Origin: a virus
DNA length: 64,000 nt
Strand: one strand, 5' to 3'
Virus record (IMG/VR): IMGVR_UViG_3300047564_001181
Location: 31,187-95,186 of that record
In this document: one piece after another, positions 1 to 64,000 of the stretch
Position numbering within the stretch: the stretch's first letter is position 1
Layout: each line of letters opens with the position of its first letter
Notes under the pieces: model-generated
Told to the model about the DNA's origin: nothing
What the model saw: only the letters and a program-made list of their open reading frames with translations
The model's database searches: none
Position numbers and translations under genes: made by a program

Positions 1-141
1 TGGTAATCCTAAATTAATTAATCTATTATCTCTACCAATATTCATTACTAAATCAACATTTTTTCTACTTTTTACATCCGAGTGCTGTGGCACAAGAAGG
101 ATATCATCGAAGGACAAAGCCTTCTCAATATATTTTTTCAT
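1..141 (-). CDS. IMP dehydrogenase / GMP reductase family protein, N-terminal fragment cut by the window edge
   Basis: An ATG at 141 opens a frame that runs off the left edge (47 codons seen). The product reads ALSFDDILLVPQHSDV at residues 8-23 and then KSRKNVDL. This is the conserved opening of the IMPDH/GMP reductase barrel (compare the family pattern 'LTFDDVLLVP..S'). The enzymes act in guanine nucleotide synthesis or salvage. The catalytic cysteine loop lies outside the window, so IMPDH cannot be separated from GMP reductase. The gene starts 3 bp after the FkbM stop and is probably the next gene of the same leftward operon. Confidence 0.85.
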   Translation of the reverse strand, partial: MKKYIEKALSFDDILLVPQHSDVKSRKNVDLVMNIGRDNRLINLGLP

Positions 142-144
142 TAA

Positions 145-849
145 TTATCTATTCCAACATTCTGTGTTATTAATTGCTAATTCTTTATTAATCCAAATTT
201 GGTCTTCAATATCCCATCCCCATTCGTATGAAATATCGGCAAGATAGAAACCATTATCTTCCATAAATTTTTGGACTTCAAGGTTATTCCTATGGTTGTT
301 ATGTGTTGGCTTCTTTTCTGTTTCTAGGTGTAGTAACTTGACATTACGAAGGTTCTCTTTAAATCCCTGTAAAACTTGCCAACTATATCCTTCGGTATCA
401 ACCTTTACAATGTCAATAATTCCTTCTGTCAATCCAACAGAGTTGAGGAAAAAGTCCATAGTTAAAACAAATACTGGGATTTCTTCAATATGTCCTTGCA
501 AGTCTTGTTGGTTAGCAATCCTAGATGAATATAAAGACGAACACCCCTGATAGTCTTCTCTATCATGATTTACCTTCATGAACATATCTGTACCGTTAAA
601 GTCGGAGATTGCGTTCTGATAAACTTCCATAAAGCCATAAAACTTTTTAGTCTTCTCTACAGCACTAGGATTAGCATCAATTGCAATAAGTCTATTTACT
701 CTATCCTTCCCTAGTTTATTTGATAAATAAGCTAAATCATGACCGTCACGAGTTCCAACATCAATAAGAATCTTTGCACCTTCACCAAAGAACTTTCTAA
801 AGTTAGTTACTACTGGTTCTAATGGATTTACATTAACTAGATGTCCCAC
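145..849 (-). CDS. FkbM family methyltransferase
   Basis: A 234-residue protein with a Rossmann methyltransferase fold. SAM-binding motif I is IDVGTRDG at residues 29-36, an acidic residue follows strand 2 (AIDANPS, about 56-62), and the FkbM-typical KVDTEG lies at 149-154. FkbM proteins O-methylate sugars or other small hydroxylated groups. The start overlaps the end of the upstream glycosyltransferase by 17 bp, so the two are probably translated together. Together they suggest synthesis of a methylated glycan, on either the host surface or the virion; the target is not visible from sequence. Confidence 0.85.
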   Translation of the reverse strand: MGHLVNVNPLEPVVTNFRKFFGEGAKILIDVGTRDGHDLAYLSNKLGKDRVNRLIAIDANPSAVEKTKKFYGFMEVYQNAISDFNGTDMFMKVNHDREDYQGCSSLYSSRIANQQDLQGHIEEIPVFVLTMDFFLNSVGLTEGIIDIVKVDTEGYSWQVLQGFKENLRNVKLLHLETEKKPTHNNHRNNLEVQKFMEDNGFYLADISYEWGWDIEDQIWINKELAINNTECWNR

Positions 850-1999
850 TAATACCCCTTAAATAATCTTTCAATGTTTCTGTTGTACCTTTCCAAGTTA
901 ATCTCTCTGAACCTTGTCTATGTATAGTTGGAATTTTAAACCTGCAAGCCTCCGCCACAAACTCTTTGAATTGAGATTCTGAATCTGTAACTCTAACAAA
1001 ATCTGCTAAAGCAAAGTCCTCAAACCCTCTAAATGAAACAGATGTACCCACCACTGGTCTTCCAGATACAAGTGCTTCTGCTGTTTTTAGATTTGAGCCG
1101 CCGCCATATGGAATAGGAAGTGCAATAACATTTGCAGACTCAAGTAGTTGATTTAATTCTTTATCTGTACGCTTTCCAAGAAAACGAATTGTAGTGTCGT
1201 GATACTCGTTTCTTTCTGGACCTAATTTTCCACGAAGACCATCACACATTGTGCCAACAAAGATTAAATCTGTATGGTCTGGTAGCCAATCAACCGCATT
1301 ATAAAGATACTTGATTGAACCTTCAATGTTTGGTGGATGTCCAGAACCTACAACAAGAGCATAGGTATGTGCAGATTTAACATCGCTTAGACTGGCATTA
1401 GTTCCATTATTAACTGCAACTACATTTTTAGCACCATTTTTTCTAAACCATTCAGCATCTCGTTCTGTAACACAAATAACCAAATCTGAATTTTCAGCAA
1501 TTTCAATTTCAGTATCTTCTAGAAAATCAATTGCTGCATTCATATGCTTTGGCTCAAGACCTTCTAATAGTTCTGGCTTTAACATAAACTCGATATTGTG
1601 ACTAGAATGAATAACCTTAACTTCTGGATAACGCTTCTTTAGCTTCTTTACTTCAGTCCACATCCAAGGATGGTCGAATATGATAGCGTCTGGAACTCCA
1701 TTCAAGAATCCCTCTATTCCCATATCCTTAAATAGCATAGCAATATCATCTAATTGAGGATGATTACTCTTCATAAACTCTGGCATAGGAAGCCAGGCAA
1801 AATGCAAATTATTGCAATTAACTACATAGGAATTAGGAAATACTTCCTTGACTGCCTTACTAATTTCTCTAGACCTAATTGCACCACCCCACTCACCATC
1901 TGCAGGAAATGGAGATAGAGATACAATAGTTGCATCTTCTGGAAGACTAAACCCAGAATCTGAGTATGCCCTAATCTTTTTCATTATCAAATCTTTCAT
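833..1999 (-). CDS. glycosyltransferase, GT4/GT-B type
   Basis: A 388-residue GT-B-like protein. The N-terminal acceptor half contains a glycine-rich loop (EWGGAIRSRE, about 36-45) and HSSHNIEF at 131-138, common in GT4 enzymes. The C-terminal donor half has NLKTAEALVSGRPVVG, the nucleotide-sugar binding region; the first Glu of the EX7E motif is replaced, as in some GT4 members. An alternative start exists at residue 6. The upstream 57-residue gene ends inside this one (29 bp overlap). The sugar and acceptor are unknown. The FkbM methyltransferase downstream is a likely partner. Confidence 0.85.
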   Translation of the reverse strand: MKDLIMKKIRAYSDSGFSLPEDATIVSLSPFPADGEWGGAIRSREISKAVKEVFPNSYVVNCNNLHFAWLPMPEFMKSNHPQLDDIAMLFKDMGIEGFLNGVPDAIIFDHPWMWTEVKKLKKRYPEVKVIHSSHNIEFMLKPELLEGLEPKHMNAAIDFLEDTEIEIAENSDLVICVTERDAEWFRKNGAKNVVAVNNGTNASLSDVKSAHTYALVVGSGHPPNIEGSIKYLYNAVDWLPDHTDLIFVGTMCDGLRGKLGPERNEYHDTTIRFLGKRTDKELNQLLESANVIALPIPYGGGSNLKTAEALVSGRPVVGTSVSFRGFEDFALADFVRVTDSESQFKEFVAEACRFKIPTIHRQGSERLTWKGTTETLKDYLRGISGTSS

Positions 2000-2144
2000 A
2001 CTCTGAAAATTCTGTATGTTCTAAATATTCTTCATGAACAATTCCATCTTTTTCCCAAGTAACAAGCGAGAAAAAAGTACCATGCTGAATAACAGTTCCA
2101 ATACAACTATCATCAAATATCCAGACTTTATCTCCAGAACTCAT
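1971..2144 (-). CDS. small acidic hypothetical protein (57 aa)
   Basis: A short gene, easily missed. Its ATG overlaps the TGA of the upstream 89-residue gene as ATGA (2141-2144), and it ends 29 bp inside the glycosyltransferase gene. The product starts MSSGDKVWIFDD and has a compact, beta-rich, SH3-like look (GTVIQHGTFFSLVTW) with an acidic C-terminus (EEYLEHTEFSEYERFDNEKD). The coupling and the otherwise uncovered gap support a real gene. No function is recognised. Confidence 0.65.
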   Translation of the reverse strand: MSSGDKVWIFDDSCIGTVIQHGTFFSLVTWEKDGIVHEEYLEHTEFSEYERFDNEKD

Positions 2145-2410
2145 CTCATTCCCCTTCCAGGTGGGTCTCCAACAGCACCATCAAAGTATACCTTAGTTGC
2201 TCCCATAGACAAAAGAATATTTCTTAACCTATGTAAGTATTCAATGATTGAAACCTTTTGTCCATCCGACAAAGCCATGATTTGATTCTCATATACCCTA
2301 ATGGCAATGTAGTCAGGAAACTCTACGAAATCAACTGCTAATCCAGAATAAGGTGGCTTAACCGTTCTAACGGCAGTCATCATTTCTGGGGTATACTTAT
2401 GCTTCTTCAC
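2141..2410 (-). CDS. hypothetical protein (89 aa)
   Basis: An 89-residue protein that overlaps the end of the WhiB gene by 14 bp and is joined to the next small gene by ATGA. It contains an alternating beta stretch (LAVDFVEFPDYIAIRVYENQ) and then an amphipathic helix (KVSIIEYLHRLRNILLSMG). This resembles many small phage accessory proteins, but I do not recognise a family. Its position directly after the WhiB gene implies co-transcription from the promoter at 3305-3333. Confidence 0.7.
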   Translation of the reverse strand: MKKHKYTPEMMTAVRTVKPPYSGLAVDFVEFPDYIAIRVYENQIMALSDGQKVSIIEYLHRLRNILLSMGATKVYFDGAVGDPPGRGMR

Positions 2411-2699
2411 TCTGTACCGCTGCTAAAATTTCTTCCCATATTTCTTGTGTTTTATGTGCATTGCGAGATTTGCTTATTTCTCCATCAACAAAATACACAC
2501 CGCCAAATACGCCGTTAGCCCGATAAGGCTCTTGCATTTGGGTAGCATACTCAAAGCAGTCTTTAATGACTGGGCAATGTAAGCATACTGTTGTGTCAAT
2601 TGTAAGTGCAAGCTTTGGGTCTTCTTCATATTTTTCAAAAAATAAGTTAACATCTAGACCTGCACATTTAGCTTTTTTTCTCCACTCATCATCGAACAT
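2397..2699 (-). CDS. WhiB family transcriptional regulator
   Basis: The four cysteines of the WhiB iron-sulfur site are present in this 100-residue form: C12, C39, C42 (CLHC) and C48. The G(V/I)xGG turn follows as GVFGG at 63-67, with a basic/acidic helical tail. WhiB proteins are found in Actinobacteria and their phages, bind a [4Fe-4S] cluster and act on the primary sigma factor. The frame stays open to 2807, but that would overlap the upstream gene by 119 bp and add residues foreign to the family. A GGAAGG lies upstream of the ATG at 2699. The gene is a strong host indicator. Confidence 0.9.
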   Translation of the reverse strand: MFDDEWRKKAKCAGLDVNLFFEKYEEDPKLALTIDTTVCLHCPVIKDCFEYATQMQEPYRANGVFGGVYFVDGEISKSRNAHKTQEIWEEILAAVQSEEA

Positions 2700-2898
2700 A
2701 TCTTTGCGGAACCTTCCAGCCATCACTGTCTGGAGAGAATCGCTTTTCAAAACCCCAACGGTTTTTATATCTAACCCCACGCTTATCATATTCTGCGTTG
2801 GCATCAAACTTAAAGTCTACGATATCCCAGCCATCCCAATGCAAGAACTTATTGTTCTTGACAACATTGTGTGCTTGTTCGTAATTAATTGTAATCAT
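2689..2898 (-). CDS. hypothetical protein (69 aa)
   Basis: A 69-residue protein rich in Trp, Tyr, Phe and Asp (HWDGWDIVDFKFDANAEY). It follows the SLOG-like gene by 12 bp and overlaps the WhiB start by 11 bp. The second half (GVRYKNRWGFEKRFSPDSDGW) is basic and aromatic. No known family is recognised. The tight spacing in a co-directional operon is the main support. Confidence 0.7.
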   Translation of the reverse strand: MITINYEQAHNVVKNNKFLHWDGWDIVDFKFDANAEYDKRGVRYKNRWGFEKRFSPDSDGWKVPQRYVR

Positions 2899-2910
2899 TT
2901 TATCTTTCTG

Positions 2911-3279
2911 TTAGTATTTATAAATTGCTGTTTTAACGCCGAATCCATCTGCTTTATGAATCAGAGAATCCCAGGACATAATGATATCATCTTTGTTGGC
3001 AAATAACAAGACCTCGTTGATATCATGTTTTTCAAAGTTGCTCATAATATCATTATACGCAACCTTAGAAAACTTAATTTTAATTTTCTTTTGCTTAAAA
3101 TACTGTTGAGTTTTATTACAAAACTCCGCAGTAAAACTATTAACCTTGTACGGACCAGCAGTGAGCAATTCAACTGTTTTAGTTGCATCATTTATTTGAC
3201 TATCAATTGCTACTACTATTCCACGCATGAATGTATTATAGTCATCAAACTTATGACTACCATAAACAAGAATTTTCAC
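2911..3279 (-). CDS. SLOG/YspA-like nucleotide-binding Rossmann protein
   Basis: A 122-residue protein starting with GTG. It opens with ILVYGSHKFDDY, a strand then a glycine turn then a basic residue, as in YspA/cpYpsA-related SLOG proteins. Alternating strands and helices follow, including VLLFANKDD. SLOG domains bind nucleotide-like ligands and often sit in phage or defence operons. The gene is first behind a near-consensus promoter (3305-3333) and has a GAAAGG ribosome site. The family call rests on the opening motif and the overall pattern, so it is tentative. Confidence 0.5.
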   Translation of the reverse strand: MKILVYGSHKFDDYNTFMRGIVVAIDSQINDATKTVELLTAGPYKVNSFTAEFCNKTQQYFKQKKIKIKFSKVAYNDIMSNFEKHDINEVLLFANKDDIIMSWDSLIHKADGFGVKTAIYKY

Positions 3280-3304
3280 TTTCTTACCTTTCGATTAGGT
3301 ATAA

Positions 3305-3333
3305 ATTATATCAATTTATAATGATATTGTCAA
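3305..3333 (-). promoter_or_regulatory. consensus sigma-70-type promoter
   Basis: On the minus strand TTGACA (3328-3333) and TATAAT (3305-3310) are separated by exactly 17 bp. The 5' leader to the GTG at 3279 is about 20 nt and contains GAAAGG. It should drive the left-end operon (SLOG-like, WhiB, glycosyltransferase, FkbM, IMPDH/GMPR). It overlaps the stop codon of the last fibre-cluster gene. Confidence 0.85.
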
Positions 3334-3509
3334 GGGGTTTCTGGTGCTGACCATACACCATCAATTAAAATCCAGCCGATATTCATACCTTCTGGAGAAG
3401 ATTCATATTCAATTGCAGATAAACCTGTAACTTCTTCTGCAATTTCTTTTGTATCAGCTAGGATGAAGTTCACAATTTGTGAGCCATTAGAAATAAAATA
3501 ACTAGGCAT
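3330..3509 (-). CDS. small tail-cluster protein (59 aa)
   Basis: A short gene whose ATG shares one base with the stop of the glycine-rich fibre gene (TAATG at 3509). The product begins MPSYFISNGSQIVNF and ends GWILIDGVWSAPETP. The ending 'W..dg.w..p' recalls small fibre-associated proteins. The neighbouring 102-residue gene at 5551-5859 has a similar aromatic/proline character. The coupling implies a partner role, for example chaperone or tip, for the fibre gene before it. No function is proven. Confidence 0.7.
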   Translation of the reverse strand: MPSYFISNGSQIVNFILADTKEIAEEVTGLSAIEYESSPEGMNIGWILIDGVWSAPETP

Positions 3510-4405
3510 TATACATCTCCTGTGTTAGTAGAAGGATATGCTCTACCAGAACCCCAAATAATTCTAACAGCTCCAGATGCTCCACCTAAAGCACCAGTTG
3601 AAGGGGCAGAATTGTCATCAATAGCACCGCCACCTCCGCCATAGAGACCTCCTCTACCAGAAGTAGTAACAGTCCCACCAAGAGTTCCACTATCACCACC
3701 AGAACCACCTCCGCCACCATTTGCAGTAGTTCCACTTCCAGTGCCAGCAGTTCCAGCAGTTCCTCCAAGACCAGACGAGCCTTCTCCTAAAAGACCGACA
3801 CCACCGCCGCCTCCTGAATCTGCTCCATCTGAACCACCTCCGCCAGCTCCGCCGCCAGAACCAGGGTCTCCATTTACTCCAGTAGTTGATGGTGAAACTC
3901 TACCATTTCCACCATTACCAGAATATCCACCAGCACCTCCACCACCTCCTGGGTTAGTTGTGTCAGCTTCAGAACCGCCACCATTTCCACCACCTATAGT
4001 GCCACCAACAGAAGAGCCAGTTCCACCAGAAATAGTTCCAGAACCAGAGGTTCCTCCAGTTCCGCCACCTGCAGTTAGTAATGGTGTGCCTCCTCTGGAT
4101 ATTGAAGAATCCCCACCAGATGTTGCAACAGAAACGGCTCTTACTCCGCCAGCACCAACAGTAACACTTAAAGATTCTCCAGGAGTTACAGATAAAGATG
4201 TTATATATCTAAGACCTCCACCGCCACCGCCTTTTGCACCTCCAGTGTTATAAACTCCACCTCCACCACCACCTACACATACTGCAGAAATAGATGTTAC
4301 GCCTGTTGGTACAGTAAATGTTCCAGATGTTGTAAATACTTGCTGACCTGATGGACCGCCACCAGACTCAAAGTAGCTAGATGAAATTGTTCCAATAATT
4401 GGCAT
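3509..4405 (-). CDS. glycine-rich tail fibre / adhesin protein
   Basis: A 298-residue protein that is mostly glycine. A short N-terminal segment leads to a strand-rich stretch (FTTSGTFTVPTGVTSISAV) and then long GGGGG runs broken by S, T, N and A. This is the layout of the glycine-rich domain in phage tail proteins. Such segments can pack as polyglycine-II helices, as in the T-even phage S16 gp38 adhesin, so receptor contact is plausible. The start at 4405 is chosen because it shares a TAATG with the upstream gene; the frame is open 30 bp further. The 5856-7187 protein is a paralogue in its C-terminal part. Confidence 0.8.
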   Translation of the reverse strand: MPIIGTISSSYFESGGGPSGQQVFTTSGTFTVPTGVTSISAVCVGGGGGGVYNTGGAKGGGGGGLRYITSLSVTPGESLSVTVGAGGVRAVSVATSGGDSSISRGGTPLLTAGGGTGGTSGSGTISGGTGSSVGGTIGGGNGGGSEADTTNPGGGGGAGGYSGNGGNGRVSPSTTGVNGDPGSGGGAGGGGSDGADSGGGGGVGLLGEGSSGLGGTAGTAGTGSGTTANGGGGGSGGDSGTLGGTVTTSGRGGLYGGGGGAIDDNSAPSTGALGGASGAVRIIWGSGRAYPSTNTGDV

Positions 4406-5520
4406 TATGCACTCAAATCTCCGAGTAGTAGCCATGAATCAGTTCCGATTTTAACAAGAGTGGCAGATGAATATGCGGCTCTAAAGTTTTTTCCTGGGGT
4501 TGCGTTAACAGTAACACCTACAGATTGTGTAACAGACGCACCAGTAGTTAATGCTACAAGGTTAATCTGTGTGCCAATTGGATATGGAACTACTGAGTTA
4601 AGTGGAACAGTAAAAGCAAAAGCACCGTTCATCTGAACTAAAGTATTTGCATCTGCTGCAGCCAATGTATACGCACCAGTTTTAGCAGTTGTGTTAACTC
4701 TAAATGTTGGAACCAATGTAAGGTTTGTGCCGTCTCCAATATATCCATGATGATATGTTGTATCCCAAGCTATTCTACCGTCAGATGTGCTTGAGGTTGT
4801 GCTTAAAGTTAAAGTTGGGGTAGTAATAGTTGGAGAAGAACCTGTAATATATGCACCACTAACAGCAATTGTAATTGTGTCTGTGCTTGCATCTCCAGTA
4901 ACAGAAATACCAGTTCCACCAGACAATGTTAATGTATCTGTAGAACTCTCTGCCTCAACATTGCTTCCAGAAGAAGGAACAATAATGGTAAATGAGTTTC
5001 CAGAGCCACCAGCACCTGTTGCATCACTTCCATTTATCCAGTTCGTTCCATCATATTTTAATACTTGACCAGAAGCAAGTGTGCCAGATGTGATAACAAC
5101 ATCTGAAAGATTGTCTAAAGTATGAGTGTGAGAAGTTGTAGAATATGATGCAGTGTCTAATTCCCAAGTATCTGCTGCAGTCTTTTTAAGAAAGCCAGAT
5201 GTTCCTGCTAATGCTTCAATTGCTTGAAGGTCTGCACCAGCAGAAAATGTCATTCTCTGATTTCCTTCATCCCATGAAATAACTAATCCAGAGCCTTGTC
5301 TAAACTCAATTGTATCGGTAACAGAATCGCTACCTATTAGTTGTAAGTCAGCACCGCTGGCATTAGTTGCACCTTCTAGATGGTATGTTGTATTAGCGTC
5401 TGTTAATGAATAACTATCAAGTTCTGTATCAATAGCTTCTGCTAGAGCTTGAAAATCCGCAGGAATATTTGGATTGTCAGAACTCGATGGGTACGGAAAC
5501 CCTTTAGTTGTTGTTGGCAT
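4405..5520 (-). CDS. tail fibre protein with repeated modules
   Basis: A 371-residue protein beginning MPTTTKGFPYPSSSDNPN, with FQALAEAIDTEL near residues 24-35, a common opening of actinophage fibre proteins. A LSDVVITSG..GQVLKYDGTNWI module around 137-163 is shared with two other fibre genes here. The final 65 residues, ending WLLLGDLSA, match the end of the 7200-9128 protein (NATPG.N.RA.YS.ATL.KI). It probably forms part of the host-binding apparatus. It has its own promoter (5540-5568) and an AAAGGAGAAG ribosome site. Confidence 0.8.
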   Translation of the reverse strand: MPTTTKGFPYPSSSDNPNIPADFQALAEAIDTELDSYSLTDANTTYHLEGATNASGADLQLIGSDSVTDTIEFRQGSGLVISWDEGNQRMTFSAGADLQAIEALAGTSGFLKKTAADTWELDTASYSTTSHTHTLDNLSDVVITSGTLASGQVLKYDGTNWINGSDATGAGGSGNSFTIIVPSSGSNVEAESSTDTLTLSGGTGISVTGDASTDTITIAVSGAYITGSSPTITTPTLTLSTTSSTSDGRIAWDTTYHHGYIGDGTNLTLVPTFRVNTTAKTGAYTLAAADANTLVQMNGAFAFTVPLNSVVPYPIGTQINLVALTTGASVTQSVGVTVNATPGKNFRAAYSSATLVKIGTDSWLLLGDLSA

Positions 5521-5539
5521 TACTTCTCCTTTTCACCTA

Positions 5540-5568
5540 ATTATACCTTATTATACTACCCGATTCAA
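5540..5568 (-). promoter_or_regulatory. putative promoter for the distal fibre genes
   Basis: TTGAAT (5563-5568) and TATAAT (5540-5545) on the minus strand are 17 bp apart. A second TATAAT-like hexamer lies within the spacer. It is positioned to transcribe 4405-5520 and the two genes after it. It lies over the end of the 102-residue gene. Confidence 0.55.
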
Positions 5569-5859
5569 GATATACTCGTGATATCCCTGTTCTCCATATA
5601 GGTCAGGAGACCAACCATAATAAATCTCTGGATTCATTTCTTCATCTGGTAGTTGATAATATACTTGATTTACTGAATCCCAGTGCCAACCAAGTCCTGG
5701 CATATATCCTAGATTACAGCAACATTCTACTTTATCTCCTTGCATCATCAATAATAAGTCTTGAAATATTGAGTCATCATGTTCATTAAATGTTCCAGTC
5801 CAAACAACAATGCCATTTTTAATAATAGCGTGTGGGTGACTATCTAAATGCTCTATCAT
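5551..5859 (-). CDS. hypothetical tail-cluster protein (102 aa)
   Basis: A 102-residue acidic protein. It begins with a short beta pattern (HAIIKNGIVVWTGTFNEHD) and then a Cys-rich segment (VECCCNLGYMPGLGWHWDS) followed by Tyr-rich sequence. The ATG overlaps the stop of the FN3/glycine-rich fibre gene as ATGA. 'Aiikng.VvntgtfneHd' patterns are common in small proteins beside phage fibres. A fibre accessory or assembly role is inferred only from position. Confidence 0.7.
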   Translation of the reverse strand: MIEHLDSHPHAIIKNGIVVWTGTFNEHDDSIFQDLLLMMQGDKVECCCNLGYMPGLGWHWDSVNQVYYQLPDEEMNPEIYYGWSPDLYGEQGYHEYILNRVV

Positions 5860-7187
5860 ACAGGATACCTCACAATTACCATTCCGCTACCTCCAGTTCC
5901 TCCAGTTCCAGAACTTGAGTTCAATCCAGCACCACCGTTTCCAGTATTTGATGTTCCAGAACCACCTCCAGAGATACTGCCACCAACACCAATTGTTCCA
6001 ACCGTTGTACCAGCAGCCCGATACCAAGTCGTATATGATGAACCAGTTGAGCCAATAGTTCCAGCAGCAATACCTGCACCACCACCAGCACCAGCACCAC
6101 CAGTTGTACCATTACCACCATTACCGCCCTGAGAACCAGTTCCACCACTTACTGTTCCTCCAGAGCTAGCACCAGCACCACCACCACAAGAGCCATTACC
6201 ACCTGCAGTAAAGTAGATTGCACCATAGCCTCCACCAGTTCTAGATGAACCATTAAATGAAGATGTTGAGCCAGCACTTCCGTTAACACCAGCACCACCA
6301 GAACCTCCATTGCCAACCACTACAGTATAGTTTCCAGCAGTTAAGGTTGTAGCGGCAACTGTGATAGAGTCGCTAGCCCCACCACCACCTCCACCACCAC
6401 CTGAACCAGTAGACCTAGCTCCTCCGCCTCCACCGCCAACTATTAGTGCTTCAACATTTGTTTGTGAAGCACCACTGACTGAAAGAGTTCCTCCGTTTGT
6501 AAACACATGATATTTGTATGAACCTTGTGTAAATGTTGAGTTTCCACCAGTAACTGTTGCAACAGGATTTGGTGTCACGGAAGCAGTTGCCGTAGATGCT
6601 GTTCCAGTTCCATTGGCATTAATTGCTGCAAGGGTAAATGTGTATGCAGTATTAGCTGTAAATGTACCAGTTACAGAAATAGGACTTGTAACATCAGTGC
6701 CACTGTAAGATAGCGATATCGATGGACTAGATACAATGTTATATCCAGTAATAGTTTTACCACCTGTATTTGGTGCTCCTGTCCAGGCAACGCTAACTGT
6801 TGTTGAGTTTGTTACAGTTGCAGTAACGCCAGTAGGAGCAGATGGTGTAGATGTAATTAAAACTGAAGATGAAGCAGAAGATGTTCCACTATTTCCAATT
6901 GCATTTGTAGCTCTAACTGTAAAAGTATGGTTTGTTCCAGATGGTGATGTGTCAAGACCTGTTACTGTTGTTGGTGACCCATTTAAATCACTCTGAGAAC
7001 CGCCTGGAGAACCTGTAACTAAATAAGAACTTATTGGAAGTTTTCCATCGAATGGTTCTGTGTATGTTACGGTTGCAGAACCGTTGTCGTATGCTCTATT
7101 TGTTCCAACATCTGTTGCAGATGGAGCAGCTGGTGTATTTGGAACTGTTCTAGTTGAAGAAGGAACTGCTACTACTGGTAAAACCAT
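5856..7187 (-). CDS. tail fibre with fibronectin type III domains and glycine-rich C-terminus
   Basis: A 443-residue protein. Residues about 20-110 and 115-205 are two fibronectin type III-like repeats (NTPAAPSATDVG..., PSAPTGVTATVTNSTTVSVAW). The rest is glycine-rich (NVEALIVGGGGGG onwards) and ends VIVRYPV. FN3 repeats in phage tails are thought to give weak carbohydrate binding or to act as spacers. The glycine-rich half resembles the 3509-4405 protein. Start 7187 has GGAGTG upstream. Confidence 0.85.
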   Translation of the reverse strand: MVLPVVAVPSSTRTVPNTPAAPSATDVGTNRAYDNGSATVTYTEPFDGKLPISSYLVTGSPGGSQSDLNGSPTTVTGLDTSPSGTNHTFTVRATNAIGNSGTSSASSSVLITSTPSAPTGVTATVTNSTTVSVAWTGAPNTGGKTITGYNIVSSPSISLSYSGTDVTSPISVTGTFTANTAYTFTLAAINANGTGTASTATASVTPNPVATVTGGNSTFTQGSYKYHVFTNGGTLSVSGASQTNVEALIVGGGGGGARSTGSGGGGGGGGASDSITVAATTLTAGNYTVVVGNGGSGGAGVNGSAGSTSSFNGSSRTGGGYGAIYFTAGGNGSCGGGAGASSGGTVSGGTGSQGGNGGNGTTGGAGAGGGAGIAAGTIGSTGSSYTTWYRAAGTTVGTIGVGGSISGGGSGTSNTGNGGAGLNSSSGTGGTGGSGMVIVRYPV

Positions 7188-7199
7188 AACAAATCACTC

Positions 7200-9128
7200 C
7201 TAAGCACTAATATCACCGACTAGAATCCATTCATCAGTTGCAGCATCTACAATCTTGATTAATGTAGCCATAGAATATCTTGCACGAAGATTTTGACCTG
7301 GTGTTGCATTAACTATAGCAGTTCCGTCAGCAATATTTAAGGCACCTGTTCCCCCACGAACAAAGCTGATTTGAGAGCCAACAGGGATTGTTGTATCGTT
7401 GTTAATTGTAACAGTACATGTACCTGTATTATTTGCATAAATTGTTTTACCAAGATGAGTAGTATCACTAATTGTAAGGGTTGTCGTTCCAGAAGCAATT
7501 GTGGCTGTGTCTAAATTTAATGCAGTAAGTGCGACTGTTCCGCTTGCATCTGGTAGTGTAATAGTTCTATCTGCTGTTGGATTCACTACTGTTAAAGTAG
7601 TTTCATTTGCATCGTCAGATGAGCCTTCAAATACTAAAACATCGGATGTTCCTAAAGTTAGATTTCCATTAAGTTGAATACTATGATTAAATGTTGTAGT
7701 ACCTGTACCAGCACCAATTGAAATTGCAGTAGCAGTACCACCAATGTTTAGGGTAGTAACACCAGTATTTAGTAGGTTAAATGTCGATGAAGCAGAGCCA
7801 ACACTGCTGCCATTAATATTAAAATCTCCGCTGGTATTTAGTGTAGCAGCAGTTATTGAAATTGTTCCACCGCCAACTGAGCCAGTTCCACCAGAAGCAA
7901 GAATTCTAGAGTCATAATCTACTGCAGTTGCTCCAGAGTGGAAGTCTAAAAATGGAGTTGAAGATGTACCATCTGTTCTTCCAATTTCAATGCTATTGTT
8001 GTGAGCACTATCAATTGTAATCTTAGTAGAAAATGTTGGGTTTGTTGCAAAGACAAGAGAGCCTGTTCCAGTTTCATCGGAAACTACTCCTGCTAGTTGT
8101 GAGGATGTGGTAGATGCAAATTGTGCAAGGGTTCCAGATGTTACTGCAAGACCAGCTTCAGATGCGGTTTGATTTTTCCAAAGCCCAGAAGCATCGTCCC
8201 AAGCAAGAACTTCATTATCGGCAATGTCATCATCTGCCTCAATTTGAACTCCATGAAGTTCATTTAGTTCATATCCATTTTGAACACTAACAAAAATTTC
8301 ACCAGCACTAATACTTGCTTTAACTACATACCCAAGAAATACGGAGTGTGCTGGTTCTGCAGGAATAGTTGTTGTATAGCCACCAGCAGTAGATGATAAC
8401 CATAATGCAGCACCTTCTGTAAGTCCGTCAGTATTTACTCCTCGTAATATACCAAATGTCGTAACAAAGCCTTCTGCTGTATCGGCAATTGTTTCCGCTG
8501 TTAATCCTAGTGTTTTAGAAGATGTTGCTTCTGTATCTGCGTCTGACAGTGCAATTGTTGGTCTTTGACCAGCAGCACCGTTAATATAAACAACGCTACC
8601 TTTAGGGATTGATGAACCAGTTGCATTTTTACATAGTGCTACCTGCTCTTGCCCAAGACCAAGCTCAACATTTGCATTTAAAATTACTTTTGGAAGACCA
8701 TCCCCAGAATCCCAAAACATTGTTCCAGTTTCAGTACTAGAAGCCTCTGGTGTGGTATCAAAAGTGATATAGTCTGGGTAAACAATAGAATCTACTGATG
8801 TAAAGTTTCCAGTAGAGTTAATTGTAATTGAATCGGCTGCGGCATTTGTAGTTATAGAAACATTTGTGCCATTTACAAGTGTAAGTGTATCTGTAGATGA
8901 ATCTGCTACAACATTGTCTTGTCCAGATACTGAAATAGTGCTAAAAGAATCTGATGCTGAACCACCACTGCTAGTGGCATTTACCCAACTTGTTCCATTA
9001 TATTGTAAAATTTGATTTGTACTTGGAGATGTTATTACAACATCACTAAGGTCATCTATTGATGTTGTAGATGGTCCAAGAATAGACACCCAAGAAGAAC
9101 CGTCCCAAATATATGCTGGCTTAGCCAT
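7200..9128 (-). CDS. large tail fibre protein
   Basis: A 642-residue protein with low-complexity Ser/Thr/Asp/Gly beta sequence typical of trimeric fibres. The N-terminus carries IDDLSDVVITSPSTNQILQ, the module shared with the neighbouring fibres. A central WDDASGLWKNQTASEAGL segment matches the 9315-10223 protein. The C-terminal 60 residues end WILVGDISA and are paralogous to the end of 4405-5520. The eight-base ATGGCTAA overlap with the upstream small gene couples translation. It is probably the main side or central fibre shaft. Confidence 0.85.
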   Translation of the reverse strand: MAKPAYIWDGSSWVSILGPSTTSIDDLSDVVITSPSTNQILQYNGTSWVNATSSGGSASDSFSTISVSGQDNVVADSSTDTLTLVNGTNVSITTNAAADSITINSTGNFTSVDSIVYPDYITFDTTPEASSTETGTMFWDSGDGLPKVILNANVELGLGQEQVALCKNATGSSIPKGSVVYINGAAGQRPTIALSDADTEATSSKTLGLTAETIADTAEGFVTTFGILRGVNTDGLTEGAALWLSSTAGGYTTTIPAEPAHSVFLGYVVKASISAGEIFVSVQNGYELNELHGVQIEADDDIADNEVLAWDDASGLWKNQTASEAGLAVTSGTLAQFASTTSSQLAGVVSDETGTGSLVFATNPTFSTKITIDSAHNNSIEIGRTDGTSSTPFLDFHSGATAVDYDSRILASGGTGSVGGGTISITAATLNTSGDFNINGSSVGSASSTFNLLNTGVTTLNIGGTATAISIGAGTGTTTFNHSIQLNGNLTLGTSDVLVFEGSSDDANETTLTVVNPTADRTITLPDASGTVALTALNLDTATIASGTTTLTISDTTHLGKTIYANNTGTCTVTINNDTTIPVGSQISFVRGGTGALNIADGTAIVNATPGQNLRARYSMATLIKIVDAATDEWILVGDISA

Positions 9129-9315
9129 TATTTCCTCCTATTCCTAATGCCTGTTTAATAGCATCCAATGTTTCTTGTGGAAGTTGTGACAATACATCAG
9201 CAATAGCCTGAACATCTGAAACCTGTTCATCTTCAAATTCTATAATCTCTACGATATTATTATTTGGCTTAGATTCATCATACCCGCCAATTCCGTATGT
9301 AACTATTTGAGACAT
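9121..9315 (-). CDS. small fibre-cluster protein (64 aa)
   Basis: A 64-residue protein starting MSQIVTYGIGGYDESKP. It has an acidic central strand (NIVEIIEFEDEQ) and a C-terminal helix (DVLSQLPQETLDAIKQALG). The start at 9315 shares TAATG with the upstream fibre gene; the frame is open a further six codons, but coupling favours this ATG. It could be a connector or chaperone between two fibre proteins. No family is recognised. Confidence 0.7.
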   Translation of the reverse strand: MSQIVTYGIGGYDESKPNNNIVEIIEFEDEQVSDVQAIADVLSQLPQETLDAIKQALGIGGNNG

Positions 9316-10223
9316 TATTCCTTCCTTAACCAAACTGTAGGCGTGTTATAACTAGCACCGCTAACCGAAGCGGTAGCAAAAGCACCACTTACGCCGCTCT
9401 GAGTCCAACCAATAGCCTGACCACCACCACCAGTATTTGTACCGTGGGCAGTCTGATAATAAGCAGTGATTGAAGTTCTGTAGTTATTTGTTGTAGCGTT
9501 TGTCTGAGATACAAAAGCAAGCCAATAAATACCAGCACTTAAAGTTTGACTGATAGTTATTTCATAAGCAGTGTTAGATGCAGATGTAGCAACAGTTCCA
9601 GCATCTAAAACAACAGTAGAAGGTTGCCCACCTGAGTCATCATAAATACCAAGTCTAACTACCCCACTACCAGAGAATGATGCACCAGTACGAGTAGCGA
9701 TGCGGTCAAAAGTAGTTGTTTCCGCCACTATTAGAGGTAGGAAATAAACCAAGTTCAGTGTTGCTGCAACGCTAGAGTTACTTCCAGGAGCAGTGTAATA
9801 GTAAGTGCTGACCATAGAAAGTGCAGGTGGGATACCATTAACTTCTGCTGTAGACCCATCTGAATCTATCCAAACATCTCCTGTTGATGGTGTAGATGGT
9901 TCTGTAGTTTGATATGAAATCTTATTTGTACCAACACCAGCAACTAATCCTGCTTCTGATGCTGTTTGATTAATCCAAGTAGATGTTCCATTATCATATG
10001 CTAAAACTTCATTGTCTGTAGTAGATGTTATTGTTACATCTGTGAGTCCATCTAGGGTGCTAGAGCCACCACCAGAACCAATAGTTGTCCAAGCACCATT
10101 AGCATAAACTCTTACAACATCATCAGTTGTGTTGTAATAAATATCACCCTCGTCAGCTGATGCTGGGTCAGATGATAAATTTAATAGATTAATTGGTACA
10201 TTAAACTTACGATTACTAGCCAT
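9315..10223 (-). CDS. tail fibre / receptor-binding protein
   Basis: A 302-residue protein. The N-terminal segment (KFNVPINLLNLSSDPA, then GDIYYNTTDDVVRVYANG) is widely used to attach actinophage fibre proteins. A LDGLTDVTITS..NEVLAYD module follows at about 56-85. The C-terminal 150 residues look like a beta-sandwich head domain (TFDRIATRTGASFSG, AGIYWLAFVSQ), a plausible receptor-binding tip. It starts at the TAATG shared with the Cys-rich microprotein. Confidence 0.8.
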   Translation of the reverse strand: MASNRKFNVPINLLNLSSDPASADEGDIYYNTTDDVVRVYANGAWTTIGSGGGSSTLDGLTDVTITSTTDNEVLAYDNGTSTWINQTASEAGLVAGVGTNKISYQTTEPSTPSTGDVWIDSDGSTAEVNGIPPALSMVSTYYYTAPGSNSSVAATLNLVYFLPLIVAETTTFDRIATRTGASFSGSGVVRLGIYDDSGGQPSTVVLDAGTVATSASNTAYEITISQTLSAGIYWLAFVSQTNATTNNYRTSITAYYQTAHGTNTGGGGQAIGWTQSGVSGAFATASVSGASYNTPTVWLRKE

Positions 10224-10294
10224 TAATCTTCACTCCAATGACATTGACATAGACATAATTTAAAAGAATATGTTGAGTTACATAGCTCGTGCAT
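10223..10294 (-). CDS. 23-residue Cys/His microprotein
   Basis: A very short frame linking two confident genes. The ATG at 10294 comes one base after the TGA of the 68-residue gene (TGATATG), and its TAA shares TAATG with the next fibre gene at 10223. The peptide is MHELCNSTYSFKLCLCQCHW plus SED, with H2, C5, C14, C16, C18 and H19. That is a dense zinc-site-like set, seen in other actinophage microproteins of the 'MHxxC...C.CxCH' type. The frame continues upstream to longer possible starts (10378), but those overlap the 68-residue gene entirely. Confidence 0.5.
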   Translation of the reverse strand: MHELCNSTYSFKLCLCQCHWSED

Positions 10295-10295
10295 A

Positions 10296-10502
10296 TCACT
10301 CTGACAGCTTAGGCTTTCCTCTTTTTGGAATGATTTTTCCTTGCCAGAGTTTTGATGACTTGTCTGCTTCTGAGGCATAAAGTGCTTGCTGATGGTTGAG
10401 GGCAGAGCCACGAGTACTGTGACACCCAACCACTTCACCATTTTCTTTAACAACAGCATATCCTTTGCACCCACCATAGTTTCTTCTTATGTCCCAAGGC
10501 AT
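10296..10502 (-). CDS. small conserved actinophage protein (CHxTR motif)
   Basis: A 68-residue protein beginning MPWDIRRNYGGCKGYAVVKE, then VVGCHSTRGSALNHQQALYA. The pattern 'MPW.i......c.gyAVvk..g.vvgCH.t...A..q..ALYAsE' is recurrent in actinobacteriophage genomes, including beside or within head proteins. Its function is unknown. A basic C-terminus (KIIPKRGKPKLSE) follows. It lies between the thioredoxin gene and the fibre genes. Confidence 0.75.
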   Translation of the reverse strand: MPWDIRRNYGGCKGYAVVKENGEVVGCHSTRGSALNHQQALYASEADKSSKLWQGKIIPKRGKPKLSE

Positions 10503-10514
10503 AATCTTATTTTA

Positions 10515-10799
10515 TCACAAGTCGAGGTCTTTTGCGAGAGCATATTTAGGCTTAGCACCTACGATTTGCTTCAAAACTTGACCATTTTCAACGACCATGA
10601 TTACAGGGATTGAAGAAATACCAAATTCTGTGGCTAGGTCTTGTTGTTCATCCACATTAATCTTAATTAATTCTATATTTGATTCGTCTGCAAGCTCTTG
10701 TAGAACTGGACCTACCATTTTGCATGGTCCACACCACTCAGCCCAGAAATCAACAATTGCTTTACCTTTAATTCCATCAAGGAATTCTTGCTTACTCAT
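10515..10799 (-). CDS. thioredoxin
   Basis: A 94-residue thioredoxin fold with the active site WCGPC at about residues 20-24 and the cis-proline SSIPV near 58-62. It reduces protein disulfides. In this phage the obvious client is the class II ribonucleotide reductase at the right end, which carries a C-terminal CX4C relay. The start at 10799 is preceded by GGAGGAAGT; the open frame upstream to 10850 lies within a structured RNA region and is not needed. Confidence 0.95.
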   Translation of the reverse strand: MSKQEFLDGIKGKAIVDFWAEWCGPCKMVGPVLQELADESNIELIKINVDEQQDLATEFGISSIPVIMVVENGQVLKQIVGAKPKYALAKDLDL

Positions 10800-10817
10800 A
10801 CTTCCTCCAAGTTTAGT

Positions 10818-10962
10818 GAAAGGGTAGACTAGCAAAATATCCAACTGCACACAATAGCGTAACGGAATTCAGCCTTTTACGCTGTCGCTTATGTCCATAG
10901 ACTCTAGCGAATGTCGGGATATCGGATTGTAACTACACCATCCTAAGATTGTCTACCCTTTC
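10818..10962 (-). ncRNA. candidate structured RNA A between tRNA-Asn and thioredoxin
   Basis: Seen in sequence: an outer perfect 12-bp helix (GAAAGGGTAGAC at 10962-10951 with GTCTACCCTTTC at 10829-10818). A hairpin follows around GGAT..ATCC (10943-10940/10927-10924), then a 7-bp helix GATATCC/GGATATT (10923-10917 with 10842-10836, one G-U). That helix encloses TCGCT..AGCGA (10910-10906/10889-10885) and AGCGTAA..TTACGCT (10883-10877/10862-10856). The 5' end is only two bases from the 3' end of tRNA-Asn. It could be an independent RNA released by tRNA processing or a cis-acting leader of the thioredoxin gene. Confidence 0.55.
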
Positions 10963-10964
10963 GC

Positions 10965-11035
10965 TGGAATGATAGGATTCGAACCTATAGCCCGCCGATT
11001 AACAGTCGGCTGCTCTGCCATTGAGCTACACTCCA
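10965..11035 (-). tRNA. tRNA-Asn (GUU)
   Basis: A 71-nt cloverleaf. The acceptor TGGAGTG pairs with CATTCC A (one G-U), the D arm is GCTC/GAGC, the anticodon stem is GCCGA/TCGGC with loop CTGTTAA (anticodon GTT), and the T loop is TTCGAAT. No CCA is encoded. It reads AAC/AAU codons. Confidence 0.95.
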
Positions 11036-11045
11036 AAAGTGGATA

Positions 11046-11223
11046 GGTGGATTGCTTTTTACCACCACGGATAAGCCAGCAATACATCTAAGTACCGCTT
11101 TCATCCGACCAGACCTTTGTTCCGCTAAGAACAGAGACGCTAATCTCAGACCTGTGCTTTACTCTCCCCTTGCTGGCAAAGAGATTCGTTCAGCCATATC
11201 CCAAATTCTTCGTCAAGAATTTG
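11046..11223 (-). ncRNA. candidate structured RNA B between tRNA-Thr and tRNA-Asn
   Basis: This 192-bp spacer has no gene but many helices on the minus strand. These are a perfect 9-bp hairpin with loop GACG (11223-11202), an 8-bp outer helix GCCAGCAA/TTGCTGGC (11177-11170 with 11082-11075), and two hairpins inside it with the same hexaloop TTAGCG (GAGA..TCTC and TGTTC..GAACA). A GGTGG..CCACC hairpin lies at 11066-11046. The identical twin loops suggest a protein- or RNA-binding site. It matches no RNA family I can recall. It may simply be tRNA spacer, but the density of pairing argues against that. Confidence 0.5.
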
Positions 11224-11227
11224 TTTG

Positions 11228-11299
11228 AGCCTTCTATCCGATTTGAACGGATGACCCTCGCATTACAAGTGCGATGCTCTACCACTGAGCTAAGAAGGC
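11228..11299 (-). tRNA. tRNA-Thr (UGU)
   Basis: A 72-nt cloverleaf with a fully paired 7-bp acceptor (GCCTTCT/AGAAGGC). The D arm is GCTC/GAGC, the anticodon stem TCGCA/TGCGA with loop CTTGTAA (anticodon TGT), and the T arm ATCCG/CGGAT with loop TTCAAAT. No CCA is encoded. It is the first gene behind the promoter at 11315-11343. Confidence 0.95.
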
Positions 11300-11314
11300 G
11301 AACTCCATAAAGCA

Positions 11315-11343
11315 AATATACCCTATGGAGAACGATTTGTCAA
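11315..11343 (-). promoter_or_regulatory. promoter for the tRNA-Thr to thioredoxin segment
   Basis: TTGACA (11338-11343) and TATATT (11315-11320) on the minus strand are 17 bp apart. The expected start falls about 8 bases before the tRNA-Thr 5' end. It lies directly after the endolysin stop, so the RNA genes and thioredoxin can be made independently of the lysis gene. Confidence 0.8.
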
Positions 11344-11346
11344 GAG

Positions 11347-12141
11347 TTACTTGACTTTATTTGCAAGTTTTTTAAACTCTGCGAATGTCTTTGGACCAAC
11401 TACAGCATCAGCAGTTCCAAACTTTGGATTTGCTTTTTGCCAAGCAACTACTGCTTTTCTAGTTACAGGACCATACTGACCATCTACTGCTTTACCAGTA
11501 AATCCAAGAGCCTTCTGAATAACCTTAATGTATTCTCCAACCTCGCCTGGCTGAATTGGGTCATTTGGATATGCTGCTGGGTCATGTGGCTTTTCAGCCT
11601 TTGGCTTAATTGCCTTTACTGGACCTGGGAACTTAGGACGACCAAAGCCAACAATGCTGACCTGAACGCCCTTCTTGTTCTTTTTGTATCCACGAATCTT
11701 CTTTAGAACCATACCACCATTTCTTTGGTCTCCAGTAACACCAGCAGTGTTACCTTCAACAGTAGTTACGGTTCCATCGCCATTGTCTTTAATAACAATA
11801 CCGACATGAGAAATCCTCTCAACGCCATCTCCAGGAAAATTGAAATAAGCGACATCTCCTGGTTGTGGCTTTGCATCATCTGCATCAGACCATGCTTTTG
11901 CCTTTTCAAATGCTGCTGCACCGTTAGGAGTATAGATTGTTGCTTTATCTCCAGGAAGTTTAAATCCTGCCTGATTTGCACACCAAATTACGAATGAACC
12001 ACACCATGCAACAAAGTTAGCACCAGTGAATGCACCGTATTTAGTTTGATTATCTTTTGGACCTTCAACAACGCCGACTTCTTTGAGAGCAACCTCAACA
12101 AATTTTTCGGCAGTGCCAAGTTCCGCTGGTTTCTTAGCCAT
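11347..12141 (-). CDS. endolysin: CHAP amidase/peptidase with peptidoglycan-binding domain
   Basis: A 264-residue lysin. The CHAP domain spans about 10-165, with the catalytic cysteine in AWCGSF (C47) and the histidine in ISHVGI (H112). A Pro/Lys linker leads to a PG_binding_1-type domain at about 195-260 (GEYIKVIQKALG, VDGQYGPVTRKAVVAWQ). It cleaves peptidoglycan cross-links at the end of infection. The start is set at 12141 because the longer frame runs into tRNA-Glu. No signal peptide is seen, so a holin is expected, yet none is recognisable nearby. Confidence 0.93.
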   Translation of the reverse strand: MAKKPAELGTAEKFVEVALKEVGVVEGPKDNQTKYGAFTGANFVAWCGSFVIWCANQAGFKLPGDKATIYTPNGAAAFEKAKAWSDADDAKPQPGDVAYFNFPGDGVERISHVGIVIKDNGDGTVTTVEGNTAGVTGDQRNGGMVLKKIRGYKKNKKGVQVSIVGFGRPKFPGPVKAIKPKAEKPHDPAAYPNDPIQPGEVGEYIKVIQKALGFTGKAVDGQYGPVTRKAVVAWQKANPKFGTADAVVGPKTFAEFKKLANKVK

Positions 12142-12169
12142 ATATTTTTTACCTCTTCTAATTAGATTT

Positions 12170-12184
12170 GATAGCTTGGCTATC
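12170..12184 (-). other. short hairpin between tRNA-Glu and endolysin
   Basis: GATAGC and GCTATC form a perfect 6-bp stem with a 3-base loop, starting 3 bases after the 3' end of tRNA-Glu. No T-run follows, so it is more likely a tRNA 3' trailer or processing hairpin than a terminator. Confidence 0.5.
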
Positions 12185-12186
12185 AG

Positions 12187-12259
12187 CACCCTATACGAGA
12201 TTCGAACTCGTGGTCTCTTCCGTGAGAGGGAAGCGTCCTTACCGCTAGACCAATAGGGC
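12187..12259 (-). tRNA. tRNA-Glu (CUC)
   Basis: A 73-nt cloverleaf. The acceptor GCCCTAT pairs with ATAGGGT and is followed by discriminator G. The anticodon stem is CTTCC/GGAAG with loop CTCTCAC (anticodon CTC), and the T arm is ACGAG/CTCGT with loop TTCGAAT. No CCA is encoded. It reads GAG. Confidence 0.95.
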
Positions 12260-12283
12260 TTGGATATAGATTATATCATTTAG

Positions 12284-12541
12284 TGGAGCATATGGGAATT
12301 GAACCCATGTCCAAATAGTTTCTGTCTAAACGGAATTACAGCAATTTGTTTTTATTACGGTTTGTTTTTTCTTTTTGTTTTGCAACTTTCTGTTCCCAAG
12401 GAGTTGCCCCTCGGCACTGCTATGCAGCTAGTGCGAGAGCGTTTTGTGTTACGCCGTTTATTATTTTGTGTCGTTTTAGAAGTCTACACAACTTCTGCTG
12501 CCGTGTTAGATTTCGGCTATCTGTCGAAACCTGTATGCCCC
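12284..12541 (-). ncRNA. ssrA: transfer-messenger RNA (tmRNA), compact one-piece form
   Basis: Both ends of the tRNA-like domain are clear. The 5' end is GGGGCATACAGGTTTCGACA and the 3' end has the T arm ATGGG/CCCAT with loop TTCAATT, then ATGCTCC A. The 7-bp acceptor pairs fully (one G-U). A pseudoknot near the 5' end pairs GCCG/CGGC and AGAT/ATCT. A second pseudoknot after the tag pairs CCGAGG/CCTTGG and GCAACT/AGTTGC. The tag frame (12455-12420) reads GVTQNALALAA then TAG, preceded by AATAATAAAC, like the segment before the E. coli resume codon. At 258 nt it is shorter than usual (about 350). It should rescue stalled ribosomes and tag proteins for proteolysis. Confidence 0.93.
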
Positions 12542-12542
12542 G

Positions 12543-12614
12543 CACCCCTGGCAGGATTCGAACCTGCGACCAATAGCTTAGAAGGCTACTGCTCTTCCAC
12601 TGAGCTACAGAGGT
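12543..12614 (-). tRNA. tRNA-Arg (UCU)
   Basis: A 72-nt cloverleaf. The acceptor ACCTCTG pairs with CAGGGGT (one U-G), followed by discriminator G. The anticodon stem is GTAGC/GCTAT with loop CTTCTAA (anticodon TCT), and the T arm is GCAGG/CCTGC with loop TTCGAAT. It reads AGA, a codon common in the genes of this window. Its 3' end is one base from the tmRNA 5' end, so one RNase P cut probably frees both. Confidence 0.95.
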
Positions 12615-12620
12615 ATTCTA

Positions 12621-12854
12621 TTAATTCGATGCTGGGGAAGGCTTTGAATTAATAAACTCTCTATCGTCAATGATTTCAAATGCATATTCACGAATCTTTG
12701 CTTCGTGTTTGCTAAAGTGATGACCACAAAAATATAGGTCTCCAGTAATTCCATTTACCCATACAAATGCTTCAGCACTGCATGAGTCGCATCTGTCAGA
12801 TGTTTTGGTCTGTCTCTGCTTAACTTCTTCTGTTTCTACTATTTCTGTTGTCAT
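12621..12854 (-). CDS. DUF7455-like small zinc-ribbon protein
   Basis: A 77-residue protein with C22, C25 (RCDSC), C43 and H45/H46 (FCGHH), followed by a helix (KHEAKIREYAFEII). The pattern RCD.C.A.A.v......G.L.fCgHH...h...L is the small DUF7455-type protein found across Actinobacteria and their phages. Its function is unknown; zinc binding is inferred from the ligands. The ATG is only 6 bases after the TATAAT of a near-consensus promoter, so the mRNA is probably leaderless. Confidence 0.8.
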   Translation of the reverse strand: MTTEIVETEEVKQRQTKTSDRCDSCSAEAFVWVNGITGDLYFCGHHFSKHEAKIREYAFEIIDDREFINSKPSPASN

Positions 12855-12860
12855 AGGATA

Positions 12861-12890
12861 ATTATACCCTGTTTACCAGCATATTGTCAA
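12861..12890 (-). promoter_or_regulatory. promoter giving a leaderless transcript
   Basis: TTGACA (12885-12890) and TATAAT (12861-12866) on the minus strand have an 18-bp spacer. The ATG of the DUF7455-like gene follows the -10 box by 6 bases, so transcription should start at or next to the start codon. It would also supply tRNA-Arg, tmRNA, tRNA-Glu and the endolysin. Confidence 0.85.
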
Positions 12891-12894
12891 GAGA

Positions 12895-13575
12895 TTAAAG
12901 AAATTTTTTAAGGTCAAATGGGGAATTGTCCCATTTCTTCATATTTTGAATTTGCTTCCATTTCTTAGTCGACCAAGAAAATCCTGCATCTCCACCCCAT
13001 AAATCCCATGCAACACGACCAGGACTTGGGAAGCCATTTTCTCCAGAGTTAAATCCTTCTGCTTGTTTGTCAACTTCATGACGAGAAAAGAATGAATACA
13101 TTCTTGCAACTGTTGAAGGTGAAAGATTTGTTCCATTTACAATTTGATTAGCACGAGCCAAACCAACTCTAGTTCCTCCACGCTTACCTTCAGACTTCCA
13201 CTGCAAAGCTCTACGGGCTGCAGATTTCATTCCATCTGTTGGTCTTAAATCAATGTCTGCTTTATAAACATTGTCAATCATGTCGTCATCCATATCATCT
13301 TCGTTATCCATAGAGTGACCTTCAAGTGTGTCTAGTCTTTCTGCATCATTATGCATCATACCAATGCTATATGGTGTTGGTAGCCACTGACCGTTTTCCT
13401 CTTCATAGATTCTTACAGACATTGCTGGGTTATCTGGTGGCATAGACTCTAATGCGTACTGGTCTCCTGGAGTTCCAAGAGTTCCACCCTCAATCATAAT
13501 ATGCTCTACACGACCATGAACAATACCAGCAGCAGTTCTGCCCATAACATAGTCGCCTTCTTTAATGTGTGCCAT
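12895..13575 (-). CDS. tudor/SH3-like domain protein of the packaging block
   Basis: A 226-residue protein. The N-terminal part (GDYVMGRTAAGIVHGRVEHI, about 7-26, then SVRIYEEENGQWLPTPYSIG) is an HVA/tudor-like beta barrel, repeated in the head protease at 54783-56531. An acidic linker (about 87-106) follows. The C-terminal half (DGMKSAARRALQWKSEGKRG, STVARMYSFFSRHEVD) resembles a conserved phage head/protease-associated domain. It sits directly after the terminase-side genes. A head or packaging role is inferred from the shared domain. Confidence 0.7.
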   Translation of the reverse strand: MAHIKEGDYVMGRTAAGIVHGRVEHIMIEGGTLGTPGDQYALESMPPDNPAMSVRIYEEENGQWLPTPYSIGMMHNDAERLDTLEGHSMDNEDDMDDDMIDNVYKADIDLRPTDGMKSAARRALQWKSEGKRGGTRVGLARANQIVNGTNLSPSTVARMYSFFSRHEVDKQAEGFNSGENGFPSPGRVAWDLWGGDAGFSWSTKKWKQIQNMKKWDNSPFDLKKFL

Positions 13576-13578
13576 ATC

Positions 13579-13944
13579 CTAATTATATCCTTCTTTTGCC
13601 TGTAATTCATTGAACACCTGAATAAACAGAATAAACTCATCTTCCTCAAGCTCTTTTTTGGCTAATTCATGGTTCATACTCTTTTCATTTAGGGCTATAT
13701 TCCAGTCTCCATCTACATTGACAGGGTTCATTTCAATAAATCCCTTGTTCCAAATAGTGAATAAAATATCGTTTGTGATAGACTCGTGAACCTCTATGAA
13801 CTCTGGCATATCCATAAGCTCCTGTGAAAACTTATACAAAGGCTCTCCGTCTTCTGATATCCCCACAATAGTCAAATATCCCTCTTCTAGCATTACCCTT
13901 AAAATTTCTGTAATGTCTTCTGGGGTAATTTCTTCCTCATCCAT
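13579..13944 (-). CDS. acidic hypothetical protein (121 aa)
   Basis: A 121-residue, very acidic, helix-rich protein (DEEEITPEDITEILRVMLEE at the N-terminus) with a winged-helix-like start, where YLTIVGISEDGEPLYKFSQE resembles a beta wing. It lies 7 bp after the terminase large subunit. Small winged-helix or acidic proteins often accompany terminases, but no family is recognised here. Confidence 0.75.
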   Translation of the reverse strand: MDEEEITPEDITEILRVMLEEGYLTIVGISEDGEPLYKFSQELMDMPEFIEVHESITNDILFTIWNKGFIEMNPVNVDGDWNIALNEKSMNHELAKKELEEDEFILFIQVFNELQAKEGYN

Positions 13945-13951
13945 ACTTCTC

Positions 13952-15736
13952 CTAAATCATTCCAATATTAATTAAATAATCTTTCATGTTATCTGGCATA
14001 GTTCTTTTAGGTGCATAAATAACATTATTTTCTTCTTGCTCTAACCTATCTTGTCTACCAAGAGAAGCGTAGGTATGAATTTCAATCTCTCTCAACCCCG
14101 TGTTCTTGGGAGTTCCAGAGATTGCATTATATATAGAACCACACACAGCATCTGAAAGGTCTTTAGAACCTTTGCGTGGATGGTCTACTTTATCTCTAAG
14201 TATACGCAATTGTACCAATTCTTCTTTAAGTAAGTCAATAGAAGGACCGATAATTCTTTCTTCTGATACCAACATTTTCATATCTTCATAGTGCTTTTTA
14301 GCAACGGAAAGGGTCTCAGTATTGATTCCATATGCTCTAAGTTCATTCATAATATCAAATGAATTCCATCGGTCAAAGGTTACTTTCTTTAACTTGAATC
14401 CACGATTTCTTAGTTCAAGGACATAGTTTTTAACATCTGTAAAGTTAACTGCTTTATCTGCTGTTGGTGTCCACCATCTAACAGCATCAACTACAACAAC
14501 TGGAACTACAATATCTACATCGTTAATTGTATGTGTCTTTACCCATTTCTCAACATGTGCAAGAGATACCGCACAGTGGTCGTGTTTTTGTGCAAGGTCA
14601 ACATGTACAAAATAAACCTTATCTTCATCTGGGGTAAACCATTCTGCAAACTGCCCTTTGTCATCTACCGCAAATTGATTTTGATTGAAGCAAATATCAA
14701 TCTTTTCCCTTGAAGGGAAGAATGCATCTACTGCATCTGGTGGCATACAGGCAAAGCGAGATAAAGCGTCTGTAGGGTTTGTTAAAAACTGAATCTTAAA
14801 GTCTGTAATCTTACGAGTAGGGTTAACCTCCCATGTAGGTCTACGCAAAGCAAATACTTTTGGAACCTTGTAAGAAGTAATGTGGTCTTCTTCCCAGTGG
14901 ATACTAAACCTATTCATTTCATCAAAGACATCTCCGTCTTCATCTATTACAAACTCATGCTCTCTAACTACAACATCTTTATCTGCAACAACGGCATTGT
15001 ATCTTTGCTGAATATAGTCATTCTTATATCGGGGAAATGAAAGAAGAATTAGCTTACCAAAGTCTGGGAAACGAGAGTCTACAGATGCACGATACATATC
15101 ATAGATTGCACCTGCTGTTTTAGCTTGGTCATGCCCTGATGTACTGTCAATGGCAAAGCCAGAAATCTCATCGAGAATTACGCAGATAACATTGTAACCT
15201 TCAAATGCTTCTCTTTCTGAGTGACCAGAATAGCAATTTACATACTTGTCAAACTCAATAACATTTTGTTTTGGATTGTATTTTCCAGCAAACCATGGAC
15301 AGTTATCAATACGCTTTTTAAAGTTATCGAAGAATACCCGCTTTGCTTGGTCAGCGTTGATAGCGATGTTGATGATATCAATTGAGTCTCCTGGTGGCTT
15401 TCCAAAGTATTTTGCAGGGTCTTTTAGGCACAGTAATAAATACACAATATAAGCAACAGCAATTGTTGACATATAGTCCTTACCAGAACCCTTGCCTAAT
15501 TGAAGAATTACCTCGTTCATCGTCTGTTTCCAGCGTTTTAATCCAGCTTCTTCTCCATAAAGATGGATTAATGTTTCTTTTTTATAAATCTGAGACATAG
15601 CACGAATAGCCGTATATTGATGTTCTGATAGTGGTGGTAGTCCAAGGTATTCTTTACTGGTTACAAACTCTTCAATAGTTACTGGTCTCTCTTCAAAATC
15701 CTCGCCACCGAGCATATCCAGAATGTCATCAAACAT
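13952..15736 (-). CDS. terL: terminase large subunit
   Basis: A 594-residue packaging motor. The ATPase has Walker A GKGSGKD at 81-87 and Walker B CVILDE ending at D189/E190. The RNase H-like nuclease has its first Asp in FVHVDLAQKHDH (D380), later FDRWNS, and a final acidic DLSDAV near 543. It cuts and drives DNA into proheads. The ATG shares a base with the stop of the upstream small-subunit-like gene. Length and motif order are normal. Confidence 0.95.
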   Translation of the reverse strand: MFDDILDMLGGEDFEERPVTIEEFVTSKEYLGLPPLSEHQYTAIRAMSQIYKKETLIHLYGEEAGLKRWKQTMNEVILQLGKGSGKDYMSTIAVAYIVYLLLCLKDPAKYFGKPPGDSIDIINIAINADQAKRVFFDNFKKRIDNCPWFAGKYNPKQNVIEFDKYVNCYSGHSEREAFEGYNVICVILDEISGFAIDSTSGHDQAKTAGAIYDMYRASVDSRFPDFGKLILLSFPRYKNDYIQQRYNAVVADKDVVVREHEFVIDEDGDVFDEMNRFSIHWEEDHITSYKVPKVFALRRPTWEVNPTRKITDFKIQFLTNPTDALSRFACMPPDAVDAFFPSREKIDICFNQNQFAVDDKGQFAEWFTPDEDKVYFVHVDLAQKHDHCAVSLAHVEKWVKTHTINDVDIVVPVVVVDAVRWWTPTADKAVNFTDVKNYVLELRNRGFKLKKVTFDRWNSFDIMNELRAYGINTETLSVAKKHYEDMKMLVSEERIIGPSIDLLKEELVQLRILRDKVDHPRKGSKDLSDAVCGSIYNAISGTPKNTGLREIEIHTYASLGRQDRLEQEENNVIYAPKRTMPDNMKDYLINIGMI

Positions 15737-16251
15737 TAGAATGCCTCTGCTTTATCTGTCACTTCACTAAGTCTAGCCATAACCTTTGGCTTACAATGCT
15801 CACACTGAGATACAACATCCCTAATAATTGACGCAAGAATCTGTTGCTTTTCTTCTGTAGCAATAATCTTTTCAGCCATCTCATTATTCTCAAGGACACC
15901 AGCCTTTTGAAGCATATCAATTTGTTTTTGCTGAATATCTGCAACAAGTTTAACCGCAGCAGTTCTTTGTGCAAGATTAGATGTATTTGTTGCCTCTTCG
16001 ATGATATCCCATGCCTCTTTAATTAGCATAGAATAGTGTTGGTCTGCTGCACCTAAAGCTTCTCGTGCTCGCATCTGAACTTGTCTGTCAGACTGAACGA
16101 CTCCACGCCACTCATTTAGATACTCAATCACATCTTTACGAGTAAAGCCTGTTATCTTTGCAATCTTTGTAGGGTCAGTATTGCCTTTTAAAAATTCATT
16201 TACGACAATATTAATTCTTGCCCAGTGGTCTGCTAATTCTAAATCAGACAT
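15736..16251 (-). CDS. terminase small subunit-like DNA-binding protein
   Basis: A 171-residue protein directly upstream of terL and coupled to it. The N-terminal 60 residues look like a helix-turn-helix (DPTKIAKITGFTRKDVIEYL, about 26-45), followed by long helices (about 70-150) that could form the ring. A CEHC pair is near the C-terminus. Gene order and architecture fit a small terminase that recognises the packaging site. No diagnostic motif proves it. Confidence 0.65.
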   Translation of the reverse strand: MSDLELADHWARINIVVNEFLKGNTDPTKIAKITGFTRKDVIEYLNEWRGVVQSDRQVQMRAREALGAADQHYSMLIKEAWDIIEEATNTSNLAQRTAAVKLVADIQQKQIDMLQKAGVLENNEMAEKIIATEEKQQILASIIRDVVSQCEHCKPKVMARLSEVTDKAEAF

Positions 16252-16522
16252 TCTTTTTCACATACTTTCTCTTTGGTTTTACAAGACACTTAAGTCTATC
16301 GATATAAAATGCCCGATATCCAGAGCGACTATAGCAATCAACCCACATAACATCTTTTTCTTTATGATGAACTACACGCTGGAAAATAAATTCCCCATGT
16401 TCACTTTTAATCTTAATCTTCATTCCTGGCTTAATTAAATCTTTTCCATGTTGATACTCATAAGATATTTCCCAGTTTGGATTAACATAAGGTTCTTTAG
16501 TGAACTTTTTCCTTCTAGACAT
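16244..16522 (-). CDS. basic hypothetical protein (92 aa)
   Basis: A 92-residue Lys/Tyr-rich protein with a beta-rich middle (KPGMKIKIKSEHGEFIFQRV) and strongly basic ends (MSRRKKF..., KPKRKYVKKNV). It looks like a small nucleic acid-binding barrel. It shares TAATG with the FmdB-like gene upstream and overlaps the terminase small subunit gene by 8 bp. No firm family. Confidence 0.7.
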   Translation of the reverse strand: MSRRKKFTKEPYVNPNWEISYEYQHGKDLIKPGMKIKIKSEHGEFIFQRVVHHKEKDVMWVDCYSRSGYRAFYIDRLKCLVKPKRKYVKKNV

Positions 16523-16698
16523 TATCCACCCGTACTATAAAATCCAGACCCCTTGAACTGAATTTGTGGAGCAGCAAAAGACCTGCTCATGGTATATCCA
16601 CATTTTTCACAAATGACAACATCGTCTCTTTCTTCTACAGTTCTCGATAAGTCTCTAGATAAATCACATTCTATACATGTATACTGGTAAGTAGGCAT
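16522..16698 (-). CDS. FmdB-like zinc ribbon protein (58 aa)
   Basis: A short gene. The product starts MPTYQYTCIECD with C8/C11 and a second pair C30/C33 (CEKC), then SFAAPQIQFKGSGFYSTGG. This closely follows the FmdB/putative regulatory zinc-ribbon family ('MPtYeY.C..CG......C..C.....r....p...f.gsGFY.tD'). Its role in phage is unknown. The stop shares TAATG with the next gene. The ATG lies 6 bases after an extended -10 TATAAT, suggesting leaderless translation. Confidence 0.85.
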   Translation of the reverse strand: MPTYQYTCIECDLSRDLSRTVEERDDVVICEKCGYTMSRSFAAPQIQFKGSGFYSTGG

Positions 16699-16704
16699 AA
16701 GATT

Positions 16705-16713
16705 ATTATATCA
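16705..16713 (-). promoter_or_regulatory. extended -10 promoter for the FmdB-like gene
   Basis: TGATATAAT (TGnTATAAT) on the minus strand ends 6 bases before the ATG at 16698. The -35 region (AGCGTC at the right spacing) is poor, consistent with an extended -10 type. It overlaps the stop of the DUF3310 gene. Confidence 0.55.
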
Positions 16714-16992
16714 GTAGTTCCCTTCAAGACGCTTAATTTCGTCCTGAATGTAGAAGATAGCCTTTTTTAAGTCTTCAATATGTTTTTCTTCATTTTTTAG
16801 ACCAGCTCTCCAAAGATATTTGATTGCATTTCCAATGTTGTAGTTTCGATGCCTCACAACTTGGATACATTCAATGCCACTTGGGTCACTTGTATAGTGC
16901 TGCGGATGGTTTACCATGTCTGACACATACACTTCTGTGTATCTTTCTGGCTCAGCACCCTTCTGTGAATACCAATTTTTATATTCTTCCAT
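16711..16992 (-). CDS. DUF3310 protein
   Basis: A 93-residue protein with VNHPQHYTSDPSGIECIQVV at about 27-46 and then YNIGNAIKYLWRAGLKNE, EDLKKAIFYIQDEI. This is the DUF3310 (SaV-like) pattern common in tailed phages, often called nucleotide kinase-like although its activity is unproven. It shares one base with the glycosyltransferase stop. Confidence 0.9.
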   Translation of the reverse strand: MEEYKNWYSQKGAEPERYTEVYVSDMVNHPQHYTSDPSGIECIQVVRHRNYNIGNAIKYLWRAGLKNEEKHIEDLKKAIFYIQDEIKRLEGNY

Positions 16993-18020
16993 TATATTTT
17001 CCCTTCAATTTCTTTAAGTCTAGGTAGAGCGTACTTGGCAATAACATCTTCCCAATTCCACTCTTTGTGTATTTTGATTGCTTTTGTAGCAGATTCTTTA
17101 AACTCTTCTTCGTGGTTTTGATAAACCTCACGCATTAGTTTTTTAATAGAGTCTTTTCTAGCCATATAAACCTCGCCAAGATATGACTCTTTTAGGTATG
17201 ATGGAATTCGTTCTGGAACTGGAACTAGGTCACTATCAATCTTATGTTTGATATCATCCTTGTACTCAGCCCATTCCCAAGTAGAGATTACTGGCATACC
17301 GCTTGCCATAGCTTCTAATGGCATCATTCCAAATCCTTCGCCCCATGATGGGTAAACTAGGCAGTGTGTATTGTGTAACATCTTAAGATAATCACTAAAT
17401 GACAATGACTCTCTAATTGTAATAATATTCTTGTATAAAGTTTCTGGAGCAACTAAATTTCCATCTTTATCTGGAATTCTAATTGTGTGTCCCTGCGGAT
17501 ATGATTTAATCAGAAGTAGCACATCTTCGTTATCACCAAACTCTTCAATAAATGCTTCTACAGTTACTTGTCCACCTTTACGAATATAGGGTTCTCCTAA
17601 GTGTAGGAAAATAAACTTTCCGTCCTGAAGTTTTCTTTTTGCAGGAATAAACTTTCCAGATACTCCATGCGGAACTACATAAACAGGATTGTTTACTTTA
17701 GCCCTATATACATCTGCAATCCAAGATGATGTTGCCCAAACCTCATCACCTTTATCTAAGCACTTAGCCCATCTCTCACAAAGCTCTGTAGTTTCATGTG
17801 CGGAGTACAAAACATTGTAGGCATTTGCTAACAATATATGATGTTGAGGAACTGCAAATGAAATATTGATTACAGATTCTTGGCTTAATTTTTGAACATC
17901 GTATCCAGCTTCATACAGTTGATTGTATATACTATTACTTGCTGTAGCATAGCCACTATCATTAGTTGAATAGTCAGAGTACATGGTTGCACCAGTGACA
18001 TTAATCTTTACTTTTTCCAT
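16992..18020 (-). CDS. glycosyltransferase family 4
   Basis: A 342-residue GT-B enzyme with clear GT4 marks: SAHETTEL and TSSWIADVY in the first half, VVPHGV at the linker, and the retaining EX7E motif in GEGFGMMPLEAMASGMPVI. It transfers a sugar from an NDP-sugar. It sits between DUF3310 and a helix-turn-helix gene at the edge of the DNA-metabolism block, not with the other glycan genes. DNA-base glycosylation is therefore one option, along with virion or host glycan modification. The ATG overlaps the HTH gene by 13 bp. Confidence 0.9.
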   Translation of the reverse strand: MEKVKINVTGATMYSDYSTNDSGYATASNSIYNQLYEAGYDVQKLSQESVINISFAVPQHHILLANAYNVLYSAHETTELCERWAKCLDKGDEVWATSSWIADVYRAKVNNPVYVVPHGVSGKFIPAKRKLQDGKFIFLHLGEPYIRKGGQVTVEAFIEEFGDNEDVLLLIKSYPQGHTIRIPDKDGNLVAPETLYKNIITIRESLSFSDYLKMLHNTHCLVYPSWGEGFGMMPLEAMASGMPVISTWEWAEYKDDIKHKIDSDLVPVPERIPSYLKESYLGEVYMARKDSIKKLMREVYQNHEEEFKESATKAIKIHKEWNWEDVIAKYALPRLKEIEGKI

Positions 18021-18169
18021 GACCGTTGATTCCTAATCAATCCGTGCTTTTCGAGTGCTCTTTGGATAGTCATGTGACTAACACCAGCCTCTTCAGCCAT
18101 CTCTTTGATGTTCTTTCTTTCGACTACATATCTTTTTTGTAGCCAAACTTTTGACTCATAAAGTTTCAC
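18008..18169 (-). CDS. small helix-turn-helix protein (53 aa)
   Basis: A short gene starting with GTG that shares one base with the stop of the RuvC-like gene (TAGTG). The product is nearly all HTH: LQKRYVVERKNIKEMAEEAG, VSHMTIQRALEKHGLI. The pattern 'NIkEMAeeaGVS..TI.raL.khGl' matches AsiA-independent sigma-like/resolvase HTH domains used by homing-type and regulatory phage proteins. It could regulate the surrounding operon or assist a nuclease. Confidence 0.8.
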   Translation of the reverse strand: MKLYESKVWLQKRYVVERKNIKEMAEEAGVSHMTIQRALEKHGLIRNQRSWKK

Positions 18170-18729
18170 TATTTTACCCTATTCTTATATACATAATAGG
18201 CAATACCACAAGCATCTCCAACATCGTTATCATCAATATCAATATCATACTTCTTAAAGAAATCCATAGTCTTTTGCTTTCTAATATCTCTAATGCGAGC
18301 TTTAATAAAAGCTTCACCTTTCCCTGGATATTGAGACTTTACTTCTTCCTTCATTGCCTTTGTAAAGTTATTATTTCCAATATATGATTGCCATTGAATT
18401 GGAGTTATTGTAACTACCTCTGTCTTCTTATCTAGTAGATTAGTAAGTAGAGCACCAACTACCATTGCAATCTTTAGACCTGCATCCGCAGATTTTACCA
18501 TAATAGCCTGTTCGATTGCAACATAATCGGGAGAAGTTATTTTTTTTAATGCTTTTGCTTTAGTTCCAGCATCTTTAATCTTGTCATAAATAGTCATTCC
18601 AACAACTGGAAGCTTACCTATTTTAGTAATCTTTCCATCTTCAATCAGACAAAATGCTACTGATGCTGTTGAAGCGTCAATTCCTAGAACTCTTTTTGCG
18701 TTTGTTCTTTTCAATTCCGCTAATGACAT
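18169..18729 (-). CDS. RuvC-like Holliday junction resolvase
   Basis: A 186-residue protein with an RNase H-like fold. LGIDASTASVAF carries the first Asp (D18), YVAIEQ carries E73, and DDNDVGDACGIA carries the last Asp pair (D169/D172). These match the RuvC catalytic set. It would resolve branched DNA before packaging. It overlaps the zinc-finger gene upstream by 53 bp. PD-(D/E)XK nucleases nearby complete a recombination set. Confidence 0.85.
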   Translation of the reverse strand: MSLAELKRTNAKRVLGIDASTASVAFCLIEDGKITKIGKLPVVGMTIYDKIKDAGTKAKALKKITSPDYVAIEQAIMVKSADAGLKIAMVVGALLTNLLDKKTEVVTITPIQWQSYIGNNNFTKAMKEEVKSQYPGKGEAFIKARIRDIRKQKTMDFFKKYDIDIDDNDVGDACGIAYYVYKNRVK

Positions 18730-18994
18730 TTCTTATATCTCCAATTACTTTTACTGTATCATTTTTTGTATTCTTTGATTCACACCAAGCACAAACCTCT
18801 GACGGGTTATGTTTGCTTAAAATGGTATCGCATTGAATGCATACCCTGTGTTTACCAGCAAGTCTTTCTCTTTTTTCATAGTACTTCTGCATAATCCTTT
18901 TATTAGTTGCAACCCTGCAACATTGATTAGAGCAATACTTTTGATTATGAGTTTTAAACTCAAATTCTTTTCCACACTCTGCACAGATTTTCAT
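18677..18994 (-). CDS. double zinc-finger protein
   Basis: A 105-residue protein with two four-cysteine sites: C4/C7/C21/C25 (CAECGKEF...QKYCSNQC) and C52/C55/C68/C71 (CIQC...CAWC). The tail is basic (KNKRKKSSRN). The first finger resembles those linked to phage HNH nucleases. A DNA-binding accessory role with the RuvC-like and nuclease genes is likely. It overlaps RuvC by 53 bp in another frame and is joined to the upstream gene by ATGA. Confidence 0.8.
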   Translation of the reverse strand: MKICAECGKEFEFKTHNQKYCSNQCCRVATNKRIMQKYYEKRERLAGKHRVCIQCDTILSKHNPSEVCAWCESKNTKNDTVKVIGDIRNVISGIEKNKRKKSSRN

Positions 18995-19779
18995 AGCTTC
19001 CTGACCTGTAGTGGTTCAATCTTGGTACGACCATCTGGAGCCTCCTGACACGCATCAAAAATAGGACAGTACTTACATTGGTAAGAACTCTTTGTATATC
19101 CACGCTTTACATTTTTCTTTTCTTCCCAAGCCTGACGAACTTCACGCATCCAGTCAAAGATGTAGTCTGCATATTCTTGATTGTCTTCTGTCATAAGAAT
19201 TGGGAATGTAGAAATCTCATGTGTGTTTTTATTTTCATAAAGGAAGAAGCCTTCTTGTGCTCCTGTACCCTTCATATAAATAAGAATTTGAACTAGATGT
19301 GACTCGGATGGTGTCTGTGTCATTTTACGAATGTCGTACTGTTCAGACTTAATGGTTTTAATTTCGCCAATGATTTCTTCTCCGTCAACATCCATTACGA
19401 CATCGATAAAGCCACGAATAGGTGGGTCAGAAAGTTTTAATTCTCTTTCTACCTCTTTAACTGTAGCAACCTGAGTTACTTTCTTTAAAGCTTTTTGAAT
19501 GCGGTCATGGCTTGCTGTGCCATTTTCCATAGCAGCCATACCCTCTGCGGTGAATGAGTCTTTCATCACTACACCATTAAATGCAAATTGCCAATATCTA
19601 GGGCAAGTTCCAAAACCATATCCTACTGTAGATGGTGAAAATGAATATTTGGTTTGAACACCATCTCTTTGCTTTCCTTCTAGACTTGCTACCTTTAATT
19701 CTTTTTGTAGCTTCTTATGGTCTATCTTTGTTTCTCTCTTGCGATTCTTTAACGCACTAATATGGTTAGTTGGTGACAT
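18991..19779 (-). CDS. Cas4/RecB-like PD-(D/E)XK exonuclease with Fe-S cysteines
   Basis: A 262-residue nuclease. H91 (SHDRIQ), D126 (GFIDVV) and E139-x-K141 (GEIKT) form the RecB-type PD-(D/E)XK site. Q163 follows (HLVQILIY). Cysteines C59 (CPRYW), C235, C238 and C244 match the four-cysteine iron-sulfur site of Cas4 and AddB. It probably makes 3' ends for RecA-mediated recombination. No CRISPR array or other cas gene is present, so this is the phage recombination form. Confidence 0.88.
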   Translation of the reverse strand: MSPTNHISALKNRKRETKIDHKKLQKELKVASLEGKQRDGVQTKYSFSPSTVGYGFGTCPRYWQFAFNGVVMKDSFTAEGMAAMENGTASHDRIQKALKKVTQVATVKEVERELKLSDPPIRGFIDVVMDVDGEEIIGEIKTIKSEQYDIRKMTQTPSESHLVQILIYMKGTGAQEGFFLYENKNTHEISTFPILMTEDNQEYADYIFDWMREVRQAWEEKKNVKRGYTKSSYQCKYCPIFDACQEAPDGRTKIEPLQVRKL

Positions 19780-19787
19780 TTCTTCTC

Positions 19788-20114
19788 CTAGTAAATCTTT
19801 GTCGTGTATTTCAATGCTCCTACAAGCTTGTCTATTGTATCAGACATTGTGTAGTAAACATTCTTTTTGGTATGATTTACCGACCCACTTGGACCTTTAG
19901 CCACTGTAGTATACCAAGTCGCTAGAATCTGGAACTTAGCAGACATAGCCTGAAGCTTTGTAATTAATGCAATCGCTTGCATTGCTGGCACATCTGGCTT
20001 TACGAGTAATTTTACAATAATACCCAACGCCTCATCTAAATCCTCATCCTTCATAAACTCATGAAGGTCATTAAACTCTGTAATCTTATTAATCTGGTCA
20101 AGAGTTGTTTCCAT
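19788..20114 (-). CDS. hypothetical helical protein (108 aa)
   Basis: A 108-residue alpha-helical protein (ALGIIVKLLVKPDVPAMQAI, ITKLQAMSAKFQILATWYTT). It overlaps the preceding nuclease-like gene by 17 bp and precedes the Cas4-like gene by 8 bp. Helical proteins of this kind recur in actinophage replication blocks without known function. A structural or adaptor role in the recombination complex is possible but unproven. Confidence 0.75.
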   Translation of the reverse strand: METTLDQINKITEFNDLHEFMKDEDLDEALGIIVKLLVKPDVPAMQAIALITKLQAMSAKFQILATWYTTVAKGPSGSVNHTKKNVYYTMSDTIDKLVGALKYTTKIY

Positions 20115-20403
20115 TTGCTCTCCTTACTAAATCCTCTAACATAGCCCACTCAATTACGGCTAATCTTGTTTTATATTTGTCTCCCAATACAACCATAAGT
20201 GCTGGAGACTTTTCTTTATCTGTTCTAAGGGCATCGGTTACAATCTTTGCCCAATTGTCTTGTGATATAGAATATGACTTTTCATACTCTTTAATATCTA
20301 TTACAAACTCTTCCCAGCTTGCATCACCCTTTTGGTACTGTCCACGCCCAGAGTTCTTATGTGCCTTAGCACCAATCTTTTTAATCTCTCCACGCTCACT
20401 CAT
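20098..20403 (-). CDS. putative PD-(D/E)XK resolvase-like nuclease
   Basis: A 101-residue protein. GRGQYQKGDASWEEFVIDIK at about 19-38 fits the small phage resolvase/endonuclease pattern 'G...KGD...  .FviD.K', followed by SYSISQDNWAKIV and a central LMVVLGDKYKTRLAVI strand pair. D36 and K38 would be the D-x-K of the site. The start at 20403 is taken because ATGA couples it to the upstream gene; the frame is open 39 bp further. The assignment is by motif only. Confidence 0.6.
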   Translation of the reverse strand: MSERGEIKKIGAKAHKNSGRGQYQKGDASWEEFVIDIKEYEKSYSISQDNWAKIVTDALRTDKEKSPALMVVLGDKYKTRLAVIEWAMLEDLVRRANGNNS

Positions 20404-20588
20404 AACTTTCCTTCCGATTGATGATTGCTGCTGCACTTCCAAATAAGTTTTCTTTTTTCTTCATTTAATCTAGCAGACTTTACAGTTTCAGAGCATTCCT
20501 GACACATGAATGTTCCAGAGATTTCAATATACTCCTCAACATCCTCTTCTGTATTTTCTTTATTAAGAAAATCTTTAGGGTTTATCAT
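20400..20588 (-). CDS. small zinc-binding protein (62 aa)
   Basis: A 62-residue protein with an acidic N-terminus, C29/C32 (CQEC), and C52/H56 (KCSSNH). This looks like a single zinc finger. ATGA overlaps join it to recA upstream and to the resolvase-like gene downstream. No function is known; a recombination accessory is plausible. Confidence 0.7.
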   Translation of the reverse strand: MINPKDFLNKENTEEDVEEYIEISGTFMCQECSETVKSARLNEEKRKLIWKCSSNHQSEGKL

Positions 20589-21592
20589 ACCTTTTCGTAT
20601 ACCAAAATCTTTAGTTTGTCAAACATTTCTTTGTTTTCACGAACCATATCTACTACCTTAGCACGACCCTGAACACGCTCTCCTAGAACTGTGTACCAAG
20701 CTCCACCTCGTTCGATTACACCCATCATTTCAGCTGTATCTACTAGGTCTGCAACCTCGTCTACACCAACATGCTCACCCTGGAAGTAGAAGTCGTACGA
20801 GCCTGTAATAAATTGTGGACCAGTCTTGTTATAGTCAATTGTCCAGTTTACAGGACGACCAACCTTTTGCTCAATTAACTTATCACCGACTGCAACTTTA
20901 TCCTTGATAGAGTTTGCCTCAGCTTCTGATGACCAGAGCTTTACAATTGTTGAGCTAAAGAACTTAACAGCCATACCACCTGTTGGGATATGAGTAGCAT
21001 GCATAGAGCCAAACTGGTTACGCTGCTGTGAGATAAGAACCAACAATGTATTCTTATTTGCATAGTTAAGCATCTTAACTGCGTGAGTCATATCTTTTGC
21101 TTCTGCACCAATCTGCTTTGTGTCTTGAAGGTGCTTTAGTTCTTCTCCATCTTTTTCAAAATAGATTGCGGGTAGCAATGCTGAGATTGAGTCAACTACT
21201 ATTAAGTCGACTCCTGCGTTCATAAGTTGAACACCAATATCAACCATGTCGTTGATAGTCTTAACTGGAGAATAGATTAGCTTAGATGAATCTACACCTA
21301 GTTTTTCTGCCCACTCCTGTGAGTAAGACTGCTCAGCGTCAATCCAAGCACATACCTTACCTAACTTCTGTGCCTCAGCAATCATCTGAAGACAGAAGGA
21401 TGACTTACCTGCTGATTTATTTCCCCAGATAAGAACCTGTCGCCCATAGGCGAATCCACCTTTTAGTCCAACATTTAGACTAAGGCTTGGCGTTGCCTGT
21501 TTTTCGATTTCGACCTCTGTTGCCGACTGAACCCTTTGTCTTGTCTTTGGGTCTAGTCTGGACAGGATGTCCTCTATAGTTATCTCGCTCAT
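20585..21592 (-). CDS. recA: RecA-like recombinase
   Basis: A 335-residue RecA-fold protein. Walker A is GNKSAGKS at 57-64 and Walker B is LIVVDSIS near 131-138. The L1/L2 region follows with SQQRNQFGSMHATHIPTGG, where a QR/glutamine sensor is recognisable. It promotes strand exchange and recombination-dependent replication. It overlaps the upstream gene by 113 bp in another frame. The N-terminal 40 residues read as a normal helical cap, so the start at 21592 is kept. Confidence 0.93.
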   Translation of the reverse strand: MSEITIEDILSRLDPKTRQRVQSATEVEIEKQATPSLSLNVGLKGGFAYGRQVLIWGNKSAGKSSFCLQMIAEAQKLGKVCAWIDAEQSYSQEWAEKLGVDSSKLIYSPVKTINDMVDIGVQLMNAGVDLIVVDSISALLPAIYFEKDGEELKHLQDTKQIGAEAKDMTHAVKMLNYANKNTLLVLISQQRNQFGSMHATHIPTGGMAVKFFSSTIVKLWSSEAEANSIKDKVAVGDKLIEQKVGRPVNWTIDYNKTGPQFITGSYDFYFQGEHVGVDEVADLVDTAEMMGVIERGGAWYTVLGERVQGRAKVVDMVRENKEMFDKLKILVYEKV

Positions 21593-21764
21593 AAAAGTGA
21601 TTCTCCAATATTTCTGCTAATTGCCGTATGTCATCATTTCTCATTGATGAAAGTTTTTTAATTATTGAGAAGATTAAATCTTCATCGTGGCTCTTGATTA
21701 CCATTAGGTATTCTCCCTCTGAGCCTTCTAGGAAATACCCAGAGATATTATCCTTTGACACCAT
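21480..21764 (-). CDS. hypothetical protein overlapping recA (94 aa)
   Basis: A 94-residue protein. The first 60 residues look like a folded domain (GYFLEGSEGEYLMVIKSHDE, then MRNDDIRQLAEILENHFYE). The last 38 residues are basic and disordered (RPKDKTKGSVGNRGRNRKTG) and are encoded over the start of recA in another frame. Without it a 155-bp gap would be left before recA. It overlaps the MazG-like gene by 17 bp. Confidence 0.65.
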   Translation of the reverse strand: MVSKDNISGYFLEGSEGEYLMVIKSHDEDLIFSIIKKLSSMRNDDIRQLAEILENHFYERDNYRGHPVQTRPKDKTKGSVGNRGRNRKTGNAKP

Positions 21765-22092
21765 GGAGATATGGTCTTTCTCTATTCTTGTTTATCTTTT
21801 CTACAAAGACTTCCTCAAGAGAAGATGTAGTTACTCCATTTGCATCGAGTCCAGCCCATAGGTCAAGAACACGGACAAGAATGTCTGCTAGTTCTTCAAC
21901 TACTTCTCTTTCTCCCTTGTCCTTGCGAAGTGCTTCTAATACCTCTGTGGCTTCTGAGTGAATCATTGCAATTTGCTTTGCATAAAATACAAAGGCATCC
22001 TGCTCTTGAATTCTTTTAGTTGGTTCCCAAAAACCTTTATCTTGTGCTGTTCTGTGTAAATCTTTTGCGAGTAAGTCAAAACTTACATTCAT
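21748..22092 (-). CDS. MazG-like nucleotide pyrophosphohydrolase
   Basis: A 114-residue all-alpha NTP pyrophosphatase-like protein. IHSEATEVLEAL (about 44-55) and EVVEELADILVRVLDL (about 63-78) carry the EExxE and ExxD metal ligands of the MazG family, and KINKNRERPY follows. Phage MazG proteins hydrolyse NTPs/dNTPs or alarmones. ATGA couples it to the polymerase gene. Confidence 0.88.
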   Translation of the reverse strand: MNVSFDLLAKDLHRTAQDKGFWEPTKRIQEQDAFVFYAKQIAMIHSEATEVLEALRKDKGEREVVEELADILVRVLDLWAGLDANGVTTSSLEEVFVEKINKNRERPYLHGVKG

Positions 22093-25000
22093 CGTACAAA
22101 CTCCTTAATTGTTAGTGTTCCAGTTCTAGTTTCTTGCAATACTGGCTTACAGCGAGTTCCTGGCTTGGCATTTACCAAAGCATTTGAATACATACCAGAG
22201 AACACAGTAGTTGCAAATAATTCTTTATCATTATTAGCGAAGATGATATTTCCCATCTTATCGCCTTTCTTTGTTTTTCTACCAGAGAATGATACCACAT
22301 ACATTTCATCATCGATTAAATTAAGATTCTTCGCTGCAAGGAACTTGGTAAACGGAGTATCCGCTTTCTTAATTTCATCTGTGGTTGCATACTCTGCAAT
22401 TCTATTATCTCCTACTAGAATAAGATACTGCTTACCTGTTTCAATTTCAGTATCTTGCTTATCAAAGACACCGACAGCACCAGTCTTATCTACTAGCTCA
22501 ACACGAGACCATCCATCTCCACGCTTAATTGACTTAACCATAGCCATAACTAAGAATGAACCTATTTCTTCATATTCTTCTAATGGCTTAATAAAGGCTT
22601 CCATCCATCTAGGCAAATCATTAACAAACTCTGGAATGTTTAACATCTCATAGTAGTTCTCCGACTCTTTTCCTGTTCGCTGATTATCATCAAACGCTGC
22701 ACCACCAATCTTATTTAGTGATTCAACTGCACGAGCATTGATGCCAGAACCCTTCTCACGAGTTACCTTACGGAAGTGTTCATATGAAATATATGGTCTA
22801 CGCTTAATAATTGCATTAGCAATGTTTTCAGAAATATACTTAACATTTCCAAGACCAAATCTAATAGCATCACCTTCAAGAGTGAAGTCAATTCCGCCTT
22901 CATTAATGTGTGGCAAGCGAATCTTGATACCCATACGCTTTGCTTCGATTAGATATTCTGTACGAGTATCTTTATCTTTTTCGTTGCGTAAAAGAGAGTA
23001 CATAAACTCTACAGGATAGTAACGCTTGAGCCAAGCGGTCCAGTAAGAAAGCATAGAGTAAGCAACTGCATGTGACTTATTAAATGAATAACCTGCGTGT
23101 GCTTCGAAGTCGTGCCAGAGCTTTTGAGCATCGTGAGCATCGATATGCTTACTTGCACCCTTGATGAACTCATCCTTGTACTTATCAAATTCACGAGCAT
23201 CTTTTTTCTTACCAATAATCTTACGAACTTTATCTGCTTCTGCCATTGTCATTCCACCTAGCTTTACGCAAGCGAGCATAACTTGTTCTTGATACAGAAT
23301 ACATCCATAAGTATCTTTAGTAAACTCTTCAACAATTGGGTGAACATAGTTAACCTTTTGCTTACCCTTTTTACGCTTAATATAATCAGCACCAATGGTA
23401 TTCATAGCACCAGGTCGAACAAGGGCGTTAGAGGCTGCCAATTCGTTAAAGTTGCTTACCCCCATCTTTATCAGCAGGTTAGTGTACGGCACTGTTTCCG
23501 CTTGGAATACACCCTTTGTGTGTCCAGCCGTTAGGTCTAGATACACCTCTGGGTCGGCTAAATCCAATTCTGAGAGGTCAATCTCCTTGTTGTGGCGTAA
23601 TTTAATGCTGTCCAGAGTGTCGTGGATTACAGCAAGGGTTTTAAGCCCTAGAGCATCAATCTTAATGAGACCAATCTCTGCAGCCTTTTCCATATCTACA
23701 GCCACTACAGGAATACGGTCATCCCCTTGGGTATCCTTACGAGTCTCCATTGGGGCAAACTTGTAAATGTCATCCTTAGCAGTTACGATACCTGCGGCAT
23801 GCATACCAGTGCCACGAATACGACCACGAAGGCGGTCTGCATAGAAAACAATCTCTGGATACTTCTGCCTAAATTCTGCCGTATTTTTACTTGTAATAAA
23901 GTCTTCCCAAGTCTCAACTTGCTTGAGTGCTTTGTTTACTTCTGATAATGGAACATGGAACGCACGAGCAACATCTCGAACAACACCTTTGTCCTTGAAT
24001 GTAAGAAATGTAGCAATTGAGGCAACATGTCCATACTTGCTAGTTAAATATTCTTTAACCTCACTTCTTCGGCGGTCTTCATAGTCTGTATCAATATCGG
24101 GAAAGTCGTTACGCTCAGGGTTAATGAATCGGAAGAATAGTAATCCATATTTAATTGGGTCTACTTCTGTAATTCCCAACGCATAACAAACCAAAGAGCC
24201 AGCAGCAGAACCACGACCAGGACCAACAAGAATTTGATTACTCTTAGACCAGTTAATCATGTCTGCAACAACAAGGAAGTATGAACTAAAGTTTTTGTCT
24301 TTAATAATTTCTAACTCATCATACAGACGCTTTTTGTATTCTTCATTTACTGCCAGACCTTTTCTTACAAGCCCAGAGTATGCGAGTTTTTCCAGCTCTG
24401 CATGTGGGTCGCTATATTGGGCTGGTAGAAGGTCTAGGTCTTTCTTTTCTGTGTACGAGCCAATCTTGTCACTAATTGCAACAGAGTTTTCGTATAGGTC
24501 TGGTCTATCAATTCCCTGCTCCTCCATTTTGGATTTAACATCATTGATACCAGAAAGATAAATATCTAGTTCTGAGAACGACATCTGACGGTCTCCATAT
24601 AGGTAGTCGAGCCTCTGCATAACATCTTTAATCTTGGTGCTTCCATCGTAAGTTGCTTCCTTACGAATGTTTGGGTGTGTACCCAAGATAAGCATGATTT
24701 CTTCTGCTACTCTATCCTTTGGGTCTGCGTAGTGGCAGTCAAGAGTTACTGTGCTCTTTACACCCATCTCATCTGCTAACTTAAGCAATGAGTGATTAAG
24801 CTCGGCAGGATTGTGTGGCTGAAGTTCCATATAGAAGTCATCGCCAAAAACTTGTTTAAACCAATCGGTATACGATTTAGCAGCAGACATATTGCCATTC
24901 TCAATAGCCTTTGCAATAATACCGTTCATACATCCAGATAGCACAACAAGACCACTTGAGTGCTTTTCTAGGATATCAAAGTCCATACGAGGCTTCATGA

Positions 25001-25349
25001 AGAATCCATCGTTCCAAGCACTTTCCGACAACTTGCCAAGGTTTTCTAGCCCCTTATCGTCTTTTGCAAGAACAATTAAGTGGTTATAAATTTGGTCTTC
25101 TGCTTGTCGGTCTTTCTTTGCTCGCTTATCAAATCTATCATTTGTAAAGTATGCCTCAATACCGAGGATTGGCTTTACTCCTGTTTCTTTTGCTGCAGCA
25201 AGCATATCCATATGACCAGATAGAGTTCCGTGGTCGGTAATAGACAACGCAGTCATATCTAGCTCTTTTGCTCGTTGCATTAACTCTAGTGGCGATGAAA
25301 AGCCATCTAGTAAACTGTAATAAGAATGTGAATGGTGGTTATGAAACAT
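22089..25349 (-). CDS. dnaE: DNA polymerase III alpha subunit (DnaE type)
   Basis: A 1086-residue bacterial C-family polymerase. It has an N-terminal PHP domain (HNHHSHSYYSLLDG at 3-16, SITDHGT at 37-43) and the palm motifs GPGRGSAAGSLVCYALG near 378 and DFPDIDTDYE near 416, which hold catalytic Asp residues. Finger segments (YQEQVMLACVKLGG, GYSFNKSHAVAYS) and an OB-like C-terminus follow. The PHP histidines are retained, so intrinsic 3'-5' exonuclease is possible. Its length is slightly below cellular DnaE. It should be the phage replicase. It has its own promoter and a GGAGAAAA ribosome site. Confidence 0.97.
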   Translation of the reverse strand: MFHNHHSHSYYSLLDGFSSPLELMQRAKELDMTALSITDHGTLSGHMDMLAAAKETGVKPILGIEAYFTNDRFDKRAKKDRQAEDQIYNHLIVLAKDDKGLENLGKLSESAWNDGFFMKPRMDFDILEKHSSGLVVLSGCMNGIIAKAIENGNMSAAKSYTDWFKQVFGDDFYMELQPHNPAELNHSLLKLADEMGVKSTVTLDCHYADPKDRVAEEIMLILGTHPNIRKEATYDGSTKIKDVMQRLDYLYGDRQMSFSELDIYLSGINDVKSKMEEQGIDRPDLYENSVAISDKIGSYTEKKDLDLLPAQYSDPHAELEKLAYSGLVRKGLAVNEEYKKRLYDELEIIKDKNFSSYFLVVADMINWSKSNQILVGPGRGSAAGSLVCYALGITEVDPIKYGLLFFRFINPERNDFPDIDTDYEDRRRSEVKEYLTSKYGHVASIATFLTFKDKGVVRDVARAFHVPLSEVNKALKQVETWEDFITSKNTAEFRQKYPEIVFYADRLRGRIRGTGMHAAGIVTAKDDIYKFAPMETRKDTQGDDRIPVVAVDMEKAAEIGLIKIDALGLKTLAVIHDTLDSIKLRHNKEIDLSELDLADPEVYLDLTAGHTKGVFQAETVPYTNLLIKMGVSNFNELAASNALVRPGAMNTIGADYIKRKKGKQKVNYVHPIVEEFTKDTYGCILYQEQVMLACVKLGGMTMAEADKVRKIIGKKKDAREFDKYKDEFIKGASKHIDAHDAQKLWHDFEAHAGYSFNKSHAVAYSMLSYWTAWLKRYYPVEFMYSLLRNEKDKDTRTEYLIEAKRMGIKIRLPHINEGGIDFTLEGDAIRFGLGNVKYISENIANAIIKRRPYISYEHFRKVTREKGSGINARAVESLNKIGGAAFDDNQRTGKESENYYEMLNIPEFVNDLPRWMEAFIKPLEEYEEIGSFLVMAMVKSIKRGDGWSRVELVDKTGAVGVFDKQDTEIETGKQYLILVGDNRIAEYATTDEIKKADTPFTKFLAAKNLNLIDDEMYVVSFSGRKTKKGDKMGNIIFANNDKELFATTVFSGMYSNALVNAKPGTRCKPVLQETRTGTLTIKEFVR

Positions 25350-25380
25350 TTTTCTCCAATAATATGTAAGGACAGTAGGA

Positions 25381-25410
25381 ATTATATCCTACTGCCCCTA
25401 CCTTTGTCAA
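25381..25410 (-). promoter_or_regulatory. promoter for the polymerase operon
   Basis: TTGACA (25405-25410) and TATAAT (25381-25386) on the minus strand with an 18-bp spacer, directly after the SSB stop codon and about 30 bases before the dnaE start. It would drive dnaE, mazG, recA and the nuclease genes. Confidence 0.85.
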
Positions 25411-26061
25411 TTACCAATCCAAAGAAGTTGAGGCAGAGGAATCGACATCTAGACCCATGTAAAAATTCTCTTGGTCTGTGTATGCAACCTGACGAGTAGC
25501 AACCTTCATCAAATCAAATGGTTCAACACCACTGAAGTCGAAAGCGTTTTCATCAATAGCACCTGGAATCAAAACATAGTTTGTTTGTGTTCCAGTTCCA
25601 TTACGGCGAAGTGACCAAACAAGATTGGTAATAGAACCAGTCTCATCATCGTAGTCACTGATAGTGTTTGTTGTAGTTGACTTTGGACCAACTCCCTGTG
25701 ACCAGATTGCCACATAATTTTCTTCATTGTCATATACATAGACATTGGTGTAGAAACGGAGCTTAGCCTTCCAGCCAGCCTTTGGGTCTTTACGATTTTG
25801 TTCGCAGCCATAGCAACGACCTTCATCATCCATAGAGCACAATGCTTTACGGCGATAATCTTTAGGGTTGGTATGTTCTGCAACTACGATAGCCTGACCT
25901 AGCTTCTCGTTATAGTTCTTTGAATCGGCACTAAGTTCGTTTACAAAACGAAGTTTGACCTTTTGTCCATCGTCTAGTTTTAGCCAACGACCTTTTGGAC
26001 CTTCTGATGCTCTAGCATCAATTTCATTTTTTGCTTGCTTAAGCGATTTGACAATTGCCAT
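25411..26061 (-). CDS. gp32-like single-stranded DNA-binding protein
   Basis: A 216-residue protein. An OB-fold-like core contains H63, C75, C83 and C86, an H-X11-C-X7-C-X2-C zinc site that parallels the H-C-C-C site of T4 gp32. Aromatic residues in YVYDNEENYVAIW could stack with ssDNA. The C-terminus is acidic then aromatic (GLDVDSSASTSLDW), the usual protein-interaction tail of SSBs. It is expressed from its own promoter (26113-26141), fitting a high-copy replication protein. Confidence 0.85.
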   Translation of the reverse strand: MAIVKSLKQAKNEIDARASEGPKGRWLKLDDGQKVKLRFVNELSADSKNYNEKLGQAIVVAEHTNPKDYRRKALCSMDDEGRCYGCEQNRKDPKAGWKAKLRFYTNVYVYDNEENYVAIWSQGVGPKSTTTNTISDYDDETGSITNLVWSLRRNGTGTQTNYVLIPGAIDENAFDFSGVEPFDLMKVATRQVAYTDQENFYMGLDVDSSASTSLDW

Positions 26062-26112
26062 TATATTTCTTCTTTCTAAATAGTTGAACCTATAGGTGGT
26101 TCGTGTAGGATA

Positions 26113-26141
26113 AGTATATCAGAGTTGGAACAATAAGTCAA
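26113..26141 (-). promoter_or_regulatory. promoter for the SSB gene
   Basis: TTGACT (26136-26141) and TATACT (26113-26118) on the minus strand, 17-bp spacer. It overlaps the end of the primase gene and gives a leader of about 45 nt with a purine-rich ribosome site before the SSB ATG. Confidence 0.75.
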
Positions 26142-27069
26142 GTGTTTTATTGTCCATAGCATCAAGGATTTCTTGCTTGGTCATGTCCCCAATGTCTTTC
26201 TTGCCTTCTGGAATATTAATTAAACTAATATCTCTAGACTTAATGTTGTCCATAATTTTCTTTACGAAGGTCTGCCCAGCATCATCGGAATCTGGGGCAA
26301 GGATAATTTTAGTTGCATACTTTTCAAGTAACTTAATCTGCTCTCTGCTTACATTAGCACCTAAAGTTGCAACAGCATTTAAGCCCATTTGATGTAACTT
26401 AATTGCATCGAATGATGATTCTACAACTATAATCTCTTCAAACTTGCATCTGTTGAGATTAAACAAAACTTTAGAGCGTGGCATATTAGTAGAGTTTTTA
26501 AATGATTTGCCTTCCACAGAACGAGCAACAAATCCAACATACATTCCGTTATCTGCCTGAACAGGAACAGTAACCATATCTTGATTTGTAGAATATCCAA
26601 GTTTAAATGTTTCTACAGACTCCGCAGTAATTCCACGACCTTGCCAATACTCTTTTGCTCTTTCAGAAGATGTACATTCGCTGTGTAATTTTTTAATTAA
26701 CTCTATATCGAATGGTTCTATCTCTTTGCTATTACTAATAGTATTAACAATTTGGTCGGTAAAGTTTATTTCTTTTGCAGCATTACTAATAATTCTGCTT
26801 GCTTCAAAGTATGAACGCTTTGTTGTTTTCATCACAAAGTCCAATAGAGTGCCATTCTCCTGACATGAAAAACAAATAAAGAGTCCTTTCTCTTTATCTA
26901 CTTCACAGGCTGGGGTATTTCTATTATTGTGAAATGGGCAGAAAATTAGGAAGTGGCTGTCTAGCTCTGACCCGATTGTGATGCCACACTGGGCGAGGAT
27001 TTCTTTGACTTGCCCTGCTGAGTAGGACTCATTAGTATCAGCTTTGTTCCAATTACGGCTTGATAACAT
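26119..27069 (-). CDS. DNA primase (DnaG type)
   Basis: A 316-residue primase. The zinc-binding domain has CPFH at 44-47 and CFSC at 66-69. The TOPRIM core follows with VVESSFDAIKL near 216 (catalytic Glu) and ILAPDSDDAG near 255 (DxD). It makes RNA primers, probably together with the DnaB-like helicase upstream. Compared with bacterial DnaG it lacks the C-terminal helicase-binding domain. It overlaps the upstream gene by 109 bp. Confidence 0.93.
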   Translation of the reverse strand: MLSSRNWNKADTNESYSAGQVKEILAQCGITIGSELDSHFLIFCPFHNNRNTPACEVDKEKGLFICFSCQENGTLLDFVMKTTKRSYFEASRIISNAAKEINFTDQIVNTISNSKEIEPFDIELIKKLHSECTSSERAKEYWQGRGITAESVETFKLGYSTNQDMVTVPVQADNGMYVGFVARSVEGKSFKNSTNMPRSKVLFNLNRCKFEEIIVVESSFDAIKLHQMGLNAVATLGANVSREQIKLLEKYATKIILAPDSDDAGQTFVKKIMDNIKSRDISLINIPEGKKDIGDMTKQEILDAMDNKTLDLLFQL

Positions 27070-27326
27070 CTTGATTTTGCCTTTCCAACATATATTCCAT
27101 ATCTTGTGTACTTAAAATTATATCCGTGAGTAGTATACTCTATTGTAAAGATTGGGTCAAGGTCGTAGTGTGGAATATATCCTTTATTTCGCATATATTC
27201 TTCTGCAATCTGTTCATATCTCTCTCTGAGACGGATAATGTCTTTATCGTCATTAATCACACCAGAGAAGTCGAAGTTGTGAATCTTCTTATGAATAGCG
27301 TATTCCACATATTCATTATACCCCAA
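26961..27326 (-). CDS. hypothetical protein between helicase and primase
   Basis: A protein of up to 121 residues with an N-terminal charged helix (DKDIIRLRERYEQIAEEYMR) and a beta-rich middle (PIFTIEYTTHGYNFKYTRYG). The Ser/Gln/Lys tail is encoded over the primase start. The TTG start at 27326 has no clear ribosome site. A GTG at 27308 lies 6 bases after TATAAT and may be the true, leaderless start. A role in primosome assembly is possible from position only. Confidence 0.65.
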   Translation of the reverse strand: MGYNEYVEYAIHKKIHNFDFSGVINDDKDIIRLRERYEQIAEEYMRNKGYIPHYDLDPIFTIEYTTHGYNFKYTRYGIYVGKAKSRCYQAVIGTKLILMSPTQQGKSKKSSPSVASQSGQS

Positions 27327-27332
27327 ATCTGA

Positions 27333-28556
27333 CTAGAAATTAGGGTCTGAAATCTCTTGAAATTGACCTTTATCAAAGTCTGCAAACATTACGAAGTCAC
27401 CTAAAAACCCATGGCGATTCTTACGAAATGCACACTCTAGAGCATCCGTATTTTGCTTACGACCAAGTGCTAATACCCAGTCAGCATCGTACGCAATCTG
27501 ACGAGACCATGCTACCTGTCCCAATTGTGGAACAGATTCTAAGTCTGTGGCATCATCTGGCGTAGCAGATGCAATTGCAATAACTGGAATTTGCTCTGCA
27601 ATAGCCAATAACTTTAGCTCACGAGATAGGTTCTTAATCTTTACTGTCTCATTTGCATTTGTATTAGAGTTGTCAGTCATCAACTGTAGGTAGTCAATAA
27701 TAACTAGGTCTGGTTTATATTGGTCAATCTTGGCTCTAATAACGCTTGGCGTTACTGCTCCTTCTCCATCACCAGAGATAATTTTGAATGGTGCTTTACC
27801 AACAACATTGTCTTCAGCCCATTCTTTAAAATCATTCTCATCTACTTTTCCAGAAGACATAACTCTATGACTAAACTTTCCATCGCCAATAACTGTAAAG
27901 ATACGATTACGAACTTCATTCTCAGTCATTTCAAGCGATAGAATCATTGGCACACGACCTGCTTTCCAAGCCTGTACTGCAAAATACAATGCAAGCCAAG
28001 ATTTACCAATAGCAGGGTATGCAAGAAGGATACCTAGTTGTCCTTTGGAGATTCCCATTGGGAGGCAGACATCGAATGATGGGATATTGGTCCTGATTCC
28101 AATGTCCCCATTTTTAGCAGCCTCACGAGTCTTTTCAAAGTACGCCAGAGCATCATCAATGTCTGTAACTTCAACATCTCTCACCTTTGCTGTAATTCTA
28201 GACAGGTTAGATACAGAGCCATTTACAAAATCAAGTGCTTTGCTTGTTTCTCCATTTTGCAGTAGCTCTGCAGACTGTCTAAGTGTTTTTCTAAGAGATT
28301 CATCCAGAAAGGCTTCTTTTAGTTTATTTACATGATAAACGGTAGGACCAACCTCTACTGAATCAAAATCTCTAAATCTAGTTTCAAGTAGTTCAGCGTT
28401 TGGGATTTGTTTTGTATCATTGTAGTATTCTTTAATAAAGTCCCAAATGTCACCACAAGTAGTCATCATTGGGTCTACACCATTCTCAAATAGAATGTGG
28501 ATATCTTTATTTTTACATACGGCAGAGATTACCTCTACTTCTTCCTTCATACTCAT
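27333..28556 (-). CDS. replicative DNA helicase, DnaB-like
   Basis: A 407-residue RecA-fold helicase. The N-terminal 150 residues are helical. Walker A is AYPAIGKSW at 179-187, where the usual first Gly is Ala. The SLEMTENEVRNR motif is near 215 and Walker B is LVIIDYLQLM near 283-292. It unwinds the fork ahead of the DnaE polymerase and should work with the primase one gene downstream. ATGA couples it to the upstream helper-like gene. Confidence 0.93.
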   Translation of the reverse strand: MSMKEEVEVISAVCKNKDIHILFENGVDPMMTTCGDIWDFIKEYYNDTKQIPNAELLETRFRDFDSVEVGPTVYHVNKLKEAFLDESLRKTLRQSAELLQNGETSKALDFVNGSVSNLSRITAKVRDVEVTDIDDALAYFEKTREAAKNGDIGIRTNIPSFDVCLPMGISKGQLGILLAYPAIGKSWLALYFAVQAWKAGRVPMILSLEMTENEVRNRIFTVIGDGKFSHRVMSSGKVDENDFKEWAEDNVVGKAPFKIISGDGEGAVTPSVIRAKIDQYKPDLVIIDYLQLMTDNSNTNANETVKIKNLSRELKLLAIAEQIPVIAIASATPDDATDLESVPQLGQVAWSRQIAYDADWVLALGRKQNTDALECAFRKNRHGFLGDFVMFADFDKGQFQEISDPNF

Positions 28557-28879
28557 TTATTCATTTCCTTAACAATCTGCTGAGTCATTACTCTTCTTTC
28601 GGCTCTAAGTCTATCATCTCGTTCTTTGTCTGTCAATGACTTAATCAAAGATTCGCAGTTATTGTAGAACCAATTTAGGGGATGACCTTCTTTATGAAGT
28701 GTAAAATAGTAGTCTATTGCTTTTTCTATATTTTCTTCTGAGAAATCATCAATGATTTGGGACATAGCCCATTTTTCTTTATACTTATTAATTGGTAGTG
28801 GCTTGCCATATCTATTCTTATACTTATTAGCATAATATGCAAGCATTCCAAATGCTGCACTAGATTGGTCTTTAGTCAC
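28553..28879 (-). CDS. possible helicase loader / replisome organiser
   Basis: A 108-residue, charged, helical protein. GKPLPINKYKEKWAMSQIID then NIEKAIDYYFTLHKEGHPLNW resembles the small helicase-loader or replisome organiser domains found beside phage DnaB genes. Its immediate coupling to the helicase (ATGA) supports that role. The C-terminus is a basic helix (KERDDRLRAERRVMTQQIVK). This assignment is inference. Confidence 0.5.
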   Translation of the reverse strand: MTKDQSSAAFGMLAYYANKYKNRYGKPLPINKYKEKWAMSQIIDDFSEENIEKAIDYYFTLHKEGHPLNWFYNNCESLIKSLTDKERDDRLRAERRVMTQQIVKEMNK

Positions 28880-29069
28880 CCAATTCCTCCGTAATTTCGT
28901 TTACTTTTTCTTTTAACTTAGTTTCAACAAACTTATAGACTCGTTCAGTTGCTTGGTCTACAGTCTCGCCTTGTCTTACATAATCTTCAACGCCTATGTC
29001 TACATGTAGGCTTTCGTAATTACCAAGATTACGAACAAACTTTAGACCGACCTTAACTGTGGTACTCAT
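28872..29069 (-). CDS. hypothetical protein (65 aa)
   Basis: A 65-residue protein with two strands (TTVKVGLKFVRNLGNYESLH) and a long helix (TVDQATERVYKFVETKLKEK). This pattern, 'kvgl.....nyesl....gied...  et...a..r....v...l', is common among small actinophage replication-region proteins without assigned function. It overlaps genes on both sides. Confidence 0.75.
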   Translation of the reverse strand: MSTTVKVGLKFVRNLGNYESLHVDIGVEDYVRQGETVDQATERVYKFVETKLKEKVNEITEELGD

Positions 29070-29307
29070 CCTTATCCTCTACTTCTCTAGTAAACCCAAT
29101 TGGGAGCTTAACATCTTCTTCCCTCTCAAGAATCCTTCCAAGCATGGACCATCTATCAGAGATGGCTACAATTGCATCTAGGTCACGATTAAACCTAGCA
29201 ATCTTATAAGCTTCTTTCAAGGCTGCTGCACTATTTTCAAATGCAATGACCGAGGATACCATGTTATAGTCAACCTTGTCAAGTTCTTTTCTTTTCTTTT
29301 TAATCAT
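29053..29307 (-). CDS. hypothetical protein (84 aa)
   Basis: An 84-residue helical protein (MVSSVIAFENSAAALKEAYK, then DLDAIVAISDRWSMLGRILE), basic at the start and acidic at the end. It shares TAATG with the HTH-like gene upstream and overlaps the 65-residue gene by 17 bp. Function unknown. Confidence 0.7.
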   Translation of the reverse strand: MIKKKRKELDKVDYNMVSSVIAFENSAAALKEAYKIARFNRDLDAIVAISDRWSMLGRILEREEDVKLPIGFTREVEDKDEYHS

Positions 29308-29843
29308 TAAAAATCAACTCTTTTCCAAATTGGGACAAAGTTACCCTTTTTGTCCTTTACATATACCATTTCACGCTTTCCTAGAAGGGCATCTAGTTCT
29401 TCAATTGAAGGAACATTGTAGGATGTAATTGTTCCATCTGCTCTTGGTCTTCCTTTATGAATGTTAGCAAAGTAATCTCTTATCTCATAAATATTATCTT
29501 CAGAGAAGTAATAAATACCAGCTCTACCTACTGCAAACTTTCCTTTTCCAGCTTCTTTTCTGATTGGAAGCATAAATGGCTTTGTTACTTTACCAGCATT
29601 AATTGCTTTCCAAACTGCCGTAATGTCTCTACCAACAAAATAAGATACATGTTTGATTGTATAAGCTTGCTGCTTAAACTTTTTGTAGTCTGCAATGCTG
29701 TATGCAGAAACATTATTTGTCGAATAGTTGTATGCACGAATCATACCTGCAGCACGATTTGTGTTTACAATCTCATGAAACTCTCCGTTAAGGAAGAATC
29801 TCTTTTTATTAATTCTTAATGGTTTGTCGTCCACTCGACCCAC
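29307..29843 (-). CDS. putative DNA-binding protein (178 aa)
   Basis: A 178-residue basic protein. YTIKHVSYFVGRDITAVWKA (about 62-81) resembles a helix-turn-helix, and NIYEIRDYFANIHKGRPRAD (about 137-156) resembles the wing/arm region of phage MerR-like DNA-binding proteins. It could be an early regulator or origin-binding protein. It overlaps the small zinc-ribbon gene by 28 bp. The family is not certain. Confidence 0.6.
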   Translation of the reverse strand: MGRVDDKPLRINKKRFFLNGEFHEIVNTNRAAGMIRAYNYSTNNVSAYSIADYKKFKQQAYTIKHVSYFVGRDITAVWKAINAGKVTKPFMLPIRKEAGKGKFAVGRAGIYYFSEDNIYEIRDYFANIHKGRPRADGTITSYNVPSIEELDALLGKREMVYVKDKKGNFVPIWKRVDF

Positions 29844-30043
29844 TCCATTTCAACCTTGTGAAGCCATATAATAAAATCCCCGTGTTGACTAGGATAATGA
29901 TAAATCCATAGTTTTCCACAAGATAAACAAGATAGCTCTAAGTGAATTTCTGAAAGGTATTGTCTTTCTGACATAACCCTGCCACCACACTTGTCGCAAA
30001 ACAAGTTCATCCCGTTGTTTACAGATACTTTTGGAACTTTCAT
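29816..30043 (-). CDS. zinc ribbon protein (75 aa)
   Basis: A 75-residue protein with C16/C19 (CDKC) and C39/C42 (CLSC), and aromatic residues in the second half. It is a typical small zinc ribbon. It shares TAATG with the phosphoesterase gene. The role is unknown; similar ribbons accompany replication genes elsewhere in this window. Confidence 0.75.
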   Translation of the reverse strand: MKVPKVSVNNGMNLFCDKCGGRVMSERQYLSEIHLELSCLSCGKLWIYHYPSQHGDFIIWLHKVEMEWVEWTTNH

Positions 30044-30852
30044 TAGGCACTAAACTTCTTTCCATCAACATAACATGTGTAGTCTGGGCTAACATGAATT
30101 AGGTCGATGTGAGGGTATTCTCCGTTCTCAATATGTGCAATAGCAAATGCTTTTTGCCAGTTGTGTACATTTGTATAAGCCATACCACTAGACCTTTCGT
30201 CAGCCATATGACCAATTTCGTAACCACGAAGAATTTCTCCCTTGCCATCATTACGAAGTTCGTATGTTTGAAACATAGCACCAGCACGATGTGAGTGACC
30301 ACGAATAATTGAAACGCCAAAGTTTTCAACATCCTTCTTTACAGATTCACCTGCATTTTGAGAAATAGCCACACCGTGATGGACATGGATATCTCCAAAT
30401 CGTTTCTTTGGTAATTCATTATAATAAATATAATCATATCCAAGAGAATCTAATCTCCAGAGTGCTTCTGGAGTTACAGTCTCTATATAGTCTGGAAGCT
30501 TTGCATCTACATAATCAAAGATACGGATATCGTGATTTCCTAGTGCCGAAAACAGCTGTGCCTTTGGAGCAAGCTTACGAGTACGCTCATAAAATTCTCT
30601 AGCACCCTTTGCTTCGTGTTGCATTAAAGGTACAATTTCATTTCCTAATTCATCTTTATGCATTTTTAGGAATTCTGCTGAACGACCTTCTGTATACTTA
30701 CTGTAACATGCTTGGTCATCTGTATCACCAAGATAATCGACAACATGTGGCTTAAACCACTGCATAACCTTGAACCAAAGTTCAATCATTCTATCATCTT
30801 GATAGGGGAATTGCTGGTCGGATGACAGCATCCACCGTAAATCATTTGACAT
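30043..30852 (-). CDS. calcineurin-like metallophosphoesterase
   Basis: A 269-residue phosphoesterase. The family's metal-binding blocks are present: GDTDD at 42-46, GNHD at 104-107, VHHG at 156-159 and GHSH at 184-187. The first DxH block is degenerate (SDQQFPY). Enzymes of this type hydrolyse phosphomonoesters or diesters, including nucleotides and nucleic acid ends. Its place in the DNA block suggests a nucleic acid or nucleotide substrate. Confidence 0.88.
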   Translation of the reverse strand: MSNDLRWMLSSDQQFPYQDDRMIELWFKVMQWFKPHVVDYLGDTDDQACYSKYTEGRSAEFLKMHKDELGNEIVPLMQHEAKGAREFYERTRKLAPKAQLFSALGNHDIRIFDYVDAKLPDYIETVTPEALWRLDSLGYDYIYYNELPKKRFGDIHVHHGVAISQNAGESVKKDVENFGVSIIRGHSHRAGAMFQTYELRNDGKGEILRGYEIGHMADERSSGMAYTNVHNWQKAFAIAHIENGEYPHIDLIHVSPDYTCYVDGKKFSA

Positions 30853-30863
30853 TTTTAGCCTTT

Positions 30864-31349
30864 CTAAGCTGCTTTTTTTGCTCTTAATCTACATATTTTA
30901 GAGCAGTACTTATAATGCTTTTCTGCGTGTATAGGTACAGAGTACGAATTGTAGCAGAACAAACATTCTTTTTCAACCATTTTTTGCAATCTACATTGTG
31001 AATTGCACTTTTTCTTACGCTTTACAATATGTGGTGGTCCAAAGAACTCTCTCCCACATGTACTACAAAGCCTACTAATCCATTTAGGATGTAATTTTGT
31101 AAAGGATACATTCCTCATATTATGAGCTTTATCGTGTTCCCTGCGAGAACAGACAAATAAGTTTTCAATTCTATTGTCATTCTTTATTTCATTAATATGA
31201 TGAACTGTTTCCCAGTCTTTTAGAGGTCTACCCAGATGTGATTCAGCGGTTAGTATGTGTTCAAAATACCAACCGCCAAAAGCCTTGGGATGCTTGGATG
31301 GAACCAAGACATACCCATTTAAATATCTATACGATAGCTCTCTTTCCAA
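30864..31349 (-). CDS. HNH endonuclease with zinc fingers
   Basis: A 161-residue protein. TVHHINEIKNDNRIENLFVC at about 48-67 is a classic HNH core (HH at 50-51, then N and H72 in SRREHDKAH). Cysteine sites follow (CSTCGREF...CNSQC and CLFC...CSKIC), which would position the DNA. It is probably a homing endonuclease inserted between the tail and replication modules. It overlaps the upstream tail gene by 23 bp, so it seems well settled. Confidence 0.92.
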   Translation of the reverse strand: MERELSYRYLNGYVLVPSKHPKAFGGWYFEHILTAESHLGRPLKDWETVHHINEIKNDNRIENLFVCSRREHDKAHNMRNVSFTKLHPKWISRLCSTCGREFFGPPHIVKRKKKCNSQCRLQKMVEKECLFCYNSYSVPIHAEKHYKYCSKICRLRAKKAA

Positions 31350-31767
31350 TTGCTATGTATTTCACCTCAAACTTTTCATTCTTGATGTCGTTGTCGGCAT
31401 CAAATACTTGAACTGTTGCATTGAATTTGGTAGCAGTAATTCCATCAACTGATACCGCTGCTGGATTTGGCTTTGTGCTTCCAGTTACAGAGTGTGTGAC
31501 CATTGCAACAACCACAACCTCTGAATCTTTAAACGATACTGGGAACTTAATGTTTTCTCTTCTAACCTGAATACCCTTTTTATTTGCAGAGATAGAAATA
31601 TCAATTTTTCCAGTAACTACCTGAACATCTACATCCTTAACATATCCAGAAACAAGAATGTTGGAGTTGTTCTTATTGTCAACCTCAAGGGCATTGATAG
31701 CGTTAGCAACGCTATTTAACCATTCAAATGTTAGTGGCGTTCCATCGCTAAGGATTGGTACGGGCAT
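31327..31767 (-). CDS. putative tail-associated structural protein (146 aa)
   Basis: A 146-residue beta-rich protein starting PVPILSDGTPLTFEWLNSVA, a segment often found in fibre or tail-tip attachment proteins. Strands such as KIDISISANKKGIQV and EVVVVAMVTHSVTG suggest a beta sandwich. It follows a coiled-coil gene (TAATG). It is placed by position with the spike module. Confidence 0.65.
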   Translation of the reverse strand: MPVPILSDGTPLTFEWLNSVANAINALEVDNKNNSNILVSGYVKDVDVQVVTGKIDISISANKKGIQVRRENIKFPVSFKDSEVVVVAMVTHSVTGSTKPNPAAVSVDGITATKFNATVQVFDADNDIKNEKFEVKYIAIGKRAIV

Positions 31768-31952
31768 TAGTCTTTCTTACCTTTCGCTGGCTCTGTTTGT
31801 AAAGCCTTTAGTTCTTGAATTTCGGCATCTTTAGCAGCAAGTGCTTCAGTAGCCTGAGCCTTCAGTACGGCTAGTTGTGTTTCGTAGTTACTTGTAATTT
31901 GACCAATTCTATTCTGAAGTTCCTGAACTACGAGTTCTAGTGTTGTTGCCAT
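31767..31952 (-). CDS. small coiled-coil protein (61 aa)
   Basis: A 61-residue protein consisting of one long helix (LELVVQELQNRIGQITSNYE, then LAVLKAQATEALAAKDAEIQ) with heptad spacing, and a basic tail. It may trimerise with the tail proteins before and after it. Its ATG has GGAG upstream and a promoter at 31979-32007. Confidence 0.7.
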   Translation of the reverse strand: MATTLELVVQELQNRIGQITSNYETQLAVLKAQATEALAAKDAEIQELKALQTEPAKGKKD

Positions 31953-31978
31953 TTATTCTCCTATTTTCTCTTGGGTAA

Positions 31979-32007
31979 AGTATAGCATTATCCTTCTAAA
32001 ATTGCAA
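31979..32007 (-). promoter_or_regulatory. promoter at the tail/replication boundary
   Basis: TTGCAA (32002-32007) and TATACT (31979-31984) on the minus strand with a 17-bp spacer. It overlaps the end of the S74 spike gene and could start transcription of the coiled-coil gene and the replication block beyond. Confidence 0.65.
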
Positions 32008-33613
32008 GCCTATTTTCAAGTTCTATGACTTTATTATTTAACTCTTGAATAGCTTTAATTGATGGAGCAATTAACTCTTCATATGCTAATGCCTGTGTTG
32101 AATCTAAATCATATTTATCTATTAAATTCCATATTGATGTATCAATTCCATAAACATCTAAAATAGACTTAATTTCTTGAGCAATAAACCCATAATGCCA
32201 TCTTGTTCCAGGCATATTTTCTATTACATTGCCTTCTTCATCCAATTCTTTTTTGTTTCCATTATTAAATTTAAACTTAACTGGTCTAATAGAATTAATA
32301 AACCCTAGCCCTAAATCTGAATCCGAAATTGAATTTTTTAGTCTTTCATCTGATGTAGTAACAGAAGCACCACCTTTATATAATTGAGAAAACCATCCCT
32401 GATATATATATTTTGAATTATCACCAATCATTCCATAAAGTCCAGATGCTGGATATGTTAATTTTGGCTCTACACCATCTGCTATGATTCTAAAAGATGT
32501 TGATGCGTCTAGTGGTCTAAAAGTTATATGTCCACCAGAAGTGGCTTGAAAAAGAAAAGTATTTCCATTCCAGGTGTCAGAAGTGTCAGACCTGAGATAT
32601 TGAGAAGATGTAAATCCTCCTAGTCTTTCAGAACTTAGGTTTGTTACTGTTGTTGTTGAAGATACTGTTAGTGGTGCTGTGCCTGTAGCTACAACACTAT
32701 TAAATCTATTAGCTTGAACTGTACCATTAACTTCTAAAGCATAGGTTAGCCCACCAGAACCCCTAATGTACAAGTCTCCATAAAGATTGGTATCAGACTC
32801 AGTACCAGAATCACCAATTTGAAGCCCGCCGCCAAGTCGTTGAATTCTTAATAATGCCGTATTAGTACTAGCAAAAGAAAATGTTTGAATATCATTAGCA
32901 TCAAATGCTGTTTGAAAGCTTGTCCCAATGGCATTCAAGACCCCTGTGTTATTGGATGATGAAATTTGTGGATTAGAGCCATAAATTGCCACACCTACTC
33001 CATCCGAGTTTGTTCCAACTAAAGAACCACCAAAAGATAAGTCTCCAGATATATCCCCAGACTGTGCAACAATAGTTCCTCTTACTAAAACATTGCTAAA
33101 AATAGCATTCCCATCTGAGGTTAATATCCAGCCATTTGTTCCAGCATCCCACTCAGCTGGGCTGGAGTTACCGATAATTGTTACTGTAGTTCCTCCAGTA
33201 GCAGATACTCGTACAGACTCATCTTCATCTTGAAGGTATAGATACCTTGTTGCAGTCGTGGAGTTTCCATCTGGGTCGTTGACATCATCATATTCTATAT
33301 CCAATACTAAATATAAATTAGAATCATATGTTGTTTCAGAGCCGTCATCTTCTCCATCAACATCTGCACCGATAGATACAGTCATGGGAGTATTTGTAGA
33401 TATGTTCCAAAATACATAATTCCCAGGCACAACATTTCTTATCTGAGTATTTGTTGGTTGTGCCTTTGGGATACCACCATCAAAATTTGTTGAGGATATT
33501 TGGTCTCCAGAAAAAGAAATTCCAGAGCCATCAACATCGATGTATGCGTCTAAACCACCAGACTCTTGGTTGTCGCCATCATCTTCTTCTAGCCAATCAA
33601 ATGTTACTGTCAT
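31988..33613 (-). CDS. tail spike with S74 intramolecular chaperone domain
   Basis: A 541-residue protein. The N-terminal half is beta-rich (VTFDWLEEDDG..., repeated Asp/Gly strands). The C-terminal 110 residues carry the S74 chaperone/peptidase: TTSDERLKNSISDS with the catalytic Ser-Asp region, then GFINSIRPVKFKFN and HYGFIAQEIKSIL. This domain helps trimeric fibres fold and then self-cleaves. The start at 33613 is chosen from the ATGA overlap with the upstream gene; four more codons are open. Confidence 0.9.
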   Translation of the reverse strand: MTVTFDWLEEDDGDNQESGGLDAYIDVDGSGISFSGDQISSTNFDGGIPKAQPTNTQIRNVVPGNYVFWNISTNTPMTVSIGADVDGEDDGSETTYDSNLYLVLDIEYDDVNDPDGNSTTATRYLYLQDEDESVRVSATGGTTVTIIGNSSPAEWDAGTNGWILTSDGNAIFSNVLVRGTIVAQSGDISGDLSFGGSLVGTNSDGVGVAIYGSNPQISSSNNTGVLNAIGTSFQTAFDANDIQTFSFASTNTALLRIQRLGGGLQIGDSGTESDTNLYGDLYIRGSGGLTYALEVNGTVQANRFNSVVATGTAPLTVSSTTTVTNLSSERLGGFTSSQYLRSDTSDTWNGNTFLFQATSGGHITFRPLDASTSFRIIADGVEPKLTYPASGLYGMIGDNSKYIYQGWFSQLYKGGASVTTSDERLKNSISDSDLGLGFINSIRPVKFKFNNGNKKELDEEGNVIENMPGTRWHYGFIAQEIKSILDVYGIDTSIWNLIDKYDLDSTQALAYEELIAPSIKAIQELNNKVIELENRLAILEG

Positions 33614-34584
33614 TGTCCCTTCCATCCAGATGGTCTTGATAATTTCTTGTCAAATGGTGTATTTTGCTCAATCCAGTCTCCAGTCCAAGCAGTATATGTT
33701 CCATCTGCATTTTTAAACCTAGTATATCTAGCAACTGCAAAATCGAACTGATAGTATTTTTTATCTAATATTTGTTTTGAAAAAACTGGTGGGTGTCCAT
33801 TCGGAAAAGTGTCTTCTACATCAAACCCACTGACACCATCTTGTATTGGGGATGTTCTATCTAAATCTACATCATTAATTAAGTATTTTCTTTTACCAGA
33901 GACGGTTGCCTTTGTTGAACCAGTTTTGTAAAAAATATGAACAAAGTCTCTAACTGTATCATTCCACATAAGGTTTTGATATATTGGCTTTGGAATTCTA
34001 ATTCTTAAGTTAGGAATCTTTTTTGTAATAGCAGCACCTCCACCAACATGGGTTACTGGATAGTTAGCAATTGTATTGCTATCGTCAGTAGTGTATGTTA
34101 CCCACGATGCAGCAGCGGTAGTATTTGTTGGGTGTAAATACTTAATTCTATTTTTAGGAGTATTATCTCTATTTTTAGCCAGCACTACTCCAGTTGGCAA
34201 TGCGGTTCCACCTGGAGGAGTTACGGTGAATGAAGTAGTTGCAATTCCCGAGGGAGCAGAAACTCTAATTCTATCCCCACCTTTAATTTTGTTTCTCTTA
34301 AAAGTTCCATTACCAGTGATTATAACTACAACGGCTCTAGTGTTAGTATCATTTTGCTCAATCTTGTACTTATAAATCTTAAATTTTCTATTTTTATAAC
34401 CAGTAATTACAGTCTTTGGTCTATTCTTAATTTCAAGCCTGTGATTCCTGGCTCTTGGTGGAGCTTCAGGGACAATGAAGTCAATAGTCGGTAGTGCTCT
34501 TAACTTTCCATATGGAGTTTCTGGATGAATAACAATTTTATATCTTTTGCCAGGAGTTAAACCCCTAAAATCTATCTTAGCCAC
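33610..34584 (-). CDS. tail protein (fibre-base type)
   Basis: A 324-residue protein with an early FN3-like strand set (FRGLTPGKRYKIVIHPETPYG, split by Gly/Pro turns) and basic middle strands. GTG at 34584 (MAKIDF...) gives an 8-bp GTGGCTAA overlap with the upstream stop, like the fibre gene at 9121-9128. A TTG three codons earlier is also possible. It sits between the tail tip and the spike gene, so it may link them. Confidence 0.65.
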   Translation of the reverse strand: MAKIDFRGLTPGKRYKIVIHPETPYGKLRALPTIDFIVPEAPPRARNHRLEIKNRPKTVITGYKNRKFKIYKYKIEQNDTNTRAVVVIITGNGTFKRNKIKGGDRIRVSAPSGIATTSFTVTPPGGTALPTGVVLAKNRDNTPKNRIKYLHPTNTTAAASWVTYTTDDSNTIANYPVTHVGGGAAITKKIPNLRIRIPKPIYQNLMWNDTVRDFVHIFYKTGSTKATVSGKRKYLINDVDLDRTSPIQDGVSGFDVEDTFPNGHPPVFSKQILDKKYYQFDFAVARYTRFKNADGTYTAWTGDWIEQNTPFDKKLSRPSGWKGQ

Positions 34585-35551
34585 CGAAACCAATCCTTAA
34601 GGTATATTCAATATCGATTGGGATATTTGCAAGCTTAACGATTGGGGTAGGAAGAACTGCTCTAGAAATCATTCCTCTATTTGTATCAAGTTGATTAACA
34701 TTCTCGAATCTAAGTGCGTCTAGAATTACTGTTGCAGCACTTGATGCAACGCCTACTCTGGTAATGTTTGACCAGTCAAGCGTCCCAGCTGATGCTTGTG
34801 GGGTAGATGAGATTTGTTTAGTTATAACATTATAGCCTATTGCTGTAGATGTAAATCTATAGGTTCTGTATGTACCAGTTCCACCGCCAGAATAAAATGT
34901 GACATCCACATTTCTTCCAACTGCACTAGCATAAAAGCCTAAGATTATTTCATCTGTTTCGTCATATTGGTCAAGACCATTGAAACTATTTTCAGTATAG
35001 ATTTGCTGTGTGCCTCCAAGTAAAAGGGCTTTTCTACCAGTTCTAAACTGTGTGCCGTATGTAACATCTGTTCTATCTACCATTCTGTAGGTAGTATTAG
35101 TGTAATCATCTTCATTTAAATACTGACTTAATGATGAGTTATAAAAGTTATCAGCATTTTCAAAACCTAAAATAAGTTCTTGTTTATAACCTGTAGAACC
35201 TGAAAGTAACGGGTCAGAGAACAGACCCACCTCGTGAATTCTATAGTAGAGTGGGTCAGATATTCTACCCTTAAATAGAATTGCGTCATAGGTCGTATCT
35301 GAGTCAATATTACTTCCAATTACTGGGCAGGTAGCAACCTTTAATCCTAGTTTGTAGTCTGGAATTAAGTTATTGGTAGCCGCACCGTTTGCAGTAGAAC
35401 TAACACCAATACCTAAAGATGTAGCAAAGTTTGGAATAGCCCCCATAAGAGTTTTAACAGATAAAATTCTTCCGATTTCGGTCATGCTATTTTCAGCTTC
35501 TCCGATTAGTTCACCATTTTGATAAAATTTATATATTCCAGACATCTTCAT
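34577..35551 (-). CDS. minor tail protein
   Basis: A 324-residue protein that begins MKMSGIYKFYQNGELIGEAEN and continues with beta-rich sequence (ILFKGRISDPLYYRIHEVGL). The second half holds a jelly-roll-like stretch (TDEIILGFYASAVGRNVDVT). 'ngel.ge..N....' openings are frequent in tail proteins of long-tailed phages that bind sugars. A baseplate or tip position is inferred from order. Confidence 0.65.
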   Translation of the reverse strand: MKMSGIYKFYQNGELIGEAENSMTEIGRILSVKTLMGAIPNFATSLGIGVSSTANGAATNNLIPDYKLGLKVATCPVIGSNIDSDTTYDAILFKGRISDPLYYRIHEVGLFSDPLLSGSTGYKQELILGFENADNFYNSSLSQYLNEDDYTNTTYRMVDRTDVTYGTQFRTGRKALLLGGTQQIYTENSFNGLDQYDETDEIILGFYASAVGRNVDVTFYSGGGTGTYRTYRFTSTAIGYNVITKQISSTPQASAGTLDWSNITRVGVASSAATVILDALRFENVNQLDTNRGMISRAVLPTPIVKLANIPIDIEYTLRIGFGG

Positions 35552-35553
35552 CT

Positions 35554-36708
35554 TTAAATTATACCATCCTCTTCGACCAAATATACAGTATACCCTAAAA
35601 CTTCTTCTGCGTCAACAAATTCTAGCTCTAGGTCATAACGGGGCTGACCATTAGATGTGTAAGACGGAAAGAGTGGAGTGATTTCCGCTCTAGCCGATTT
35701 ATGAAATCCAAAGTTTGACAAAACTGTACTATCCTCAGAACGATAATTATTTAATGATACATGAATTGGCACAAGATTATCTTGTATTTTATACACAAGG
35801 TTTGCAGCCTGTGGAGAGATTGAAGACTGAATTTTTGTCTCTGGCTCAAAGTATTGCTCATAGATAATTTCATTATCTTCATAAAATGTGCTTCCAGAAG
35901 AATCTTGTAAAGAATCAATAGTTTCCCAGTCATAGTTTGCTAAAACCATGTCTGGAATATTTAAAAGTTCTAATACCTGCTTTTGAATTTCTCCGTCATA
36001 TAGCCTCTTATAGTCGGCTGAATACCAAACCTTTACATATTTTGCTGGAGTCGTCTTTCCCTGAGTTCCAGTTGTTCCATTAAATTGAAAACCATTGATG
36101 TTGTTGCTAGTGGTTGTTGGGTCATTTCTAACAATTTCTGCTAACTTTTGATATCTGGCTAATGGATTTGAAAATGTTGTAGAGGCAGAATCATATCTCT
36201 GAATATCTTTTACAACATAGTAGTATGATGTTTCTCCAGTTGAATAGTCTTGGTATTTATAAACATCTTGACCAGATTTAAATCCAGACTCTTTACCAAC
36301 TTTTGTCAGAAGACCAGTAGTTCCCTGTGACGATACTTGTGGTCTTGGCAGCTCATCTTTGCTGGTAACAAAATTAACATTTGCAGAGGTTTCAGACATC
36401 TGTTCCATAAATCTGTCCATGGAATTATTACCCCCACCAAAAGCATTAACTCCATACTTTCTTAAAAAGTCTCTTTCTTCAGCGGTTAACTGTGATGCAT
36501 CTTTTTTCTTTAGGACAGCAAAGTTTTGTTTTACCTTAAGTACATTGTAGTCATTCTTTTGTGATTTTGATAGGGTGTTAAAGTTGTCTCTCAGCCACAT
36601 GAAATATGTTGCTAGTTTTTTCTCTTGTTCTGGATTTTGACTAAACACAGCGTTTCCATAGTTCTGGAATAGATTATCCATTGCGTTTGGACTTGACGGC
36701 ATTACCAT
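35554..36708 (-). CDS. tail-associated protein (384 aa)
   Basis: A 384-residue protein. The N-terminal third is helical and charged (PEQEKKLATYFMWLRDNFNT; QLTAEERDFLRKYG), and the rest is Tyr/Ser/Thr-rich and beta-like. No family is recognised. It lies 3 bp from the large tail-tip gene and was presumably expressed with it; a tip adaptor role is inferred. Confidence 0.65.
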   Translation of the reverse strand: MVMPSSPNAMDNLFQNYGNAVFSQNPEQEKKLATYFMWLRDNFNTLSKSQKNDYNVLKVKQNFAVLKKKDASQLTAEERDFLRKYGVNAFGGGNNSMDRFMEQMSETSANVNFVTSKDELPRPQVSSQGTTGLLTKVGKESGFKSGQDVYKYQDYSTGETSYYYVVKDIQRYDSASTTFSNPLARYQKLAEIVRNDPTTTSNNINGFQFNGTTGTQGKTTPAKYVKVWYSADYKRLYDGEIQKQVLELLNIPDMVLANYDWETIDSLQDSSGSTFYEDNEIIYEQYFEPETKIQSSISPQAANLVYKIQDNLVPIHVSLNNYRSEDSTVLSNFGFHKSARAEITPLFPSYTSNGQPRYDLELEFVDAEEVLGYTVYLVEEDGII

Positions 36709-36710
36709 GC

Positions 36711-39700
36711 TTATACCTCCCTAACTGACATGTTCATTTTTGGACCATTTCCATCTACTGAGTAAGAAATTGAATGGACATAGTATACCTTATCGTTTTG
36801 ATTAGAGATATTGTACTGCATTTCTGGATAGAATACTCTTACCTTATCACCAATTTCAAGAAGAGGGTTGGGGAATATTTCAACATTTAAAACATTTTTT
36901 GTAGTAGAAGAATTTTCAACAACCCATTGTAGCAGACTGTCGGCTTGAGAAACTGAGTTTAGATATTCTCCAGAGATAGAAACATTGTTATTTCCGTATT
37001 TAGCTCTATTTCTTTCAATCAAGCTCTTTCTTTCGCTATCATCTCCGAGCCTTCTCGAAACATAGTCGCTAAGAGTAATTTCTCCAGAATTAAGTCTATT
37101 AATTGCTACACCAGAAATGATTAATGGCATATTAGTTTCCCCACCTAAATTAATGGTTGACCTTGATGTATTAAATACCCAAAAATCTGCAGTGTAAGAT
37201 GATGCTGAAAAATCTGCTACATAGTAATCTTTGTTTAATTCTTTGAGTGATATTAGTTGAGCGTATACTGCTGGTGTAGTAAACTTAACACTAAACTTTC
37301 CAGCCTCTCTCAACTGTCTTCCAAAGTCTTCATAGTATATTTTAGCATTGTCACCCTTTACTATCATATCAGATACTCCTCCTGGGAGTAATCCTCTTTC
37401 TGTTGCCTCTTCTAATTTCATAAAGCTGCTTCCTTTACCAAAAAATGTTGAGACTGGATAGTTTGCATTTTTATTTGTAGATGCTGCCATGAGATATTCA
37501 AACATGGCTTCTGAGTCGCTTCTACCAAACATACAGATAGTATTACTTTTCTTATTAATTGACTTTGTTATTGGCTCTTTAACTTGTAAAACTTTCTGAG
37601 CTTCCCAATATACACGATAAATATTGTTTTGACCAGATGTTTCAACGGTTACTGATAGGTCAGATGTGCCTGTGTATGAGTATCCATTGTTATTGAAGGC
37701 TTCTCCTAAGTCGATTGTTTCGTATGCAACTGCTGAAACATTTACAAAAGCACTACCTAGAAGTGTTGGTTTGAACTTACCGCCAGAGTCTTTTTTAACT
37801 CTATATAGTCTAAGATTGTGAAATTCTTTATTTAAAATCTGACTTTGTTGAATATTGCCAACTTCTTCTATCTCAAGGAAGTATCCCTCTGTTCCGTCTG
37901 ATGAGTACTTTAATTTAAATCCTATACCAGCAATGCCACGATTATTAAATACATTTTCTACATCTTGTTGTTTTTTAGGCTTTTCAAGAAGTCTCATTCT
38001 AGTTGAAATTCTTTGTGGCTGAAAGTCTAATGTTTTATAAAAACCAGAAATAAATCTTTCTCCAAAGTTATCGATAGGGATGCCCGTTTCATCTACACCA
38101 GTTTTTGCTGCAACATTTTTATCAAATACGCCTTTAGGACCACTATATTTTAAGTATCCAGGGTAAGAAACTCTTTTATCCTCTTGTTTTTCATACATCT
38201 TAGGGTCTTTAAGTTTTATAGACTTATTAACCATAGTGCCAGAAGGTTTTAATGATTTATTGTATGTAGTATCATAGAGTTTTGTTACAAATTTGTTATC
38301 AATCAGGTCTGTTTCTGTTTGACCGTTATGTGCTCTAACTTCTGTTCCTTTATATCCTCTTCCAGATGAAATATAGATATAGTCTTTATTTCCAGAGGCT
38401 AATGCATTTTCTACATCCTGTACTTCAAAGTTTAAGTCTACTAGAAGACCACGGCATAGAATTGATGAGCCAGAAGAAATGTCTGACCTAATCTCTGCAT
38501 ACTCGCTTTCGGTAAATACAATACCTTTGCCAGAGTTTTGTGGAGATTTATCATCGAATATGTCTACTATCAGACCACGATATTTTATTAATTCTGAATC
38601 AACTAAGACATAGCCAGAGAACTTATTTTTTGTAAGAAACTGAGTGCCAAATTCTTTATCTACAAGAATTCTAAAATATGATTTTTCTGTGTCTGTTGCA
38701 TTAGAGTAAACATTCCTAATAACATCATTTTCGTCAATTCCAGAAATTGGGGTGTCTTTGGCATTGTCTAAAATTGCTGGAATACCATTTGAGCCAGTGA
38801 AAGAATCTGGTCCAAGAATATCTGAAATGTATGATAAAGCAATTAGACTTTCTTGTCCTGTACCCTGCCCAGACTCTATCGACCATAGCTCTGTAACGCC
38901 ATAGGAAAGGTCTCTAGAGGCTAAAGAAGCGTTGTATAGTAAATTCTGCTCATCCTCATCCTGAACCCCTGCCTGTGCTCTTAAAATTGATTTTGGCTCC
39001 TTTACTATCCCGTTTCCAGAATACCCTACGGTTGCCTCAGTAATTGGCTGTGCTGTTTCTTCGGATAAACTAATGATGTTGGAGATATATTCTCCATTAA
39101 GATATGGCTCTTCATCATCTGCTCCTGTCCAGGATTCAGAGCCTACTAGCCAAAAGTCGGTGTCGTTTGCACTTACTAGGTTTGAGAAAGCCTCTTTGGT
39201 AACAGCCTGAATTATGTTATTGGCATCTACATAAATAGCATATTGTGCTGAATTAGCAATTTGCTCTAGAACTTGACTAACTGTAGAAGAATTATCTGAA
39301 TAGAAAAAGTCCATAACAAAGTCATCTTTTACAGAGTCTGAAGACCTTCTTCTAAAATTATAGTTTGTTACACCAACATTATCAAATAGCATCAGTAGAG
39401 CTACAGATGTTTCCACACCACTAATATTTGCAATAACAATATCTGGTGCTTTTATAGACTTTAAAAAGAAGAAGTAGTCTTCAAGTTCTATGTCTGTTGA
39501 AAAATCATTGTTTTCATTCCAGTCAATTGCGTAAAGTACGGCGACTGGAATTTCTTCCTCATCTACAATCTGTTTAAAAATAAACTTTGTTCCTTGATAT
39601 AACATGTTAGACAAGATAGAGTTGCTATTTCTAGTAGAAAATATTCTGTCAACATTTGATATCTTGATGCCGCCAGTTGTAGAAACAACTCCAGCAACTG

Positions 39701-40832
39701 GAATTCCATAACTTGTATTATTAAGAGTAGTCGTTTTATCAAATGACATTACATAAGAAGTGATATCTGCATTTAATCTAGGTGATACTTCTATTACCTC
39801 TAAAGGAATAAAGTTTTCAGACATTTTAGTAACTGAGAATCTAATACCTTCTACTTCTATGGCTTGAGATGTAGGTGCAGTAAAATCTGTGACATACTGT
39901 GGGGTTGTTCCCCAAGAAGTTGTAGATGGATTATAGTAAATCTCTAAAATACCATCTGAGAGTATGCTAGTGTTATTTGTTATTGAATAAATAGAAACCC
40001 ACTGTGCAGAACTATTTAAAATCTCAACATTAAATGATACTGGATATCCAGCATACTTCTGGGTTTTAATAACAATTTTATTTGTGTAAAAAGAATCTGT
40101 ATATACAGCAAATGGTGCTGCATAAGTAATTACTCCAGAGCTGTTTGAGATACCAACTGTTTTTATTAAAGCGTTTTCTTTTATCTTTCTAATTGAATTC
40201 CAGTATCTATATCCTGCATTTTTGTATATTGGATACACTCGGTCATCTCTTGTTTGACCAGTGATGTCTCCAAAGTTAGATACTGTTAGTTTTTCAATAT
40301 CAATAATTGGGTTTGGGTTTCTAACATTTCCCATCAGATGAACAATTCCAGGGTCTGGTCTATTAGGCTCAAAAACTGACAATAGCGGGCTGTACTTTAA
40401 CCTGTCTTTATTATCTTGTTCAACATATGAATAAAAATAAAAGTCTTCTGCGGATGCAAAGGCTGTTGTTAATCCACTACTTAAAGTTGCTTGAGTAGAT
40501 GTAACAGAAGACACATAAGTATTTGCTGGAAGATATCTTGATTGAACTCTCATATATTGAGTTACTCCATGACCAGAGCCAAGAGTAAATTGAGTTTGAC
40601 CTTGTGTTCCACTAGCAATCGTAAACTGTTTAGTTTCTCCGTCAAAGAAAATACTGGACTTTCCTGCGTCATATCCAGAGCCTACAGAGTATGATGAAGA
40701 GTATGTTGTTGTATAGCAACCGTAGTCTTCGATTGGCATAAAGTCGTTCATGTTCCACTCGGCATAGACCTTGTGCTCGGATTGAATTGTTGTTTGGTCT
40801 TTAAACTTACTTAGGTTAGACGAGGTTAACAC
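36711..40832 (-). CDS. large tail tip / hub protein
   Basis: A 1373-residue protein downstream of the tape measure and distal tail genes, the place of the tail-associated hub in siphoviruses. It is beta-rich throughout. The C-terminal NPLLEIGDKVRVFYPEMQYN then YYVHSISYSVDGNGPKMNMS is the kind of OB-like ending seen in hub and baseplate proteins. Enzymatic motifs are not obvious. Domain detail cannot be resolved by eye. Confidence 0.75.
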   Translation of the reverse strand: MLTSSNLSKFKDQTTIQSEHKVYAEWNMNDFMPIEDYGCYTTTYSSSYSVGSGYDAGKSSIFFDGETKQFTIASGTQGQTQFTLGSGHGVTQYMRVQSRYLPANTYVSSVTSTQATLSSGLTTAFASAEDFYFYSYVEQDNKDRLKYSPLLSVFEPNRPDPGIVHLMGNVRNPNPIIDIEKLTVSNFGDITGQTRDDRVYPIYKNAGYRYWNSIRKIKENALIKTVGISNSSGVITYAAPFAVYTDSFYTNKIVIKTQKYAGYPVSFNVEILNSSAQWVSIYSITNNTSILSDGILEIYYNPSTTSWGTTPQYVTDFTAPTSQAIEVEGIRFSVTKMSENFIPLEVIEVSPRLNADITSYVMSFDKTTTLNNTSYGIPVAGVVSTTGGIKISNVDRIFSTRNSNSILSNMLYQGTKFIFKQIVDEEEIPVAVLYAIDWNENNDFSTDIELEDYFFFLKSIKAPDIVIANISGVETSVALLMLFDNVGVTNYNFRRRSSDSVKDDFVMDFFYSDNSSTVSQVLEQIANSAQYAIYVDANNIIQAVTKEAFSNLVSANDTDFWLVGSESWTGADDEEPYLNGEYISNIISLSEETAQPITEATVGYSGNGIVKEPKSILRAQAGVQDEDEQNLLYNASLASRDLSYGVTELWSIESGQGTGQESLIALSYISDILGPDSFTGSNGIPAILDNAKDTPISGIDENDVIRNVYSNATDTEKSYFRILVDKEFGTQFLTKNKFSGYVLVDSELIKYRGLIVDIFDDKSPQNSGKGIVFTESEYAEIRSDISSGSSILCRGLLVDLNFEVQDVENALASGNKDYIYISSGRGYKGTEVRAHNGQTETDLIDNKFVTKLYDTTYNKSLKPSGTMVNKSIKLKDPKMYEKQEDKRVSYPGYLKYSGPKGVFDKNVAAKTGVDETGIPIDNFGERFISGFYKTLDFQPQRISTRMRLLEKPKKQQDVENVFNNRGIAGIGFKLKYSSDGTEGYFLEIEEVGNIQQSQILNKEFHNLRLYRVKKDSGGKFKPTLLGSAFVNVSAVAYETIDLGEAFNNNGYSYTGTSDLSVTVETSGQNNIYRVYWEAQKVLQVKEPITKSINKKSNTICMFGRSDSEAMFEYLMAASTNKNANYPVSTFFGKGSSFMKLEEATERGLLPGGVSDMIVKGDNAKIYYEDFGRQLREAGKFSVKFTTPAVYAQLISLKELNKDYYVADFSASSYTADFWVFNTSRSTINLGGETNMPLIISGVAINRLNSGEITLSDYVSRRLGDDSERKSLIERNRAKYGNNNVSISGEYLNSVSQADSLLQWVVENSSTTKNVLNVEIFPNPLLEIGDKVRVFYPEMQYNISNQNDKVYYVHSISYSVDGNGPKMNMSVREV

Positions 40833-41578
40833 TAGACCTCCACCAAGTTAATTGATACATTCCAAAGGTCATTATATTGACCTCTTTTTACAATGTCGTA
40901 GCTAAAGTCATCAAACATAACATTATAAACCTCTACTTGTGAGGATGCGGAAGCTGTATTGTCTCCTCCATCATATACTAAAATCATCCAGAAGTCGCCA
41001 GTGTATGTTTCATACCAATCTTTAATATCTTGACCAGCACCGTAAGCGTCTGAAGTAATACTTGTTCCTCCAGGAGATACTAAAGCTCTTGAAGGTAAAT
41101 CACTCCAGCTAGTGCTAAATGTATTTTTATCTGTAACATAGTATGAACGCATGCGACCATTTAACATACGCTGTTTGTATTCAATTCTATTTGGAGATAC
41201 TGCAACTGGTTCTCTGCCGTCATCTGTTAGGTATAGGTAGTTTGTTCCAAGTTCCCATTTTGTCATATTCGTTGCAGTGGCAGCACCAGATGTTCCACTA
41301 TTTGCACTTGCAATTTTGAATGTATGGGGGCTAGTTGTAGTAACATCCGTAATAAGTTGTGGTACTGAAAAACCAAAGTTTCCAATTGTTGCACCAGCAA
41401 TTGTCACATAATCTCCAACACTAAAACCATGGGCAGAGGAAGTTGTATATTGAATCTTTGTGTTAGTATCTGTTTTTGAAATACTGGTTACTGAAGCGGT
41501 AAGTCGGATAGGCTCATTTTGAGTCAGAATAACCATTGAAGGTCTTAGATACTTTTTATTTAGTGCAGCGTATGCCAT
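40832..41578 (-). CDS. distal tail-like protein
   Basis: A 248-residue protein following the tape measure gene (3 bp gap), where the distal tail (Dit) protein is usual. A HGFSVGDYVTIAGATIGNFG segment (about 54-73) is an insertion seen in many phage tail proteins. The C-terminus (FDDFSYDIVKRGQYNDLWNV) fits a Dit-like end. The call rests mostly on gene order. Confidence 0.6.
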   Translation of the reverse strand: MAYAALNKKYLRPSMVILTQNEPIRLTASVTSISKTDTNTKIQYTTSSAHGFSVGDYVTIAGATIGNFGFSVPQLITDVTTTSPHTFKIASANSGTSGAATATNMTKWELGTNYLYLTDDGREPVAVSPNRIEYKQRMLNGRMRSYYVTDKNTFSTSWSDLPSRALVSPGGTSITSDAYGAGQDIKDWYETYTGDFWMILVYDGGDNTASASSQVEVYNVMFDDFSYDIVKRGQYNDLWNVSINLVEV

Positions 41579-41580
41579 AA

Positions 41581-44500
41581 TTAACTCCTAAACCTATTTT
41601 CCATAGAGCGTTGTACTCTTCTAAATTCTTTAACAACAAGATTTGCTGCTTGTTGTGGGTCATTGGAAGTAACAGAGATATTAACAGGCATATTAAGATT
41701 GTTGTTCTTAACCTTTGTTGTAGAAGTCATTACAGATGTTACTCTAGCACTATTTGACTCAGGCATGCTGTATTCTGGAACCTTTCCGCCCATTTGCATA
41801 CCAATTCTTCCGCCAACCATTCCTCCCATATTATACCCTACTCTTCCTCCAGAGTTCATTGCCTGAAGTGTTGAAAGGTTTGCAGCGGTTGCTTTTTTAT
41901 TTACAACAAACTCTCCTGGGGTAAGCATGGCTGGAACAGTATCTGTATTTCCAACCCCTGGAACAATTGAGCCTTTATTAAATCTCATCACCATTCCACC
42001 TTTATTGAGGAACTGCATAGAGCTTAAGGGAATTCCATTCCAACTATCTCCAGTAATTCCACTTGCAACCATCTTGCCATTGCTATTGTAAATACTATAA
42101 GTAGATGAGGTTGGATTAAACTGTTTCTTAAACTTAGAAGTTTGTTGACCTGTAACCTGACCATTTTGTGCTTGATACTGCTTAACGCTTCCAATGCCAC
42201 TTACTGTAATAGTGGTTGTACCAAATCCTGGAGGAAGTATACCTTGAGCATTTGAGCCAGCACCAGAGGTTGCTGTAAATCCACCAATAACAGCAGCGTA
42301 TAGTTTTTGAGCTGCAGCTTGGTCTAGTCCGTATGCGTCAGCAAGTGCTGTTGCTGCATTTTTAATTGCTGTGTCAAACCCTTCTACCAGTCCTTTTGAT
42401 GAAGCATTAACAGACTCTTTAACCTTTGGAGGTACAATTTCTGCAACCTCAATTGCTGCGTCTTCAAGTTTTTGAAGGTCGGTAGCAGTTACTTCTCCAA
42501 CCTCCATATCAATGATTTCTTGAGATTTATCAATTAGACCCTGTAGCCCACGCAAAGACTTATTACGACCAATATTAATCTTTTCAATCTTTTTATCAAT
42601 GTTGTCCATCTGTGCGTCAGCGGCTTCACCTGCGGCATTTGCAGCTTTTTGATTTGCCTTAAGTTGAGCATCAATGCCCTTGATTGCGTTATCTCTAGTA
42701 TCTTCAATTTGGTTAATAGCTTCTTCTCTACCAAACTGTTGAGCATCTGAAGCTTGTTGAATTTGAGATTGAACAAATCCAAAAAGGTCTCCCTTAGCAA
42801 GAGATGAAAGTCCGTCTATAGATGTTTGTCTTTGGTTGTTATAAAATTCTTCTGCCTTGTATTCTTTTTCAAGAAGTTTAATGTACTCGTCTGTATTGTC
42901 ATTAATAAGGTCTGCTCTATCTTGAAGAGCCTCAGCTTCTGCATCCAGTTGTTTCATTCTGGATTCGTGTGCATCTGCTAAAGCACCCTTTTCTTTTTCA
43001 AGAGCAGCAATTCTTCCATTTGCAATGTCATTTACTTTTTCCATTGCATCTTCTTGTGTCTTAATATAATCTCTTAATTGATTATCTAAGTCAATTTTTG
43101 CCTGACGAGATGCCTCATTAAAGTTAACTTTTGCTTCAAGCTCAATAGGTGGTAGATTTAAATCTTTAGGGTCGATTCCAGCTGCGAGTGCTCTCATAAA
43201 TAGTTGAGCAGATTCTCTACCAGATTCTGTTGCTAGGTTTAGATTTGCAAATGCATCGGCAGCAGCTGACTCTGGACCATATCCCATATTTCCAAGAGAT
43301 TGCTCAATGCCCATTCTAAGTGATTGTGGGTCAAGATTCTGACTATTAATTAGTTGTGCTGTTTGAACTCCAAACTCAATTGGATTATCAGCAGATTGTC
43401 TTAGTAAGTTTTCGTATGCACCAACGAAGGCAGTTGCTTTCTCTTCAGCAGTTCCAAGATTTTTAATTGTTGCCTGAACAGATGTAACAAGAACTCCCAT
43501 AGCATCTTCTGCGTTTTTAATTCCTTTTAATGTAGTATTCCATGCTGAGTTAAATGCTTCAGTTGCCATAGATTGTCTAGCAATTTCTGCAGTAATTTCT
43601 TTTGCTTGTGTTGTATCAAAACCTTGTGTTAGGAGCGATGTGTATACTTCAGTTAAAGTATTTGCCTTTTCCTGTTCAGTTCCCAGACCCTTAATTCTTT
43701 CAATTGCATCACCATAATCTTGTGTAACTGCAGCGGCATAATCTTTTTCAATCTGACCACGACCAACAATTGCAGCAGCCATACCCATAGAACGAGTTTG
43801 CTTTTCATTTTCTTTAAGGGCAGCACCTGTCTTTTTAAGTTCGATGTTGTATACCTTAGCCATTTCAGTGGCTTCTCCGTACACATCTCTAATCTGATTT
43901 ACCCACTGCTCAACCTTCATGTCACGGATAAAGTTTCCAATTTCATAGATAGTTGCTAGTGTTCCTACAACTGGAATTGCTTTAAGACCAACTCTTGCAA
44001 TTCCCTTTAAGATTCCTCCACCAAGCATTTTTTGTGCGAGTGCTCCACCAGCTCCACCGCCACCCTTTAGCATAGCTTGTTTTTGCATTTGTCTTTGTAT
44101 TGCATCCTGACCCATGCCTTTTGCCATCATTGCTTTTTGAGCTTTTTGAGCTGCAGAAATACCTCTTCCAGCTTTCAAACCGCCCATTAAGTTTAGACCA
44201 CCAGCACCAACACCTTGCTTAAGCCCAACTAAATTTAATCCCAACATTAATGCTGACATTGGGTCTAGACCAGTTGTCATTATGCCTTCAATAATTGATG
44301 GTAATGTAGCTGCTGATATAGCTCCAAAACCAATCATCATGGCTTTACTTCCAGTAAGTCCTGCAAAAAGTTTTGCTAATCCTCCAACTGCAAATTTTCC
44401 ATATCCCTGTGTATTTCCCATTCCACCATTAATTTGTGCAAGTAGTCCAAGATTATTCTTTGTAGCATCTTTATTGATAACAAATTCGCCTGGTTCTAGT

Positions 44501-47500
44501 AAGGCTGGAACCTTGTCTCCACCTCCAAATCCAGGAAGTTTTCCGCCATTAGCATATTTAAGAACTGGTCCACCCATATTAAATTTTTGTGCTCCAATAA
44601 GTTCACCCTCAAGTACGCTAAATCCATTAGGGTCTGTAGACTTTCCAGTCACTCTAATTCTTGAGTTTGTCAGCAAGTGCTCTGCTTCTGACATTACACC
44701 CATGCCTTCAATAAATCTCTTATCTCCAGCAATATCTGTGAGAGGCAAGGTCATTGTTCCTCTAGGAGTTTTAATGCTAATAATTAAAGGTTCTCTATTT
44801 TGAAGGAATCTAGATTTTGCTCTTTCCGCTTGATTTCTTTCAATACTATAATCCATAGAGCCTCTAGCATTTCTAATTTTTCTATCAAATTCGTCTAGGG
44901 CTTCCTTACGCTTTTTAACTTCATATGGGAATGGTTCTAATTGTTTGCCAAATAAAGTTCCTTCTTGAGATGGGAATAGTGCATCTTCTAGTTCTTGTCT
45001 TTGTCTCTGTAAGTCTGCTAATTGTCTTCTTGAACTTAGATACTGTCTAGCATGGAAAACCCGATTGCTTCGCATAATTAATTGCTCTTCGGCTGGTGTT
45101 GTTGCAACCCTAGTTCCCCAGTTTGCCGCACCGACATCTCCCATACCAAGTTCTTCCATTAAACCTTTTTGTCCGTATGTATATCGTCTTTCAGCACCTA
45201 TTCTATGCATGCTAGCAAAAGTTGTTGCTGTACCCTGACTTGCAGAGAAAGAAGATGTGCCAGGAACTTCAAAAATATCTCCAGGCTTTAATGCCTGTAA
45301 TTCTGCGGAGTCAATCGATGTTCCTCTAAATAGCTGGGTGTCGTGCATAGTCCCTGTTTGTTTCTTTCTAAGAGCATCTATATAGAGTTCTATATCACTT
45401 TTTGGAACTGTCTGTGTAGATAACTTGCCAATAGGGACTGAATCTGCATCTAACTTAATTTTCTTCATCCAGTCATTAATATTAAATCCTTTTTGCAAAA
45501 GTTCTGTTGCTTCTGGAAGGGCTTTTTGTTCTGACCTAGAAAGAATTTGCATAAGCCCACCAACTAAACCGCCGTTTTTCATTCCAGGAATTTTAGCTCT
45601 AATAATTGACCTTATTATTGGCAAAACTTTTTCGCTAAGTGAGAATAAATATTGTTTTTGACTACCTCTAGCAGCTGCATATTCTGCCCTAACAACTGTA
45701 TCTACACCCTTTTGAAGCGTACTTTGACCTACATATCTAATTTCATCTAATTGACCTAAGTCTCTAAGACCAACCCTACCTAAATTTCTCTTTCTTTCTT
45801 CAGTAAGCCAATCATCATATGATAGATTTGGATTTCTTCCCTGTGCCGCTGCAAACTTAGCTTGTCTTTCTTGTAATTTTTGAACTGCTACCGATGAACC
45901 ATATTTTTGTCTTAATTCATTTTCGCTATAAAATATATCTTCCAGTGCCTGAAGACCTTTGCCGTATATAAGTTTTCTTCCAGTTAGAGGCTCAACAATT
46001 TTAGCAATTAATGACTTTTGTTTTTGACCTAGTGGTCCTCTTTCAAGGACGCTGCCTATCTGAGTTGCACCTTTTCTAATATCTTCTGCCGCAGCTGAAA
46101 TTTCAGCCTGGTGTGCAGCACTAATTAGCTGACCATTTAAAAGGCTTTTAGGGTTGGTTCCGCTAACTCTTCCATCAATAATATCTTTTGTTTGTTCAAA
46201 AGTTACTAATGCTCCAGATAGTTGCCCAATATTTTTTCTATTATTTGTTAATGCGTTTAATAAATTATCATCTGTTCTAGAAAGCAAACTTTCAGAGATG
46301 TCTTGAAAAAGGGATTGTAGTTCTTTATTTACAACCAATGGTCTGGTGTCACGAATAATTCGTCTTATTGAATTTGCATCATATGATTTCCCTGTACTCC
46401 TATTTAATTCATCTGCAATAGTTCTAAATGTATCGTCTGATGATGCACCTAAGCTTTCAACTAGCTGATTTAGTCCACCACCTTCAGCAGATGTGATTAA
46501 TGCGTAGTCATTTAAGAAAGCCATTCCTGGAAGGTGTGCATCGGCTGTAAATCCTGAAGCTGTAAGTTGCCTTTGATATCCAGCCTGTGTTGGAGTTGGT
46601 GATGATGGAAGCTGTGCTGAAAAATCTAAAGCATTTTTACCAGCCATAAAGTGTGCTCTGTGAACACCAACTCCATGTCTTACTTCACCATCTGATAATC
46701 CTAATTTGTATCTATCACTTACTGATTGTGTTTTTGCACTATCTGGATAAACATGGCTAAGGGCTGTAATTTCATCTTGATTAAGAAGACCTCTTCTTGA
46801 TAAATCTGCAAATACCTGTTCATATGATTTTGGAGCAGAGCTAACTTTTGCCTTTAGACCTTTCTTTGCGTATTCTTCTTGGAACACTCTTCTTTCTTCT
46901 TCGGTTCCAGTTAATCTTTCTGTTAAGCCATTTGAATATTGACCATATGTTCCATCATTAATAGAGCGAAGAATTGGAGCAAATCTTCTAGATGATTCTT
47001 TATTAATAACAAACTCTCCCTTTTCAAGAAGGGCTGGAACCTTGTCTCCTCCACCATAACCATTAATTTTTCCTCCAGTATCTACTCCGTTTTCGGCATA
47101 GATTACTCCGCCGTCTTTTCTTCTAATAGGTCTTGGACCTCTAGAAGAAGGCATAACTGCTCCTGGTGGAGCAACTGTAGCGGCATTTCTTAAGTTTGCA
47201 ATATAGGTTGAAAGTGATTTATTTAGAAGGTCAACAGATGTCTTTTGTCTATTGTACGCACCTGTTAATTGGTCTGCAGCTATTTTTGCTGCTAATTCTT
47301 CGTCAGTAAGAATTTGTAATTGTTGTACTGGACTTCCAGTAATTCTCTTAAAGAGATTGATAATACTCATGCCGAACTTCATTGCGTTACCAATCAAGTT
47401 ACCAAAAATACCAGCAAGCATAAGAATTGGACCAGATACTGCTGCTACTCCAGCTAGAATCTTAGCAAAGTTTTTAATTGGTGTAGGTAAGTTATTAAAT

Positions 47501-49086
47501 CCATCTACAACCTTTTGTAGAATGTCAAGAGCCTTCTGCATAATTGGTAGCAATGTTTCAGCTAGGTCAGCACCGACACGAATTAATTGTTCTTGTAATT
47601 GTTGTTGTGCTGCTGCAAGTCTTGTTGATGGTGCTCGCTCTTGAGCTTTTAATTCCGAATAAGCTTTCTTTGCAAGTTCATCTGCAGATGCATTCATAAG
47701 TTTTACCATGCCAATTGTCTGAGAGCCTTGCTGATTTAAGTTATCGAATAATGCAGAAATACGAGCAAACTGATACTTACCAAAGATTTGTTCAATAATT
47801 TTTGCTTTACCAAAATCATCTAGTCCTCGTAACTGGTCTTGGAAATCTAGAAGCATAGGCATAAGCTGACCTCTGTTTCGGTCAACTACTCCCTGTAGGT
47901 CAATGCCGAACTGTCTTGCCACCTCAATTGCTTGTTTTGTTGGAGATATAAGAGATGCCATACCAGACTTGATTGCGTTAGCACCTTCACCTGCTGCAAT
48001 ACCACCCTCACGCATTGCCGTCATAAGAATTGAAAGGTCTTTAATGTCACCACCTAGTGCCTGAATAACAGGACCAGTTTTAGGAATTGCTTCTACTAAA
48101 TCTTGTAGCGATGCAGATGTTTGGTTTTCAACTGCGTTTAAAAAGTCGATTGACTGAGCAAGTTCTCTTGAGCTTTGATTGAATGCTGTCTGAATAGATA
48201 GAGTTGCTTTCATAGCCTCTTGTCTATCAACTTCACCGAGAACCATCATACGAGTTGTTTGTGTGACGGCTGATGCAAGTTTTTGACCTTCTAGACCAGT
48301 TGCTGCTAAGTCTGCAGCAAGTGCCATAGTTTCTGAAGATGCAATACCATATTGCTTTGCAAACTCTGAGCCAAGAGTTCTAATTTGACCAATCATTTCA
48401 TCTGTGGCATTACCAACAGTTCCAGTTAGGTCAGAGCCGTATACTTTACGGAATCTTGTAATCTGTCTATCTACTTCAGAGAATGCTTTTAATGCCTGTG
48501 TAGAGAAAATAGCCATTGGAACGGTAAGACCAACAGTTAGCTGACGACCAGCCCATTGAGTATTTTTACCCCAGTTTACAAGTTCTGTTGCTCCACGATT
48601 TACAAGGTGGTTAAAAACCTCATATTGTTTATTTAATACTGCAATATTATTTGCAGCATTTCTCATATCTAATGCGTCTGGAGTAAGAAGAATACCTTTT
48701 CTTCTTCCTCCAACATCACCCATGCCAACTACGGCAGACTGTGCTCTTCTAACTTCTCTTTCAGCCAAGATTCTAGCTTTTGAATCTTTTCTATATGCTA
48801 CTGCTGCTTCTCTAAAGTACTCACGCATTGTGAGTTTGTTTTTCATTAACTGCTGACCGAAGCCTTCGGTTGCACCCGTTAGGTCAACAATTTGTGCTTT
48901 AAAACCAGCAAAGCCAGCTTGGGACGCAAATGTTGAGGCTGCGTCCATCTTAATGCTGGCTGCTGTTTTATTTAATTGTGCAAATGCTGAGTTTGCAGCA
49001 GTTGCTTCACGAACAAGGTTTTTAATGTCCTTTGTTACTTTGCTAAAATCACTGTCGTACCTAAATGTGGACCTGATATCAGCCAT
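41581..49086 (-). CDS. tape measure protein with embedded ADP-ribosyltransferase-like domain
   Basis: A 2501-residue protein. The N-terminal 600 residues are TP901-type tape measure (helical, hydrophobic patch near 540-580). The motif GGGDKVPALL..GEFVINK occurs near 677 and 1520, and a variant (TDTVPAMLTPGEFVVNK) near 2375. Between the first two copies lies an unusual 840-residue region ending in an ART-like fold: LFRGTS (R about 1251), TSSFSAS (about 1278-1284), A..FA, and SEAEHLL with E-x-E near 1465-1467. A long coiled coil lies near 1985-2180. It sets tail length and enters the cell with the DNA, so the inserted domain could act in the host. Confidence 0.95.
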   Translation of the reverse strand: MADIRSTFRYDSDFSKVTKDIKNLVREATAANSAFAQLNKTAASIKMDAASTFASQAGFAGFKAQIVDLTGATEGFGQQLMKNKLTMREYFREAAVAYRKDSKARILAEREVRRAQSAVVGMGDVGGRRKGILLTPDALDMRNAANNIAVLNKQYEVFNHLVNRGATELVNWGKNTQWAGRQLTVGLTVPMAIFSTQALKAFSEVDRQITRFRKVYGSDLTGTVGNATDEMIGQIRTLGSEFAKQYGIASSETMALAADLAATGLEGQKLASAVTQTTRMMVLGEVDRQEAMKATLSIQTAFNQSSRELAQSIDFLNAVENQTSASLQDLVEAIPKTGPVIQALGGDIKDLSILMTAMREGGIAAGEGANAIKSGMASLISPTKQAIEVARQFGIDLQGVVDRNRGQLMPMLLDFQDQLRGLDDFGKAKIIEQIFGKYQFARISALFDNLNQQGSQTIGMVKLMNASADELAKKAYSELKAQERAPSTRLAAAQQQLQEQLIRVGADLAETLLPIMQKALDILQKVVDGFNNLPTPIKNFAKILAGVAAVSGPILMLAGIFGNLIGNAMKFGMSIINLFKRITGSPVQQLQILTDEELAAKIAADQLTGAYNRQKTSVDLLNKSLSTYIANLRNAATVAPPGAVMPSSRGPRPIRRKDGGVIYAENGVDTGGKINGYGGGDKVPALLEKGEFVINKESSRRFAPILRSINDGTYGQYSNGLTERLTGTEEERRVFQEEYAKKGLKAKVSSAPKSYEQVFADLSRRGLLNQDEITALSHVYPDSAKTQSVSDRYKLGLSDGEVRHGVGVHRAHFMAGKNALDFSAQLPSSPTPTQAGYQRQLTASGFTADAHLPGMAFLNDYALITSAEGGGLNQLVESLGASSDDTFRTIADELNRSTGKSYDANSIRRIIRDTRPLVVNKELQSLFQDISESLLSRTDDNLLNALTNNRKNIGQLSGALVTFEQTKDIIDGRVSGTNPKSLLNGQLISAAHQAEISAAAEDIRKGATQIGSVLERGPLGQKQKSLIAKIVEPLTGRKLIYGKGLQALEDIFYSENELRQKYGSSVAVQKLQERQAKFAAAQGRNPNLSYDDWLTEERKRNLGRVGLRDLGQLDEIRYVGQSTLQKGVDTVVRAEYAAARGSQKQYLFSLSEKVLPIIRSIIRAKIPGMKNGGLVGGLMQILSRSEQKALPEATELLQKGFNINDWMKKIKLDADSVPIGKLSTQTVPKSDIELYIDALRKKQTGTMHDTQLFRGTSIDSAELQALKPGDIFEVPGTSSFSASQGTATTFASMHRIGAERRYTYGQKGLMEELGMGDVGAANWGTRVATTPAEEQLIMRSNRVFHARQYLSSRRQLADLQRQRQELEDALFPSQEGTLFGKQLEPFPYEVKKRKEALDEFDRKIRNARGSMDYSIERNQAERAKSRFLQNREPLIISIKTPRGTMTLPLTDIAGDKRFIEGMGVMSEAEHLLTNSRIRVTGKSTDPNGFSVLEGELIGAQKFNMGGPVLKYANGGKLPGFGGGDKVPALLEPGEFVINKDATKNNLGLLAQINGGMGNTQGYGKFAVGGLAKLFAGLTGSKAMMIGFGAISAATLPSIIEGIMTTGLDPMSALMLGLNLVGLKQGVGAGGLNLMGGLKAGRGISAAQKAQKAMMAKGMGQDAIQRQMQKQAMLKGGGGAGGALAQKMLGGGILKGIARVGLKAIPVVGTLATIYEIGNFIRDMKVEQWVNQIRDVYGEATEMAKVYNIELKKTGAALKENEKQTRSMGMAAAIVGRGQIEKDYAAAVTQDYGDAIERIKGLGTEQEKANTLTEVYTSLLTQGFDTTQAKEITAEIARQSMATEAFNSAWNTTLKGIKNAEDAMGVLVTSVQATIKNLGTAEEKATAFVGAYENLLRQSADNPIEFGVQTAQLINSQNLDPQSLRMGIEQSLGNMGYGPESAAADAFANLNLATESGRESAQLFMRALAAGIDPKDLNLPPIELEAKVNFNEASRQAKIDLDNQLRDYIKTQEDAMEKVNDIANGRIAALEKEKGALADAHESRMKQLDAEAEALQDRADLINDNTDEYIKLLEKEYKAEEFYNNQRQTSIDGLSSLAKGDLFGFVQSQIQQASDAQQFGREEAINQIEDTRDNAIKGIDAQLKANQKAANAAGEAADAQMDNIDKKIEKINIGRNKSLRGLQGLIDKSQEIIDMEVGEVTATDLQKLEDAAIEVAEIVPPKVKESVNASSKGLVEGFDTAIKNAATALADAYGLDQAAAQKLYAAVIGGFTATSGAGSNAQGILPPGFGTTTITVSGIGSVKQYQAQNGQVTGQQTSKFKKQFNPTSSTYSIYNSNGKMVASGITGDSWNGIPLSSMQFLNKGGMVMRFNKGSIVPGVGNTDTVPAMLTPGEFVVNKKATAANLSTLQAMNSGGRVGYNMGGMVGGRIGMQMGGKVPEYSMPESNSARVTSVMTSTTKVKNNNLNMPVNISVTSNDPQQAANLVVKEFRRVQRSMENRFRS

Positions 49087-49747
49087 TATGCACCAATAAG
49101 ACTATAGCCAGTTCCATCTATTTTGTCAAATCCAAACAGTGCAGCATTAGCAGCCTCCTGGTTTCCAGTGGCTTTTGCAATCGCTCTTGATTTAACTTCT
49201 TCAAATGTCACGGCTTTGTCTTGTTCTCCTTTATCATCTTTGTCGATGTCTACCCCTTGTAGAGCAGCCATAAACTTTTGTTGCCTATGCTCTTTCTTAT
49301 GAATAGCACTTAGCGTTGCCATAAGTTCTTGCATTGACAAACTTTCTTCCAGTTGTTCGTAGTCCTTCCAGTGTCCTAAAAGGAATACTTCGGATTCGTA
49401 GGTGGCTAGGTCTAGCTCAGACCAGCTTGTTCCAGAGCCACCTGAAGTTGGTTTGGGTCATTCAGCTTAATATCCGCCCCCACCTCCAGAATCTTGTACA
49501 TGGTCTGAAGGTCTACAGAGTCTTCAAGAGTCTCTCTATCTTCAGAAAGTTTCGGTGCATACTGCTTCATAGCAATCTGCGTACATTCGACAAGAATCTC
49601 AAGGAATTCATCCTCATTAGAGATATCTTGAGTTTTTGACCAAGCTTTCATAACTTCTCTTAAGTTTTTAATGCTTAGTGGTTTTACTTCAATTGATGTG
49701 CCATCGAGCAGTTCTAGCTCAACGGACTCGTAGATTTTTGTTGCCAA
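49086..49747 (-). CDS. tail assembly chaperone, frameshifted long form (gpGT-like)
   Basis: A join of two frames: the short chaperone frame from 49747 to the slippery site (49451-49457), then the -1 frame to 49086. After the slip the product continues ...PTSGGSGTSWSELDLATYES, VFLLGHWKDYEQLEESLS, and on to MQELMATLSAIHKK. A separate start at 49340 exists in this frame but leaves the 49341-49450 coding segment unexplained. This G/GT arrangement before a tape measure gene is the known lambda and siphovirus pattern. Confidence 0.85.
49412..49747 (-). CDS. tail assembly chaperone, short form (gpG-like)
   Basis: A 111-residue acidic helical protein starting with TTG behind AGGAGGAATT. It reads VELELLDGTSIEVKPLSIKN early and NDPNQLQVALEQAGLS at the end, a usual form of the first chaperone. 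It is made when ribosomes do not slip at CCCAAAC. It coats the tape measure protein during tail assembly. It follows the major tail protein and its terminator. Confidence 0.9.
   Translation of the reverse strand: MATKIYESVELELLDGTSIEVKPLSIKNLREVMKAWSKTQDISNEDEFLEILVECTQIAMKQYAPKLSEDRETLEDSVDLQTMYKILEVGADIKLNDPNQLQVALEQAGLS
49451..49457 (-). promoter_or_regulatory. -1 ribosomal frameshift site CCCAAAC
   Basis: On the minus strand the heptamer C-CCA-AAC lies in the zero frame of the short chaperone (codons GAC CCA AAC), the X-XXY-YYZ form needed for tandem -1 slippage. In the -1 frame a TGA lies just upstream of it and no stop follows before 49086, so slippage must occur in this small window. 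Confidence 0.88.
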
Positions 49748-49797
49748 AATTCCTCCTGTGTTATGTCTTAATTATAGCGTATTTTGTATATAAATGA

Positions 49798-49823
49798 GCA
49801 TAGCGGGCTGTTGCCCGCTATGC
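49798..49823 (-). terminator. hairpin terminator after the major tail protein gene
   Basis: An 11-bp perfect stem (GCATAGCGGGC with GCCCGCTATGC) and a 4-base loop, 23 bp after the major tail protein stop. The T-run on the minus side is weak (TCATTTATA). It may lower transcription into the chaperone and tape measure genes, a common device to set major tail protein excess. Confidence 0.75.
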
Positions 49824-49845
49824 CTATTAAGTTTTTATAGATTGA

Positions 49846-50553
49846 TTAAGCAGTGTAAACTCTGTCGATAATCTTTCCGTAGATTGCGTTACCATCGGTA
49901 GCTGTCTTAGAGCTTGATGGAAGAAGTCGGAAGCTAACTGGGAATACAGTAGCAGAATCTCTCTTAATACCAACACCTACAGTGTCCATTGAAAGAGCAC
50001 GGTAGCCGATGTAAAGACGCTCTGCTGCCTTTCCTGTTTCAGCAACTGTTAGTTGCTCTGGAGCTGGACCTGCAACAAGAATTGAACGCTCAATTGGAGT
50101 GTACCCTAGAGCACCACCGTTAATATTGAGTTCTTGAATTCTGTTACCGCTTGAAGCTGGTGTAGCAGCCTCCAAGTCAGTTGTTTTACCACCAATTGCG
50201 ATAAGCAGGTTTTCAAGTGTACCTTCAGTGAATGATGTGTTCAACATAACTCTCTGACCTTGCTTGAAAATACGAGCCACATCCAAAAGTTGGTCAACCT
50301 GTACTTCACCATATTCTGGTTCGAATGAAAGGTCTACACCTTCGGATGTGTATCCAACTGACTCCCAGTTGTCTCCGTTAACATAAGTACCAATTGTTGC
50401 TGAACCTTTATCTCCTGCTGAAGCAAGAGCTGTTGAAGCACCTGCCTGACCAGAAGTAGCGAAAATTGTATCTTCGTCTTTTTCAACATTGGTGGTAGCA
50501 CCTAGATATACAGCACCAGCACCAACGATAATATTTTTTGCATTATAAGCCAT
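49846..50553 (-). CDS. major tail protein
   Basis: A 235-residue beta-rich protein before the chaperone pair. Its MAYNAKNIIVGAGAVYLG start and GYTSEGVDLSFEPEYGEVQV at about 67-86 match a standard actinophage tail-tube subunit. It has the strongest ribosome site seen here (AAGGAGGTG) and a downstream hairpin terminator. Both fit a product needed in many copies. Confidence 0.93.
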   Translation of the reverse strand: MAYNAKNIIVGAGAVYLGATTNVEKDEDTIFATSGQAGASTALASAGDKGSATIGTYVNGDNWESVGYTSEGVDLSFEPEYGEVQVDQLLDVARIFKQGQRVMLNTSFTEGTLENLLIAIGGKTTDLEAATPASSGNRIQELNINGGALGYTPIERSILVAGPAPEQLTVAETGKAAERLYIGYRALSMDTVGVGIKRDSATVFPVSFRLLPSSSKTATDGNAIYGKIIDRVYTA

Positions 50554-50627
50554 TTTGTTTTTTGCACCTCCTTCGTGCGTGAAATGTAAAGCGTTTCCTC
50601 ATCATAATGGTATCACGGATAGTCTTA

Positions 50628-51128
50628 TTATGAACGGGTGTAGTCGTAGCTCAGAACTAGGGTTGAGGCAAATCTAGGTGCAAATGACCGTTCTGTTTGC
50701 TTTAACTCCTGCATAACAAATAGGTCTTGAGAGCACTTTACGAACTTAAACTTAATTGAGTCATTGTTAATATGGCTATTTATTCCTCTGGCAGAGGTGT
50801 CAAATTTGTTAAGGTGGTCTTGAAGGAAGTTTTTAATAGCATAAAGTTTGTCTGGAGAGGGGGCTATAATGGTATAAATTGCCTTCTCACATTTGACCTC
50901 CCACATTTTCCCATAAGACTCTTCAAATAGGTAGTCGTATATGATAAAGGTCTTTCCTGTGTCTTCGCCTTGATTTTCATGAATAGGAAAGATTGGAATA
51001 TTGTCATAGTCATCTGGGTTAATAATACTGGTTGGCAAACCTGCAACTCCAGCAACATCTCCAGAGATTAAGTCCCATACATATTCATTAATCAAATTGA
51101 TTGGTAATACCCTATAATCTATTGGCAT
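50628..51128 (-). CDS. tail terminator / completion-like protein
   Basis: A 166-residue protein between the HK97 gp10-like gene and the major tail protein, where the tail terminator is expected. It has a mixed fold with GKTFIIYDYLFEES and a Lys/Phe helix (LYAIKNFLQDHLNKFD), reminiscent of the gpU/terminator fold. It overlaps the upstream gene by 17 bp. The assignment is by order. Confidence 0.6.
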   Translation of the reverse strand: MPIDYRVLPINLINEYVWDLISGDVAGVAGLPTSIINPDDYDNIPIFPIHENQGEDTGKTFIIYDYLFEESYGKMWEVKCEKAIYTIIAPSPDKLYAIKNFLQDHLNKFDTSARGINSHINNDSIKFKFVKCSQDLFVMQELKQTERSFAPRFASTLVLSYDYTRS

Positions 51129-51810
51129 TGCTTTCTACCTTTCCAGCTATTCCATATGCAGCCTGTGCAGCTTGTTGAGCATGTTGATTCACAGCACCAG
51201 CACTAATTCTTGAAGAAACCTTCATAGTCTCCTCTGAAATACCTTGTTCAATTGTATCATAAAAGCCTGAGTCTCTAAGTGCATTGTTTGGAAGTCTAGA
51301 CTTAAAGTATTCTTCAAATACTGCTCTAAATGAACCAGCAACATATGGACCTCCTGGGTTTTGTACATATGTAGACCTAGCAAAAATTTGTTCTCCATCA
51401 ATTTCAAACGCTAAGAACTCTGAACTTTTAGGAGTAATTACTAATGGCTGACCAGACTCCATTATGAATGCTTTCTTAACAAATACTTGTCCATTTTCAT
51501 TGGGAACTTTTGAGTCTGTAAAAGAATAAGAAATTGAGCCACCTTTAACCGTAGATTTAAATAATCTTCCAGACTTATTTCCAGTCATTCCAAATTCGTA
51601 TACATGGTGGTATCTATATGGGTCTATTTTTGATACTGCATCTAAATAAGACTCAAAGTATCTAGCAACTATTCTTGCACCAGATTCTTTTATTCTTCCA
51701 CCGACAATTCCTTCTTCAGAAATGTTTGTTAGTAAGCTTCCATGAAACTTAGCAAGAGCCATCATTTTTTCTGGCATAAGGTCTAATTGCCAACCTACCT
51801 TTTTTGCCAT
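51112..51810 (-). CDS. HK97 gp10-like head-tail connector protein
   Basis: A 232-residue protein in the neck gene series. The pattern of a helical start, a central conserved stretch (FVKKAFIMESGQPLVITPKS) and helical end (FRAVFEEYFKSR) resembles the HK97 gp10-like minor tail/neck family. It shares a base with the head closure gene. Moderate certainty. Confidence 0.6.
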   Translation of the reverse strand: MAKKVGWQLDLMPEKMMALAKFHGSLLTNISEEGIVGGRIKESGARIVARYFESYLDAVSKIDPYRYHHVYEFGMTGNKSGRLFKSTVKGGSISYSFTDSKVPNENGQVFVKKAFIMESGQPLVITPKSSEFLAFEIDGEQIFARSTYVQNPGGPYVAGSFRAVFEEYFKSRLPNNALRDSGFYDTIEQGISEETMKVSSRISAGAVNQHAQQAAQAAYGIAGKVESNANRL

Positions 51811-52253
51811 TAGTCTACCTCAAGCGACTGAATCTCTTGTCTCTCCAACATTGTTTCATATTCAAGAACTCTTCCTGTGTGGTCAGTAATTGGTGTGCTA
51901 CCTCTTGGCTCAAAGATGGTTGCCCCGTTTAACCCTCCGTTTAGTTCTCCATATTGATTCTCTTGATAGATAACTTGAGAGTCATTACGAATAGCAACTA
52001 CTCTCATGTTTACATCAATTGGGTCTTTTGACTTAAGCTTAATTGTATTTTCTGGATAGTTGACATATTTGCTAGTAACAAAGTTAGCAGAGTTTGAGCC
52101 TGTAGATGTAGTAACAATACCACGAGCAAGGCAGTCAATTGTTTTGAGCTTTGTCCAAGTCTTCTCAACCGAATTTGTATATTCATTTCTGGTTGTAGTG
52201 GCTTGATAAATATCTGCCTTCATCACATATTTAGATGATGTTACGCAGGTCAT
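51810..52253 (-). CDS. head closure / adaptor-like protein
   Basis: A 147-residue beta-rich protein (KADIYQATTTRNEYTNSVEK, TWTKLKTIDCLARG) in the position of the head closure protein between the connector and gp10-like genes. SPP1 gp16-like proteins have this size and barrel type. TAATG joins it to both neighbours. Confidence 0.6.
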   Translation of the reverse strand: MTCVTSSKYVMKADIYQATTTRNEYTNSVEKTWTKLKTIDCLARGIVTTSTGSNSANFVTSKYVNYPENTIKLKSKDPIDVNMRVVAIRNDSQVIYQENQYGELNGGLNGATIFEPRGSTPITDHTGRVLEYETMLERQEIQSLEVD

Positions 52254-53215
52254 TAGATAGCGAACATCCTTATCGATTTAAACTCTGATATTAGAGAGTC
52301 AACTAAAAGGTTTCCAGTTCCAGAGAAAATAACATCATTAAATTCGATGTCAAATGAATCATTCTTTATGGACTTAAGACCTTTATTTCGGTATGACCAA
52401 TCATTGCACCTCATATCGTCTACAAGGATGATTGTAGCCTCTCTAATGGATTCTGGTACATTCTTCCACCCGTACTCTCCACGGACGCTGTAGATGCTTC
52501 CACGCTCGAAATAGCCAGGGTCTGCAAGGGCTGACATAGCTTTGCCTTCATCAAGGTTGTATCCTGGAAGTGATGGCTTAAGCTGAAGCTTGCTTTTTGT
52601 GACAACTAAAGTATAGTTAAGTAGGTCAATATCCTCTTGAGAGTCATAAACCACTTCGTCATCTTTTACAATCTTGTCATATGATTCAATTCTATACCCA
52701 TCTAGGTATAGTACATCTGTGTCTTCCCCAACTACTGAGATTGTCTTGTATTGAAGTCTAATCTTTTCATCAATCTTTGAATTAATGAACATTCTTGCTT
52801 GGCGTTCCCAACGCTCAAGAGTTGTACGCTTAACTTCTGAAGTAGTTGCTGGTGTTCCAGAAACAATCGTTAGTCCTAGTTCTTCTGCTAATTCGTCAGC
52901 AGTAACATATGGTCTTACTAAAGATATGTCTAAAAAGTCTGTTGTGTATGAGCCGTTAGAACCAACGCTAGAAACGCCACTTGGAGTTCCATAGTCTAGG
53001 ATTTCAATTCCAATTCTAAGTTTTCTATCGTATTTGCAAATGTCTGAAGAAAGTTCAAATGTCCAAGTATTTCCAGCAGCATCTGTTGCTTCATCAGCAA
53101 ACAATACTTCGTCTAGGTCGAGGTCGGTAATTGTATAGACAACAGAGTCTGTCGTTGCTGGTGCAGTATAGGTAATGATAAGTCCATCACCCTCGGTTGT
53201 CAAATACTCTTTCAT
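52253..53215 (-). CDS. head-tail connector protein with N-terminal extension
   Basis: A 320-residue protein. Residues 1-110 form a beta-sandwich-like extension (TEGDGLIITYTAPATTDSVV). From about 115 the sequence becomes a helical gp6-like connector (VTADELAEELG, TTLERWERQARMFINSKIDE). The extension could decorate the neck or contact the head. It starts 3 bp from the SAP-like gene. Confidence 0.65.
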   Translation of the reverse strand: MKEYLTTEGDGLIITYTAPATTDSVVYTITDLDLDEVLFADEATDAAGNTWTFELSSDICKYDRKLRIGIEILDYGTPSGVSSVGSNGSYTTDFLDISLVRPYVTADELAEELGLTIVSGTPATTSEVKRTTLERWERQARMFINSKIDEKIRLQYKTISVVGEDTDVLYLDGYRIESYDKIVKDDEVVYDSQEDIDLLNYTLVVTKSKLQLKPSLPGYNLDEGKAMSALADPGYFERGSIYSVRGEYGWKNVPESIREATIILVDDMRCNDWSYRNKGLKSIKNDSFDIEFNDVIFSGTGNLLVDSLISEFKSIRMFAI

Positions 53216-53218
53216 GTC

Positions 53219-53623
53219 TTATACCTTGTAAAACGACTTCACTTCTTCTGGTGTAGCCACTCTTACTTCGTCCTTTCCTAGTCTTAAAATTTCTTCGGCT
53301 TTTTCTTTTGTAAAAACCATAAACGGTTCTTCCATTGTGAAATATGCCTTATTTGAGATGTTAAGTGCAGACCTTGGGTAAACCATCTTCAGAATAACTG
53401 ACTCTGCCTTTGTCTCATTTTTTACTTCTACTGGCTCTACTTTAGCAGATTCTGCTTCTTCATAGCCAAACTCGGTTTGTGTTGCCTTTTCATAATCTTC
53501 GTATGTAAATCCTGAATCATTGATTAAACTAATAATATCTGCTTTTTTGGTTGTGGTTTTTAAATCGATGTGTAAAATCTTACAAACAACTTTTAGTTCG
53601 TTAACTGTCATATTTTCAAACAT
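53219..53623 (-). CDS. SAP/HeH-type domain protein of the head module
   Basis: A 134-residue protein. Its first 40 residues (MTVNELKVVCKILHIDLKTT, then KKADIISLIND) form a SAP/HeH helix-extension-helix, known to bind nucleic acid. The second half is a small conserved domain (YFTMEEPFMVFTKEKAEEIL). This type of gene is common right after the capsid gene in tailed phages. It has an AGGAGGAAAT ribosome site. Confidence 0.8.
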   Translation of the reverse strand: MFENMTVNELKVVCKILHIDLKTTTKKADIISLINDSGFTYEDYEKATQTEFGYEEAESAKVEPVEVKNETKAESVILKMVYPRSALNISNKAYFTMEEPFMVFTKEKAEEILRLGKDEVRVATPEEVKSFYKV

Positions 53624-53667
53624 ATTTCCTCCTACCTAATTGTACTACAAAATGAAACAAAAACAGA

Positions 53668-53693
53668 GAGGGGCTACCAAATGGTAGCCCCTC
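53668..53693 (-). terminator. rho-independent terminator after the capsid gene
   Basis: An 11-bp perfect stem (GAGGGGCTACC with GGTAGCCCCTC, loop ATTT on the minus strand) is followed by TCTGTTTTTGTTTCATTTT. It lies 17 bp after the capsid stop and should leave capsid mRNA in excess. Confidence 0.9.
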
Positions 53694-53709
53694 AAGTTTA
53701 CGCTTAAGA

Positions 53710-54759
53710 TTAAGCAGTAGGAACGCCGTATGCAATTGCAGATTTCTCTTCAAGTGCAACGCCCATACGAACGAATACAGTGTATTCTACTGTATCTTTC
53801 TTAGGCTTGAATTCACGGTGTACTGTGACATCTCTTTGGAAGCCCCAAATACGGTTCGAAGGAACTGTAAGGTCAACAAAGTTGTCTGGATACAATGGAA
53901 CTTCCAATACTGGAAGACCGAAGACCAGGTACTGAGCACCTGCAGGTCCACCAATTTGTGGGAGCTGACCATCGATTACACGCTGTGCAACAGCCTCTGG
54001 AACAGAGTTCATGTTGCGTAGGTCTTGTAGCAACTCTTGTAGGTGCTTGGAGTTCATGTAGAACTTCAAGTCCTGACGGCGAGCCTTGAATTTACGAGGC
54101 AATGCGTTGTAAATTGCTTCAAGAGCATCAAGTGTAAGTTTATCAGAGGAGTTATCTCCAGAGTCTGGAGTAGCTTCCCAAATGTCAGTCATTGTTGCAG
54201 CAGCAGCTGCAGCTTCGTGAGCACCTGTTACTGTTGCATCTTTTACCTGACGCACAAAACCTGCGAGTGTATTATCGTATGTACCGTTGCCTGAAGTCGC
54301 TGGGCGACCATTGATAGCAATGTCTTCCAAGTCGTTACCGAACTGGGTAGCCATGAGACGGACGATATGGTCCTCAAGGTTCTGTCCCTCAATGTTATCC
54401 TCAAGGGATTCAGTTGAGATTTCGTAGTCTAGTCGGAACTTAGTTGTTGTAAGTTCGACTTTAGTAAATGCTGGAGCTGAGTTTGAACCAGTATCTTCTG
54501 CCTGTGTAGCCTTTGCAACCAAACGGGAACCAACACGAACTTTATCAAGTTCCATTGTATTACCACGCATTGTTACACGGCGACCATCATTAGCCAATAC
54601 CATTTCATCAAAAATGTAATCAATGAACTGGCGTGATTGCTCTGGATTCAGAACACCACCAGCGTCATTAGAATTACCTTCTGCTGTCATAGCACCTGGG
54701 CTAGTAAGCGGAGAAAGAACTGTGCCACTAGCGGCAGCTTTTTCTAGAATATCGCTCAT
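53710..54759 (-). CDS. major capsid protein, HK97 fold
   Basis: A 349-residue protein. The N-arm-like start, LDYEISTESLEDN (about 115-127), a loop (QFGNDLEDIAINGRPATSGN) and a C-terminal DVTVHREFKPKKDTVEYTVF match HK97-type capsids of actinophages. A strong GAGGTGA ribosome site and the terminator downstream fit high expression. It is preceded by the protease/scaffold gene. No separate decoration protein is recognised. Confidence 0.93.
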   Translation of the reverse strand: MSDILEKAAASGTVLSPLTSPGAMTAEGNSNDAGGVLNPEQSRQFIDYIFDEMVLANDGRRVTMRGNTMELDKVRVGSRLVAKATQAEDTGSNSAPAFTKVELTTTKFRLDYEISTESLEDNIEGQNLEDHIVRLMATQFGNDLEDIAINGRPATSGNGTYDNTLAGFVRQVKDATVTGAHEAAAAAATMTDIWEATPDSGDNSSDKLTLDALEAIYNALPRKFKARRQDLKFYMNSKHLQELLQDLRNMNSVPEAVAQRVIDGQLPQIGGPAGAQYLVFGLPVLEVPLYPDNFVDLTVPSNRIWGFQRDVTVHREFKPKKDTVEYTVFVRMGVALEEKSAIAYGVPTA

Positions 54760-54782
54760 TTTTATTTTTTCACCTCTCTTTT

Positions 54783-56531
54783 CTATTCAAAGATTTCTGC
54801 GGAACCGAGGAAACGCCCGCCCCACAACGATTTTCTCATTGTGGTAGTCTGTTTTGCTTCTGGAAGATTTTCAATCTCACCAGATTTGCGTACTGCTGTG
54901 TCATTCTCAACGGATTCCACTCTTCCGTTAAGGGCATCTAATGCTGCCTGTACTTCAGCTAACGCTTTGTTTAGTTGTTCGTGCTTTTCAGCTGTTGCTT
55001 TTGCAATGTCTGCTACTGATGTAGCGACTGTTGCAATTGCAATGTTATTAGCTTCTGCACTCTTTTCAAAAGACTCTGTGATAAATGTTTTAACACCCTC
55101 TAGTGCTTTTTCAACATCAACTCCAGCTGCCTCACCGTCTTCGGTGGAAGCGTCTGCAGGAACTTCGACAACCTCTTCGGCTGCTTCTTCTACAGCGTCT
55201 TCAGCTTCTTCAACAACTTCGTCAACAGTTTCAACAATTTCATCAGACTTTTCTACTGTCTCTTCTACTGCTTCTGCTTCTTCTACAACTTCAACCTCAA
55301 CTTGTGGGGTTTCAACTGCTTCTGTATTCTCTGTGTTTTCAGCCACTTCAACACCTCCTTTAATAAGTGGTTTGGCAACCTGAGTTGCCTTATCTGTCTC
55401 TTCGACAGAAACTTGTGTAAGAGACTTGACAACTTTTGCCGTCCATGCTCTTAATGTTTTCATTTTATGACCCACTCTTACTCCCGATGGTCTCCATTGT
55501 CCTTTGCTATCTTGTCGATATACTTCAATAACAACCGCAGGGTCTTCCTCTGTTCCAGTTACAGTTACGGAGGAGTTCGGTACATTAATTTTACCACGAG
55601 TTACTACTCTGGTCACCTTGCCTCTTGCGGTTCCACCAGATGAGTTCCATTGTACAAAATCTCCAGATGAAAATGCTGCTTTATTTAGTGGTTTTTCAAT
55701 AATTTTTGGAGATTCTTCTAAATCCTCTGTTTCAATTGTTCCAGGCATTGGCTTTGGGTATTTAGTTGGAGTATCTTCATTTGTGACTACTCCATCAGCC
55801 TTAGTAATATGACCATTAATCATTTTCCACATAGCCTTATCCATGTCTTCGCCTTCAACGATATCTAGCCAACCAATTGGAGATAGGTCTTTTTCACAAA
55901 CTAAGCAATCTCTTGTTTCAGAAAAATCTGTGTAGGCAAGTTGGTCAGTTTCGCACCAGAATACATTCTGAATGTCTGACTTATTAAAAATTGAAGAAGC
56001 AACACCATCTTTGTCCATTTTTTCAACGGAGAAAATGTTTGCTAGTTGGTTTGCTGGTGAATCTACCAAAGAAAGTTCTACAAGGTCATAATCTTTAATT
56101 ACTCTAACTGTTGAGTCGGATGTTGCATCGTAAGCCTTTTCAAAGTCTTTTACTGCTCCACCGATAGAAAATCCAGTTAGAGTGCCGTCAAGAACCATTT
56201 CCCACACCTCTTGAGCACCCTTTGAAATATAAGTATCAACATACACGCCACGATATTGCTTATTTGTGTTTTTATCGAAGAAAGTATCTGTTCTGAAATT
56301 AACCATTTTACCAGCTGGAATTGGCTGGTGCATTAATCTAACATTTCCACGAAAACGCTCGAAGGCTTTTTGTGAAGCTTCGGATGTAACAATATCACCT
56401 TGTCGGTCAACATTGTCAAGAGTTGCAAACCCTGAAACAAGTCGTTTTTCAGCATCCACCTTGGAGATAGGCATTGTCAGGGTGACATGGTTGCCGTCTG
56501 TTGCGAGATGTGCTTTGTTGATATCAATCAT
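54783..56531 (-). CDS. prohead protease fused to tudor-like and scaffold-like regions
   Basis: A 582-residue fusion. Residues about 1-175 are an S78-type HK97 protease with the catalytic His in RLMHQ and Ser in ELSLVDSPAN. Then comes a zinc-ribbon-like insert with CLVC (about 200-250) and an HVA/tudor-like barrel (SGDFVQWNSSGGTARGKVTR), also found in the 12895-13575 protein. A Glu/Val/Ala-rich linker and a helical scaffold-like tail (EKHEQLNKALAEVQAALDAL) end the protein. The protease would mature the prohead and destroy the scaffold part. A GTG six codons earlier is possible. Confidence 0.88.
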   Translation of the reverse strand: MIDINKAHLATDGNHVTLTMPISKVDAEKRLVSGFATLDNVDRQGDIVTSEASQKAFERFRGNVRLMHQPIPAGKMVNFRTDTFFDKNTNKQYRGVYVDTYISKGAQEVWEMVLDGTLTGFSIGGAVKDFEKAYDATSDSTVRVIKDYDLVELSLVDSPANQLANIFSVEKMDKDGVASSIFNKSDIQNVFWCETDQLAYTDFSETRDCLVCEKDLSPIGWLDIVEGEDMDKAMWKMINGHITKADGVVTNEDTPTKYPKPMPGTIETEDLEESPKIIEKPLNKAAFSSGDFVQWNSSGGTARGKVTRVVTRGKINVPNSSVTVTGTEEDPAVVIEVYRQDSKGQWRPSGVRVGHKMKTLRAWTAKVVKSLTQVSVEETDKATQVAKPLIKGGVEVAENTENTEAVETPQVEVEVVEEAEAVEETVEKSDEIVETVDEVVEEAEDAVEEAAEEVVEVPADASTEDGEAAGVDVEKALEGVKTFITESFEKSAEANNIAIATVATSVADIAKATAEKHEQLNKALAEVQAALDALNGRVESVENDTAVRKSGEIENLPEAKQTTTMRKSLWGGRFLGSAEIFE

Positions 56532-56564
56532 TGCAGTTTTATTATACACCCTTATTATTTATTA

Positions 56565-58130
56565 TCATGCTTGCTGTCTTCCAGCACCTTGTTCATTACG
56601 AACTCCAGTGTTAGAATCTCCAGCATTTGCAGACCTTTCTTGGTCTCTTCTTCTATTTCCAGTAGCCTGAGCAGTTTGTTCAGAGGCTTGCTGACCAGTC
56701 ATTTGAACTGGTGTATCTCCACCATCCATCTGCGGAAGTCCAAGTCTTGGTCTAATTTCATTAGGAACAATAACCTTCATTCTTAGATATCTTTCATCAA
56801 TCTTAGACTGTGTATCTTCGTCAGTAAGTGTAAGCTCGTTGAAGTGTAACTTAAATGAGTCTGTTTTTTCGCCAATAATTCTATTAATTTTCTTTTCAAG
56901 CATATCTTGAATTGGTCTACATACCTGCTCTTTAAAGGTTCTATCGAATTCTTTAGCAGCAGCAATTGAAACATTTCCAATGGATGCAACCTTCGAGATA
57001 GGAACTCTGTGAGCCATGAGGATATCCTCAAGTGTGCTTCTTCTGTAGTTGTTGAATGAAGAATCCTGAATACCATTTTCAATAGCTTCTAGCTTAAGCT
57101 CTACCTTGCCGTTTCCGTCATCTGGTGGCAACGGTACAACTACTGTTCTGTGAGATTGTCCCTTTAGCTTATTCTGGAAAAACTCAAATATTTGAGCTTC
57201 TGATTCACGGCTAAGCTTTGCACCCTTAACGATGACCATGTATCTTGGAACTGCTTTGTTTTCAAAATATTCAAGGTTATAGCGTGATGCAAACTCCTGA
57301 CCAGCAATTGAGTTCTTTGCAGGAACTGCTGCTGGAATTCCATAGTAAGTATTTGTTGGTGTGTAATTCTTTAGATGAATAATTTCATTTGGGCGAGGGT
57401 CTGTTCCAATTGGGTTTGGTTGATTAACATCTTGGAAGTTTCTAAAGAATACAGCCTTTCCCTGTTGAATTTGAACAAACCCATCACGAAGTCTACGGAC
57501 ACGAACATTTTGACATGGGATATGACCAATGTATCCAATTTCTCCAGTCGTCTTTCGTCCAATCTCAAGGTATCCGTTACCAGTTGCTTCAAGGTCAATG
57601 AATACTTTTGTAAGAATTGATGTAAAAGTTTCTTCATCATTTCTTGATTCTAGCCACTCTGTAACCTCTTGTTTTTGACGCTCAATCTTTTTACGAGCAC
57701 GAGAAAGTTGTTCTGGTTCATTTATATCTTCAAGTCTTTGCGTAACAGAAAGTGATGGCTCAAGTGTGTATCCAAGACCTACAATGTTTGCTGCTTTAGC
57801 ATTAATTGCCGCATAGTTTGCTGGAGATACTTCATAAATTCTTGCAAGGGCAACCATGTTGTATGGAGGCTCGACAACATCGAATAGTCCATACCCATAC
57901 TTATCTGGAATAATTTGAGAGGTTTCTGCACCATCTCCAGACTGCTCGTTATTGTCAGCCTTCTTTAATTTTCTTTGTGCCTGACGGCGGAAATTGTGAG
58001 AAAGCCCACCAAGTTTAAGATATGAATCTATGGACTTGGAAAACTCGTCAGCAGCTTGAACTAGCGGCTCTCCGTCCGATAATACATCTGTTCTAACATT
58101 GGTGATAAATACTTCGCTATTTTCTTGCAT
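56565..58130 (-). CDS. portal protein
   Basis: A 521-residue portal. It has the expected order after terminase-distal genes, with PPYNMVALARIYEVSPANYA early, the clip/wing region, then QEFASRYNLEYFENKAVPRY and ILMAHRVPISKVASIGNVS in the stem/crown part. The C-terminus is polar and Gln-rich. It forms the dodecameric DNA gate. The frame is open to 58181; that GTG has an AGAGAGG upstream, so the true start is uncertain within 17 codons. Confidence 0.92.
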   Translation of the reverse strand: MQENSEVFITNVRTDVLSDGEPLVQAADEFSKSIDSYLKLGGLSHNFRRQAQRKLKKADNNEQSGDGAETSQIIPDKYGYGLFDVVEPPYNMVALARIYEVSPANYAAINAKAANIVGLGYTLEPSLSVTQRLEDINEPEQLSRARKKIERQKQEVTEWLESRNDEETFTSILTKVFIDLEATGNGYLEIGRKTTGEIGYIGHIPCQNVRVRRLRDGFVQIQQGKAVFFRNFQDVNQPNPIGTDPRPNEIIHLKNYTPTNTYYGIPAAVPAKNSIAGQEFASRYNLEYFENKAVPRYMVIVKGAKLSRESEAQIFEFFQNKLKGQSHRTVVVPLPPDDGNGKVELKLEAIENGIQDSSFNNYRRSTLEDILMAHRVPISKVASIGNVSIAAAKEFDRTFKEQVCRPIQDMLEKKINRIIGEKTDSFKLHFNELTLTDEDTQSKIDERYLRMKVIVPNEIRPRLGLPQMDGGDTPVQMTGQQASEQTAQATGNRRRDQERSANAGDSNTGVRNEQGAGRQQA

Positions 58131-58449
58131 TTTGGAAAAGTTCTCTCCAGTTTCCTGTGTCACCATACGGGGTGTATCCACTTGCCATCCTCTCTACATC
58201 TTCTTTATACTGAGTTTCAGTTGCTCTACCAACTCCAGGCATAAACATAGCCTGTCCGTCTGGTTTTCCGTAATAAGCAGCCGCATCAGCAAGTGCTTTC
58301 ATTTTTTTAATATCATATTGCATTGAGGGAACATTTAGTGTGTTACCTTGGTCGTCCATAAAAGGCTCTCCATTTGGGAGAATCCAGACATAAATACCAT
58401 AATTGGCACTGTTCTGTACCACCTGTATTTTATTTTCTCTTTTTGCCAT
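58117..58449 (-). CDS. hypothetical protein upstream of portal (110 aa)
   Basis: A 110-residue protein beginning MAKRENKIQVVQNSANYGIY, with VWILPNGEPFMDDQGNTLNV and a helical middle. The pattern 'YGVYvW.lpdG....D..Gn.L.v.s...D..ki..l..aA.yyG' occurs in a small protein next to portal in many actinophages; its function is unknown. It overlaps the portal start. Confidence 0.8.
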   Translation of the reverse strand: MAKRENKIQVVQNSANYGIYVWILPNGEPFMDDQGNTLNVPSMQYDIKKMKALADAAAYYGKPDGQAMFMPGVGRATETQYKEDVERMASGYTPYGDTGNWRELFQNARK

Positions 58450-58464
58450 GCCACTATTCTACCA

Positions 58465-61400
58465 TTAAATTGTTATTGTTGCTTTAGCAACTAGGTCTGT
58501 TTTCTCTTTTACACCTTCAAAGGTATAGGCATCTACCTTTTTTAGATATGGAGACTCTGCCCATACAAGGTGGGTGCTTGTACTAACCCAGTGAGTTCCT
58601 TTATTTGTTACCCCGTCTTTTACATACACAACACTGCCGACAGAAGGATTGGTCTGTCTTGTAAGGGTTAAGGTTGTAATCTTAGACGGATTATTTGCAT
58701 CTCCATATGTAAATCCTACAATGAATATGCCGTTTTGAGAAGAGGTTGATTGATTTTTCAAAAGAACCCTGTCTCCGTCTTGAATATAGGTTCCATCAAT
58801 TAACAGTTGATTTGTCGTGGGGTCAGTTATTGTAAGATTTCCCGTTGTCCCCGTGAATGGCTCATTGATTCTCGAAGCTAGGTCAACATCTACAAGCAAA
58901 GCAGTCTGAGTGGTTGGAACAGACATTGGCTGATATATCTCTGTATTATTTGATATCTCAGAATCATAGAATATGATTTCGTTGGAGCCTGACGGGTCTA
59001 CAGCAAGCTTATACGCACCCTTATATAGATTATTTATCATTGTAACTTCGGTTAAGGTGATATCTCCAACAGCCCCATCTAAGGTTAGAATCTCGTCTAG
59101 ATAGAAGTCTGATTTATTGGTTGCATGTCCAAAAACAATATCTACATTTGTAGATTCTGCAACTATCATTCTAGCATTAAAGGCAACAACGATATGTGTC
59201 CAAACACCAGCAGTAAAGCTATTTGAAGTGCTTCCATTTACCCAAGCAGTTCCTCCTCCAGAAAGCGTTATGGTTGAGCCACTTGATGTCATTGTTCTAG
59301 TATTTGTCCCATCAGTAACAGTAAATAATGTTCTTGTGTCAGAATCTGGGATGTTAACAAAGAAACTTAATCCTAGTAAGCCAGATGTTGAATCGTCTCC
59401 ACTTGTTGTTCCAAGGTCATAGTTAATTTTTGCAGTTCTTCCAACTCTTAATCCACCAACTTCTTCTGTCCAAAAGAATGGTGTTTCTCTATAGTCTGGT
59501 AAGTGTAAATCTTTTTTGGAGTCAGTAAATGTAAGCTCAACATCTGGACCATTACATGTAATTGTAGATGTGTAAACCCCAGAAGATTCTTCTACCTCTA
59601 AAGATGATAATCTAAAGTATGAAACGGTAGTTGGGTTTTCTTCAACATCATTGGAGTTGAATGTCATTGTAATTAGCAACGCTCTTGTCTCTCCAGAGCT
59701 TTTACCCATAATATTTTTGATATGAGTTCTGTTGGTTATAGTCTCAGATGTAAACCATGTGTCATCAGCCTCTTGATATATTTGATTAAATGATGAATAG
59801 TCTGTATCTAATTGGGAGTAAGAAGAGTATTCCGTATCAAGTGCTGAGTAGTCTGCGTATGGCTCTATTACCGTATTTCCAATTGGAGTGGCTGTAACCG
59901 TTAGTTCTGCACTATCGTGTCCCCATTCAACTCTATTTGGTCCAATAATTCCATTTACGCCGTCTAGTCTTTTAGCATCAATTTTAAACTTTATCCAACC
60001 AGTTGATTTAACCACAAATCTTTTTTGTGTTGAGTTAAATTCTGCAGTATATTTATTAATTCTGGTATTTGCATCAGTATATATTCCAGAGCTGGTAGAT
60101 GTTATGTTTGTATCTAGTTGAACTACTTTTTGTAGACCGCCATTAAATCTTTCTATTTCTGAGTCCGTCAGGTCTGCAATGTTTTCTTTTTCGTCAAAAA
60201 TATTGTTAGACATAAATCTTAAGTTTGCGGAATACGCAATTGGGAATAGTCCAGGATTTTCAAATGTTGTTTGTGCTCCAGTTCCACCACTAACCTGTTG
60301 AAATATTGTAATTTCATTAGATGTTGAATTAAAGAAATATCCAACCGAAAAGCTTCCATTGATTCCACCAGAAATTGTAGAGCCAATTTTTGTTCCACCA
60401 TCATTATTGATTTGATAGTAGATTCCTTCACCGCTTGCTTCTTTAAGAATGTATATTTTTAAGAAGTATTCATCATTTATTGGGTCTTGTAAAACCATTA
60501 AGGTTTTAACATCTCCAGTTGTTGGCGAAGTTTGTGCCGTTGTCTTGTGGAATACCCCAGCAAAACCACTTCCATTTGGTGTAGAATCTGAAGAACTTGT
60601 TTTTACATAACTTCCATACCTTTGTGGATTAATCTCAACAAGCCCACCGACATCCATTCTTAGTCCTTGTGTTCCGTCCCATGAGAATACGCTAGATGTT
60701 TTATCTTCTGTGTATTTCATTGATGGCTGTTCAAAGTTATTAATTCTTAGGTGGTCTTTTTCAATAACTAAATTGTTTGACTCTGTGTTGTTCATCCAAG
60801 AAGAACCATTGTATTTTTGAATAACTCCAGCAAACTTTGATTGTGCTAGAGAAAGATTATATCTGTATCCACCAAAATTGCCAGCTAGTGATTCTGGAAC
60901 TTCATATCCTAGTCCGTATACCATGTGTCTTCTTGCCGTAAGAGTAGTCATTGCATATGCATAAATAGCAATATCGTCTAAAGCATAATCTAATCCAAAG
61001 TGGAAAAATCTAAATACATCACTTGCTAACACATAAGATGTAGACAAAATGTTATTTTTAAATTGAACTGTTTTTCCTATCCCGTTTACAATCAGGGATA
61101 CTGAGTCTTCTTTATAGACAAATGCAACATGAAATGGCTTAGACATATTTTCAACTGGAACTACTACTTTTGTTACATTCCCAGCGGTATCTCCAACAAT
61201 GCCAATAAAGGAAGAGTTATGAACATATACGCCAGTCTGGGAACTATCCTTTCCTACAATCTTTTGCATTGTAGATGTTGATAAAGTCGTTTTAGGTTTT
61301 ATCCAAAACTCTAGAGTCATTGGGTCTGCTTTATATCTGGTTGTAGCAAATCCCATTGCTGGAATCTGTACTGCACCCAATGTAGCCGTAGCATTATTTT

Positions 61401-61650
61401 GAGTAATATAAATTGACCTTGACTGGGTTTCAGCAGATGTTCTTCTTCTATAGCTGGTTGAACTATTTATGATTGGAAAGCTTTTTGCTGTGCAGGTTGC
61501 CCTATATGTTCCATTTGTAGATGTGCTTGAGTTTGGAAACTCTAATAGGTATCCGTCCTGATAAATTGTATTCCCAGAAGAAATGCCAGAATCATCAAGC
61601 TTCCAAGTGATTAAAGGCAAATCTTTTTGAATATTAAAGGAATAGGACAT
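58465..61650 (-). CDS. large LamG/concanavalin-like structural protein
   Basis: A 1061-residue protein. The region around 120-250 has LamG features (MTLEFWIKPKTTLSTSTMQK, PFHVAFVYKEDSVSLIVNG), and a second, similar region lies near 755-870 (LGLSFFVNIPDSDTRTLF, WTHIVVAFNARM). LamG/ConA folds bind sugars. A probable adhesin or capsid fibre is therefore suggested. Its place between the reductase and the portal, far from the tail genes, is unusual. A TATAAT lies 7 bases before the start with AGG. Confidence 0.8.
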   Translation of the reverse strand: MSYSFNIQKDLPLITWKLDDSGISSGNTIYQDGYLLEFPNSSTSTNGTYRATCTAKSFPIINSSTSYRRRTSAETQSRSIYITQNNATATLGAVQIPAMGFATTRYKADPMTLEFWIKPKTTLSTSTMQKIVGKDSSQTGVYVHNSSFIGIVGDTAGNVTKVVVPVENMSKPFHVAFVYKEDSVSLIVNGIGKTVQFKNNILSTSYVLASDVFRFFHFGLDYALDDIAIYAYAMTTLTARRHMVYGLGYEVPESLAGNFGGYRYNLSLAQSKFAGVIQKYNGSSWMNNTESNNLVIEKDHLRINNFEQPSMKYTEDKTSSVFSWDGTQGLRMDVGGLVEINPQRYGSYVKTSSSDSTPNGSGFAGVFHKTTAQTSPTTGDVKTLMVLQDPINDEYFLKIYILKEASGEGIYYQINNDGGTKIGSTISGGINGSFSVGYFFNSTSNEITIFQQVSGGTGAQTTFENPGLFPIAYSANLRFMSNNIFDEKENIADLTDSEIERFNGGLQKVVQLDTNITSTSSGIYTDANTRINKYTAEFNSTQKRFVVKSTGWIKFKIDAKRLDGVNGIIGPNRVEWGHDSAELTVTATPIGNTVIEPYADYSALDTEYSSYSQLDTDYSSFNQIYQEADDTWFTSETITNRTHIKNIMGKSSGETRALLITMTFNSNDVEENPTTVSYFRLSSLEVEESSGVYTSTITCNGPDVELTFTDSKKDLHLPDYRETPFFWTEEVGGLRVGRTAKINYDLGTTSGDDSTSGLLGLSFFVNIPDSDTRTLFTVTDGTNTRTMTSSGSTITLSGGGTAWVNGSTSNSFTAGVWTHIVVAFNARMIVAESTNVDIVFGHATNKSDFYLDEILTLDGAVGDITLTEVTMINNLYKGAYKLAVDPSGSNEIIFYDSEISNNTEIYQPMSVPTTQTALLVDVDLASRINEPFTGTTGNLTITDPTTNQLLIDGTYIQDGDRVLLKNQSTSSQNGIFIVGFTYGDANNPSKITTLTLTRQTNPSVGSVVYVKDGVTNKGTHWVSTSTHLVWAESPYLKKVDAYTFEGVKEKTDLVAKATITI

Positions 61651-61668
61651 ATTACCTATTATACCTCA

Positions 61669-63591
61669 TTATACAGATGTAATCTCGCAAGAGCCAGCAA
61701 CGCAAGCAAGTTCTTGAGAGCCAGTTGTCATGTCTTCTGTCTCATAAAGTTTTAGCCAATCCCAATCAAGATTCTGTGGAGTAGTTGAAAGTAGTGCTTC
61801 GTACTCTTCTTTTGTAATCTCAGTATATGGGGCTTGCTGATATGTATGCTCTGAATATGGCAAGAACGATACCCCAGACATTTCATCGATATGCTTATAT
61901 ACCCAAGCACCAACTTCCATCCACTCATGTTCTTTTACAGAAACAGTAATGGAAGGCTTATGCTCTGTCCAGTGTCTTTGATATGTTAACCAAAGTTCTA
62001 GATGCTGAATAGCCGATAGATTCTCACGAAGCAGAGCACCTTCTGGAGCAGCAATTGGGAATGTGAATACCATTGTTGCCGATGGGTTCATAACATCTCT
62101 TTCGGACTTAACTCCCATGTCGTTTAGCAACGCTGTAACAGGGTCTTTGATATCTCCACGAATTGTTCTAGCGTAATATTGTGAGTGCCACGGATGCATA
62201 CCAGAAGATGCATTTGTCAACTGAGATACAGTTCCAGATGGCTTAACGCAAGTGATGGCTGCTGCAGGATTAATTCCAAGTTTTTCAGCCCACTCTGCAT
62301 TTACCTTAACTGAGTGTTCTCTAAGTTCATCTAGCCATTGTGCCAATTTATCGAATCCTTCAGAACCATTAAGAACCTTGTGTGAGAGTTGACCAGTCAG
62401 AGAAACGCCAAGCAATCTTTCTTCTTCACAATTCTTTTGCCATTGCTTACGAAGATACTTAAATCTAGTAAATGTAGACTGAACAGTTCCAAGAATTGTA
62501 GCCAGTTCAGTTTTACGCAATAGGTCTTCCAGCGTGTCAGTATCACGGACAATAACTTCTGTTAGGTTACAGAATTCATACGGACGAAGAATAATCTCTG
62601 AACATGGGTTGGTTCCAAAATCGGATATTTCACGGCGACCATTTTTAGATGCAATCTTTTGTGCGGCTTCACGAGAGAAGATACCACGCTCTCCAGACTT
62701 TGAATCATATAGGGATTTCCATTCAGCCATGAATACTTCCATGGTTGGCTTTTGATTGTACACGGCAGAGTTATTTGCTAGTGCTCTCTGTCCGTTGTAT
62801 TCCCACCAAGCACCAGCTTTTGCTGCTGCCATATTTCTGTCTTCTAGGTCTGACAAAGAAATCATTGCAGAGCGGCGAACGCCACCAACGACAACAACTT
62901 CTGCAATTTTACACATAAGGTCATGTGCTTCTAATGGAGTAATCTTTCTACCAGCCGCACCCTTGATTGTATCAACTGAAAACTTAAATAGTTTTACCAA
63001 AGGTTCTGGTCCACTTGCACGACCACCAAAAGTCTTTAGACGAGCACCAGATGGGCGAACGCCAGAAACATCCCATGTAGGGATTTGACCCTGCCATAGA
63101 AGTGCCAGAAGCTCTCTAAGAGCCTTTGCCCATCCAGCCTTCGAGTCTTCTACGACAATTGTGGTATTTGTTTTTTCAAAGTGCTCATTGACTGCTGGAA
63201 GTTGATTAACATATCTTGTTTCAACAGAGTATCCGACTCCCGTACCACACATCAAAATATACATGGCTTCGTCAAATGAACGAAGTGAGTCTACAGGAAG
63301 ATATGAGCAATTATAAAGACAGGTGTTGTCTCTTTCTAGTGCTGGACCAGCGGTCATTAGACCACGCATCGATGGCATAACTTTTGTATCCAAAATTGCC
63401 TCTCGGATATCTTTAACTACCTCCGAACTGAATTCATATTCGTTATATCGCTTTACAGCATCAAAAATATAATCGACATATCGGTCTACCGTTTCGTCCC
63501 AATTTTCACGGCGACCTTGTTCTTCAATCCATCTTGCATAGCGTGTCTTGTGGATAACTTCCTGATACGCAGTAGGTAGCTTTTTAGCCAT
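61669..63591 (-). CDS. nrdJ: adenosylcobalamin-dependent (class II) ribonucleotide reductase
   Basis: A 640-residue monomeric reductase. C91 is in CLYNC, and the thiyl radical C330 and E332 are in NPCSEI, with C341 in CNLTEV, matching C119, C408, E410 and C419 of the Lactobacillus enzyme in type. The C-terminal CX4C relay is C630/C635. It makes dNTPs for phage replication without oxygen-dependent radical generation. It needs host cobalamin and a thioredoxin, and the phage encodes one. The start at 63591 has GGAG upstream. Confidence 0.95.
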   Translation of the reverse strand: MAKKLPTAYQEVIHKTRYARWIEEQGRRENWDETVDRYVDYIFDAVKRYNEYEFSSEVVKDIREAILDTKVMPSMRGLMTAGPALERDNTCLYNCSYLPVDSLRSFDEAMYILMCGTGVGYSVETRYVNQLPAVNEHFEKTNTTIVVEDSKAGWAKALRELLALLWQGQIPTWDVSGVRPSGARLKTFGGRASGPEPLVKLFKFSVDTIKGAAGRKITPLEAHDLMCKIAEVVVVGGVRRSAMISLSDLEDRNMAAAKAGAWWEYNGQRALANNSAVYNQKPTMEVFMAEWKSLYDSKSGERGIFSREAAQKIASKNGRREISDFGTNPCSEIILRPYEFCNLTEVIVRDTDTLEDLLRKTELATILGTVQSTFTRFKYLRKQWQKNCEEERLLGVSLTGQLSHKVLNGSEGFDKLAQWLDELREHSVKVNAEWAEKLGINPAAAITCVKPSGTVSQLTNASSGMHPWHSQYYARTIRGDIKDPVTALLNDMGVKSERDVMNPSATMVFTFPIAAPEGALLRENLSAIQHLELWLTYQRHWTEHKPSITVSVKEHEWMEVGAWVYKHIDEMSGVSFLPYSEHTYQQAPYTEITKEEYEALLSTTPQNLDWDWLKLYETEDMTTGSQELACVAGSCEITSV

Positions 63592-63629
63592 ATTTTTCAT
63601 CTCCATAATTCTTCTATTAGAAAACTCAA

Positions 63630-63645
63630 GCCACCATTCGGTGGC
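63630..63645 (-). promoter_or_regulatory. hairpin in the reductase leader
   Basis: GCCACC and GGTGGC form a 6-bp stem with a 4-base loop in the 5' leader of the reductase mRNA, a few bases after the expected transcription start. It may protect the transcript. No cobalamin riboswitch box is visible in this short leader. Confidence 0.5.
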
Positions 63646-63657
63646 GAGCAGAACCTA

Positions 63658-63686
63658 ATTGTAGCAGAATAAAAGTTAGTGGGCAA
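63658..63686 (-). promoter_or_regulatory. promoter for the leftward reductase operon
   Basis: TTGCCC (63681-63686) and TACAAT (63658-63663) on the minus strand with a 17-bp spacer. A better TTGACA (63694-63699) lies further up, but its spacing to TACAAT is too long. It should begin the long leftward transcript. Confidence 0.65.
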
Positions 63687-63691
63687 GGGTA

Positions 63692-63720
63692 TTGTCAAAA
63701 TAATTTTTGTGTGATAAACT
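63692..63720 (+). promoter_or_regulatory. divergent promoter giving a leaderless plus-strand transcript
   Basis: TTGTCA (63692-63697) and TAAACT (63715-63720) on the plus strand with a 17-bp spacer. The GTG start of the plus-strand gene is 6 bases after the -10 box. Confidence 0.6.
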
Positions 63721-63726
63721 TCTCAA

Positions 63727-63951
63727 GTGGAAATAACAATTCAGGAACTACACAAGTATAACTCTCTAGTTGAGGTCGGAGTTGTTCCAGCGATTCCTTG
63801 TCCCAAAGACTCAACACACATGAGAACACTACCTTGGTTAGATGAAAACGAAAAGGTCTGTCAGAAATGTTTTGCTTGCAACACAAAACTATTTTTAGGT
63901 CAGGATAAAGTAAAAGTAATTAAATACTTAGTCAGAAAGAAAAACTCGTAA
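63727..63951 (+). CDS. zinc-binding hypothetical protein, divergent (74 aa)
   Basis: The only well-supported plus-strand gene here. The 74-residue product has C25, H31, C45, C48 and C51 (PCPKDSTHMRTLPWL, VCQKCFACN), a probable zinc ribbon, and a basic C-terminus. It starts with GTG, apparently without a leader. As the first gene rightwards from a divergent control region it may be an early gene of the other arm. No family is recognised. Confidence 0.7.
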   Translation: MEITIQELHKYNSLVEVGVVPAIPCPKDSTHMRTLPWLDENEKVCQKCFACNTKLFLGQDKVKVIKYLVRKKNS

Positions 63952-64000
63952 TAATTATTAATATTAATAAATATAATAATTATTATTAATATATTTATAT
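63949..64000 (+). repeat. pure A/T tract with near-palindromic units
   Basis: From the stop codon of the plus-strand gene to the window edge there are only A and T. It is built from TAATAATTATTA-like inverted and direct units. It could be a duplex-unwinding part of an origin or a spacer; the window ends before this can be judged. Confidence 0.5.

What the first reader, a model, noticed from the sequence alone, without database searches (positions are those of the whole stretch)
44640..45345. ADP-ribosyltransferase-like domain inside the tape measure protein
Residues about 1245-1480 of the 2501-residue tape measure protein show the R-S-E layout of the ART fold: LFRGTS, then TSSFSAS with A..FA, then LIISIKTPRG and SEAEHLL (E-x-E) followed by a strand. 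T4 Alt and ModA show that phages use ARTs on host RNA polymerase and other targets, but those are not tape measure proteins. Tape measures are ejected into the host with the DNA, so this domain could be delivered at the first moment of infection. A helical insert of about 150 residues separates the S and E blocks.
Basis: partly seen in the sequence, partly recalled or inferred. Interest (0 to 1): 0.88.

Follow-up and report, generated by a model that had tools for sequence, protein, structure and literature searches.

The report
ADP-ribosyltransferase module inside phage tape-measure protein
The protein that sets the tail length of this uncultured phage carries a built-in domain that looks like an ADP-ribosyltransferase, an enzyme that tags other molecules with a piece of NAD; related phages carry clearer versions in the same protein, which suggests that some phages fire such enzymes into bacteria as part of the tail itself.

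Summary
The 2501-residue tape measure protein (TMP; 41581-49086, minus strand) has R1254-G, S1279-F-S1281 and E1467-A-E1469 in R-S-E order, with a helical hairpin of about 135 residues between S and E. All these residues are invariant in two other TMPs that carry the module (70% and 40% identity). The window's own model is poor (pLDDT 57, three sequences), so the fold is not shown directly. The support is indirect but strong. The R-S half matches (hhalign P = 4.6e-7) a second TMP-embedded family found in 29 contigs. That family has every catalytic residue conserved, a good AlphaFold model (pLDDT 80), and only ADP-ribosyltransferases (ARTs) among its 38 significant Foldseek PDB hits. A third, weaker family sits in 12 more TMPs. 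Across a TMP tree the modules come and go (at least 6 changes). Six TMPs of cultured relatives lack them. Surveys of phage ARTs describe head-linked carriers (MuF, portal) and never mention tape measures. Best reading: a cargo enzyme carried in the tail, delivered with the TMP at infection, that mono-ADP-ribosylates a host target. Activity, target and delivery are inferred, not shown. New variant of a known kind.

The parts
41581..49086 (-). Tape measure protein, 2501 aa
   Evidence: PhageMin_Tail 1.6e-24; PHROG 10030 1.5e-102; synteny with Stanwilliamsviridae tail modules
44581..45543 (-). ART-like module, residues 1182-1502
   Evidence: Discrete block shared with L002 (70% id) and L003 (40% id); residues 713-1165 have no counterpart in L003
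45325..45327 (-). R1254, first catalytic-motif residue (LF-R-G)
   Evidence: Invariant in family A and aligned family B
45244..45252 (-). S1279-F-S1281, S-x-S motif
   Evidence: Invariant in family A and aligned family B
44797..45201 (-). Helical insert, residues 1296-1430, predicted coiled-coil hairpin between the S and E blocks
   Evidence: AF2 helices at model 150-187 and 206-248; absent from families B and C
44680..44688 (-). E1467-A-E1469, E-x-E motif
   Evidence: Both Glu invariant in W, L002, L003; collinear with family B E-x-E, though this half alone is not significant (P 0.16)
47005..47055 (-). Linker 1, GGGDKVPALLEKGEFVI, residues 678-694
   Evidence: part of an 84-nt repeat, 79% identical to linker 2
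44476..44526 (-). Linker 2, GGGDKVPALLEPGEFVI, residues 1521-1537; closes the variable cassette
41905..41955 (-). Linker 3, VGNTDTVPAMLTPGEFV, residues 2378-2394
45592..47004 (-). Residues 695-1165, variable region of unknown function before the ART-like module
   Evidence: No Pfam match and only a sub-threshold PHROG match (0.53) for residues 695-1150; 25% id to L002, no counterpart in L003

Best explanation
Residues ~1182-1502 of the TMP form an R-S-E-class mono-ADP-ribosyltransferase carrying a coiled-coil insertion. It is an exchangeable cargo cassette between repeated linkers of the TMP. The enzyme is built into the tail, leaves with the TMP during genome injection, and in the new host uses NAD to mono-ADP-ribosylate a host macromolecule (the E-x-E form suggests an arginine), favouring the phage at the first moment of infection. 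Shown here: the motifs, their conservation, the place inside the TMP ORF, homology of the R-S half to an unambiguous TMP-borne ART family, and patchy gain and loss. Inferred: fold of the window's copy, catalytic activity, delivery into the cytoplasm, and target.
For: Motif order and positions. Invariant R, S-x-S, E-x-E in three TMPs down to 40% identity. Profile match of residues 1225-1310 to family B: hhalign P 4.6e-7, prob 92.6; in a scan of the whole window TMP with 86-residue windows the best is residues 1205-1290 (score 30.1, against 16.8 for the best non-overlapping window). With the window-family profile, the best hits outside the family among 110 TMPs are family B ART segments (best E 0.0019). 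Family B: 29 TMP contigs, all with a homologous TMP N-terminus, R, S-x-S, E-x-E invariant, model pLDDT 79.9, all 38 significant PDB fold hits are ARTs, viral fold hits include ModA, VIP2 and capsid/portal-protein ARTs. Weak match of the window module to PHROG 832 RNA polymerase ADP-ribosylase at the R-S part (E 0.08). Purifying selection, dN/dS 0.21. Patchy distribution on the TMP tree. TMPs are thought to leave the tail and form the DNA channel (PMC11445458; PMC8718954).
Against: The window's own model is poor and its fold match not significant. No Pfam ART hit. The E-x-E half alone does not reach significance against family B. Only three members of this exact family are known. Nothing shows that the ART part reaches the cytoplasm rather than lining a membrane channel, or that a folded domain fits in the tail lumen. 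Six cultured relatives lack the module, so it is dispensable for the TMP role.
Confidence: 0.66

Rival explanations
1. The domain is ART-derived and delivered, but acts as an NADase or otherwise on NAD-dependent defence, not as a modifier of a host protein or nucleic acid.
For: ART-fold enzymes can hydrolyse NAD; phage and host NAD systems are a known battleground (PMC9503650). L003 has a cytidylyltransferase-like module (E 6.7e-4, just under cutoff) right behind its ART, which could relate to NAD metabolism.
Against: E-x-E is typical of transferases that modify arginine (general knowledge); a few copies per tail would make a weak bulk NADase.
Confidence: 0.14
2. An ART-derived but catalytically idle domain reused as structural filler that sets tail length or coats the channel.
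For: It sits in a protein whose length is structural; the coiled-coil insert looks structural.
Against: R, S-x-S and E-x-E are kept while the surrounding region diverges (family A; family B; family C); presence is patchy and exchangeable.
Confidence: 0.12
3. Chance likeness: an unrelated TMP segment with R, S and E motifs in order.
For: Poor AF2 model and no significant single-sequence match.
Against: Profile match to family B P 4.6e-7, reciprocal best placement among TMPs, invariant motifs at 40% identity, only 3 of 2200 shuffled TMPs match the strict pattern.
Confidence: 0.06
4. The ORF is a chimaera of assembly or a gene fusion artefact.
For: Metagenomic contig.
Against: Same architecture in L002 and L003 from separate contigs, and ART modules in 41 further TMP contigs.
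Confidence: 0.01

Closest known systems
MuF-ART (VIP2-type) fusions and MuF polymorphic toxins of phages
   Same: R-S-E ART fused to a virion structural protein, presumed to be injected with the DNA; described in Microbacterium phages (PMC7302621), Stenotrophomonas phage AXL1 (PMC9206674) and PMC9503650; family B folds match such proteins
   Different: Carrier is the tail tape measure, not the head protein MuF; the module is internal rather than C-terminal; no immunity gene was looked for
T4 Alt / ModA / ModB
   Same: Phage R-S-E ARTs acting on host RNA polymerase and other proteins; weak PHROG 832 match; ModA among family B viral fold hits
   Different: Alt is a free head-packaged protein and ModA/B are made after infection; none is part of a tail protein
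Polyvalent proteins (Iyer et al. 2017, PMC5512222)
   Same: Large virion proteins with exchangeable effector domains, ARTs frequent
   Different: Described carriers are head or portal proteins and conjugative elements; the word tape does not occur in the text
TMPs with peptidoglycan hydrolase domains (M23, SLT, NlpC/P60, CHAP)
   Same: Enzymatic domains embedded in TMPs; common in this same TMP group and in cultured relatives
   Different: Those act on the cell wall during entry; an ART needs cytoplasmic NAD

Membership tests
R-S-E clade of ADP-ribosyltransferases | Catalytic Arg on the first strand (R) | tested here: met
   R1254 invariant in family A and aligned with invariant R of family B
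R-S-E clade of ADP-ribosyltransferases | S-T/x-S motif on strand 2 | tested here: met
   S1279-F-S1281 invariant, aligned with S-W-S of family B
R-S-E clade of ADP-ribosyltransferases | E/Q-x-E motif followed by a strand | tested here: met
   E1467-A-E1469 invariant, strand predicted after it; this half alone is not significant against family B
R-S-E clade of ADP-ribosyltransferases | ART fold | tested here: inconclusive
   Window model pLDDT 57; best fold hits are Vis ART, E 0.076. TMP family B: met
R-S-E clade of ADP-ribosyltransferases | R, S, E converge in one NAD cleft | not testable with these tools
R-S-E clade of ADP-ribosyltransferases | NAD-dependent transferase activity | not testable with these tools
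   Needs biochemistry
Pfam ADPrib_exo_Tox (PF03496) | Score above the curated cut-off | tested here: not met
   No hit for the window module; family B 13.7 bits against a 23.4 cut-off
MuF-ART fusion / MuF polymorphic toxin | ART attached to a MuF head protein | tested here: not met
   The carrier is a TMP
Siphovirus tape measure proteins | TMP homology, and position after major tail protein and tail chaperones | tested here: met
Virion-delivered effector | Present in virions and delivered into the host cytoplasm | not testable with these tools
   Inferred from the general TMP mechanism

The most novel reading that the evidence does not exclude
In this group of long-tailed phages, the tape measure protein is a general, modular effector-delivery vehicle. 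Cassettes between repeated linkers are swapped among phages and include several ART families, tandem ART-like copies, a nucleotidyltransferase-like module and other enzymes, making the tail a counterpart of head-packaged polyvalent or MuF effectors.
Probability: 0.45. Interest if true: 0.86.

Novelty: new variant of a known kind. Interest (0 to 1): 0.74.

Why it matters
Phage ARTs presumed to be delivered are known from heads (T4 Alt, MuF and portal fusions). Finding them inside tape measures of 44 contigs, in at least two and probably three families, points to a second delivery route: the tail. It makes an open question testable, namely which part of a siphovirus tape measure enters the cytoplasm, because an ADP-ribosylated host molecule before phage gene expression would be a direct reporter of TMP entry. 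It also suggests that the highly variable middle parts of TMPs are worth mining for host-takeover and anti-defence enzymes.

Tried and rejected
phmmer and profile searches of PDB sequences gave nothing useful (coiled-coil matches to occludin are spurious). tblastn of the module in 50,697 phage records: none; of family B: none. Bacterial and archaeal genomes: none. The weak Pfam PARP_reg and DUF2458 matches (E 0.02-0.6) lie outside the catalytic pattern or in the coiled coil and were dismissed. A coarse pattern in two cultured TMPs (L127 266-478, L131 897-1086) has no profile support and was dismissed. Searches failed through a wrong frame; one search was a report with a format error. Literature searches for tape measure with ART, toxin domain, polyvalent or NADase found no prior report; subscription papers and preprints are not held.

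Full report
WHAT WAS CHECKED. The window lies in a 95,186-base virus record. The TMP is a single ORF, 41581-49086 on the minus strand, 2501 aa. Its N-terminal part is a standard tape measure (PhageMin_Tail at 241-436; PHROG 10030). Gene order around it (portal, protease, major capsid protein, major tail protein, two small chaperone-type genes, TMP, minor tail proteins) is that of Streptomyces phages of the Stanwilliamsviridae and Rhodococcus phage Trina, with about 30% TMP identity to the Streptomyces phages. The host is therefore probably an actinobacterium (inference).

THE MODULE. By relatives, the unit spans residues 1182-1502. Two other IMG/VR contigs, L002 and L003, carry it at 70% and 40% identity. 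R1254-G, S1279-x-S1281, the A and TF after the S motif, and E1467-x-E1469-HLL are invariant in the three. In L003 the flanking residues 713-1165 of the window have no counterpart, so the ART-like block is a separate module. It is under purifying selection (dN/dS 0.21 against L002, 0.25 against L003 with near-saturated synonymous sites). Further searches of viral contigs, GTDB genomes and cultured phages found no other member.

FOLD OF THE WINDOW'S COPY. With three sequences AlphaFold2 gives pLDDT 57 and pTM 0.37. The order of elements (strand with R; strand and helix around S; two long helices at residues 1331-1368 and 1387-1429; strand; E-x-E; strands) is that expected of an ART with a coiled-coil hairpin inserted, but the model is too weak to count as evidence alone. 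Foldseek ranks three structures of the Vis ART first (E 0.076-0.12), with HopU1, CDTa, Certhrax and ExoT lower, none significant.

RELATIVES THAT SETTLE THE GENERAL POINT. Looking through the 80 TMPs found with the window's N-terminal part, I saw other R-S-E-like segments. Family B (LHRGV ... RRSSWSTN.DTAEGFG ... VNESEVYMGGKFRV) was found in 29 contigs. Every one is a TMP whose N-terminus is homologous to the window's (about 45-51% identity; L093 over part of it). R, S-x-S and E-x-E are invariant in 17 representatives. The AlphaFold2 model is good (pLDDT 79.9, pTM 0.71). All 38 PDB hits at E <= 0.001 are ARTs: iota toxin Ia, C3 exoenzymes, HopU1, Certhrax, Plx2a, XopAI, BECa. Viral fold hits include ModA, VIP2-like ARTs and proteins named minor capsid or portal protein. 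So ART domains inside TMPs are well supported, whatever one thinks of the window's copy.

LINK BETWEEN THE TWO FAMILIES. Whole-profile comparison gives E 3.9e-5. The piece 1225-1310 alone gives P 4.6e-7, probability 92.6, aligned over the Y..LRxKxTG..RG..SS(F/W)S..TA..F pattern; the insert gives nothing (P 0.3), and the C-terminal piece aligns collinearly with E-x-E in register but only at P 0.16. In a scan of the window TMP in 86-residue windows, the ART region is the clear best match to family B. Profile A searched against 110 TMPs picks family B ART segments as its best outside hits, and profile B has L002 and the window at the right place among its best outside hits, with weak E-values (0.19 and 1.4). 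A joint alignment has R-G, S-x-S, A and F invariant.

A THIRD, WEAKER FAMILY. L013 and relatives (12 contigs, all TMPs) have L(Y/F)RGT ... QSFS(S/T) ... V(N/D)EKEW, all conserved. These TMPs contain further copies of the same module (for example L117 834-1009 against L123 1567-1751, E 6e-9), each with an RG motif by eye.

DISTRIBUTION. On a tree of 120 TMP N-terminal regions the ART states need at least 6 changes; A and C are single clades, B is patchy within its clade (truncated TMPs without an ART were not counted, long branches flagged). The six cultured TMPs examined have no ART by profile, and of three scanned with Pfam two have an M23 peptidase and one nothing enzymatic. In the window the ART sits in a variable stretch between linkers GGGDKVPALLE(K/P)GEFVI; the two linkers are 79% identical over 84 nt, a possible site for cassette exchange (inference).

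MECHANISM. Proposed for siphophages in general: the TMP fills the tail lumen and is expelled to form the DNA channel (PMC11445458; PMC8718954). Inferred: the ART part is carried along, refolds in or at the cytoplasm and modifies a host molecule. E-x-E rather than Q-x-E suggests arginine modification (general knowledge). Steps shown: gene, motif, conservation, homology, distribution. Steps not shown: virion presence, entry, activity, target.

NOVELTY. Two large surveys of phage effectors and ARTs (PMC5512222; PMC9503650, covering 21,191 viral proteomes) describe head, MuF and portal carriers and free genes; the word tape does not occur in either. Other searches found no TMP-ART report. The enzyme class and the idea of a virion-carried ART are known; the carrier is new as far as I can see. 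Hence new variant of a known kind.

Noticed in passing
window 49451-49457: Slippery heptamer CCCAAAC on the minus strand within ORF 49412-49747, with the other frame open into ORF 49086-49340: a typical tail-assembly-chaperone frameshift. Ordinary.
   Followed up: partly
window 10963-12614: Phage-borne tmRNA (tag GVTQNALALAA) with tRNA-Asn, -Thr, -Glu and -Arg around it.
   Followed up: no
L003 TMP, about residues 1471-1593: Cytidylyltransferase-like module (FGRMNPPTSGH, PF01467 E 6.7e-4, just under cutoff) directly after the ART module inside the TMP.
   Followed up: partly
L117 TMP, after the family C module: Segment GNADTHSGNFGISGGKIMMLDNT resembles, by eye only, the catalytic and metal motifs of PI3/4-kinase-like or HipA-like kinases; no Pfam hit.
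   Followed up: partly
L013, L117, L123 TMPs: Two to three tandem ART-like copies per TMP, separated by short GGR(V/I)QSHA-type linkers.
   Followed up: partly
L045 TMP, residue 2572 onward: Another ART-like pattern (LYRGL ... GYSTTDPNVAKSFS) near the C-terminal part of a TMP.
   Followed up: no
alignments A5 and A6 (34 TMPs): TMPs of this group carry many cell-wall enzymes (M23, CHAP, NlpC/P60, SLT, tail lysozyme), LysM, OmpA, and weak ABC1-kinase and GNAT hits.
   Followed up: no
window 45592-47004: Residues 695-1165 of the TMP, a variable region with no family match, may be another cargo module.
   Followed up: no
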